Shown piece after piece: positions 1 to 34,776 of a stretch of DNA of 34,776 nt. How positions within the stretch are numbered: position 1 is the stretch's first letter; each line of letters begins with the position of its first letter. The stretch spans positions 1-34,776 of the IMG/VR virus record IMGVR_UViG_3300037541_000459. The stretch is one strand, 5' to 3'. A model generated the notes under the pieces. The model saw nothing but the letters and a program-made list of their open reading frames with translations. It searched no databases and was not told the DNA's origin. The position numbers and the translations under genes were made by a program. This DNA is from a virus.

Positions 1-212
1 CAACCGCGTCTTTGGGCAAAACTATCTTTTCGTTCTTTTTTGCAAACTCAAAGTTTGCCCACCTACGTTTGCGAACGGCTGGAAACCTCTCCGCTTTTGA
101 AGCATAGCAATAATACCTCCCAGATGCGTTTTCAAATCTCCCCGTCTCTTTGTCAACTTTGACCAAACACTCTTTCGCAAAAGGACAAGTCCAACCCGTT
201 GGCAAGTTGAAC
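1..212. repeat. Left copy of terminal direct repeat (contig overlap)
   Basis: These bases are repeated at 34565-34776 with a single difference, C at 86 versus T at 34650. The repeat lies inside the GP88-like gene and the reading frame continues through it. The simplest reading is that a circular or terminally redundant genome was assembled with overlapping ends. The mismatch changes an Arg codon AGG to AGA on the minus strand, a silent change that looks like population variation rather than error. Confidence 0.95.
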
Positions 213-256
213 TCGTACACTATTCCAGTGTAATACCTCACGTTTTTGACAAACAC
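1..256 (-). CDS. GP88-like phage protein, N-terminal part (runs off left edge)
   Basis: This is the 5' portion of the gene whose complete 3' portion is at the right end of the window. Joining the two copies on the circle gives about 208 residues. No ATG is available. The open frame begins after a TGA at 257-259, with GTG at 254-256 as the first usable start and further GTG codons at 239 and 218. The N-terminus reads RYYTGIVYEFNLPTGWTCP, which fits the start of GP88-type proteins, where a 'NLP-G-TCP' segment lies near the N-terminus. The gene follows the HTH regulator by about 10 bp, so the two are probably cotranscribed. The start codon is uncertain. Confidence 0.7.
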   Translation of the reverse strand, partial: MFVKNVRYYTGIVYEFNLPTGWTCPFAKECLVKVDKETGRFENASGRYYCYASKAERFPAVRKRRWANFEFAKKNEKIVLPKDAV

Positions 257-266
257 TCAGCGCAAA

Positions 267-569
267 TTAAGCCGTTTCAAAAACCTCAAGCGAATTGTTA
301 ACCACATATGTGGCTTCGCACTGGGCGTTGAACAACGCGTCCATTTCGTCGGCATTACTTACGGGCAGCCCCCGCTTCCACGAAAATACCCGCGCTTTGC
401 TCACGTTCATTTGCTGTGACATTTTTTCAAGGGTGAAACCCATACGCCTCATTGCAAAATCTATGTATTCCTCTCTACTCATTTTGACAACGTATGGCCG
501 CTTCGACCCCCGTTTTTTTAGGGGTTCAACTACCGTCAAAGCCCCATCTGAATTTATAGGTGTTTTCAT
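267..569 (-). CDS. Helix-turn-helix transcriptional regulator (Cro/repressor-like)
   Basis: A 100-residue basic protein. A Cro/C1-type helix-turn-helix lies at about residues 40-70: the segment FTLEKMSQQMNVSKARVFSW has the 'x3-A/S-xx-hNVS-xxhxxW' layout of DNA-binding HTHs. The N-terminal 30 residues are charged (PLKKRGSKRP). It is the first gene of the leftward transcription unit and diverges from the ERF operon, the classical position of a phage switch regulator. An inverted repeat TGTAAAA-N12-TTTTACA lies directly upstream and could be its operator (inference). No integrase is present, so it may control early/late timing rather than lysogeny. The ATG at 567-569 is the only good start. Confidence 0.75.
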   Translation of the reverse strand: MKTPINSDGALTVVEPLKKRGSKRPYVVKMSREEYIDFAMRRMGFTLEKMSQQMNVSKARVFSWKRGLPVSNADEMDALFNAQCEATYVVNNSLEVFETA

Positions 570-572
570 AGC

Positions 573-598
573 TGTAAAAATAGGGAAATTATTTTACA
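573..598. promoter_or_regulatory. Inverted repeat, candidate operator of the divergent control region
   Basis: Two 7-bp arms, TGTAAAA (573-579) and TTTTACA (592-598), are separated by 12 bp. They lie between the HTH start codon and the rightward ERF promoter. The spacing of about two helical turns between arm centres suits a dimeric HTH protein. The left arm overlaps the probable leftward -7 element, so binding would block autotranscription. That last step is inference. Confidence 0.5.
574..582 (-). promoter_or_regulatory. Probable leftward -7 element for the HTH operon
   Basis: Read on the minus strand this is TATTTTTAC, close to the TATCTTTAC elements of the rightward promoters. It ends only 4 bp before the ATG of the HTH gene, so transcription would begin at or very near the start codon. 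No convincing TTTG lies 19 bp upstream, so the call is tentative. Confidence 0.35.
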
Positions 599-630
599 AT
601 AAAAATCTTTTTTTTATCAAAAGTTTTTCG

Positions 631-660
631 TATTTTAGTGTATTGTTTAACCTTAACCCC
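631..660 (+). promoter_or_regulatory. ERF operon promoter -7 element and conserved leader (cassette copy 1)
   Basis: TATTTTAG at 631-638 is in the position of the Bacteroidetes -7 box and is followed by the shared leader TATTGTTTAACCTTAACCCC at 641-660. The ATG is at 668. Unlike the other copies it has no clear TTTG 19 bp upstream, only a T-rich tract, so this promoter may be weaker or regulated by the adjacent operator. Confidence 0.7.
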
Positions 661-667
661 TTTTATT

Positions 668-1282
668 ATGTCACAGAATTTTTCAATGGGGACTTCGGAA
701 CTTCGCGCCCGACTATTTGCCGTCAAAGGCGAATTGACCGCCGTTCCAAAAAGTACGGCTAACCCGTACTTCAAATCTATGTATGCAGACATTAACGCGT
801 TACTTGAGGCTGTTGAGCCTCTGTTGCGAAAAAATGGTCTGTACGTCCTTCAACCTATTGAGGGAAACCGCGTCTGCACTTATATTGTCGATGCTGAAAC
901 TGGCGCACACGTTTGCAGTGCTTTGGAGTTGCCGCCACTTACTGACCCTCAAAAACTTGGTAGTTGCGTGACCTACTTTAGACGTTACACGTTGCAGTCT
1001 TTGCTGTCTATGCAAGCCGTTGACGACGATGGAAACCACGCGGCGAATGTATCAAATCAGCCTATGATTGAGCCGATGAAAATATCTATGAAACCAAAAA
1101 AATCAGACCCTACTGCTGAAATACTTGTCCGCAAAAGACTGCAAGAAACCTATCTTGACGTCTGGACTTTACTTCCAGAACAGCAATTGAGAGACAAATA
1201 CGTTCTTAGCCCAAACTGGGACAACGCCACTTTAGAGCGTGGAATTGAACACTTAAAAACATTAATCACAACCCCTAACTAA
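668..1282 (+). CDS. ERF-family single-strand annealing recombinase
   Basis: A 204-residue protein that promotes annealing of complementary single strands during phage recombination and replication. The ERF signature is clear: NPYFKSMYADINALLEAVEP near residues 30-50, LLRKNGLYVLQP, then the diagnostic GSCVTYFRRYTLQSLLSM and DDDGN at about residues 108-132. The C-terminal ~70 residues are a variable, charged region. I chose the ATG at 668 because it lies just after the conserved leader; an in-frame GTG at 638 overlaps the promoter and is unlikely. The gene heads the rightward replication operon, followed after one base by an unknown gene and an SSB-like gene, a usual recombination cluster. Confidence 0.92.
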   Translation: MSQNFSMGTSELRARLFAVKGELTAVPKSTANPYFKSMYADINALLEAVEPLLRKNGLYVLQPIEGNRVCTYIVDAETGAHVCSALELPPLTDPQKLGSCVTYFRRYTLQSLLSMQAVDDDGNHAANVSNQPMIEPMKISMKPKKSDPTAEILVRKRLQETYLDVWTLLPEQQLRDKYVLSPNWDNATLERGIEHLKTLITTPN

Positions 1283-1283
1283 T

Positions 1284-1733
1284 ATGAACCCTATCCAAAT
1301 AAAACTATCTGACCGCGTTACCCGTGATGAAATAGACAACCTTGTTCAGCAAATTGTTGAGCCCGTTCTTTCTGGCGATGCCGAAGCGTTGCCCGTATAT
1401 GTCCGCGCTAAATTGTTCTCAAAAATAGCCTCACAAATTATTGAGCAAATCGACCCTATCGCTATTGATGAAGCCTCCAGATACGAAACAAAATCTTTTG
1501 ACTTTCAGAATTGCAACCTTACCCGCAAAGATGGCGCGGATAGCCCCGACGTGTCTCTTGACGCAGAAGTACAACGGCTAAATGCTTTGCTCAAAGAACG
1601 CACTGAATTGCTAAAACACGCCTACAAAATGAACGGCAAAGCCGTTATTTATGACCCGAACACTGGTGAAGAAATCCCAGTATTGCCCGCAAAACCAACC
1701 AAACCTTTTTTAACATTAAATGTAAAATTATGA
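1284..1733 (+). CDS. Hypothetical protein between ERF recombinase and SSB-like gene
   Basis: A 149-residue soluble acidic protein with no family I can name. It begins one base after the ERF stop and overlaps the next start by 4 bp (ATGA), so translation is coupled within the recombination operon. Residues ~88-115 (EVQRLNALLKERTELLKHAY) look like a short coiled coil. They are followed by a 'YDPNTGEEIPVLPAKPTKPF' segment that suggests a flexible, proline-rich end. Position suggests an accessory to recombination or single-strand DNA metabolism; the sequence itself does not show this. Confidence 0.8.
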   Translation: MNPIQIKLSDRVTRDEIDNLVQQIVEPVLSGDAEALPVYVRAKLFSKIASQIIEQIDPIAIDEASRYETKSFDFQNCNLTRKDGADSPDVSLDAEVQRLNALLKERTELLKHAYKMNGKAVIYDPNTGEEIPVLPAKPTKPFLTLNVKL

Positions 1734-2047
1734 ACAACCCCCCCTATCTCCCAAAAAACGGCGACGTTATTGTATTTGAAAATACAAAACAAAATGAACG
1801 ACAACCCGACTTTAGCGGTCATCTTATTGACCCAAACGGCGTGAAACTTCGTATTGTCCTATGGCTCAAAAATGGGTCAAAAGGTCAATTTCTGTCTGGT
1901 CGCGTTTCAGAATGGGTTGAAAAACCTTATGACAATTCTTTACCAACGCCCGTTGTTTCGCATAGATTTGCCCCAGACAAAGAGCAATTGAGCAAACAAA
2001 AGGTCAATTTAAGTTTGACCTCAGAAAGTGAAGATTTGCCGTTTTAA
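1730..2047 (+). CDS. SSB-like protein with C-terminal DLPF interaction peptide
   Basis: A 105-residue protein. The N-terminal half is a small beta-rich domain (GDVIVFENTKQNERQPDFSG, VKLRIVLWLKNGSKGQFLSG) resembling short phage proteins of the DUF736/OB-like kind. The C-terminus is an acidic tail ending exactly in ESEDLPF. That ending matches the SSB tip (…DLPF or DIPF) that recruits host repair and replication proteins. With ERF upstream and the replisome genes downstream, a phage single-strand-binding protein is the best guess. The OB fold itself is inferred, not proven. A rho-independent terminator follows. Confidence 0.65.
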   Translation: MNNPPYLPKNGDVIVFENTKQNERQPDFSGHLIDPNGVKLRIVLWLKNGSKGQFLSGRVSEWVEKPYDNSLPTPVVSHRFAPDKEQLSKQKVNLSLTSESEDLPF

Positions 2048-2070
2048 TAAATTATGAACTTTTTTTAGAA

Positions 2071-2094
2071 ATGGGGCGTTGCCCCATTTTTTTT
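2071..2094 (+). terminator. Rho-independent terminator after the recombination genes
   Basis: The stem ATGGGGC (2071-2077), loop GTT and GCCCCAT (2081-2087) run into a tract of eight T residues. It lies 24 bp after the SSB-like stop codon and before the replisome organiser. Confidence 0.85.
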
Positions 2095-2109
2095 CTTAAA
2101 ACTTTTTTG

Positions 2110-2117
2110 TATCTTAC
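2110..2117 (+). promoter_or_regulatory. Possible -7 element directly before the replisome organiser
   Basis: TATCTTAC ends 3 bp before the ATG at 2121. It resembles the -7 boxes of the cassette promoters, but there is no TTTG 19 bp upstream and no leader. If it is used, the transcript would be leaderless. Read-through of the upstream terminator is the alternative. Confidence 0.3.
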
Positions 2118-2120
2118 TGT

Positions 2121-2567
2121 ATGCACGGCTGGATAAAGTTGCACCGACAACTTGCTGAACACTGGGTTTTTGAAGACCCTTGGAAGTTGAGGTGTTGGCT
2201 GGACATTTGCCTTAGCGCGAATTATTTGCCCTCCAAAGTTACAATTGGGATGACCCTTAAAACAGTACGCGCTGGGCAATTAGTCACGTCATACGCCCGT
2301 TTGGCCAAACGCTGGAAATGCTCAACTGCTAAAGCCCGACGGCTTATGATACTGTTTGAGAAAGACGGTATGATAGATATAAAAAGTGAAACGGCTTTCA
2401 CAATTGTAACTATCTGTAACTGGGACACTTACCAACAAATTACAGAAATTGGTGAAACGCCACCGAAACGCAAACGAAACGCAATCGAAACTATAAAAGA
2501 AAGTAAAGAAAGAAAGAAAGATGAACCCACGTTTTTGACAAATTATAAACCCCCTAAAAACCTATGA
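2121..2567 (+). CDS. Phage replisome organiser / replication initiation protein, N-terminal HTH type
   Basis: A 148-residue protein that begins with the family hallmark GWIKLHRQLAEHWVFEDPWK. It continues through AGQLVTSYARLAKRWKCSTA (winged-helix recognition region) and a 'TICNWDTYQQ' segment typical of phage replication organisers and DnaD-like proteins. The C-terminus is short and lysine-rich (KRKRN…KESKERKKDE), which suggests DNA or helicase contact. These proteins bind the origin and load DnaB; the DnaB gene follows with a 4-bp ATGA overlap. No iterons were seen inside the gene. Confidence 0.82.
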   Translation: MHGWIKLHRQLAEHWVFEDPWKLRCWLDICLSANYLPSKVTIGMTLKTVRAGQLVTSYARLAKRWKCSTAKARRLMILFEKDGMIDIKSETAFTIVTICNWDTYQQITEIGETPPKRKRNAIETIKESKERKKDEPTFLTNYKPPKNL

Positions 2568-3892
2568 ATATACATCTTGTAAACAAAGATTATGAACGCG
2601 ACCTATTGCGGATTATCCTATCCGACCTTGAAAAGCCCGAACTCGTAATTGACAATTTGTCGGCTGACCTTTTCACTGGAATTGAAAGGGAAGCATTTTT
2701 AGTTGCTCAGTCCCTATGCCAAAATGGTAGCCCAGTTAATTTGATGACAATGCGCCACCTTGCCTTTGTTCAAAATAATAAAACACCCGTGACCGCCTTG
2801 TATCTTGCCGAACTGGTTGGCGGGTTGTTTGTGACAACTAACTGGCGACACTACCGCGAAACACTTGAAAGCTGTCGAATTGAACGCGCTAAAATTGAAA
2901 TCAAACGCTCGTTTATTGAGGAGTTTGAAAAGGACGGAATTGACTTCGCCGTTTCTCAGTTAATTGGCAGAATTGCCGAATTGAACGAAACTACGAAACC
3001 CGCCCACGTTTTGCTTGGGGATGCGGCTGTATCGCTGTTTGACGAAATTATGACTGTCGTTTCCTCTGGGAAACAACCGCCCCGCACCCCTACTGGCTTG
3101 TTTCACGTTGACCGCATACTTGGCGGCTTTAAGCCTTGCGAGTTGATACTGCTTGGCGGACGACCCGCTATGGGCAAGACCGCGTTGGCACTTCAGTTTG
3201 CTTTGAACCAAGCGACCCAAAAACACCCCGTCGCTTTTTTTAGTCTGGAAATGTCAGAAGCGCAATTGACTGGACGCGCTTTGTCCAATTTACTGGATTT
3301 TGACGGCAAACTATTAAACGACTACCTCCAGATGTCCTCGCAACAGATTGAGTTTATCCGTGAAAACTATTGGAGACTAAATATACCGTTACACGTTTTT
3401 GACCTTGACTATGCAGACCTACCCACGATTGAGGCGCATCTTTCCCGACTTATCCGTGAAAAGAAAATCGTTGGTGCGTATATCGACTATTTGCAACTTA
3501 TCCGCCCGTATGCATCTGACAGAGCGAAATCTAAATATGAGCAAATTACGGCAATTAGTATTGGCTTGAAAAATATGGCGAAACGGCTTGGCATCTGGGT
3601 CTGTGTTGTTTCGTCCCTTAGTCGCGGCGTTGATGGCAGACCCGACAAACGCCCTCTTATGAGTGACCTCAGAGAAAGTGGACAACTTGAGTACGACGCT
3701 GACAAAATAATATTTGTCTTTCGACCCGCAGAATATATGCCAATTGAGGAAGCCCCACAATTTATCAACTACCTTGAAATCATTATACGGAAACACCGTT
3801 CTGGCGCACTGGGAAACATTTTGACCCACGTTGAACTATCCCGCACCCGCGTAACAGATTGGGACGAATTGCAGTCCAAAGATTATTTTTGA
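2564..3892 (+). CDS. Replicative DNA helicase, DnaB family
   Basis: A 442-residue protein with full DnaB architecture. An N-terminal helical domain (~1-130) starts 'NKDYERDLLRIILSD'. The RecA-like C-terminal domain carries Walker A GRPAMGKT at about 199-206, FFSLEMSEAQL just after it (motif H1a), Walker B in GAYIDYLQLI at about 302-311, and the late motifs SSLSRGVDGRPDKRPLMSDL and ADKIIFVFR. It unwinds DNA 5' to 3' ahead of the replication fork. It overlaps the replisome organiser by 4 bp. Length is close to that of bacterial DnaB. The next promoter cassette starts about 18 bp after its stop. Confidence 0.95.
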   Translation: MNIHLVNKDYERDLLRIILSDLEKPELVIDNLSADLFTGIEREAFLVAQSLCQNGSPVNLMTMRHLAFVQNNKTPVTALYLAELVGGLFVTTNWRHYRETLESCRIERAKIEIKRSFIEEFEKDGIDFAVSQLIGRIAELNETTKPAHVLLGDAAVSLFDEIMTVVSSGKQPPRTPTGLFHVDRILGGFKPCELILLGGRPAMGKTALALQFALNQATQKHPVAFFSLEMSEAQLTGRALSNLLDFDGKLLNDYLQMSSQQIEFIRENYWRLNIPLHVFDLDYADLPTIEAHLSRLIREKKIVGAYIDYLQLIRPYASDRAKSKYEQITAISIGLKNMAKRLGIWVCVVSSLSRGVDGRPDKRPLMSDLRESGQLEYDADKIIFVFRPAEYMPIEEAPQFINYLEIIIRKHRSGALGNILTHVELSRTRVTDWDELQSKDYF

Positions 3893-3909
3893 AAAAGTTC
3901 TAAAAAAGT

Positions 3910-3960
3910 TTTGCAGTTTTATTTTTTCTTTTTATCTTCACCTATTGTTTAACCCTAACC
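3910..3960 (+). promoter_or_regulatory. Cassette promoter and conserved leader, copy 2
   Basis: TTTG at 3910-3913, a 19-bp spacer and TATCTTCAC at 3933-3941 form a Bacteroidetes-type promoter (-33/-7). The leader TATTGTTTAACCCTAACCC follows, with the ATG at 3970. There is no Shine-Dalgarno sequence. Confidence 0.85.
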
Positions 3961-3969
3961 CACTAACCT

Positions 3970-4239
3970 ATGAAACAAAGTTACAATCGTAAATTTTCTA
4001 ACACCCCTTATTATTGCGTTGTTCTTCACATAGACGTTGGCGCGTATCGACTTGCGGACGGCGCATTTAATATGTCTTATGCTGAGGCCATTACTTTGCG
4101 GAACAAACTAAATGAGCTTGACCCGCCAAAGCCGAACCCCGATGCGCCCTACTATCTTGTTTTGCCGCAAGATTTCCTTTATCCATTTGGGATTGAAAAC
4201 GATGAAACTTTTCAGACGAACAAAAAAGTTGACAAATGA
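3970..4239 (+). CDS. Hypothetical small early protein
   Basis: An 89-residue protein I do not recognise. It is rich in aromatic and proline residues: YYCVVLHIDVGAYRLADG, then a helix with SYAEAITLRNKLNELDPP. This resembles small single-domain phage proteins that read or modify host factors, but no function is shown. It is the first gene after promoter cassette copy 2 and overlaps the next start by 4 bp (ATGA), heading a three-gene operon that ends in a terminator at 4683-4710. Confidence 0.75.
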   Translation: MKQSYNRKFSNTPYYCVVLHIDVGAYRLADGAFNMSYAEAITLRNKLNELDPPKPNPDAPYYLVLPQDFLYPFGIENDETFQTNKKVDK

Positions 4240-4505
4240 CAAACGACACACAGCCACTCAAAAACTTTGAAGCTTTTGACTTTGGCGCAATTGCGTGTTC
4301 TACTGGGTTGTCTGTCTATGACAATACTTGGGACTGCCCCGTATCCCGTGACTACAAAACCGTCGCCCACGTTTCAGAATATGGGCAAGTTACTATATAC
4401 TCTTGGGTCTGGAAAGAACGCCCCCGATTGTACGCTATAATGCTACTTTGTTATCTGGAAACTTTGCTATCTAAAAAATGCTATGAAAGACAAACTCACC
4501 CTTGA
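4236..4505 (+). CDS. Hypothetical small early protein
   Basis: An 89-residue protein without a recognised family. Sequence features are several tryptophans and an aromatic beta-rich middle (VAHVSEYGQVTIYSWVWKER), then a hydrophobic helix (LYAIMLLCYLETLL) that could be amphipathic rather than membrane spanning. It overlaps both neighbours (4 bp upstream, 23 bp downstream), so it belongs to the copy 2 operon. Confidence 0.72.
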   Translation: MTNDTQPLKNFEAFDFGAIACSTGLSVYDNTWDCPVSRDYKTVAHVSEYGQVTIYSWVWKERPRLYAIMLLCYLETLLSKKCYERQTHP

Positions 4506-4680
4506 ACAGTTACAAAAACAATTGAGAGCCATCTACGCTGAAATGCCGACTACCTTTTTTGAGATGCAACAGCGCGACAAATCGGCTTTTATGATTTCTC
4601 GGGAAATTGAAAAGTTGCAAAACCCCAATTTTTATGAGCAAAACAAAGCGCACTGGGATAATTGGGAAATTCGATTGTAA
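4483..4680 (+). CDS. Hypothetical small helical protein
   Basis: A 65-residue, charged, almost entirely helical protein (LTLEQLQKQLRAIYAEMP, ISREIEKLQ). I do not recognise it. It starts inside the previous gene and is the last gene of the copy 2 operon; the terminator begins 3 bp after its stop. The 23-bp overlap and ATG start support coupled translation. Confidence 0.7.
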   Translation: MKDKLTLEQLQKQLRAIYAEMPTTFFEMQQRDKSAFMISREIEKLQNPNFYEQNKAHWDNWEIRL

Positions 4681-4682
4681 TC

Positions 4683-4710
4683 AATGGGGACAGTTCGTCC
4701 CCATTTTTTT
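4683..4710 (+). terminator. Rho-independent terminator
   Basis: The 9-bp stem AATGGGGAC / GTCCCCATT (4683-4691 and 4697-4705) has a 5-base loop and runs into seven T residues. It closes the operon that starts at 3970, 43 bp before the next promoter. Confidence 0.9.
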
Positions 4711-4752
4711 ATGTAGCACATTTGTACGTATTGAATTTTTTTTGTAAATTAT

Positions 4753-4803
4753 TTTGTATTTCTGAATTTTTTTTTTATCTTCACTTATTGTTTAACCCTA
4801 ACC
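4753..4803 (+). promoter_or_regulatory. Cassette promoter and conserved leader, copy 3
   Basis: TTTG at 4753-4756, a 19-bp spacer and TATCTTCAC at 4776-4784 are followed by the leader TATTGTTTAACCCTAACCAC and an eight- to nine-T run before the ATG at 4815. Confidence 0.85.
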
Positions 4804-4814
4804 ACTTTTTTTTT

Positions 4815-5240
4815 ATGAACCAATTACCCACTTTGTTTGACGCTTTGTCCCCCTCCTACTGGACTGCGTTTTGTGAAAATGCCCACCGCGTACACGGCGA
4901 CTATGCGATGACCGTTATTGAGCGTATGGAAAGAAACCTCACCGCGTTGCAGTATGAGCATCAAATACCCTCGCACGTTATTATTGACCTTGTCTTATGC
5001 GAAGCCTTCAGCCGTTTTGTCGATGCTCAAATTATGGAACAAAACCGAACCTCTCAAATACAGAGAAATTTGATTGACTGGAATTTTATGGCTAACCAAA
5101 GTTATTTGGTTTACCGAACACTTTTTATGCCAGATGATGAGCGGATTGCGGCTTGGAGAAATATCCATAATCTTGGGACGTATTTTGTAAAACGCTACGA
5201 CTTTAACCCCACTGAAATTGAAAATCAAAATGCCCACTAA
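4815..5240 (+). CDS. Hypothetical early protein
   Basis: A 141-residue helical protein of unknown function (LFDALSPSYWTAFCENAHRV, YAMTVIERMERNLTALQYEH). The ATG at 4815 follows the conserved leader. The open frame extends upstream to 4662, but that extension runs through the terminator and promoter and is not credible. It is the first gene of a long operon that carries the candidate spanin, the DnaA-like protein and the sigma-like factor. The next gene starts inside its 3' end at 5230. Confidence 0.75.
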   Translation: MNQLPTLFDALSPSYWTAFCENAHRVHGDYAMTVIERMERNLTALQYEHQIPSHVIIDLVLCEAFSRFVDAQIMEQNRTSQIQRNLIDWNFMANQSYLVYRTLFMPDDERIAAWRNIHNLGTYFVKRYDFNPTEIENQNAH

Positions 5241-5460
5241 AAGACGCCGTTTTGAAAGCTATCGCGCTTGGTCGCGATGGCTTTCTTTTGAAGTTAGGCA
5301 ATATTTGAAAAACGACAAAATGCCCGACTTTTCCGAAACTATCTATCCACTAACTTTGCACCGTGAACATCTTGCCAAAGTCCTTAATGCTAAAGACAAA
5401 TTGTTCAACGCTATTGATACCCGCGTTATGCGTTGTCGTCATCCTTTCGGGCGCTTGTAG
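5230..5460 (+). CDS. Hypothetical small basic protein
   Basis: A 76-residue, strongly basic N-terminus (MPTKRRRFESYRAWSRW) suggests nucleic-acid contact, but no domain is recognised. The ATG at 5230 is preferred over an in-frame TTG at 5218. Its 3' third overlaps the lipoprotein gene that starts at 5387 in another frame, an overlap of 74 bp. Such deep overlap is seen in phage lysis genes, but the protein itself shows no lysis feature. Confidence 0.6.
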   Translation: MPTKRRRFESYRAWSRWLSFEVRQYLKNDKMPDFSETIYPLTLHREHLAKVLNAKDKLFNAIDTRVMRCRHPFGRL

Positions 5461-5839
5461 CCGCAAATTCTCTAAAGTTGAAACCTCCAGATTGGAGGCT
5501 TCAACGTTGACGCCTATGCAACGCGTTGAAAGTTCTTCGTTATTAAAAGCATCATACAACCCAATTTTGAATAAAGTACAATTTACCCCGTCTTGGTTTC
5601 ATTATTATTCTGGACGTGACACCGTATTTGTCAATATTGACACCTCTGGGCGTATGACTATTCAATATCTAAAAGATAGTGTAACAAATAAAATTGTCGT
5701 GACCCAGAAAGACAGCGTTGTTGTTCAATACGACAAACGCGGGTCTTTTAGACAAACCTCAAATGCCTTTATTTGGGGCGTTGCTTTATCCTCCGCTTTT
5801 TGTGCTTTGATTTATTTGTTAAAACGACTGCGCCCGTGA
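5387..5839 (+). CDS. Candidate unimolecular spanin (lipobox plus C-terminal membrane segment)
   Basis: A 150-residue protein. Residues 1-24 form a lipoprotein signal peptide: MLKTNC, hydrophobic LLIPALCVVVI, then the lipobox LSGAC with Cys24. Residues ~127-145 form a transmembrane helix (FIWGVALSSAFCALIYLL) followed by the positive tail KRLRP. Between them lies a periplasmic stretch rich in beta strands (FHYYSGRDTVFVNID). An outer-membrane lipid anchor plus a C-terminal inner-membrane anchor is the defining topology of u-spanins such as phage T1 gp11, which fuse inner and outer membranes at lysis. Function is inferred from topology only. An in-frame GTG at 5363 would lengthen the signal peptide; the ATG is better. 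Confidence 0.6.
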   Translation: MLKTNCSTLLIPALCVVVILSGACSRKFSKVETSRLEASTLTPMQRVESSSLLKASYNPILNKVQFTPSWFHYYSGRDTVFVNIDTSGRMTIQYLKDSVTNKIVVTQKDSVVVQYDKRGSFRQTSNAFIWGVALSSAFCALIYLLKRLRP

Positions 5840-6174
5840 CCACCTATCAAAACGACATTTTTATTGAAATATGCAATCACTACGGCGTTTCGATTGCAGA
5901 CGTTTTGGGTCGTTCAAAAAAGTCCGAGATTGCTTTAGCAAGGCATACTATTGCCTATGTGTTCAAATATGGCTTCAATATGAGGTACAAACAAATTGCG
6001 CGAATACTTGACCGCCATCATAGCACAATTATCCACTCCGTTTTGACAATATCTGAGACAGAACGCATTTATCGCAAAAGCGTTTACAACTATGCAGTTT
6101 CGTTGTCAGAAATGATACAATCACCGCTACCGTCTTACTGGGCAATTCCCAGTCTTAAAAATGACAAAAGATGA
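5836..6174 (+). CDS. Stand-alone DnaA domain IV-like DNA-binding protein
   Basis: A 112-residue protein made almost entirely of the DnaA C-terminal HTH: 'ICNHYGVSIADVLGRSKKSE', then ARHTIAYVFKYGFNMRYKQI and ARILDRHHSTIIHSV. The last segment matches the DnaA-box recognition signature (…GRDHSTVxHA). The AAA+ ATPase domain is absent. The start is GTG at 5836, overlapping the upstream TGA; the open frame upstream of it lies inside the previous gene. It may bind DnaA boxes or compete with host DnaA (inference). It overlaps the sigma-like gene by 14 bp. Confidence 0.82.
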   Translation: MTTYQNDIFIEICNHYGVSIADVLGRSKKSEIALARHTIAYVFKYGFNMRYKQIARILDRHHSTIIHSVLTISETERIYRKSVYNYAVSLSEMIQSPLPSYWAIPSLKNDKR

Positions 6175-6700
6175 AGCAATTGAGCGCATCTTTAAGACTG
6201 GTATCTTAAAAAAGATATGCAGACAAATTGCCGACCCCAGTTTTTCAGACGACCTTGAGCAAGAAATTTACGTTGCTATGCTTCGCAAACCAGAGCCACT
6301 ACTTCAAGAACTATGGGACAAAGGTCAAATGCACTTTTATCTGACCCGTGTTGCCACAAATTTATACCGTTCATCAACTTCTAAATTTACCAAAAAACAC
6401 AAACAGTTTGAGCATAATGATGACGTGTCCGCGCTTTCCGATATGTACTACGCTGAAAACTCAGACCCAGACCAAATTGAGCAAATAATGATAGCATCAA
6501 AAAAAATCATATCGTCTTGGGACGAACCAAACCAGTTCCCATATTTACAACAATTGTTTTTGCTTTATCTTCAGTCCCCGTCTATGGCGGAAATAAGCCG
6601 TTTGACTGGCATACCCTACCGAACCGTAAAAAAGACAATAAACGAACTCAAACAAAAATTGAAAAATGATGAACGACTTTCTGACTTTTTTGACAATTAG
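6161..6700 (+). CDS. Sigma-70-like RNA polymerase factor
   Basis: A 179-residue protein. The N-terminal half resembles sigma region 2 (FSDDLEQEIYVAMLRKPEPL, then FYLTRVATNLYRSSTSKFTK). A C-terminal region 4-like HTH lies at about 140-168: SPSMAEISRLTGIPYRTVKK TI, followed by LKQKLK. A poorly conserved linker of acidic residues separates them. Similar short sigma-like proteins are common in Bacteroidetes phages. It could redirect host RNA polymerase to late promoters. It lies in the same operon as the DnaA-like protein and precedes a membrane protein with a 35-bp overlap. Confidence 0.75.
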   Translation: MTKDEAIERIFKTGILKKICRQIADPSFSDDLEQEIYVAMLRKPEPLLQELWDKGQMHFYLTRVATNLYRSSTSKFTKKHKQFEHNDDVSALSDMYYAENSDPDQIEQIMIASKKIISSWDEPNQFPYLQQLFLLYLQSPSMAEISRLTGIPYRTVKKTINELKQKLKNDERLSDFFDN

Positions 6701-6956
6701 CGTTGTCTCAAACCTAATAACGCTATCAATATTTGAAATCAAAATAATGCCTCAATGGTATTACCAACTAAAAAGGAAACCTTTTAATTGCGAGACTTGC
6801 ACGACATTTTGGTCTGCAATTGTTTTGACGTGTGCAATTGATACCGTTGCCCAAATTTCTTTCTGGTATGCAATTAAATGCCTTTTCTTTGGAATTGCGG
6901 CTACTGGGCTATACCCGCTATCTTGGGTTGCATTTTGGCTAATTCAAAAAAAATGA
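6666..6956 (+). CDS. Small membrane protein with CxxC motif (DUF1360-like)
   Basis: A 96-residue protein with about three membrane segments (FLTFLTISVVSNLITLSIF, FWSAIVLTCAIDTVA, and AIKCLFFGIAATGLYPLSWV). Between the first two lies KRKPFNCETCTTFW, a CxxC-x-x-FW pattern that resembles DUF1360-type phage membrane proteins. Tandem ATG codons at 6666 and 6669 are both possible starts. The size and segments would fit a holin, but the CxxC motif points to another role. Its stop overlaps the next start (ATGA). Confidence 0.65.
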   Translation: MMNDFLTFLTISVVSNLITLSIFEIKIMPQWYYQLKRKPFNCETCTTFWSAIVLTCAIDTVAQISFWYAIKCLFFGIAATGLYPLSWVAFWLIQKK

Positions 6957-7189
6957 GCAGTCCTCCACTGACCCAAGAAATGTTTTTGTATTTGCAAGAA
7001 CATTACGGCTACTACCTTAATTGTATTGAAGGCGGGTCGTGTCGGATACCCCCAGACGTTGTGCAAGAATTTGACAAAATCTACCGGCATATTGAACCAA
7101 GGCTGGTTGTCAATTGGTGGTGCAACGTCTGCGTTGGTGACGCTTTAAGGGCAATATTTGGCGCGTATCGGGTTATGGCTGGAGACTAA
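6953..7189 (+). CDS. Hypothetical small protein
   Basis: A 78-residue protein of unknown function. It contains several cysteines (CIEGGSCRIPPD, WWCNVCVGDALRAIFG) and aromatic residues, which could suggest metal binding, but no known zinc motif is complete. The ATG at 6953 overlaps the upstream TGA, so it is the last gene of the operon that begins at 4815. The next promoter cassette starts within 30 bp. Confidence 0.68.
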   Translation: MSSPPLTQEMFLYLQEHYGYYLNCIEGGSCRIPPDVVQEFDKIYRHIEPRLVVNWWCNVCVGDALRAIFGAYRVMAGD

Positions 7190-7216
7190 AAAAAACCAAC
7201 TTTTTTTCAAAAAAGT

Positions 7217-7268
7217 TTTGCGGTTACATTTTTTAGTTTTATCTTTACTTATTGTTTAACACTAACCC
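7217..7268 (+). promoter_or_regulatory. Cassette promoter and conserved leader, copy 4
   Basis: TTTG at 7217-7220, a 19-bp spacer and TATCTTTAC at 7240-7248, then TATTGTTTAACACTAACCC, with the ATG at 7277. An A-rich run precedes the TTTG and may act as an UP element. Confidence 0.88.
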
Positions 7269-7276
7269 CCTAAAAA

Positions 7277-7516
7277 ATGAAAAAATCAGATTGTCCTTTG
7301 CCCACTAATGTTGCTAACTGCGTCCCTACGATGCACGTTGGCGTGTTGAGAGCGCGTCCGTTGAAAGGCGCATACGCCTCTATCTGGATGACAGTTATTA
7401 GTCAAAACCCAGACTATGTAGTATGCGAATACTATGATTTCAACACAGAACGCGCCGTTGCCGTTGACTTCAGACCTACCGAACTTGAATATAGTTATAA
7501 ACTTCTATCGAAATGA
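7277..7516 (+). CDS. Hypothetical small early protein
   Basis: A 79-residue protein with a mixed beta-rich pattern (VGVLRARPLKGAYASIWMTV, YVVCEYYDFNTERAVAVDFR), probably one small beta domain. No family is recognised. It is the first gene after promoter copy 4 and overlaps the next gene by 4 bp (ATGA). Confidence 0.72.
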   Translation: MKKSDCPLPTNVANCVPTMHVGVLRARPLKGAYASIWMTVISQNPDYVVCEYYDFNTERAVAVDFRPTELEYSYKLLSK

Positions 7517-7854
7517 AAGATATTGCTAATCTTGCCGACTTTGTACAAGCTGGGGACGATGTCCTCGGCTTGTACGTTACCCGATATTTTCACTCGGATG
7601 TCCAGTGTATTGGCATAATAATTGGCCGCCCGTCACCTTATTTTGTTTTAGTTGCCCCCATTTACTCGGTAATTGTTAGCCCTCTTAAATATGAAGTTGG
7701 TGGCTTCAGCGCAATTTGCACTAACCTATTTGAGCAAAAATGGGAGTATAAAATAGCCGATGAACCTCCATTTCGTTTGCGCGTTTCTTCACGTTTGTTT
7801 CGTAACCATTCTTTTGACCTAACCCCCTACACTTTTTATGACTACAACTTCTAA
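7513..7854 (+). CDS. Hypothetical protein
   Basis: A 113-residue, aromatic, beta-rich protein (VLGLYVTRYFHSDVQCIGII, YFVLVAPIYSVIVSPLKYEV). No domain is recognised. It is translationally coupled to the previous gene by an ATGA overlap and overlaps the RadC-like gene by 17 bp, so all three are one operon. Confidence 0.7.
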   Translation: MKDIANLADFVQAGDDVLGLYVTRYFHSDVQCIGIIIGRPSPYFVLVAPIYSVIVSPLKYEVGGFSAICTNLFEQKWEYKIADEPPFRLRVSSRLFRNHSFDLTPYTFYDYNF

Positions 7855-8299
7855 CGACACCGAAAAATGCTATCAACGACGGTTGACCTCCGTTGTATCA
7901 GAACCCGCTTTTGAGAGCAAAACAATTAAAAACTCCATAGATAGCTCAAATTATGCCCGTCAATTTTATGAAAGCGATTTGACAATTTATGAAAGTATGT
8001 TCCTTATTATGATGAATAAGGCAAACACGGTTATTGCTTGGGCAAAAATATCTCAAGGCGGCGTTTCTGTTACTGTTGCAGACCCTAAAATCATAGCCAA
8101 ATACGCTATTGACAGCCTCGCGTCCTCAGTCATACTTGTACACAACCACCCGTCTGGAAACAAACTTCCGTCCAATGCGGATAACGACTTGACCAAAAAA
8201 GTCAAATCTGGACTGGCAATATTTGACGTTGCTTTGCTTGACCATATTATTTTGACTGAAACAGAATACTACTCATTTGCCGATGAAGGCAAAATGTGA
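7838..8299 (+). CDS. RadC-like JAB/MPN domain protein
   Basis: A 153-residue protein with the JAMM metal site HNHPSGNKLPSNAD at about 102-115: His102, His104, Ser and Asp115. It is followed by the RadC signature ALLDHIILTETEYYSFADEG. It lacks the N-terminal helix-hairpin-helix of full-length bacterial RadC (about 220 residues), as is usual for phage and plasmid copies. Despite the name, the biochemical role of this family is unsettled; it is found next to anti-restriction and DNA-repair genes. It precedes a DNA-methylase-like gene by 34 bp. Confidence 0.9.
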   Translation: MTTTSNDTEKCYQRRLTSVVSEPAFESKTIKNSIDSSNYARQFYESDLTIYESMFLIMMNKANTVIAWAKISQGGVSVTVADPKIIAKYAIDSLASSVILVHNHPSGNKLPSNADNDLTKKVKSGLAIFDVALLDHIILTETEYYSFADEGKM

Positions 8300-8333
8300 T
8301 TTTTTAATTGTTGAACTATCGCCTTGAACAAAT

Positions 8334-8939
8334 ATGTACCACTCCGCACTAAAGAAATTCAAAACGTACAACGTCCCTTGCAACGGGTTTGAAAATAAAG
8401 ACCCAGATGTAACTGGACTACTATTTGACATTGAAAAAGACGAAATCCCAGAACAATTTTATGAGTGTAATTTTTTGTACTCAGACCTACCTTGGAGGCA
8501 AGGTTACAAAGTTTTTAATGATAGGGTTGGTGCTTCTGGGACTTCGTATGAGATATTTTTGACAAACGCGTTTCTGGTTGCCTATAAACTTGGCATACCG
8601 TTTTTTTTTACGGCTGAAAAATCTGTTGGCCGTACAATAGCAATGGCGTTTCCAAATCAGCGACTATATGTTTCAAAGATTTTTTTTGAGCCACACAACA
8701 CTGTCTGTAATCTGTACTCAAATATTTTAGTCTCAGAACACCCGACGCTTCAATATTGTCAAACTACCTCAGAACTTATCCGTCAATGCCTTACGCTTTA
8801 CGGCAAAGGGTTGGACTTTGCTTGCGGATACGGCAATATTGTAATTGAGGCAATAAAACTCAATATACCCGTTGTAGTCTCCGACTTCAACCCGAATTGT
8901 CTTGGCTATATCAAAGACGTTCTATTGAAAAAAAAGTGA
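8334..8939 (+). CDS. DNA-methyltransferase-like protein with DLPW in place of DPPW
   Basis: A 201-residue protein in permuted (beta-class) order. The catalytic motif IV is near residue 50 (FLYSDLPWRQGYKVFNDRVG). The AdoMet-binding motif I is near residue 162 (LDFACGYGNIVIEA), followed by VVVSDFNP. Canonical N6-adenine and N4-cytosine methylases have D/N/S-PP-Y/F/W at motif IV; here the second residue is Leu, so activity is uncertain. It is the last gene of the copy 4 operon. A second protein with an intact DPPW is encoded at 32169-32840, with the same motif order. Confidence 0.65.
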   Translation: MYHSALKKFKTYNVPCNGFENKDPDVTGLLFDIEKDEIPEQFYECNFLYSDLPWRQGYKVFNDRVGASGTSYEIFLTNAFLVAYKLGIPFFFTAEKSVGRTIAMAFPNQRLYVSKIFFEPHNTVCNLYSNILVSEHPTLQYCQTTSELIRQCLTLYGKGLDFACGYGNIVIEAIKLNIPVVVSDFNPNCLGYIKDVLLKKK

Positions 8940-8946
8940 AAAAAGT

Positions 8947-8998
8947 TTTGCGGTTTCATTTTTAATTCCTATCTTTACGTATTGTTTAACCCTAACCC
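8947..8998 (+). promoter_or_regulatory. Cassette promoter and conserved leader, copy 5
   Basis: TTTG at 8947-8950, a 19-bp spacer and TATCTTTAC at 8970-8978, then TATTGTTTAACCCTAACCCC, with the ATG at 9007. The A-rich AAAAAAAAGTGAAAAAAG upstream overlaps the stop of the methylase-like gene. Confidence 0.88.
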
Positions 8999-9006
8999 CT
9001 TAAATT

Positions 9007-9237
9007 ATGAACTTTGAAACTGCTCTTTTGTCCCCAAGGCGCGAATTTTTATTGCGTACTACTGAAATCAAAAACGCGGAGGATGCCCGCAAGCTTGTCG
9101 GCGAAATTGCTATGTCTTTCTATTTGGGAGACATACTTGAAAACGACTTCCACTGTTTAATGACAGAGGTTGCCCAAACTTGCCAGTACAACGATTTTCC
9201 TTTTTCTACCCTATATCCTTTTGTCCGTACAGCATGA
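9007..9237 (+). CDS. Hypothetical small early protein
   Basis: A 76-residue helical protein (NAEDARKLVGEIAMSFYLGD) of unknown function. It is the first gene after promoter copy 5, with an ATGA overlap to the next gene. One of only three CATG tetramers seen in the window lies at this overlap (9233-9236). Confidence 0.7.
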   Translation: MNFETALLSPRREFLLRTTEIKNAEDARKLVGEIAMSFYLGDILENDFHCLMTEVAQTCQYNDFPFSTLYPFVRTA

Positions 9238-9599
9238 GCTTCTATGACCTAACTATTGTAGTCCCTTGCTCTGGCTTGGGACTACCCACCTCCGCCCCTA
9301 TCCGATTGGCAAACCAAAAAGATTTGATAATTGACAACGACGTTCCCGTTGTTTCTGTCGATGTGATTTTTGAAATTAGTCTGGAGTGTTCTGGTATTGG
9401 CTCATATGAGTTCTGGGGAATGAAAGGATATGACAAAGGAGAAACCTACTTTGAGATAAACAGTTGGACTTTTGCCAAAAAGGACTGGATGACAAAAAAC
9501 TTTGTAGATTTTGTGTCCGACTTTATCGGAGGATATATTGATTATTTTGAGGACTTCATAAACAGAAACCCCCCAGAAACTTTTGAAATGCCGTATTGA
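9234..9599 (+). CDS. Hypothetical protein, beta-rich
   Basis: A 121-residue protein beginning MSFYDLTIVVPCSGLGLP. The first half alternates beta strands (VPVVSVDVIFEISLE), and the C-terminal part is aromatic and acidic (FVDFVSDFIGGYIDYFEDFI). I do not recognise it. The ATG at 9234 overlaps the upstream stop; the open frame before it lies in the previous gene. It precedes the endolysin by 15 bp. Confidence 0.7.
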   Translation: MSFYDLTIVVPCSGLGLPTSAPIRLANQKDLIIDNDVPVVSVDVIFEISLECSGIGSYEFWGMKGYDKGETYFEINSWTFAKKDWMTKNFVDFVSDFIGGYIDYFEDFINRNPPETFEMPY

Positions 9600-9614
9600 T
9601 TAACACGTTGACTT

Positions 9615-10010
9615 ATGAGAGACATAAAGTATTTGGTAGTTCATTGTACCGCTACCCCACAAAACACCACAATTGAAAGCATCCAGAAATATTGGAGGCA
9701 AACGATGAAATGGAAATCTTCTGGCTACCATTTTATTGTCAAACCTAACGGGTCTGCTATTAGGCTTCAGCCCGACCACTTGATGAGCAACGGAGTTTTG
9801 GGGCATAATGCCCACTCACTTCACGTCTCATATATTGGAGGCAAAGACCGTGACGACAGAACCGCCGAACAAAAAGAAACACTTATCAAAATACTGACCG
9901 ATTGGAAAAAGCTGTACCCAAATGCCGAAATACTTGGGCATAGGGACTTTCCTAACGTAGCAAAAAGCTGTCCACAATTTAACGCAAAAGATGAATACAA
10001 TAACCTTTAA
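9615..10010 (+). CDS. Endolysin: N-acetylmuramoyl-L-alanine amidase (T7-lysozyme / PGRP type)
   Basis: A 131-residue single-domain amidase that cuts the bond between muramic acid and the peptide stem of peptidoglycan. The zinc site is visible: His10 in LVVHCTATP, His109 in ILGHRDF and Cys119 in AKSCPQF, with Lys117 and Tyr38 (GYHF) in the positions of the T7 lysozyme catalytic residues. There is no signal peptide and no wall-binding domain, so release needs a holin. It lies in the rightward early-type region rather than with the holin-like gene at 11875. T7 lysozyme also inhibits RNA polymerase; whether this protein has a second role is unknown. Confidence 0.93.
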   Translation: MRDIKYLVVHCTATPQNTTIESIQKYWRQTMKWKSSGYHFIVKPNGSAIRLQPDHLMSNGVLGHNAHSLHVSYIGGKDRDDRTAEQKETLIKILTDWKKLYPNAEILGHRDFPNVAKSCPQFNAKDEYNNL

Positions 10011-10539
10011 CCGTTCCGCCACTAATGACGCACCAACTGAAAAAGAGTTGGACGCAACTATGCACGAAAAAGAAACCACAGAATGGCTAACTGAAAACAC
10101 AGACTTCTATTGGGCACCAATTGACCCCATTGGGTCGTTTTATTGCCCAATTGACGGCTTTATAGGCACTCAGTTTGAAGATGGCACAAAAATAACAGCC
10201 GCATATGAACTCAAATGCAGAAACTTGTCGTTGCAAGATTTTAACGACAACTACGGCAATTATTGGTTGGTGTCCTACTCAAAAATAGAACACGCCCGAA
10301 CACTGACCAAAACGCTTGGCATACCATTTATAGTCGCTGTTCGACTTATAAAAGACGACAAAATTATGCTGAAACAATTATGGGATGGTCGCGGAAATTT
10401 AACTTGCGAAATGACCGTGTCCCAGACCACTACCAAAAAAAATGTAAATGGCGGGTCTGCAACCCGACCTAATGCCTTTATACGGATGGACGATTGTGAA
10501 ATTCTGGATATGACGCTACCTCAGTACAAAAGTATATGA
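9991..10539 (+). CDS. Possible PD-(D/E)XK nuclease-like protein
   Basis: A 182-residue protein that overlaps the amidase by 20 bp. A motif arrangement resembling the PD-(D/E)XK core is visible: Glu near residue 27 (HEKETTEWL), Asp55 in PIDGF, and the strand AAYELKCRN with Glu73-x-Lys75. This is followed by a helix containing YSKIEHARTLTKTLG and the strand PFIVAVRLI. That order matches small phage nucleases, resolvases and restriction-like enzymes. The match is by motif only, and other folds are possible. No neighbouring packaging gene helps the assignment. Confidence 0.5.
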   Translation: MNTITFNRSATNDAPTEKELDATMHEKETTEWLTENTDFYWAPIDPIGSFYCPIDGFIGTQFEDGTKITAAYELKCRNLSLQDFNDNYGNYWLVSYSKIEHARTLTKTLGIPFIVAVRLIKDDKIMLKQLWDGRGNLTCEMTVSQTTTKKNVNGGSATRPNAFIRMDDCEILDMTLPQYKSI

Positions 10540-10679
10540 AATCAAAAAAAACCAAAAACTTGTATATAATGAAGTGCATAGCTGGGACTTACTATTCAAG
10601 TACCTTATTTGGTCTTGCCTTTGAAATACTTCGTCACCGCTTCAGACACTGGAGAAATGGAGACGGCTGGATTGATTAA
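10536..10679 (+). CDS. Short ORF, 47-residue basic protein
   Basis: The ATG at 10536 overlaps the upstream TGA in the same ATGA manner as most true genes here. The product begins MKSKKTKNLYIMKCIAGTYY, contains a hydrophobic segment (YYSSTLFGLAFEIL) and ends RHWRNGDGWID. It fills most of the 10540-10777 gap; the rest holds an A-rich tract and promoter copy 6. No family is recognised and the small size makes it tentative. Confidence 0.5.
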   Translation: MKSKKTKNLYIMKCIAGTYYSSTLFGLAFEILRHRFRHWRNGDGWID

Positions 10680-10708
10680 AAAAAAATCAAAAAAAAGTGA
10701 AAAAAAGT

Positions 10709-10763
10709 TTTGTAGTTTCAATTATACATCGTATCTTTACTTATTGTTTAACACTAACCCCTT
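10709..10763 (+). promoter_or_regulatory. Cassette promoter and conserved leader, copy 6
   Basis: TTTG at 10709-10712, a 19-bp spacer, TATCTTTAC at 10732-10740 and TATTGTTTAACACTAACCCC, with the ATG at 10778. The spacer (AGTTTCAATTATACATCG) is nearly identical to that of copy 8 at 17088, although spacers of the other copies differ. Confidence 0.88.
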
Positions 10764-10777
10764 AACCCCTATTTATT

Positions 10778-11116
10778 ATGAATACAATTCTTTCTCCCTC
10801 CCGTCACGTTGAGTTGCCTAATGGTTGCTTTTTTCGTTTGCACGACCTTTTGGCTTACTTTGAAACTCCAACGTATGCCCCCGTGTTGTCTTGGGTAAAA
10901 GATTGGGTAGCTTCACAGCCCCACCCCGTTGTTGCCATGTTACACGCCCCAGATGACGCTTTCTGTCCTTTGGCCTACAACACCTCTTTGATTATTTACG
11001 CAAAGACTACTTATGTAAGTAGTAAAGACTTGAAGCTCGATATGCTTAATGAATTCGAGTTGTTCAATTGGAAAGAACTTGAGGCAAAAGTCACCCAACA
11101 CTGGGTGATTGAGTGA
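10778..11116 (+). CDS. Hypothetical early protein
   Basis: A 112-residue protein of unknown function. Features: an N-terminal segment with LPNGCFFRLHDLLAYFETP, a hydrophobic middle (HPVVAMLHAP) and a C-terminal helix ending in WKELEAKVTQHWVIE. It is a single-gene unit with its own cassette promoter (copy 6); the next promoter starts about 50 bp after its stop. No terminator is obvious between them. Confidence 0.7.
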   Translation: MNTILSPSRHVELPNGCFFRLHDLLAYFETPTYAPVLSWVKDWVASQPHPVVAMLHAPDDAFCPLAYNTSLIIYAKTTYVSSKDLKLDMLNEFELFNWKELEAKVTQHWVIE

Positions 11117-11168
11117 GATGGGTGTTACAAATTGCAAATAAAAAAATCAAAAAAAAAGTGAAAAAAGT

Positions 11169-11222
11169 TTTGTAGTTCAAAATACTTTCCCTATCTTTAC
11201 TTATTGTTTAACACTAACCCCC
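11169..11222 (+). promoter_or_regulatory. Cassette promoter and conserved leader, copy 7
   Basis: TTTG at 11169-11172, a 19-bp spacer, TATCTTTAC at 11192-11200 and TATTGTTTAACACTAACCC, with the ATG at 11229. The upstream AAATCAAAAAAAAAGTG tract matches the one before copy 6. Confidence 0.88.
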
Positions 11223-11228
11223 TACACT

Positions 11229-11447
11229 ATGACACCGATTTCCGAAATCAAAAAGCTTCTAAATCTTGCCGAAGATGCACTGGCAAAAGTCAAATTTAAT
11301 CACAACGGAACAAAAGTATTGAACCCAAGCCAACAAGCCGTTTATACCCGCTATGTCAATAAAGCCTATAAATTACAAGGAGATTTAACCTATCGGGAAA
11401 TGGCTATGATACACAGAGAGGTTGTCGACAAAAGACGCACAGCGTAA
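11229..11447 (+). CDS. Hypothetical small basic helical protein
   Basis: A 72-residue, lysine-rich, helical protein (ISEIKKLLNLAEDALAKVKF; VYTRYVNKAYKLQG) of unknown function. It is a single-gene unit behind promoter copy 7 and ends the rightward region. A bidirectional terminator separates it from the convergent VRR-NUC gene. Confidence 0.72.
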   Translation: MTPISEIKKLLNLAEDALAKVKFNHNGTKVLNPSQQAVYTRYVNKAYKLQGDLTYREMAMIHREVVDKRRTA

Positions 11448-11465
11448 ACCAAAGCGATGAAAATT

Positions 11466-11489
11466 GCCCCGCCCCTTATGGGGCGTTTT
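11466..11489. terminator. Bidirectional terminator between convergent operons
   Basis: The stem CGCCCC (11470-11475), loop TTAT and GGGGCG (11480-11485) are flanked by GAAAA on the left and TTTTC on the right, so it can act in both directions. It lies between the rightward gene ending at 11447 and the leftward gene ending at 11489. Confidence 0.8.
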
Positions 11490-11878
11490 CATTTTAGGTA
11501 TTGCTCAATTTCAGACTTTGCCGCGTCAAAACCTACGGCAAAAATAGCCCTCCACCCACGCGCATTAAGTTTGGCAAGGACACTGGCTTGTTCTTTCAAA
11601 TGCTCTGTTGCGTACTCCCCGTTGCTTTTATGCAATCTTGTCCCCTCTTTCTTTAACTCGATTGCCAAGCCAACGTACCCCAGTCTTGGTTCAAAAATGA
11701 GCATATCTGGAAAGCCCCTTGTAGAACGCATTTTGGACATCATTACAGCCGTTCTTTTTGACAACCTTACTCCGCTACCGTCCGACAAAAACAACGCGTC
11801 TGGGAATGCGTATCGCATCCACAGCGATAATGCCAATTGTATCTCCTCCTCCCTATGTGTTCCACGTGGAACACTCAT
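11489..11878 (-). CDS. VRR-NUC domain nuclease
   Basis: A 129-residue protein of the VRR-NUC branch of PD-(D/E)XK nucleases. Visible motifs: acidic N-terminal helix (HREEEIQLALSLWMRYAFP), GFPDMLIFEP with the catalytic Asp, then VGLAIELKKEGTRL with Glu-x-Lys, and the closing helix LKEQASVLAKLNARGWRAIF. Phage VRR-NUC proteins are single-domain and may act as structure-specific nucleases in replication or packaging. It is the last gene of the second leftward operon and overlaps the holin-like gene (ATGA). Its first codons are formed by a perfect parS-like palindrome. Confidence 0.88.
   Translation of the reverse strand: MSVPRGTHREEEIQLALSLWMRYAFPDALFLSDGSGVRLSKRTAVMMSKMRSTRGFPDMLIFEPRLGYVGLAIELKKEGTRLHKSNGEYATEHLKEQASVLAKLNARGWRAIFAVGFDAAKSEIEQYLK
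11857..11874. promoter_or_regulatory. Perfect parS-like palindrome within the nuclease gene
   Basis: GTGTTCCACGTGGAACAC is an 18-bp perfect palindrome that contains the bacterial parS core TGTTnCACGTGnAACA bound by chromosomal ParB. It encodes codons 2-7 of the nuclease (SVPRGT). No ParA is encoded; two ParB-N-domain proteins are encoded but are of the IbrB/phage type. Confidence 0.7.
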
Positions 11879-12141
11879 TTTTGTTCATTAAATCTGTCCC
11901 CGTATTTGTCCAAAAACGCGTTGTTTTTTTCAATCTGGTTGAGCAAGATATCGCGTTGATTGTCATTACACGCCCGAACTTCCTCCCACAACATTTCAAT
12001 TTGTTTCTGGTACTTCTCCTCCACTTTATTGAGTTTGTCATATAGCATATAGCATACCAACGCCATAACTACAAATAACGTCCCGTTGCTCTTTAATACG
12101 TCAATCACTGCTTTGCCTATTTCTGGGTCTAACTTTATCAT
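11875..12141 (-). CDS. Holin-like protein (single membrane segment plus coiled coil)
   Basis: An 88-residue protein. One transmembrane helix at about 17-34 (LKSNGTLFVVMALVCYMLYD) is followed by a long charged coiled coil (KLNKVEEKYQKQIEMLWEEV and onward). This layout is that of BhlA/UviB-type holin-like proteins. I chose the ATG at 12141, which overlaps the upstream TGA; an in-frame upstream start at 12204 lies inside the previous gene. It lies among connector genes and the nuclease, far from the amidase, so its role in lysis is inferred. Confidence 0.65.
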   Translation of the reverse strand: MIKLDPEIGKAVIDVLKSNGTLFVVMALVCYMLYDKLNKVEEKYQKQIEMLWEEVRACNDNQRDILLNQIEKNNAFLDKYGDRFNEQK

Positions 12142-12695
12142 ACAATGGGTATTTGACAGACACTCTGGTTGAACGGGAACTGGAACAAAAATGTAGCTTT
12201 CCACCCCGCTAAAATATCATCTCTTGTGTCAACTAATCTTTGCAACGGGGCATTATCTGAAACAAAATAGTTTAGGTCTGGGCTGTCTGTAAAATATGAA
12301 AAATAGTCTTGAGCAATTAACAGCATAGCCTCCAAAGTTGCATCTTCACTGTCTTTCCATCTCCGTTCTTCATTAGTTGAATTTACATAGGTGACTATTT
12401 CATTTATTGCCACCCTATCATATTCTAACCCCGACGCGTCCGTCATTTTGTCCAAAAAATAAATGTCGGCTGTTATCTGCGTTGACCTACCTACAAACTG
12501 GGTCTGGGTCACGTCTACAAAAACCAACGGATAGGTTGTACGGCTTATGCCTATATCATCGTGACCCACTGCGCTTCCAACGTAAAATGTATTGTCTGCG
12601 CCGATGCTTATGGGGTCTCCACTACCGAACCCGTTGACTTGTTGGTGTCTGCGTGACAACGTTATCAAGTCGTTTTTCAAAGTTATCCAACTCAT
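12138..12695 (-). CDS. Probable head-tail completion or tail-terminator protein
   Basis: A 185-residue protein I cannot place in a named family. It has an N-terminal helix (TLKNDLITLSRRHQQVNGFG), a beta-rich middle (YPLVFVDVTQTQFVGRSTQI) and a C-terminal strand near FLFQFPFN. Size, order after the portal and connector, and beta-rich composition fit a head-completion or tail-terminator protein. It overlaps the preceding 53-residue ORF by 74 bp and the holin-like gene by 4 bp. Confidence 0.6.
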   Translation of the reverse strand: MSWITLKNDLITLSRRHQQVNGFGSGDPISIGADNTFYVGSAVGHDDIGISRTTYPLVFVDVTQTQFVGRSTQITADIYFLDKMTDASGLEYDRVAINEIVTYVNSTNEERRWKDSEDATLEAMLLIAQDYFSYFTDSPDLNYFVSDNAPLQRLVDTRDDILAGWKATFLFQFPFNQSVCQIPIV

Positions 12696-12783
12696 TAAAA
12701 TACTTGTTTAGTTCTACTCTTAGCTTTTGGTTTTGAGTCAAATACTCCTTTAATAGTCTTTCGTTTTTTTTGTGCTTTGCCAT
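12622..12783 (-). CDS. Small coiled-coil protein
   Basis: A 53-residue protein, nearly all charged helix (NERLLKEYLTQNQKLRVELN, NELDNFEKRLDNVV). The ATG at 12783 overlaps the preceding TAA (TAATG), the usual coupling in this operon. It overlaps the next gene by 74 bp. The function is unknown; it may be a minor virion or assembly factor. Confidence 0.55.
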   Translation of the reverse strand: MAKHKKNERLLKEYLTQNQKLRVELNKYFNELDNFEKRLDNVVTQTPTSQRVR

Positions 12784-13361
12784 TAGTAACAACATCTGTT
12801 TCTTGAGCCGTACCTCCAATACTGACCATCGTAATATGGCAAGTCCATATTCATACCAACGTCGTAACTCTGTCTTTCTGGATATATTGTATCAACGGCG
12901 TTTGTTGGGTTTTGGAATAATGGGAAATCGCTCAAATTTGCTTCAAGATACCTAACTGCCCTCAAAGTGTACCACTCAGCATCTGACCTTGCTTTTTCCA
13001 CCCAAAAAATCAATTCATCTTTTTGCATTAACTCGCTTTCCTCAGACCTCCTTTTTACCGCGTTTTTGTTCATAAACCGATACGCCAAAACGTATGGCAA
13101 CTCAGCGTACATCCACTGAACAATAGCTGGGGCAAGATAGTCAACTCTTAAAACTTCCTCCTTAGCCGTCAACGCCGTACCCGCGATGATTTTGTTCTCA
13201 ATAGATTTGTAAAGTGGTGAACCTATCGCTGGCATAATTTTCATTTCTTGGACTTTTATCAAAGTAGGTCTAACCAACGCCATATTCATATTCTCTGAAA
13301 TGACGCTTGTCTCTACCAAATACCTCTCCGAAATAAACAAACCAATTTGTTGCGTTGCCAT
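12783..13361 (-). CDS. Probable head-tail connector (DUF6712-like)
   Basis: A 192-residue protein directly downstream of the portal, where connector or adaptor proteins usually lie. The N-terminal half is helical with 'KIMPAIGSPLYKSIENKIIA', a pattern I associate with Bacteroidetes phage connectors whose helices carry 'I-P-hhG-L'. A central helix has APAIVQWMYAELPYVLAYRF. The C-terminal tail is aromatic and ends RNRCCY. Family recognition is moderate; the position is the main argument. Confidence 0.6.
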   Translation of the reverse strand: MATQQIGLFISERYLVETSVISENMNMALVRPTLIKVQEMKIMPAIGSPLYKSIENKIIAGTALTAKEEVLRVDYLAPAIVQWMYAELPYVLAYRFMNKNAVKRRSEESELMQKDELIFWVEKARSDAEWYTLRAVRYLEANLSDFPLFQNPTNAVDTIYPERQSYDVGMNMDLPYYDGQYWRYGSRNRCCY

Positions 13362-13364
13362 ATA

Positions 13365-15509
13365 TTAAACCTTAAAAATGTTGCCGTCTTTTTCTACTAC
13401 TATCTGTTGAAGCCAAATGTGTCTGCATTGTGGTCTTGGAATACCCGTGTCTGGGTTTGTGTACCAACCCCCGCGTCTGTTCCAAACGCTGTACCCAACA
13501 ATTTGGCTGATTGCGTTTATGTCACTCCTACTATACAATTTATTGAGTTTGAGCATCTCCTTACAGAACTCTCTCATATTGCTTTTCATTTCGTTTGTGA
13601 CTATCGGAAACTCTGGCGACCACGCATATTTGTACATAACTTTTATTTGTTCCCCGTCTATTGGCTTAATGCCCTCTGTTGCGTCTTTAAGTGCTTGACG
13701 TATTTCATCAGTCGCGTCAATCTTTCCGCTATCAATGCCGTTTTGGATAGACTTTACCACGTCCGCAATTGGCAACTTCAACTCTTTGGCTATCTCTCGC
13801 GGTTTGGCGTTTGGATTGTCTTTTAAGTATTTTGCTACGTCTGCGTCTATTTTCTCCGATGTTTTGAAACTCAACTCGCTTTTCTGGTCTGTACTAAAAA
13901 TGCTATGCCATTTAATACGTTTGTGGCTTTCCTCTTGCTCGAAAACAAAGTTGTCGCACTGTTCAAACCCCCAAGAACTGTCAACTTTTAACGGCTGTTC
14001 GTACAATACTTCATATCTGTCCGACTGGCTTCCCAATGCTTCTAAAGCAAATGAAAGCATCGTAATATTGTCGTCACTGACCGAATTGAACGCCTCCGCC
14101 TCTGTTGCCCCAAGCATAATCAATACCTCGTCATCCGACAAACCAAACCCCGACTTTAGCATAGTGACCGCTTGCTCCCGCGTAATTTTTGACTGGTTGA
14201 AATGCCTAATAATCCGCATCATATTCTGGTACTCCCGACCCGACAATTTTTTGATATTGTCATTAGCTACGGCTGTTGGTTGCGTCAAATCTGCCCCAGT
14301 ATTTTGGTCAACGTTGAGTTTTGGCAACCCCGCTTTCTCTCTTTGCTCATCTAAAGTCATAATTTGAAGCAAAGCCCCCTCTGTCCACCTTTCAGCAATT
14401 GGTGCTTTCTCTTTTAACTTTAACGGCAATACGTTTGGACAATACGCCAAAAGATTGTTAATACAATATTCAATTTGTTGCGCCCTATCTGAAACGTACA
14501 CCTCTTTGAACAATTCGTATGCCTCAACCAACTCGTTCCTACCGCCCAACTGCCCCTCCGTCTTAATGCCGAACAATAATGGGCTGGTGACTTTATGGGC
14601 AACAAAGATTTCTTGCTGTATTGTGTCGTTGAGCATCTCAAATTGCTTATCCATACTGGACGGCGTCAACGCTGTCAACGTTGGTGCTTTTGAGCTGTCG
14701 TCACTAAAGTTTACAATAAACCTACCCGCGTTATTTGTGCCTCCCCACTTGCGTTTGATACTCCTTTCAATATCCGCTTGCTTTTCTTTAGATGGGACAC
14801 CGTTTGGGAAATTTATCAAATAGCCGCCCCAAAAATTGTTGCGAAGATTATTATTGTGAAAATTGGCAATCTCCACGTCTGCTTCTATCCACGCCAAACC
14901 GCCAAGATAGTCTGGTAATGGATACGTCATTATACCCGCGCTGTAACATCTGTAATAGTACAATTGTTGCCCCTCCCTAACCTCTGGGTCAAATGCGTTA
15001 TAGGTGTCAACTTTTTGACTTGAGGGAAACCTACGCGAACCGTCTGGAGAAAACCACTCAGCAACATAATATGTGTTTTCATTGTTGGTCGCTTTTCTGA
15101 CTTTTTCAAAAGGAATATGCGTCAAAGAGTGTATTGACCCATTTCTTGCCCACGTTACGCATATTGCAAACCCGTTGTATATCTCAAAGTCTGTTATCAA
15201 TTTCTGGGCAAGTTTGTTTAACCCCTCGCCCTCGCTTGAGTTTTTGACCCATTTGTCCGTTTTTGCTTTTTCTAACGCTGACCCCTCAGTCTCACAATGC
15301 CACCCTTGACCCAATATGTACTGTACCTTTCCCGTGACAATAGCGTTGTGCTTTGCTGACCTCCTAAACATATCTAATAAATAATATGGATAGTCGTTCT
15401 GCACCCCATACGTAATGTACTTCCCTTGACTGCTTTCTGTCAATATCGGTACTTTATGCTGAAACCCCTCCCAATCAAAGGCAAATGGTTCTTTGTGTAA
15501 TTGTGACAT
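13365..15509 (-). CDS. Portal protein with C-terminal winged-helix and CRHxW extension
   Basis: A 714-residue protein. Residues ~1-420 are portal-like: YGVQNDYPYYLLDMFRRSAK, LGGLAWIEADVEIANFHNNN, then IFVAHKVTSPLLFGIKTEGQ with LGGRNELVEAYELF, which match phage portal proteins of the PBSX/HK97 group. Residues ~553-600 resemble a winged helix (VAKYLKDNPNAKPREIAKEL). Residues ~623-714 form a domain ending WYTNPDTGIPRPQCRHIWLQ, reminiscent of degenerate MuF-like head proteins. The extension is longer than a usual portal (about 450-500). It forms the DNA entry channel of the capsid vertex. The start overlaps the previous stop (TAATG). Confidence 0.8.
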   Translation of the reverse strand: MSQLHKEPFAFDWEGFQHKVPILTESSQGKYITYGVQNDYPYYLLDMFRRSAKHNAIVTGKVQYILGQGWHCETEGSALEKAKTDKWVKNSSEGEGLNKLAQKLITDFEIYNGFAICVTWARNGSIHSLTHIPFEKVRKATNNENTYYVAEWFSPDGSRRFPSSQKVDTYNAFDPEVREGQQLYYYRCYSAGIMTYPLPDYLGGLAWIEADVEIANFHNNNLRNNFWGGYLINFPNGVPSKEKQADIERSIKRKWGGTNNAGRFIVNFSDDSSKAPTLTALTPSSMDKQFEMLNDTIQQEIFVAHKVTSPLLFGIKTEGQLGGRNELVEAYELFKEVYVSDRAQQIEYCINNLLAYCPNVLPLKLKEKAPIAERWTEGALLQIMTLDEQREKAGLPKLNVDQNTGADLTQPTAVANDNIKKLSGREYQNMMRIIRHFNQSKITREQAVTMLKSGFGLSDDEVLIMLGATEAEAFNSVSDDNITMLSFALEALGSQSDRYEVLYEQPLKVDSSWGFEQCDNFVFEQEESHKRIKWHSIFSTDQKSELSFKTSEKIDADVAKYLKDNPNAKPREIAKELKLPIADVVKSIQNGIDSGKIDATDEIRQALKDATEGIKPIDGEQIKVMYKYAWSPEFPIVTNEMKSNMREFCKEMLKLNKLYSRSDINAISQIVGYSVWNRRGGWYTNPDTGIPRPQCRHIWLQQIVVEKDGNIFKV

Positions 15510-15937
15510 TATGTTGCTTGATAATACTCTGTTTGTGTTTGAATTGATACTACGTCTGGGTCGTACACTTCAACTGCCCCGTTTGACACCAATTGCATAA
15601 CGCCCGTGTCAACTACCCCCAAACAATTGTTTTCTGTCATTACCGCGTCCGCATCAACCGCGTAAACAATATACTCGTAACTCCCAGTTGGCATCCCAGA
15701 TAATGAAACCGTAAATTTGTCGTACCGATTTTGGTACAAAGACGTATTTGCGGACTTCAAAACTTTGAATTTAACGCTACCCGCCTCGTAATGCCAATTT
15801 TGAACTGGGTTGACTTTTAACCCGCTTAGAAACCCCGCGTACAAAAACACCCAATATGCAACCGTACCCGACGGCGTTCTTTTACTCCAGTTTACCCATA
15901 GTGTTTGATTATGCGCTGGTTTGACTAAAATGTTCAT
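15509..15937 (-). CDS. Hypothetical beta-rich protein, possible virion decoration
   Basis: A 142-residue protein that looks like one immunoglobulin- or fibronectin-like domain: alternating strands (YAGFLSGLKVNPVQNWHYEA, DKFTVSLSGMPTGSYEYIVY). No family is confidently recognised. It lies between the glycosyltransferase and the portal and is coupled to the portal by TAATG, so it is probably a structural or decoration protein. That role is inferred from neighbours only. Confidence 0.6.
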   Translation of the reverse strand: MNILVKPAHNQTLWVNWSKRTPSGTVAYWVFLYAGFLSGLKVNPVQNWHYEAGSVKFKVLKSANTSLYQNRYDKFTVSLSGMPTGSYEYIVYAVDADAVMTENNCLGVVDTGVMQLVSNGAVEVYDPDVVSIQTQTEYYQAT

Positions 15938-15938
15938 A

Positions 15939-17033
15939 CTATGAAATACCCCTTTTCAACGACTTGTACAATTTGTAACGCCTTTGGTTTATCTCGTGTA
16001 TTGACCTTTCAGTCGTTATTCTCTGGTGCAATTTTTCCCCCATTTCAGCCGCCGCCTCTGGGTTGTTAATCAACCATTTTATTTTTGAATACCACTCTTT
16101 TGGCTTATTTGGGTCAATCAGAAACCCCTCAACGCCGTCTTTAATGCCGTTCAAATAAGGTATTGTGTTTGTGACAATAATTGCCTTTTTCATATACCCC
16201 GCTTCTATTATTTTCAAATCGCTTTTGCATCTGTTGAACTCCGTGTCTCGTAATGGCGCAATACTAACGTCCACCTCGTTGTAGCCTTGCATAAAGCTAT
16301 AAACGTCTGCCGCTTTTATCCTCCCGTAGTTTTTGACCCCAAAACCGTTGTCTGTAAAGACATTTTCATAGTATTGTGTCGCCGCGTTGTCTGGTCGCCA
16401 CCCCGCCAAATATATCCTCCACCGCCCCGAAATGCTGTTGTCCCTTGCCAACCGTCTGAACGGAAACTCGACAGTCTCGATGTCCTCAAGGTGTTGACTT
16501 GCCCCAAAATACCCGAACCTAACCAAGTCTGACTTTGTAGGCTTTGGCTGGTACTGCTCGTATTTTGTCCAAGGGCAATTCTCAAATATATGCACGTTTT
16601 TATTATAGGGCTGAATTTTTGAAGCCAAATAAGGTTGGGTAGTCGTGACCACGTCCGCAACCCTCATATGCAATCTGACGCTTTCTTTTACGTTGAATTT
16701 TTGATAATCCGCGTAAAATGGATGATTTGCTGTCAACTCCCAATAATCGTCTATATCAACAATAATCCTTGCCCCGTACTTCCGCAACTCTTTAGCCATA
16801 TCCTCTATGGCGTTCAAGTGTAGCAAACCGTCTTTGAAAGGAAACACCCACTGCCTCGTAAATACAAAAATGTCGATTAACTGCAATTCCTCCTCAGTCA
16901 AACTGGTGACTTTATCCGTTGAATAAAATTGCAAATCGTCATACGTCTCCGACATAGCCCCATGGGGCAACTCCAATCGGTACAAAGAACAACCCGACGA
17001 AACGGTTGGATAGACTACGCAAATGTTTACCAT
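15939..17033 (-). CDS. Glycosyltransferase, GT4/GT-B-like
   Basis: A 364-residue protein. The N-terminal half starts MVNICVVYPTVSSGCSLYRL and contains 'ARIIVDIDDYWELTANHPFY', a pattern of phage-borne glycosyltransferases. The C-terminal half has VRFGYFGASQHLEDIE, WRIYLAGW, YGRIKAADVYSFM and DVSIAPLRDTEFNRCKSDLK with KIIEAGYMKKAII, which match the GT-B donor-binding Rossmann fold with E-x7-E. It probably transfers a sugar to a virion protein or a host surface. It is the first gene of the portal operon, so virion glycosylation is the best inference. The ATG at 17033 is preceded 4 bp upstream by TACTTTTG. Confidence 0.82.
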   Translation of the reverse strand: MVNICVVYPTVSSGCSLYRLELPHGAMSETYDDLQFYSTDKVTSLTEEELQLIDIFVFTRQWVFPFKDGLLHLNAIEDMAKELRKYGARIIVDIDDYWELTANHPFYADYQKFNVKESVRLHMRVADVVTTTQPYLASKIQPYNKNVHIFENCPWTKYEQYQPKPTKSDLVRFGYFGASQHLEDIETVEFPFRRLARDNSISGRWRIYLAGWRPDNAATQYYENVFTDNGFGVKNYGRIKAADVYSFMQGYNEVDVSIAPLRDTEFNRCKSDLKIIEAGYMKKAIIVTNTIPYLNGIKDGVEGFLIDPNKPKEWYSKIKWLINNPEAAAEMGEKLHQRITTERSIHEINQRRYKLYKSLKRGIS

Positions 17034-17037
17034 ACCA

Positions 17038-17045
17038 CAAAAGTA
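17038..17045 (-). promoter_or_regulatory. Possible -7 element for the portal operon
   Basis: On the minus strand this is TACTTTTG, an exact TAnnTTTG match, 4 bp before the ATG of the glycosyltransferase. No TTTG lies 19 bp upstream. The terminator at 17437-17460 should stop leftward transcription, so some promoter is needed in this gap; this is the best candidate. Confidence 0.4.
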
Positions 17046-17087
17046 TTGACTAATGAAAAAAAAAGTTACTTTTTTTTCTAAAAAAGT

Positions 17088-17140
17088 TTTGTAATTTCAA
17101 TTATACGTCGTATATTTACTTATTGTTTAACACTAACCCA
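17088..17140 (+). promoter_or_regulatory. Cassette promoter and conserved leader, copy 8 (inside late region)
   Basis: TTTG at 17088-17091, a 19-bp spacer, TATATTTAC at 17111-17119 and TATTGTTTAACACTAACCC, with the ATG at 17148. The spacer is nearly identical to copy 6, indicating recent duplication of the cassette. It points rightward inside a leftward structural region. Confidence 0.88.
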
Positions 17141-17147
17141 CTAACCT

Positions 17148-17429
17148 ATGGAAAATTCACCTTGTACCTCTCTCCGCCTTTGCGCTATCTACGTTCACGT
17201 TTCGGATTATGCACGGGCTAACTCTATGATAACAAAAAACCGACTTTCAGTCGATGAAGGAGTTGGCGGCTCTAATGGCTGTTTCTATGAAGTAAATGCC
17301 CCTAAAAATCACGTCACTTTTACAAAGTCACTTAACGACGATGGCGGCAAAAACTGGGAAACTTTCCGAAATTTGATTGCCGCTACTGGCTTAAAATGCA
17401 AAATGGTCTGGGAACAAATTACCAGATGA
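17148..17429 (+). CDS. Solitary early-type gene inserted in the structural region (moron)
   Basis: A 93-residue protein of unknown function, cysteine-containing and beta-rich (CTSLRLCAIYVHVSDYARAN; NGCFYEVNAPKNHVTFTKSL). It is the only rightward gene between 11.5 and 34.2 kb. It has its own cassette promoter (copy 8) and is closed by a strong bidirectional terminator 8-10 bp after its stop. This self-contained arrangement is that of a moron gene, expressed independently of the surrounding operon. The C-terminus is charged and aromatic (GLKCKMVWEQITR). Confidence 0.75.
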   Translation: MENSPCTSLRLCAIYVHVSDYARANSMITKNRLSVDEGVGGSNGCFYEVNAPKNHVTFTKSLNDDGGKNWETFRNLIAATGLKCKMVWEQITR

Positions 17430-17436
17430 AAAACAA

Positions 17437-17460
17437 AAGCCCCCTAACGGGGGCTTTTTT
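17437..17460. terminator. Strong bidirectional terminator
   Basis: GCCCCC (17439-17444), loop TAAC and GGGGGC (17449-17454) are flanked by A-rich sequence on the left and six T residues on the right. It ends the rightward gene at 17429 and faces the leftward tail tube gene ending at 17484. Confidence 0.92.
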
Positions 17461-17467
17461 GTTTAAC

Positions 17468-17482
17468 TGTTCCACGTTGGAC
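17468..17482. promoter_or_regulatory. Degenerate parS-like sequence
   Basis: TGTTCCACGTTGGAC shares the first ten bases of the 11857-11874 site but has an extra T and a shortened right arm. It lies between the terminator and the tail tube stop. It may be a decayed site or chance. Confidence 0.25.
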
Positions 17483-17483
17483 T

Positions 17484-18002
17484 TTATGCGGCTGTCACTC
17501 CAGTAAATGCGGATAGCAATATTGGTCTTGCTGACGCACCCTCCATACCCGTCATTGTAATATCATAGCCGTTTCTGTCGCCAAAATTAACTCCAGTTTG
17601 AAACGTACCCGCTGTTGCTTCAAGGCTGTTCGTTTTGCCGTGCAACCACCACGTATTGTTTTGGTCTTGAACCGCCACCATTAGGCGACCAACACAAAGC
17701 AAAGCCAATTCGCGCCTTACGTCTGCCGACAATTTGTTCAAAGCTATTTTTACCTCTTGAGCAAAAAATGTAGTGCCATTTTCAGCAGAACTTGTCAACG
17801 TCTCAATAGCCGAACCTACGTTTTTTGGCAACTGGTATCTGTAAAACTTTGTCGTTGCCGACATACCTATTCCAGTGACCTCCCCCGTTGCGTTTGCACT
17901 AACGCCCGTCACGTTGTCAAACAAAGCTATCGCTACTTGTTTGACACCCCCGACACTGTCCCGACAGTCAAGGGCATATCCTTTAGTTAACGCGCAAGGC
18001 AT
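17484..18002 (-). CDS. Probable major tail tube protein
   Basis: A 172-residue protein starting MPCALTKGYALDCRDSVGGV, a signature I associate with Bacteroidetes siphovirus tail proteins. It is rich in small residues and beta strands (VTGVSANATGEVTGIGMSAT; NSLEATAGTFQTGVNFGDRN). It follows the major capsid gene by 3 bp and is the last gene before the terminator, a suitable place for a highly expressed structural protein. Assignment rests on sequence style and position, not on a solved fold. Confidence 0.7.
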   Translation of the reverse strand: MPCALTKGYALDCRDSVGGVKQVAIALFDNVTGVSANATGEVTGIGMSATTKFYRYQLPKNVGSAIETLTSSAENGTTFFAQEVKIALNKLSADVRRELALLCVGRLMVAVQDQNNTWWLHGKTNSLEATAGTFQTGVNFGDRNGYDITMTGMEGASARPILLSAFTGVTAA

Positions 18003-18005
18003 AAA

Positions 18006-18971
18006 TTACAATTTGAAATAGACTACTTCCTCTGGCAAAGCAAAATTGACCCCGTATTTGAAAAAGACGTTGACTTTCAATACGTCAAATTCTTTTGAGT
18101 AGAACATATCAAATTTATCCTCGTCACCCAAAAGGTCAACGCCAAAGAACAAATTTGACGCCCTCCCCGTCATCAGTCTGTTTGTTCCATTTAACCCGAA
18201 TACTGGCACTACTTTCATAGTTGTCCCCGGCAACATAAACCCATTTCCCGCCGCCCCATCTGCTTGCATACTTTGAGTATTCCAGTTGAACCAGTTTTTG
18301 TCAACGTATTTCTGAACCGCCAAACGATATGTGTCCCAACCGCAAAACGTAATTAGGTCTTGCGCGTTCAAAATGTTTGTTGGTATTCTGGTATAAATGG
18401 CATTAAACACCGCGTCCACGTTTGCCGATGTAATGGACGTAATTGTACCCGTGTTTGCCGATACGCAACTCGCTGATGCTACGTCTGTCAATCGGTTGAA
18501 GCCGTCAAAATACTTCAAGTTGTTTGTTGCAGAAGTGGTGACACCTTGCCAAATTGCGGTCTCAATAGCTTCGCCAATCCGTCCTATGATTACATCAGCT
18601 ACTACCGCACCCAATGGCTGTTCAAGGTCGTTATCCGTTGCGCCCAACGGTAACATTTTTTGAAGCCAATAACGCTCAAGTGTTCTTGGGCATAATTCAG
18701 TCTGGACTTTAATAGGGGCAACTTCAAGCACCCTATTTTGAAACGTCACGTCACCCGTACTGTTCCACCCGCAACCCGATGCACTTTGAAGTACAATAGT
18801 CGTGTCCGCCACTGTCATTGCTGTTCTGTACCGAACCCCAGTGACAGATGTCAAATATTTGGCCGTCTGTGGAGACATAATTGTTTTGGTCAACAACGGT
18901 AACTGCTGTTCTTCAGTGTACGTTGATAGTTGAGAATAGCCGCCCGATGCGGCTGGAAAAGTAAATGGCAT
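18006..18971 (-). CDS. Major capsid protein
   Basis: A 321-residue protein, the expected length for a processed or unprocessed siphovirus coat. N-terminus FPAASGGYSQLSTYTEEQQL; middle with GEAIETAIWQGVTTSATNNL (spine-like helix then loop); C-terminal beta strands FGVDLLGDEDKFDMFYSKEF and KYGVNFALPEEVVYFKL, which fit an HK97-type capsid P-domain. It directly follows the scaffold-like gene and the XkdF-like protein, the usual head order. Confidence 0.8.
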   Translation of the reverse strand: MPFTFPAASGGYSQLSTYTEEQQLPLLTKTIMSPQTAKYLTSVTGVRYRTAMTVADTTIVLQSASGCGWNSTGDVTFQNRVLEVAPIKVQTELCPRTLERYWLQKMLPLGATDNDLEQPLGAVVADVIIGRIGEAIETAIWQGVTTSATNNLKYFDGFNRLTDVASASCVSANTGTITSITSANVDAVFNAIYTRIPTNILNAQDLITFCGWDTYRLAVQKYVDKNWFNWNTQSMQADGAAGNGFMLPGTTMKVVPVFGLNGTNRLMTGRASNLFFGVDLLGDEDKFDMFYSKEFDVLKVNVFFKYGVNFALPEEVVYFKL

Positions 18972-18974
18972 AAC

Positions 18975-19643
18975 TTATTTTTGGTTTTTGATTTGTTTAA
19001 TTGTTTCCGCTAACCTTTGGGCTTTTGCTTCCAAGGCTGTCGCGCTATCTTCAGCACTCATTTTTACAATTGTTTGCGCTTTTGCTGGTTTTGGCTCGTT
19101 CCCATATTCTTCAAGAGTTTGAGCCAACTGACCTACTACTCCCGCAATTCCGTTGAACTTTTCATTTAACGCTTTCTGGGCATTATACATCCCGTCAACT
19201 TTTTTGCCCATTTCCTCGACCTCGCTTTCATCTTCGCTTTCAGCCATTTTTGCCATTACCATATCAAATACAGTGTTGGCAATTTGCTGCATAAGCTCTG
19301 GCGAAATTTCAACCGCCTCTAAAGATGCTGGCAAAGGTTCTTTGCTTGTGGCATTTGCGCCCCCTTGGTTCATAGACAATTCTTGCACTACGCCGCCCTC
19401 GCCGACTACAATAGTGCCAACACCGTTGACCTCATAAGTACCCGCGCTTGCTGGTAGTTTTGCGTTGTCTTGGTCAACTACATAAACCGTAGTCCCTACC
19501 GCCAACTCGTTTGCGGCATACAATTTAGTACCGTCCGATATTTCATATGTAAAGCCTCCACTTGCCGATGCCGCCCCCGCTTCGTCAATAAATTTGAGCA
19601 ACTCTGCCCTAATTGACTTTAATTTAGATTTCAGTGCTTCCAT
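18975..19643 (-). CDS. Probable capsid scaffolding protein
   Basis: A 222-residue protein with N- and C-terminal helices (MEALKSKLKSIRAELLKFID; ALEAKAQRLAETIKQIKNQK) and a low-complexity Gly/Ala middle. A helical acidic stretch (VFDMVMAKMAESEDESEVEE) follows. Acidic, helical, poorly conserved proteins just upstream of the coat are typical scaffolds. I use the ATG at 19643; the open frame extends to 19718 through the previous gene. Residues ~35-85 look like a small beta domain (TYEISDGTKLYAANEL), unusual for a pure scaffold. Confidence 0.68.
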   Translation of the reverse strand: MEALKSKLKSIRAELLKFIDEAGAASASGGFTYEISDGTKLYAANELAVGTTVYVVDQDNAKLPASAGTYEVNGVGTIVVGEGGVVQELSMNQGGANATSKEPLPASLEAVEISPELMQQIANTVFDMVMAKMAESEDESEVEEMGKKVDGMYNAQKALNEKFNGIAGVVGQLAQTLEEYGNEPKPAKAQTIVKMSAEDSATALEAKAQRLAETIKQIKNQK

Positions 19644-19662
19644 AATGTCATATACCCTCTTT

Positions 19663-20307
19663 TTATAAATGGTGCAAAATTTCGTCAACTTTTTGCAACA
19701 ATCTGAAAACTTCCTCACGACTTTGTTCTAATTGTGACCGCGCCCCGCCTTGCTGTTTTGATAATGCTAACTCCAGACCAAACATACCCTCAACACTAAA
19801 CCCCGTAAAAACACCCGTTTTGATAAAATTCTCCCATATGCTTTGATTTTGAACGTAGTACCCGCCGTACCAACTTCCCTCTGGTACGTCCTCATACCCC
19901 TTTGGGTTAACAACTCCGCGCTCAAAATCGGTTATCATACTTTCGTACATAACTAAACCCTCAACTGGCGTTTTGTGGTACGCGTTGACATTTTTTTGTT
20001 TATTCTGGTCAAATACCTTTTGAGCAATCTTTCTTACTGTTTCTTTTGGAAACCTCACAAAAAAAGTCTGTCCGTCTTTTACCCGTTCAATAGGCGTGTC
20101 CGCCAATATCAATGGGCCAAAAATAGTCCTACTTTCAGCGTTGCCCACAAACTTGTGTTGCTGTTTTGCCTTTTCAAAATACATAAACGACTGCTCGATA
20201 GCTGGGTTGTCCGTCAATGCCACATAGTTGACGAACTCATCGTCGTCGTTCACGGTAATGTCGTAAACTAACGCTTTTTGTGTCTTAAACTGGTATTTGG
20301 TTTCCAT
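19663..20307 (-). CDS. XkdF-like prohead protein
   Basis: A 214-residue protein resembling phage XkdF/PBSX-type putative prohead proteases: FVNYVALTDNPAIEQSFMYF, FGPLILADTPIERV and FVRFPKETVRKIAQKVFDQN. NAYHKTPVEGLVMYESMITD and WENFIKTGVFTGFSVEGMFG then carry a His/Ser pattern that is conserved in the family. It precedes the scaffold and coat, where the maturation protease usually lies. Catalysis is not proven. Confidence 0.75.
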   Translation of the reverse strand: METKYQFKTQKALVYDITVNDDDEFVNYVALTDNPAIEQSFMYFEKAKQQHKFVGNAESRTIFGPLILADTPIERVKDGQTFFVRFPKETVRKIAQKVFDQNKQKNVNAYHKTPVEGLVMYESMITDFERGVVNPKGYEDVPEGSWYGGYYVQNQSIWENFIKTGVFTGFSVEGMFGLELALSKQQGGARSQLEQSREEVFRLLQKVDEILHHL

Positions 20308-20890
20308 TTGCCGCTTTTGCCAAATTGTACGCTAACTCACTTTTAGCATATACCCCCAATCCGTTGGAATGGTCAAATTTGAATTTGTAGCCGCCCTCTA
20401 TTCCCTCAAAAAAACTCAAAATATCTGGATATGAAATAATGTCGTGAAATAAAATAACCCCATCTGGACTTAAATACCTACTCCAATTTTGGTAGTCCTC
20501 AGTCACCGCCTCCGTTGTGTGCAACCCGTCTATATGAAGCAAATCGATTTGTCCTTTGTCCCAAGTAGCCGCAACTTCCGAAAAATAGCCTTTTATGAAA
20601 TTTGGCTTTTTCATCTTATACTTTTGGTGCAAAATTTTTGAAAATTGCTCAACCTCAGCTAACGTGTCCCGAACACCCGCTTGACCGTCACCCTCAAAAC
20701 TGTCAACTCCATAAACTTCGCCACTTTCCGAACCGTACGCAAAACAAAAAGTTGAAAACCCGTAATCTACTCCAAGGTCAACAACTACTTTAGGCTTCAG
20801 CGTTTTGCACAATTTTATGGCATAGTACCCGTGTCCTTTCCACGCCGACGGATATTTGAGCAAATCAAGGATAAATAAATCTGTTTTCAT
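20285..20890 (-). CDS. Class I SAM-dependent methyltransferase (Methyltransf_24-like)
   Basis: A 201-residue protein with the Rossmann AdoMet-binding motif KVVVDLGVDYGFSTF at about residue 34, followed by GEVYGVDSFEGD (motif II acid) and DLLHIDGLHTTEAVTEDYQN, then YLSPDGVILFHDI. These features match small-molecule or sugar methyltransferases of the Methyltransf_24 type rather than DNA methylases. It lies between the tape measure and XkdF-like genes, overlapping the latter by 23 bp. Such placement suggests modification of a virion component or glycan; the substrate is unknown. Confidence 0.85.
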   Translation of the reverse strand: MKTDLFILDLLKYPSAWKGHGYYAIKLCKTLKPKVVVDLGVDYGFSTFCFAYGSESGEVYGVDSFEGDGQAGVRDTLAEVEQFSKILHQKYKMKKPNFIKGYFSEVAATWDKGQIDLLHIDGLHTTEAVTEDYQNWSRYLSPDGVILFHDIISYPDILSFFEGIEGGYKFKFDHSNGLGVYAKSELAYNLAKAANGNQIPV

Positions 20891-20902
20891 AACGCGAAAA
20901 TA

Positions 20903-22987
20903 TTACAATCGCGCCGTATTCTGTATCAATTTGCTTCTGCTTTGAGCGTCATCAATATCCCTATCCACCACGTATGCCCTTATTACATTTGGGTTGCTCT
21001 GACTTCCGCCCCCCGCGTCCGCCCCAGTTGATGAAACATCTGATGCGCTTGGCATACTAACTGTTGAAGGGACTGAACCCCCACCGCCCCCGCCCTCCGA
21101 TGGCGTACCGCCGCCGTCAAACTGCTGTTGTGAAATTTGACGTATGCGGACTAAACCTTGAGCAACGGCAATTGCCGCAAGTATTGAACCCAATATTGGG
21201 TCTTTAGCACTTGCAAACGCTTTTGAAGCCGCAACGTATGTGTCAACTGTCGCCCCCGCTATTCCCGCCTTTTTCTGCACCTCAAACGCCCTTTTCCTCG
21301 CCTCTAAATCGCTTTTGCCAAAAGCCGCGTACATATTGCCGAACTCGACAAACATTTGACCAACCGCTTGTAACGTGTCTCTGCGCGTATCCGCCAACTC
21401 TTTTTTTCTGTTTTTTGCCCTTTCTGTGGCTTCCTTATTTGCTTTGTCCGCTATTTGTTTGTTGAGCGTGTTCATCATATTAGCAACCGTTGCTTCTAAC
21501 TCGACACCCGTCACTCCCAACTCAGTAAGCATTTGCGTCCATTGTTCTTTTTTCTGGGCTAAAAACTGTTCTTCCTCTGTTGCCTCCAACGTCCACTGTT
21601 CCCTCAAAAATGCCATTCTTGCGTCATTCCACTCTTTATCCGCCTCCGCATCTTCCATAGCAAATTTGTTCATAGCCGCCCTACGTTCATTGAGCATCTG
21701 TTTCTCAAGTTCTGTTTCCGCCTCTAAATTGCCTTTGACTTTTTGAAACCGTTCCTCATACTTCAACTCTATTTCCTTTAACTCTCTTTCCCTATCGCCC
21801 ATAGATGAAAGCATATTTGCCGTTCTGGCATCTTTAAGAATTTGAGCAATCTCCTCTTGTCTTTTCCTCTCCTCCTCAGCCGCTTTTTTTGCCTCATCAG
21901 CCGCTTTCTCCGACGCCGCCTTTGCCTTTTCCTCGTTCATTTTTTGATAGTCAAGGGTTAATTGGTCAAGGGCAATAGACTGCTTTTCAAATTCAAAGGT
22001 CAACTCATTTACCGCCTTTTTCTGTTCCGCGCTTTTTTGTGAAGCCTCACCTACGTCTGTTGTCCAATCTCTATACAACGTTATTAGTCCGCCAATTGCC
22101 CCCCCGTACTTTGCCGCCGAAACAGTCAAATCTGCATAGTCGTCTGTTTCCTCTTTCCTTATTTTGTCAAGTATTGTCTGTTTTTTGATTTCCGCGTCTA
22201 TTTGTTTTGCCATTAACGCTAATCGACCCTTAGCTATTTCAACCTCTAAATTGTACAACTCCGTTTCACTCGCGCCCCTTGCTTTTGCGGCAAGAACGGC
22301 TAACTCACTGGCACGGTTGTAGTCGTCAAGCGTGTTGTTCAATTCTTCTGACGCCCTACTCAAAGCCTCAACTTCTAACTCCGCTTCTGACGCCGACGTA
22401 GCAAACTTATACAATGCTACCGCCGCAATTCCTAACGCCACAATTATTGCCCCAAGACCACTTGCAACTAAAGCCCTACTCAACCCCGTTGCCGCCGCCG
22501 TACCCGCTATCAAAGAACTGTTGAGCAAATTCTGTACTTGAAGCCTTGCCAAAGTTAACACCGCGCTGTTTTTTTGAAGCATATTGGCTATCTCAGTCGC
22601 CCCGTTAACAAGTAGCTGTGTTGCTTGAAGCTTCACCATCATTTTTTGCAAATCTTCATTTTCAGACCCAAACAATGCCGCCGCCCCTTGCGCTACACTG
22701 AACCCCGCCGCAACACCTTGCAACGCCCCCGCAAATAGGTCAAGTTTTGGCGTGTCTGTGGCCAAAGCGCGAACTTGCGCGCCCACGTCACCCATAACGT
22801 CCCTAATTTCCCCCGCCCTTGCCGCAAGTCTTTGAAACCTATCCGACGTACTATCTCCCGCCTCTGTCAATACCCTCAACTCTTTTGAGATAGCAACTAA
22901 CTCCTCCCGCATATTTCTAAACGCGGTTGCCGGCTGGTCTGCCGTTGCCTCAAACTCCCAAACTATCTTTTTTGTCTCCGTTGCCAT
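20903..22987 (-). CDS. Tape measure protein
   Basis: A 694-residue protein that is the longest helical polypeptide in the window. It is Ala/Glu/Lys rich with long coiled coils (EKAKAASEKAADEAKKAAEE and the region onward) and hydrophobic segments near residues 165-205 (GLGAIIVALGIAAVALYKFA). The Gly/Ser-rich end near 635-670 is typical. It sets tail length and passes into the host membrane. It begins with a TAATG coupling to the previous gene. If about 1.5 angstrom per residue applies, the tail would be near 100 nm (inference). Confidence 0.88.
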   Translation of the reverse strand: MATETKKIVWEFEATADQPATAFRNMREELVAISKELRVLTEAGDSTSDRFQRLAARAGEIRDVMGDVGAQVRALATDTPKLDLFAGALQGVAAGFSVAQGAAALFGSENEDLQKMMVKLQATQLLVNGATEIANMLQKNSAVLTLARLQVQNLLNSSLIAGTAAATGLSRALVASGLGAIIVALGIAAVALYKFATSASEAELEVEALSRASEELNNTLDDYNRASELAVLAAKARGASETELYNLEVEIAKGRLALMAKQIDAEIKKQTILDKIRKEETDDYADLTVSAAKYGGAIGGLITLYRDWTTDVGEASQKSAEQKKAVNELTFEFEKQSIALDQLTLDYQKMNEEKAKAASEKAADEAKKAAEEERKRQEEIAQILKDARTANMLSSMGDRERELKEIELKYEERFQKVKGNLEAETELEKQMLNERRAAMNKFAMEDAEADKEWNDARMAFLREQWTLEATEEEQFLAQKKEQWTQMLTELGVTGVELEATVANMMNTLNKQIADKANKEATERAKNRKKELADTRRDTLQAVGQMFVEFGNMYAAFGKSDLEARKRAFEVQKKAGIAGATVDTYVAASKAFASAKDPILGSILAAIAVAQGLVRIRQISQQQFDGGGTPSEGGGGGGSVPSTVSMPSASDVSSTGADAGGGSQSNPNVIRAYVVDRDIDDAQSRSKLIQNTARL

Positions 22988-25461
22988 TACGTTGATATTA
23001 TTGTGTCACTTGTAGGTGTTTGTCCGCCGCCTACCCACCCCATCCCGTCTTTAGTCGCTAACAAAGGCATTAGTTGGCTGTTTCTAAATCTTGGCGCAAC
23101 CCCTTGTATCGTCTGAGTTTCGTCAAATGTTGTTATCGCTACCGCCCCGCCCAATATCACATCATAAAAACTTATGTCTGGCTTCACTATTGGGTTGACA
23201 CGCCTCAACGTAACTTGGCACGGCTTTCTCCCCCCTACCTCATAGTCTGTTATTGCTATAATGCGCCATAGCATACCGTCAAAATAAACTGGCTTTCTGA
23301 AATTCAAATTGTATATGTATGAGTCGTTCAAAACCGCGCTGACTTTTATGGTCATAGCCGTAACGCCCATTACCTCGTTAACTTGACCCCAATAGTTTTC
23401 GTTGAACCTATTGTTATCTGTGACCCTCGTTGGTATTGGCAACCCCGATTGTCTACCTCTATTTCTAAAATAGACCTCACGCGCAAGACCAAAGTTCAAA
23501 TCCGCAAAAGGAGTGTATGGGTCATTAAAATGCCCAATGTATATCCACTTCGTTTTTGCCGCCCAATCAGTTATTGCCGTTCCATATACGAACCTCCACG
23601 TTTGATTAAATGGCAACGTGTACGACTTCACAAACCCCCATTTGTACCCCGCTGGTTGCTCTTTTACTGAACCGTCCGCGTTGACAGACCAAGTACGCCC
23701 CGTAATGAAATCTGTCTGGTAACTGGCTGGGATGATATTCCCGTATGAAGTTTGGACTGTTTGCTCACTTTGGCCATAATAGTTTCCAGTATTGAACGTC
23801 CTATTGCCATATGAGTTCGCCACCTTTTCCTCGTACATTTTGGCAAGGTGTTCTGTCCCTTTAGCGTTCCCGAACTTCAGCAATTTTTTGAGGGTTACAT
23901 CAGACGGCTGTATTACAATTGGTTTGCTTTTATCAACGACGTTTGTCCAATCATCTGGCACTAATCCTAACCCCGCTACCCCGTCAATATCATAGTAGTA
24001 ATCATATGGTTCAAGATGAAGCACTTTTGCTTCCGCATCTACCCACATCATTAGGTTAAATGTTTTTTGCAAATCAGTGAAAAAATCGGAAAGCGTTTGC
24101 TCATATGGTACGCACTGAACACCAGTTATGTTGGCAATTAACGCCGATTTGTACTCAAGCGTTAACTCCAGTCCCTCTTGAAGCCATTCTCCGTCTGTTG
24201 GTGCAATAATATATGCGTTACTGTACGCTATCGCCCAACAGACTAAATAAGCATTAACGTAATTTGGCAAAATGAAAGACCCTTGCCAACTTACTTCCGC
24301 TGTCGTATCTGGGTCGACAAGAAACATATAGTTCATCGAGTTTGTGGCTTGTGGCAACTCTGTCCCCGTTGCTGTATCATACCAAGTGAAATACAAAACC
24401 GTCGTAAAATCAACGCTGTGGTTTCTGTATTGCCCACGGAAATGATAGGTTATTTCCGTGTCCCCCGCGAAACTCTGGGTTTGTTCTGAATAATTCGTGT
24501 TGTTCCAAATATCCATCACGTCGTAAAAACTTCCCGCTTCATCGTTGAAAGGTATTCTTGCGTACATACCGCTAACACTACCTAACCCGAAACTATTTGG
24601 CAAATTGAAGTTGTCTACTGTCCACCCGCGTTGTACCAAATTGATAAATTCTTGGTTCGGCACTCCGACGCTTGACCCCACAAACGCTTGGAAATCTACA
24701 AGATTTGCGCCAACACTGGTCGGGTCTGTTGGAAATGTCATTACTAAATTTGGGAACAACAGTTCGTTGCTCAAATCTTTCCAGTCCGTCTTTAAGTATT
24801 GACTTTCATAAGTGTATCCAAAATGGCTTAGTATTGTCTCAAGCACTGTCTTTATTCTGACGCACGGGACAAACTTCCAAAATGGGATATATTGCGTTGT
24901 GTAATGTGTTGGCGTATTTAAGTTGAAAATACTATTGTTGTAGACGTCTGGATACCCGTATGTGTCAAGATGCGGATAAATGAAATCTTTTGTCCCAGAA
25001 AAAAAGTCAACCCAAGTAGCCTCTATCGTAGTCGCGTCTTTAGTATGGTCAAATCCAGACCAATCTATTTGATAAAAATTTGTGCTTTGTAGTTTATTGA
25101 ATAGGTCGCTTATCTCGCTAATAATCATAGCCTCAAATACTATATTCCCGCCCGTCACCGTTGCTTGGATTATTCTCAAAACGCCCGTCATAATCTGCAC
25201 CCCATTTGACCTTACTATGACAGTGTATTTTTCCCCCACGTCAAAATCTTGATAATAAGACTGCAAATCGTTTGACAGTCCTAATGCTAACATATTGCGT
25301 TCTGTACCTACCAACGTAATTGTTTTTGAGTAGGTCGCGCTTCTTTTGAACGGGTCTTCAATATCCGTGACTGTTAACGTCAACGAAATCGAAGCCGACA
25401 TAGTGTCAAGCAAATACCACTTATCAAGAACTGTTTTGTAAACCCAAAGTTCGTCCGCCAT
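22987..25461 (-). CDS. Large tail/baseplate protein (tail-associated, Tal-like)
   Basis: An 824-residue, aromatic, beta-rich protein. The N-terminal domain includes 'TDIEDPFKRSATYSKTITLV', a pattern seen at the start of Bacteroidetes phage baseplate proteins, followed by a jelly-roll-like middle and 'MLWRIIAITDYEVGGRKPCQ' near the C-terminus. No enzymatic motif is visible. It is coupled to the upstream tail protein and the tape measure by TAATG, so all are in one assembly. Host recognition is possible but not shown. Confidence 0.72.
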   Translation of the reverse strand: MADELWVYKTVLDKWYLLDTMSASISLTLTVTDIEDPFKRSATYSKTITLVGTERNMLALGLSNDLQSYYQDFDVGEKYTVIVRSNGVQIMTGVLRIIQATVTGGNIVFEAMIISEISDLFNKLQSTNFYQIDWSGFDHTKDATTIEATWVDFFSGTKDFIYPHLDTYGYPDVYNNSIFNLNTPTHYTTQYIPFWKFVPCVRIKTVLETILSHFGYTYESQYLKTDWKDLSNELLFPNLVMTFPTDPTSVGANLVDFQAFVGSSVGVPNQEFINLVQRGWTVDNFNLPNSFGLGSVSGMYARIPFNDEAGSFYDVMDIWNNTNYSEQTQSFAGDTEITYHFRGQYRNHSVDFTTVLYFTWYDTATGTELPQATNSMNYMFLVDPDTTAEVSWQGSFILPNYVNAYLVCWAIAYSNAYIIAPTDGEWLQEGLELTLEYKSALIANITGVQCVPYEQTLSDFFTDLQKTFNLMMWVDAEAKVLHLEPYDYYYDIDGVAGLGLVPDDWTNVVDKSKPIVIQPSDVTLKKLLKFGNAKGTEHLAKMYEEKVANSYGNRTFNTGNYYGQSEQTVQTSYGNIIPASYQTDFITGRTWSVNADGSVKEQPAGYKWGFVKSYTLPFNQTWRFVYGTAITDWAAKTKWIYIGHFNDPYTPFADLNFGLAREVYFRNRGRQSGLPIPTRVTDNNRFNENYWGQVNEVMGVTAMTIKVSAVLNDSYIYNLNFRKPVYFDGMLWRIIAITDYEVGGRKPCQVTLRRVNPIVKPDISFYDVILGGAVAITTFDETQTIQGVAPRFRNSQLMPLLATKDGMGWVGGGQTPTSDTIIST

Positions 25462-26771
25462 TACAGTATGGAGTTTTGGGTTGCCATAGTTACCTTAATT
25501 GTAAGCTGTGTCAATTTTGTGTTCACCTTTTTATTGAAAGTAAAACTGGTATCGTCAACTACCGCGTCAAATAGTTTTTCTCCAATTTGTATCCAAATCT
25601 TAGGGCTTCTAAATAGCTGATGAAACCACACAAATTGTGCATCTGTTAGCCAATCTGTCCTCAACGTGTATTTGTATTCATACGTCGCACCGTAGGTTTC
25701 TTTCGCGTCTTTTCTCATTACTATTGACCTTGCCGCCGTGTATTGAAATCTTGAAATCTGGCTGGTCTGTTGGCTTTTCATATCAAAGCCGTAACTGTCA
25801 ACGCCTCCGTACTGATTGACCCAATGAAGTGTTTGAAGCCCGTATTTGTAACACTCGCTACTCCTTTTGACTACATAGGTTTTTGTTCTGGCGTTTGCCG
25901 CGCTGTCCTCTGGATAAAATGCAATAAACCCCTCATCGTTATTGCCCGTCCCCAAAACCGCCCCCATTTGAAATGAACCCGCTTGACCGTCCGAGAAACA
26001 CGTTGAGGGCAAATTGTTAATGTAGTTCAACCCAATTTTGACTATTATAATATTTCTATTTGTCAACGCCGACGTAATGCCGGGCTTTTGATATAGCCTC
26101 ACGTTTCTAACCGCCGTTCCGTTTTTGTCGTAATAAATTAGCCTAACAAAACAACTGCTATTTGAAGACCAAAAGCTGAAAAATCTGTGTTCTTTGTAGT
26201 CAAAACTACATCTGACCGTGTTCAAGTTGCCCACAACTGGGTGTGCTTCTAACTCCCACCCGTTTGTCAGACCGTTTTGAGACGACCCAGATGCGTTCCA
26301 AGACCCCATATTTGTCGTCCCCTCTACGTCGTATTGGTCAAACGATGAACGCAATGCGTACCCCGATATGTAAAAATACGATGAGGCTTGAACCGTTGGC
26401 GGCGTACCGTATTCCTCCGCTACCCGCAACCTATATTGGGCTTGCATCCCCGTATGGATTTCATATGGGTTTGCGTCAATCAACTCACCTATTGGTGACA
26501 GTGGAGGCAACATAATTGTCTGTATTGCTTTCCTTACGTCAAATAGCCCTTTGTTAACTTGTGCCAACGCTTCTGTTGTTGGGTTGACAAACGCTGGGAC
26601 TTTATCCGCTTTGAGCCTTGCGTACGTCTGCGACCCCCCTATGTTTTGAATATCGACAACATATCGGAAATTTGGTTGCGCTGTCAAACTGGAGGAAACA
26701 ATTAACGTCATCGGGTTTCCCGCCCTTACCCACCTCGACGCATCGGGTTGCTCAACTATTGATATTGCCAT
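25461..26771 (-). CDS. Tail protein, distal-tail or receptor-binding candidate
   Basis: A 436-residue, aromatic, beta-rich protein without signal peptide. N-terminus: MAISIVEQPDASRWVRAGNP. The middle resembles a carbohydrate-binding jelly roll (WNASGSSQNGLTNGWELEAH; FWSSNSSCFVRLIYYDKNG). The C-terminus includes TYEYKYTLRTDWLTDAQFVW. No catalytic motif is seen. Position directly before the large baseplate protein suggests a distal-tail or adhesion component; the assignment is by context. Confidence 0.62.
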   Translation of the reverse strand: MAISIVEQPDASRWVRAGNPMTLIVSSSLTAQPNFRYVVDIQNIGGSQTYARLKADKVPAFVNPTTEALAQVNKGLFDVRKAIQTIMLPPLSPIGELIDANPYEIHTGMQAQYRLRVAEEYGTPPTVQASSYFYISGYALRSSFDQYDVEGTTNMGSWNASGSSQNGLTNGWELEAHPVVGNLNTVRCSFDYKEHRFFSFWSSNSSCFVRLIYYDKNGTAVRNVRLYQKPGITSALTNRNIIIVKIGLNYINNLPSTCFSDGQAGSFQMGAVLGTGNNDEGFIAFYPEDSAANARTKTYVVKRSSECYKYGLQTLHWVNQYGGVDSYGFDMKSQQTSQISRFQYTAARSIVMRKDAKETYGATYEYKYTLRTDWLTDAQFVWFHQLFRSPKIWIQIGEKLFDAVVDDTSFTFNKKVNTKLTQLTIKVTMATQNSIL

Positions 26772-27355
26772 TATATTCCTTTTTCTGCTTTTTGTTGGTC
26801 TTTGGTCAACTCTATCGCCTCATTAAAAATCAACGCCCCCGCTACCTCTTTCAAATCGTCAATAAATTGTTGCCACCGCTTTGGGTCGTTTTGGACTTCA
26901 TCATAAAAGTATGAGGGTCTGTATCCCCTTGCGTTGACCTTTTTTGCTATTGCTGGGGCAATCTTTTCCCTTACGTTTGCTGGTATTGACCTATATGCCG
27001 CCCATAATTCTATTTTTTTTGACGTAACTCTGGGGACGTTTCTACCAACGCGCATACTTGAATTTGGCGCAAGGCTTCCGTCCTTTTCTCCTTGAAGCCC
27101 CTCGTTAACTTGCTTCCAGTAATTGTCCATCATAAACTGGACTTTAATACCTCTGTTCCCTAATTGAATTGGAACAAACGAAACCGATTGCCATAGCCCT
27201 CTACTTGCTACTTTTCGCTTTTTGACAAGGCTGTTTCTTACGTCTGCGATGTACTTATTCATAAACGCGACCACCGTCTCCCGTATTGGGTTGTCGCCCG
27301 TTGGCATTTGTGGCGGGTCTGGCACTCCTATTCTCGCTATTTCTATGTTCAACAT
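26771..27355 (-). CDS. Hypothetical tail-module protein
   Basis: A 194-residue basic protein of unknown function. The N-terminal half is helical (IRETVVAFMNKYIADVRNSL), and the C-terminal half includes 'VREKIAPAIAKKVNARGYRP'. The ATG at 27355 is 5 bp after the frameshifted gene's stop; a TTG at 27382 would overlap. It lies between the probable chaperone and tail proteins and could be a head-tail joining or tail-assembly factor; the sequence does not decide. Confidence 0.62.
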   Translation of the reverse strand: MLNIEIARIGVPDPPQMPTGDNPIRETVVAFMNKYIADVRNSLVKKRKVASRGLWQSVSFVPIQLGNRGIKVQFMMDNYWKQVNEGLQGEKDGSLAPNSSMRVGRNVPRVTSKKIELWAAYRSIPANVREKIAPAIAKKVNARGYRPSYFYDEVQNDPKRWQQFIDDLKEVAGALIFNEAIELTKDQQKAEKGI

Positions 27356-27359
27356 ACAC

Positions 27360-27662
27360 TCAAATACCCCTTTGTCTTTCAATTGTCTTTGTCGCCTCAG
27401 CCCTTAAGTCTTTATTCATTGCGACGTAATTTAGAAACTCAACCGCCGACATTGAAAAAACTTGTTCCATTTTGGTAAAGTCTCTACCCGCTATGTCATA
27501 GGCAACCGCTACCCACCCGTATCTTTCATAGATGCTTTGTCCCTCATAATCTGCTTCGCTGTCATCCCCTCCCTCAACGCCTCCGCTGTCAATAGTCTGG
27601 ACTGATTGTTCAAATAGATTTCCGTATTCTTTGACCAACTCTCTGAAACGCTCAAAAAAAAA
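27360..27662 (-). CDS. Second frame of probable tail assembly chaperone (-1 frameshift product)
   Basis: This is the -1 frame region that would be joined to the upstream gene at the T9 tract, giving a fusion of about 260 residues. The frame reads FFFERFRELVKEYGNLFEQS, then an acidic linker (GGVEGGDDSEADYEGQ) and a compact domain (YGWVAVAYDIAGRDFTKMEQ; MSAVEFLNYVAMNKDLRAEA). It has no ATG before its centre, and only TTG at 27638, so independent initiation is unlikely. An in-frame stop lies just upstream of the slippery run. The pattern matches G/GT-type chaperones of long-tailed phages; other explanations are below. Confidence 0.6.
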   Translation of the reverse strand, partial: FFFERFRELVKEYGNLFEQSVQTIDSGGVEGGDDSEADYEGQSIYERYGWVAVAYDIAGRDFTKMEQVFSMSAVEFLNYVAMNKDLRAEATKTIERQRGI

Positions 27663-28138
27663 GCAACAACTCCAAATACGTCCGCCATTTTACAGCAATA
27701 AAGCATTTTTGTGGCTCTGGCTTGAAATCCGTCCGCGTTGTACGCCTCAACCCCAAATTTGTACCACCGACATTTTCTCGTCAAAGCCGCCATAACTTTG
27801 TGCATATTGTTACAAACGCTTCCCTCTGTTGATAGGTCTAAAGCCATAACGTCAATTAACTGCCCCGCCGTCAACCCGTCATAAAGGTAGTCAACTTTGT
27901 ACCACCCCCCCCCAACAAATATATGGCTTTTAGACCTCGCGCTTTTTGCAGTTTCAATTGAAGCCTTTATCTGGGCGTACTTTTTGTTGACCTCCGTTAT
28001 TGGCAACTTCATACCGTCAACATTAAAAAAATACTCCACTAACTCAACCTTTTTCTGGGTTGCCGACGCCCGTCTATTTGCCTCAATTGAATAAGCATTT
28101 TGGTACTCAAAAATGGTTAACTCAGATATTGGTTTCAT
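27509..28138 (-). CDS. Probable tail assembly chaperone, unshifted frame
   Basis: A 209-residue helical protein beginning MKPISELTIFEYQNAYSIEA. Its 3' part (after the T9 tract) continues LSVSESWSKNTEIYLNNQSR and runs over the second frame for 130 bp. The central YDGLTAGQLIDVMALDLSTE segment resembles phage tail chaperone proteins that contact the tape measure. It follows the terminase large subunit by 12 bp, rather than the tail tube gene, which is unusual. Two length forms are expected if the frameshift is used. Confidence 0.65.
   Translation of the reverse strand: MKPISELTIFEYQNAYSIEANRRASATQKKVELVEYFFNVDGMKLPITEVNKKYAQIKASIETAKSARSKSHIFVGGGWYKVDYLYDGLTAGQLIDVMALDLSTEGSVCNNMHKVMAALTRKCRWYKFGVEAYNADGFQARATKMLYCCKMADVFGVVAFFLSVSESWSKNTEIYLNNQSRLLTAEALREGMTAKQIMRDKASMKDTGG
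27654..27662 (-). promoter_or_regulatory. Slippery run of nine T (candidate -1 frameshift site)
   Basis: On the minus strand GC-TTTTTTTTT-GAG contains the heptamer T TTT TTT in the reading frame of the 28138-27509 gene. Slipping one base back joins it to the second open frame ending at 27360. No clear downstream stem was found, so efficiency cannot be judged. Confidence 0.55.
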
Positions 28139-28150
28139 ACTTCAATTTAA

Positions 28151-29326
28151 TTATACAATAAAATACTCGCCACTATTCCAGTGACCTAATTTTGACAAAG
28201 CTACATATCTCAAAGCGTCAATTGTGTGGTTGAAAGCGTCAACTGGCACTCCAGTCGACTGTTCTGCTTTGTCCGTTATGTAGACATAGTTTCTCAGTTC
28301 TTTAATCATATTGACTGATGATTTTGTTACAAATATCTTTCTGCGCCTCAGTATATCAATTGACAATTTTGTAGCCTTATACCCTACTGCTTTTATATTG
28401 AAGCCCATTCGGTAAACCTCCTCAATTGACTTTGGCTCTGCACTATCCGCTATTATCTCCCAGTCTCTATCAATCCCCAAATGCTTCATTCTGTCTGCAA
28501 TATCTTGGTTTGTCAACCCTCTCTCGTATATCAACTCTTCAACATATATGTCCTCCCCTTTTCGGTAAACCGCTATCAACGCCGTTGGGTCTGCACTGAA
28601 CCCCCAATCAAGCCCTAATGCTACAAACCTAACCTCAGCACGGTTAATGCTGTCTATCAACTCGTAATTGTCAAAGACTGCGTTCTGAGTTGTGCCCGTC
28701 ATTCCTAACCCATACACCCTCCACCAATTCGCCCAATAGGTTGACGTCTCCGCTTTCTCTTTTGCCTTTTCAATTTCTTTGACCAACGCTGGTTCAAGTG
28801 CCTCGTTGTCTTTATACGTCAACACTACAAAATCTGTGTCTTTGTCACCAATCAACTCTGTATGCACCCAAAATTCAACGCTGGGGTTGTAGTCAAGATA
28901 TATGAACTCTCTTGTCCGTATTGCCAACTGCTGATATGTTTCCCACCGCATAGAATTGCACTCGTTCCCAAACAATACGTCACGCCTTGCGCCTCTGACT
29001 TTTTGCTCTTGCTCTACTGAAAAAAACTCAATATATGAGCCGTTGTGAAAAATGTACTTACTAACACCCGCGTTCCAACTGTCGTCCCTCCACTGACCCG
29101 TCATACGCATTATTGCTTGAAAATCTTTCAAAGCCCCACGCCTCAAATGCGGAAATGTCTCCGCAACTATGCTTATTTCTTTATTTGGGTTTAATGCCGC
29201 ATAGGTTATGAGCATAGGCAATATGCTGAACGTTTTTGAAGCACTTGTGCCGCCTTGGACAATCCTAACCCGCTTCCGCATAGCCGCAATTTTCCTCTGG
29301 GCTGTCGTTTGCTTAAATTCCCTCAT
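28151..29326 (-). CDS. Terminase large subunit
   Basis: A 391-residue packaging motor. ATPase: Walker A in QGGTSASKT (residues 24-32), Walker B near residue 117 (DVLFGNECNS), coupling motif LDYNP near 144. RNase H-like nuclease: Asp240 in LGLDWGFSADPTA, Asp294 in IIADSAEPKS and Asp370 in NHTIDALRYV. It belongs to the Terminase_3/6 group common in siphoviruses. It overlaps the terminase small subunit by 14 bp. The 391-residue length is slightly short for the family (usually 420-500). Confidence 0.95.
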   Translation of the reverse strand: MREFKQTTAQRKIAAMRKRVRIVQGGTSASKTFSILPMLITYAALNPNKEISIVAETFPHLRRGALKDFQAIMRMTGQWRDDSWNAGVSKYIFHNGSYIEFFSVEQEQKVRGARRDVLFGNECNSMRWETYQQLAIRTREFIYLDYNPSVEFWVHTELIGDKDTDFVVLTYKDNEALEPALVKEIEKAKEKAETSTYWANWWRVYGLGMTGTTQNAVFDNYELIDSINRAEVRFVALGLDWGFSADPTALIAVYRKGEDIYVEELIYERGLTNQDIADRMKHLGIDRDWEIIADSAEPKSIEEVYRMGFNIKAVGYKATKLSIDILRRRKIFVTKSSVNMIKELRNYVYITDKAEQSTGVPVDAFNHTIDALRYVALSKLGHWNSGEYFIV

Positions 29327-29702
29327 TTGATTTTACGCTCAAATCTATTCCCACAAATATTGGCGTTTCTGGCTGTGTCTGCTCTACTTCTATTTTTGGC
29401 TGTCCATATACCCGTGTTGTCAAGCTGTCTATTGCGTACAAACTTCCCTTTACCAATCCTTTGTTTAACGCATTTGCTACTGTCCTTTCAAGTATTGTGG
29501 CATCTTCGTCCGCGTAAACTTGCTGTAATTCCTCACGGGTCATAGCCATCATATTGGCAATCGTTGTGTTTATTTGGGATTTTGAGTACCCGAATTGAAT
29601 ACGCAAATCCGATGCTAATTTTCTGGGTCTGCCTTTGGCATTACCCGTTTGACCTTTCACCCAAGACTTTAGGTATTGAGGGTTTCCATTAGGGTTTGGC
29701 AT
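29313..29702 (-). CDS. Terminase small subunit-like protein (DUF5681-like)
   Basis: A 129-residue protein starting MPNPNGNPQYLKSWVKGQTG and continuing NAKGRPRK, the DUF5681 type of DNA-binding N-terminus. The central region is helical (SKSQINTTIANMMAMTREEL) with VANALNKGLVKGSLYAIDSL after it. The ATG at 29702 is used instead of an in-frame TTG at 29738. It directly precedes and overlaps the terminase large subunit by 14 bp, so it is probably the small subunit that recognises the packaging site. Confidence 0.72.
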   Translation of the reverse strand: MPNPNGNPQYLKSWVKGQTGNAKGRPRKLASDLRIQFGYSKSQINTTIANMMAMTREELQQVYADEDATILERTVANALNKGLVKGSLYAIDSLTTRVYGQPKIEVEQTQPETPIFVGIDLSVKSNEGI

Positions 29703-30366
29703 ATATTGTTTTTTCACTGTTTTCTTTCTCCCAGTCAACGCGTTCTTTGAATTGCTTTTTTGTTTCCCACGCCTTTCTGTACTCGTGACTTTCGTACAAT
29801 TTTGAGAACCCCGTTATATGTTTGAGCCTTATTATTTCATCCGCGCTCATTCCTAACTCGTTGCATATCTCCGCGTCTGTCCACCCGTTGTCGAGCATTT
29901 GAAAGACCATATTTGACATTCCAGAAATTGAGTGCTGACCCCTCGCCCGATTATGCCTTACGGTTGCCGACATACGTTCATTGATGTTTTTCTTTATGAC
30001 GACAATTGGGACTGTTCCTTTATTTCGCGCCAATATATCTGGGTTGCTTTTTGCCGTGTGGTATCTGTGAAATCCGTCAACAATTACATATTTGTTTAAA
30101 GCTGGGTCGTAGATTGTCACAATTGGCTGGGTGTACCCGTCTTTCTCTATCGACTTATACAAAAGCCCCATTTCTACTTTCGCAACTGAATTTGGGTTGT
30201 AGTCGTTTGGACAAACCATATCAATATTAACCCACCGCACAAAGTCAATCGGCTGTTGGATAGGGCTGACTTCTGATAGAAATTGCCTTAACTCGTTAAT
30301 GTACTCAACTGGGTTTTTGCTTTTGTTTACGGCTTCCAGTATTTGCGCCTTTATTTCTTTGTTCAT
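29689..30366 (-). CDS. ParB-N domain protein, IbrB-like
   Basis: A 225-residue protein. After a helical N-terminus, a ParB/sulfiredoxin domain is seen: VNIDMVCPNDYNPNSVAKVE, then YTQPIVTIYDPALNKYVIVD and GFHRYHTAK (the H-x-x-x-A motif). It is followed by NINERMSATVRHNRARGQHS and an HTH-like NGWTDAEICNELGMSADEII. It has no ParA partner and no C-terminal dimerisation domain of chromosomal ParB. Its upstream neighbour is an IbrA-like protein with a 62-bp overlap, the same pair as E. coli ibrA-ibrB. The biochemical role of the pair is not established. Confidence 0.82.
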   Translation of the reverse strand: MNKEIKAQILEAVNKSKNPVEYINELRQFLSEVSPIQQPIDFVRWVNIDMVCPNDYNPNSVAKVEMGLLYKSIEKDGYTQPIVTIYDPALNKYVIVDGFHRYHTAKSNPDILARNKGTVPIVVIKKNINERMSATVRHNRARGQHSISGMSNMVFQMLDNGWTDAEICNELGMSADEIIRLKHITGFSKLYESHEYRKAWETKKQFKERVDWEKENSEKTIYAKP

Positions 30367-31567
30367 TTTCGTCTGTAAAAAAGTTCAATAATGTTTGTTC
30401 CATTTCTTTTGTCAAATACCTATTTTGAAGCAAATACTCTTTCCTCCACTTATACTTTTTTTCGGTTTTGACATCTTCATATACCCACACCGCTGGCATC
30501 CGCCAAAAGTTTCTAATTTTTGTATTTGCGTCGTCTCCGACAAGTATCGCGTTAATGCAACTCTTATACCAATCTGACCTAATTGGCTCATCTGTGTACA
30601 TTTCTTCTTTTGATTTCATCGTCGCTTTCAGTTTATTCTTTACAGTTTTATCTGAAACCAATTTGTCGGCAAGGTATTCCGCGTATTCTTTCCAATCCCC
30701 GAAACAATCTGGATGTTCTTTTGGACAATGGGTTACGTCCATTTTTAGATGCTTCAAAGCATTAGCCCCGCTTATTCTCGCCTCTAATTTATTCCAAAGT
30801 TCTGGGTCTATTTCTTGAACCCACGTCAATTGCACCAACGATGTTTCGTGATGTAGGTTTGAAATCCTCATTTGCTTTATTGGTGCGCCCTTACTCCAGA
30901 ATACGTCGTACAATTTGCAATACGGCCAATTGTGTTCGTGTATTGCTTTCCAGACGTCTGGCGTTGTCCAATCGTATATTGGGTAAAATGCATATTTTCC
31001 TTTTAATCTATCAACAATTCTCCCCCACGTTACCCATTTGTATTTTTTCATTTCTGTCAACGCCAATTGTCTCCCCACGCTTTCGTCTGCCCTAACGCCG
31101 CCAATAAGACAAGCCATTTGATTTGGAAATTCTTTCACCAGTATTGCGTCAAATAGCTGATAAAAACGGTCAACCCCGTATTTGTTTTTAGTTATGGCTA
31201 TGTCGCTTTTGTCCCTTAGCCACTGGTCTGGGTTGTCCTCGTCCCATACCTTTTTCCAATAGTCTGTATTGGACGCATTATTTGTCATCAAAAATGGTAT
31301 CTGATACCACATTGGCAATACGCGTTGGTCGCGCATAATTTGGTCAACGTATTCTATTACTCCAGACCACTCCGCCTCTTGGTCAATAAACATCACCCTT
31401 AACGGCAACCTCCCGCGTTTTTCGGCTTCTTCAAGGCACAAATTGAGTACGCAAGTGCTGTCTTTCCCCCCAGAAAATGCCACAATTGGCACCTCAAATT
31501 CGTCAAACAAATACGCAATTCGCTTCCGCGCCGCCTCTAACACATTCTCTTGAAGACATATTTTCAT
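30305..31567 (-). CDS. PAPS-reductase-family protein, IbrA-like (N-type ATP pyrophosphatase)
   Basis: A 420-residue protein. The PP-loop SGGKDSTCV is at residues 32-40, followed by MFIDQEAEWSGVIEYVDQIM, characteristic of the phosphoadenosine-phosphosulfate reductase superfamily; the next 200 residues hold IGGVRADESVGRQLALT and YPIYDWTTPDVWKAI. Cysteines (THCPKEHPDCFGDW) near residue 305 could bind metal. The ATG at 31567 overlaps the previous TGA; a longer open frame begins at 31669 inside the glycosyltransferase. IbrA/DndC-like proteins activate substrates with ATP; the substrate here is unknown. It forms a pair with the ParB-like gene downstream. Confidence 0.88.
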   Translation of the reverse strand: MKICLQENVLEAARKRIAYLFDEFEVPIVAFSGGKDSTCVLNLCLEEAEKRGRLPLRVMFIDQEAEWSGVIEYVDQIMRDQRVLPMWYQIPFLMTNNASNTDYWKKVWDEDNPDQWLRDKSDIAITKNKYGVDRFYQLFDAILVKEFPNQMACLIGGVRADESVGRQLALTEMKKYKWVTWGRIVDRLKGKYAFYPIYDWTTPDVWKAIHEHNWPYCKLYDVFWSKGAPIKQMRISNLHHETSLVQLTWVQEIDPELWNKLEARISGANALKHLKMDVTHCPKEHPDCFGDWKEYAEYLADKLVSDKTVKNKLKATMKSKEEMYTDEPIRSDWYKSCINAILVGDDANTKIRNFWRMPAVWVYEDVKTEKKYKWRKEYLLQNRYLTKEMEQTLLNFFTDENEQRNKGANTGSRKQKQKPS

Positions 31568-32172
31568 TCGTGTTTCTGAAAAGTTTTTGACACTCTGCCC
31601 CCTATGCGCTTTGGGCTTATCTCGCTTCTGTGTCCTAAATGCTGGGCTAAATTTGGCACTACGTTCCAATACTTATATTTCCTTTCCCCGCCCCAGTTTG
31701 CCATCATTAGGTCGCTTGGGCAAGAATGGTATCTTTCGTCTGGTAATGCCGTGTACCATTTATAACTGTATGCCAACAAGTCTTCAGCGTACCCGACTGG
31801 CAAATAATAACATACGCACGATGAAAATTTACTCATAGAAATATACCTACTGCCCAACTTTTCGTCAAACTTTCTTCTTGAAAAAAACTGTATGATTTCA
31901 TTTGGGCGTTTTTGTATTTCTGCTTTTGCCCTACTAATAAAATTGTCGCACAAATATGCGTCATCTTCTAAAAATATTGCCGCGCCGTTTTTAGCCTCCC
32001 TCCACCCATTCTGAAAATTGCCCCAAGCTGTGGACTTAAATTTTGGCAAAGGCTTTTCAAAATTGTCCTTGCAAATAACTACCTCTGGCTTTTCCGTGTC
32101 CGCGCTCAATTGCTCAATTAGCTTTTGAAGCATTTTCTCCCTATTTCTGCACGTTAACACAATTACCCTCAT
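31564..32172 (-). CDS. Glycosyltransferase-like protein, GT-A type
   Basis: A 202-residue protein: MRVIVLTCRNREKMLQKLIE (N-terminal beta-alpha nucleotide-sugar fold), then TAWGNFQNGWREAKNGAAIF with LEDDAYLCDNFIS, where EDD replaces the DxD metal motif. This resembles GT2/GT25-like enzymes. It overlaps both neighbours (ATGA at 32169, ATGA at 31564). It may glycosylate a modified base or a host factor; target unknown. Confidence 0.7.
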   Translation of the reverse strand: MRVIVLTCRNREKMLQKLIEQLSADTEKPEVVICKDNFEKPLPKFKSTAWGNFQNGWREAKNGAAIFLEDDAYLCDNFISRAKAEIQKRPNEIIQFFSRRKFDEKLGSRYISMSKFSSCVCYYLPVGYAEDLLAYSYKWYTALPDERYHSCPSDLMMANWGGERKYKYWNVVPNLAQHLGHRSEISPKRIGGRVSKTFQKHE

Positions 32173-32840
32173 TTCTGTAATTTGTTTATTCTGTCAATTG
32201 CCCTCCGCGCTCTGGCTGGGCTTAACTCATTCCCAATAAACCTCGCCCCGTAATGTATGGCCGCTTCAGCCGTTAACCCCAGTCCACAACAAGGGTCAAA
32301 TATTGTAGTCTGGGCATTTAACGCGTACGCCTCCAGACACTTGATTATCATTTTTGAACCGCCTATGTTTTGAAGTGCCTCCGCGTCTGGCACTTTACTC
32401 AATTGCTTTGCCCCCCCCGCGCTTTTGGTCAAAATGAATAGATGATGTTTCCGCCATTTACCCCCGCCAAAATAATTTATTTCTCTGAAGCCTTCAAAAA
32501 ACAAACCCGAATTTTTGATTGCACCGTGTACAAAATCAAAATGCTTTTCTCCGTACTCCATAAACATAACCGAATTGTGGTGCATAACCGCTTCAGATAT
32601 TTTCAGCAATCTCTCCAAAAAGACTAAAGCCGACCAGTCTTGCGTATCCTCATTTGGGTTCAACTTTCTGTTTTGGGTTTGAAAAAACTTCATCAAGCCG
32701 TCCCCCCAAGGCGGGTCTGCCCAAACAACGTCTGTCTTTTGGTCAAAAAATAACTCTGTTGGGTCAAGCCCCATTAGGTCTCCCGACCTAACAATATGAG
32801 GCAAATTTGGGTTTTTTTTATTTTTGATATGTACTATCAT
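32169..32840 (-). CDS. DNA methyltransferase, N6-adenine type, permuted motif order
   Basis: A 223-residue protein. Motif IV: VVWADPPWGDGLMKFF near residue 35. The AdoMet motif I: IFDPCCGLGLTAEAAI near residue 177, followed by GARFIGNELSPARA. This order (IV before I) marks the beta-type of DNA amino-methylases. The target-recognition domain is short, so specificity may be low or shared with another subunit. It lies in a cluster with another methyltransferase and two ParB-like proteins. A possible role is self-protection, since GATC and CTAG appear absent here. Confidence 0.85.
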   Translation of the reverse strand: MIVHIKNKKNPNLPHIVRSGDLMGLDPTELFFDQKTDVVWADPPWGDGLMKFFQTQNRKLNPNEDTQDWSALVFLERLLKISEAVMHHNSVMFMEYGEKHFDFVHGAIKNSGLFFEGFREINYFGGGKWRKHHLFILTKSAGGAKQLSKVPDAEALQNIGGSKMIIKCLEAYALNAQTTIFDPCCGLGLTAEAAIHYGARFIGNELSPARARRAIDRINKLQK

Positions 32841-33657
32841 ACGGTTTTTTTAGGATGACAATTGTGTACTCACCTATTTCGTCTGCCCCTTTATATGAAG
32901 CCAAAGGATATTGTTTCATTACCCCCTCAACTTTAGCCTCAAATAATTTGTGTATTTCAGATGCCCCATTTTTGTAAAACATCAAATACGCTTCCCCCCC
33001 CTCGTTGAGCATATCGTGCAAATACACATCTGTACCCGTCAACAAATAAGACGCTGTCCCCATTAGACAATATATGCGGTCAAACTTTCCCTCCCAGTAT
33101 TCTTCAACTGGGCAAGGTATAGTTTTGTATTCTGGATATTTTTCTCTAAATTTATTAACACACAACAACGACGGGTCTATGCCTACATAATTTTCTGGGT
33201 TTGGCAAACCTCCGCCGTCTTTTGTAATCATATCAAATAATGTTCCCGTACCACACCCGACCTCAAGAACCCGACCCACGTTGTCAAGTTTTACGTGTTG
33301 TTTTATCTCGCCCCAAGCGTATTGATACGCCTCACTTTCTAACGCCCACTCGTCATAAAAATCTGGGGCAAGGTCGTATGCGCTTCCGTATCTGTGTTGC
33401 GCTTTGTTTATCAAAATTGTTTCTTTTACTGGCGCACCCATTGACCAATACCGATACCCGTTCATTGTAAAAATAAGATAGGGCTTTTTCCAAAAATAGT
33501 ACAACTCCCCGTGTTCCCTTATGTACTCAACAACTTTGTAAAACTGCTCTCTACTTTTCCAGTTTTGTATCAAAGTGTATTGATGCGGGTTTTTAGTTGC
33601 TTTAGCCGTCCTATATGGGTACGCCTCCAACAACTCTATGCACCTTTGGTGGTTCAC
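32818..33657 (-). CDS. Class I SAM-dependent methyltransferase
   Basis: A 279-residue protein. The N-terminal ~100 residues are a separate helical/beta domain (QNWKSREQFYKVVEYIREHG; YYFWKKPYLIFTMNGYRYWS). The AdoMet-binding motif GRVLEVGCGTGTLFDMI is near residue 128, with YVGIDPSLLCVNKFREKYPE after it and FDRIYCLMGTASYL as motif IV region. The start is taken as GTG at 33657 because it overlaps the previous TGA (GTGA), matching other junctions; a TTG at 33690 is less likely. The substrate is unknown; not a DNA methylase by motif IV. Confidence 0.8.
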   Translation of the reverse strand: MNHQRCIELLEAYPYRTAKATKNPHQYTLIQNWKSREQFYKVVEYIREHGELYYFWKKPYLIFTMNGYRYWSMGAPVKETILINKAQHRYGSAYDLAPDFYDEWALESEAYQYAWGEIKQHVKLDNVGRVLEVGCGTGTLFDMITKDGGGLPNPENYVGIDPSLLCVNKFREKYPEYKTIPCPVEEYWEGKFDRIYCLMGTASYLLTGTDVYLHDMLNEGGEAYLMFYKNGASEIHKLFEAKVEGVMKQYPLASYKGADEIGEYTIVILKKPYDSTYQK

Positions 33658-34178
33658 GATAGCAAAAATTGATGGTGACAATTTGGGCAAATAACCTCTT
33701 TATAGGACGCCCCCGAATTCATAGCTTTTTCCATTTGCTCTTTTCTGGCGTTGATTTCATCGTCTGACAATTCTTTGCCGTCCGTCACTGGGTCTGTCGT
33801 TGGCGCATAAACTGGCGTAAAATCGGGAACTACTCCCCATTCTTTCAAATCGGCATTATCCCAATTGTTGGCCAAATCTTCCCAATCCCATTCACCGCTT
33901 GAATGATTGTCTTTTATTACAAACTCCCTTTGTTTTTCCTCAGACCAGTCAACAACAACAACACGCACTTTATCCCAACCCAACTCTTGAATTGCCCGAA
34001 ACCTCTGATTGCCCCCTAACACAACCATTTCTTTATTGACTACAATCGGTCTTGTCTCTAACATTTCTGGAAAATCTTTTAGTGACTGTACCAACTTTTT
34101 GAACTTCGCGTCTCTAATACATCGCGGGTTAAATGAGTTCAAAATAACGTCCCCTACTGAAACTACTATTGTTTTCAT
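33654..34178 (-). CDS. ParB-N domain protein with C-terminal CxxC
   Basis: A 174-residue protein. The ParB/Srx fold is visible: NSFNPRCIRDAKFKKLVQSL, PIVVNKEMVVLGGNQRFRAI with GGNQRFRA, then KQREFVIKDNHSSGEWDWED and NADLKEWGVVPDF. This variety is often encoded beside phage DNA methylases. The C-terminus ends in VICPNCHHQFLLS, one CxxC that may form half of a zinc ribbon. It lies between the GP88-like and methyltransferase genes. Confidence 0.85.
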   Translation of the reverse strand: MKTIVVSVGDVILNSFNPRCIRDAKFKKLVQSLKDFPEMLETRPIVVNKEMVVLGGNQRFRAIQELGWDKVRVVVVDWSEEKQREFVIKDNHSSGEWDWEDLANNWDNADLKEWGVVPDFTPVYAPTTDPVTDGKELSDDEINARKEQMEKAMNSGASYKEVICPNCHHQFLLS

Positions 34179-34193
34179 AATTTATTTTTTGGT

Positions 34194-34776
34194 TTATTTT
34201 TGGTTTATTTTTTTTTGCTTTTCTTTAGAAATAACCGCGTTGTCAATTAACGCAAATTTTCTGACCTCCCGCTTTCTGGCATAGTCGTCGTTTGTATCTA
34301 TTGGCAACCCGTCTGGCACTTCAGCCGCCGTTTTGTATACCTCTACATTTTTAAGCCCGTGTTTGTCTATTAAATAATCGTCTTTTCCGCCCCGCGATGC
34401 AGTCAAAACTAAATTGTCTGGTATATCTCCAAGACGCTTTTCCCAATACCTTAACCACTTAGTGTATGCCCAAAACTCAACAAACGGGTTCTCCCTCGCC
34501 GTTCTAATCCAATTGTCAAAATAGTCTTGGTTAAAAAAATCTCCCGACGTATGAATTCTAACGGCAACCGCGTCTTTGGGCAAAACTATCTTTTCGTTCT
34601 TTTTTGCAAACTCAAAGTTTGCCCACCTACGTTTGCGAACGGCTGGAAATCTCTCCGCTTTTGAAGCATAGCAATAATACCTCCCAGATGCGTTTTCAAA
34701 TCTCCCCGTCTCTTTGTCAACTTTGACCAAACACTCTTTCGCAAAAGGACAAGTCCAACCCGTTGGCAAGTTGAAC
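34194..34776 (-). CDS. GP88-like phage protein, C-terminal part (continues from left edge)
   Basis: The 3' portion of the gene that begins near base 256 on the circle. Features: NLPTGWTCPFAKECLVKVD with cysteines, GRYYCYASKAERFPAVRKRR, VRIHTSGDFFNQDYFDNWIR and FVEFWAYTKWLRYW. These match the GP88-type family (phage proteins of unknown function; I recall them from mycobacteriophages). The lysine-rich C-terminus (SKEKQKKINQK) lies in a repeated TTTATTTTTGG sequence. It precedes the ParB-like gene by 15 bp. In this window the start is truncated; TTG at 34767-34769 is only the first start-like codon remaining. Confidence 0.8.
   Translation of the reverse strand, partial: FNLPTGWTCPFAKECLVKVDKETGRFENASGRYYCYASKAERFPAVRKRRWANFEFAKKNEKIVLPKDAVAVRIHTSGDFFNQDYFDNWIRTARENPFVEFWAYTKWLRYWEKRLGDIPDNLVLTASRGGKDDYLIDKHGLKNVEVYKTAAEVPDGLPIDTNDDYARKREVRKFALIDNAVISKEKQKKINQK
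34565..34776. repeat. Right copy of terminal direct repeat (contig overlap)
   Basis: Identical to 1-212 apart from T at 34650 versus C at 86. It shows that the two ends overlap on a circular or redundant molecule; the GP88-like reading frame crosses the junction. Confidence 0.95.

Follow-up and report, generated by a model that had tools for sequence, protein, structure and literature searches.

A host-type parS site in a phage genome without ParA: a putative loading site for host ParB

The viral DNA analysed here, a stretch of 34,776 nt (hereafter the window), carries a long perfect palindrome that contains an exact parS site of the chromosomal type, in a phage genome where no ParA was recognised. 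We consider it probable that this palindrome is an orphan host-type parS, which loads the host's ParB onto the phage DNA, likely for segregation or positioning. Phage sites of this kind are already known, namely from phi29; the more interesting part of our results is their breadth and conservation across phages.

The parS palindrome and the gene that carries it

The features around the site are collected in Table 1. As the original prediction had it, the palindrome GTGTTCCACGTGGAACAC occupies positions 11857–11874 and holds the core of chromosomal parS. The exact 16-mer, TGTTCCACGTGGAACA, spans 11858–11873 and matches without mismatch the consensus TGTTYCACGTGRAACA, by which we recognise parS sites of the chromosomal type. 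Among the perfect palindromes of the window, GTGTTCCACGTGGAACAC is the longest and the sole one above 14 bp (the runners-up measure 14 bp), and the only CACGTG of the window lies within it. Under Markov models of order 1 to 3, between 1.3e-5 and 1.7e-6 copies of the 16-mer would be expected in the window.

Table 1. Sequence features at the parS palindrome and its degenerate relative
Feature	Positions	Strand	Remarks
18-bp palindrome GTGTTCCACGTGGAACAC with exact chromosomal-type parS TGTTCCACGTGGAACA	11857..11874		Equals Bacteroidota chromosomal parS
Degenerate parS-like GTTCCACGTTGGAC, possibly a decayed copy	17469..17482		Directly after bidirectional terminator 17435–17458
VRR-NUC-like nuclease gene; parS forms codons 2–7, (S)VPRGT, which precede the nuclease domain	11489..11878	-	Pfam VRR_NUC, phrog_824
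Small gene without family match; its stop overlaps the nuclease start (ATGA)	11875..12204	-	Adjoins the nuclease gene upstream
Terminator-like hairpin	11465..11485	+	Convergent junction: rightward genes meet the leftward late genes at their nuclease end

A degenerate relative of the site had been predicted near 17468–17482. It is real, with two mismatches in 14 positions, against a chance expectation of about 0.07 obtained by simulation; it sits directly after a terminator and fits a decayed parS site, a reading that is suggestive rather than proven. The origin-proximal, multi-copy placement typical of chromosomal parS is absent, the window having one exact and one degenerate copy, 5.6 kb apart, in a phage genome; this concerns the location of the site and is a matter separate from its binding.

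Restriction-type 4-mers are strongly avoided in the window, as judged from observed versus expected counts (GATC 0 vs 46, CTAG 0 vs 55, CATG 3 vs 86, CCGG 4 vs 56, GGCC 13 vs 94).

On the minus strand, the nuclease gene begins ATG AGT GTT CCA CGT GGA ACA CAT, i.e., M S V P R G T H, in agreement with the SVPRGT that the palindrome had been said to encode. The palindrome starts immediately 3' of the ATG, some 370 bp from the convergent junction, and the gene is the last of the leftward series. The ATG start is credible because of the ATGA overlap with the upstream gene. An alternative TTG start, 15 codons in, would leave the site between genes, but it appears less likely, as both the overlap and an EEEIQ stretch fit the first ATG.

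The VRR-NUC label originally given to this gene stood only in part. The Pfam match to VRR_NUC (PF08774; residues 42–85, E=0.003) scores 18 bits, below the gathering cutoff of 23.8, whereas a nuclease is supported by phrog_824 (E=3.6e-21) and by a PHROG of the Holliday-junction-resolvase family (E=6e-7). No close relatives of the nuclease were found in IMG/VR, and its matches in cultured phages are about 30–36% identical.

The phage genome and its ParB-like genes

The window ends in a direct repeat of 212 bp with one mismatch (1–212 and 34565–34776), hence it is probably a complete phage genome, with a unit of about 34.56 kb. Its rightward genes encode an Erf-like annealing protein, a DnaD-like loader, a DnaB helicase, RadC and an amidase, and facing them are leftward late genes for terminase, portal, a capsid-type protein and tape measure. 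Neither an integrase nor a repressor was recognised among the window genes searched, and the phage is probably lytic.

The original prediction described a phage without ParA, and indeed no KGGxGK[ST] motif occurs in the six frames of this probably complete contig, which places the window outside the phage ParABS systems, where ParA and ParB are both encoded. The prediction had missed two genes whose products carry a ParB_N domain according to Pfam, at 29689–30366 and 33654–34178. The 29689–30366 protein matches phrog_2159, a 'ParB-like partition protein' (E=3e-70), and no solved relative of it was found beyond a weak ParB_N match; in neither of the two proteins did Pfam detect the ParB HTH domain. 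The window thus combines an exact site with the lack of ParA and with ParB_N proteins devoid of an HTH match, which is the arrangement of an orphan host-type parS (exact site, no ParA and no parS-binding ParB encoded).

On the minus strand, the stretch 29689–31669 holds the gene of this IbrB-like ParB_N protein beside an IbrA-like PAPS-reductase gene, and methyltransferase-like genes lie near (32169–33690); together they are possibly a DNA modification module. On the plus strand, the gene at 5773–6174 encodes a phage protein with the C-terminal, DnaA-box-binding domain of DnaA (Pfam E=5e-15). No DnaA boxes were found in the window, including the vicinity of the parS site.

The nearest named relatives of the terminase belong to Flavobacterium and Bacteroides phages, so that a Bacteroidota host is likely.

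parS in Bacteroidota chromosomes

The consensus TGTTYCACGTGRAACA occurred in 87 of 118 Bacteroidota genomes, at one to five copies each, while a control with the reversed pattern was found in one genome. The exact form of the window, TGTTCCACGTGGAACA, was present in 31 of 296 Bacteroidota genomes (about 10%), with one to three copies each, and its control in none. Such a low share of the sampled genomes speaks to some extent against a site meant for host ParB, though ParB should recognise the TT/AA forms of parS as well.

The usual neighbourhood of parS is mnmG, and in four of four Bacteroidota loci inspected the site was at or adjoining this gene. The 16-mer of these chromosomal sites is identical to that of the window, and by its sequence the window site is indistinguishable from a Bacteroidota chromosomal parS. 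The settings differ: on the chromosome the sites belong to the origin region and, where they fall inside a gene, are translated as FHVE (an mnmG start being one example), whereas the window site lies in a phage gene and reads VPRGT. Capture of a host origin fragment was rejected on these grounds, namely the phage genes on both flanks and the differing frame.

Host-type parS sites in other viruses

Searching IMG/VR, we found TGTTCCACGTGGAACA in at least 120 stretches, whereas two control palindromes sharing the CACGTG core of the parS 16-mer occurred in 2 and 1. The complete 18-mer of the window, GTGTTCCACGTGGAACAC, occurred in 61 stretches. Host-type parS is therefore strongly over-represented in viruses, far above chance. 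The matches listed comprised 123 distinct sites, 59% of which fell within ORFs, compared with 88% of random positions in the same loci (P=2e-15), meaning that viral parS sites are biased to the gaps between genes. Among the matches listed, 40 of the 73 in-gene sites were in the VPRGT frame, as in the window. No ParA Walker motif was seen in the loci of the 123 listed sites, within the limited flanks that these loci offer.

Some of these viruses carry many sites: G165 (L362, L363) has 15 in 39.8 kb and G157 (L360, L361) has 13 in 41 kb, while G158 (L364) and G163 (L365) have five each. No ParA motif was found in any of the four.

Cultured phages were searched by BLAST with N-padded 18-mers, representing three parS forms and two control palindromes. 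The window form matched 23 records, of which 14 were Pseudomonas phages, whose host chromosomes presumably bear parS of the same type as the window. The form ATGTTCCACGTGGAACAT matched 41 records and ATGTTTCACGTGAAACAT matched 198 (phages of Microbacterium, Listeria, Gordonia, Arthrobacter, Bacillus and others), compared with 0 and 0 for the controls. It is the TT/AA form that occurs in the Microbacterium, Listeria, Gordonia and Bacillus phages. In two of these searches, both fully listed, no Escherichia or Salmonella phages appeared. One search, on the other hand, returned 10 records of Klebsiella phages. Klebsiella is not known to have a chromosomal ParABS, so these records do not fit the rule that the sites address host ParB, and they count against our reading of the window.

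Four exact parS sites, at 294, 963, 4266 and 7655, lie within the first 8 kb of Pseudomonas phage vB_PpS_SYP (OQ183418, L375). Microviruses, of only 5 kb, also appeared in the cultured-phage searches, with one or two perfect sites that are mostly intergenic; Chicken microvirus mg6_154 (L373), for instance, has them at 3016 and 3048.

Selection on the sites

Conservation could be followed in a large marine phage protein whose gene (in L046, site at 5835–5850) holds the site in the VPRGT frame. Its relatives (L376–L400) were fetched by protein homology, with one seed peptide beside the site and none on it, giving 25 loci that include the query's own contig. All 25 have a parS with at most one mismatch at the corresponding position, even where protein identity falls to 24%. 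Where the amino acid was the same, codon identity was 97.4% in the five site codons, compared with 71.5% elsewhere. The only amino-acid replacement at the site, Gly to Glu in three relatives, corresponds to a change of the DNA from TGTTCCACGTGGAACA to TGTTCCACGTGAAACA, which is another form of parS; the protein was altered and parS was kept.

Sites are also retained among the relatives of phi29, since B103 and Goe1 keep those of gene 10 and gene 15, the latter with 15 of 16 bases equal at a gene identity of 67%. Host-type parS sites are thus under selection in other phages, and this extends to synonymous positions.

For the lineage of the window itself the evidence is weaker. Neither the 38 records sharing a related terminase nor the 80 portal-relative loci contain a site within two mismatches, so parS has not long been part of this lineage; the window's own relatives that we found have neither the nuclease gene nor the site. 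Two more distant relatives, recognised by a portal or capsid homologue, do carry perfect sites. In L005 the site is intergenic and follows closely on a terminator where genes converge; in L031 it lies just after the stop of a capsid-type gene, with a second form about 950 bp further on. The gain of parS in the window lineage looks recent or repeated. In genome contigs, no portal relatives were found and the terminase search returned one Bacteroidales MAG.

Proposed function and its alternatives

The loading of ParB as a CTP clamp and its sliding are established biochemistry (PMC12704722). We infer that a host ParB would bind the phage site to the phage's benefit, as follows. After infection, chromosomal ParB of the host, and not a phage protein, would load on the phage parS, close into a CTP clamp and travel along the phage DNA nearby; host ParA would couple this ParB to nucleoid-based segregation or positioning. 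The phage would supply the DNA tag only, borrowing ParA and ParB from its host. The most likely use is that the phage DNA would be handled like an origin region, i.e., tethered or positioned on the nucleoid and passed to both daughters during slow lysis, in the manner reported of phi29 with Spo0J.

Of the roles originally suggested, recruitment of host ParB has become the leading reading, because of the identity with Bacteroidota parS and the over-representation of parA-less sites in phages. In contrast, a roadblock of the nuclease gene does not hold up as a role specific to this case, since in other phages the site lies within unrelated genes or in intergenic positions. Besides the points already mentioned, recruitment has against it the presence of just one good copy, its position in a gene and not in a gap, and the lack of the site in the terminase and portal relatives.

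Another possibility, which we find doubtful, is that the site acts as a decoy, titrating host ParB or disturbing segregation, or that ParB represses the nuclease gene from it. Even one site per copy would multiply with phage replication, and the parS copies of SGI1 destabilise the helper plasmid, an effect thought to be due partly to competition (PMC10954446). A single site nevertheless seems poor for a decoy when other phages carry 5–15. As for repression, ParB bound to parS is described as able to repress neighbouring promoters (PMC5521831), but repression of a specific gene is not general, given that the sites elsewhere are in unrelated genes or gaps.

It is unlikely that the palindrome serves instead as an RNA hairpin, tuning translation of the nuclease or, as a rightward terminator, halting transcripts before they enter the leftward genes. 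The transcript does fold into a 7-bp hairpin (-10.5 kcal/mol), and on the plus strand a T-rich tail resembles that of a terminator. Furthermore, the parS cores of G157 are inside longer hairpins with compensating flanks, ending in T runs, so these sites may double as terminators, and T tails follow 25% of the IMG/VR sites, compared with 14% of random positions. Yet any stem would serve for a hairpin, whereas it is the exact sequence that recurs and the control palindromes do not; the sites of G165 are without T tails, and the identity with chromosomal parS would be left unexplained. Use as a hairpin or terminator may be an added function of the site.

A functionless 16-bp match arising by pure chance is quite unlikely. 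No close relative of the window shares the site, and it was noticed post hoc in a large scan, but the expectation of 1e-5 or less per window, the over-representation in viruses and the synonymous conservation in another phage group all speak against chance.

That one of the phage's own ParB-domain proteins uses the site as an operator or for loading is highly improbable, for although both have ParB_N and one has the phrog_2159 match, neither shows a ParB HTH in Pfam, the 29689–30366 protein is IbrB-like, next to a PAPS-reductase/IbrA-like gene and with no solved relative found beyond a weak ParB_N match, and relatives bearing their homologues are without parS (41 terminase-set loci for the 33654–34178 protein, L178 for the other).

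Comparison with known systems

Host ParB recruitment by an orphan site finds its closest parallel in phi29, whose entrapment in spores is described as dependent on Spo0J (Meijer et al. 2005, cited in PMC9437464); on that description, phi29 demonstrates that host ParB is open to use by a virulent phage. Like the probably lytic window phage, phi29 is virulent, has no ParABS genes and carries exact host-type parS: four sites, three in genes and one after gene 16, at convergent terminators. Its gene-15 site reads VSRGT, in the same frame as the VPRGT of the window. The two differ in that phi29 has four copies, a sporulating host and an experimentally established role of ParB, whereas the window has one good copy, a presumed Bacteroidota host and a role of ParB that we propose from comparison. 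Bacteroidota, as far as we know, do not sporulate, so the benefit to the window phage cannot be the same spore benefit.

SGI1, too, has parS without ParA and ParB of its own and uses the partition proteins of another replicon, its stolen IncC-plasmid parS sites stabilising the island and disturbing the helper (PMC10954446). However, SGI1 is not a phage, and the system it borrows is that of a plasmid, whose parS is unrelated, while the window is a phage with the host-type site. Finally, P1, N15, cyanophage Mic1 and extrachromosomal mycobacteriophages have a ParB–parS complex in a phage, as proposed for the window, but with their own ParA and ParB and a private parS, whereas the window phage lacks ParA and has the host's site.

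Our literature search, whose coverage was incomplete and which does not prove absence, found no paper surveying phages for orphan host-type parS.

Implications

Beyond the window, we lean towards the view that orphan parS loading of host ParB is a widespread phage strategy, including in non-sporulating hosts and in tiny microviruses, with one to fifteen sites kept by each of many unrelated phages and some of them at fixed synonymous codons. The survey suggests that orphan parS is common and conserved, also where hosts do not form spores. One practical consequence concerns metagenomes, where looking for plasmid or chromosome origins by their parS will also turn up phages.

If host ParB does load on the window site, a probably lytic phage would be using the segregation machinery of its host while contributing only 16 bp of DNA, without any protein. 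What a phage might gain from ParB on its DNA thereby becomes testable: it could be inherited during a slow infection, be positioned in the cell, pass as self, or disturb the segregation of the host.
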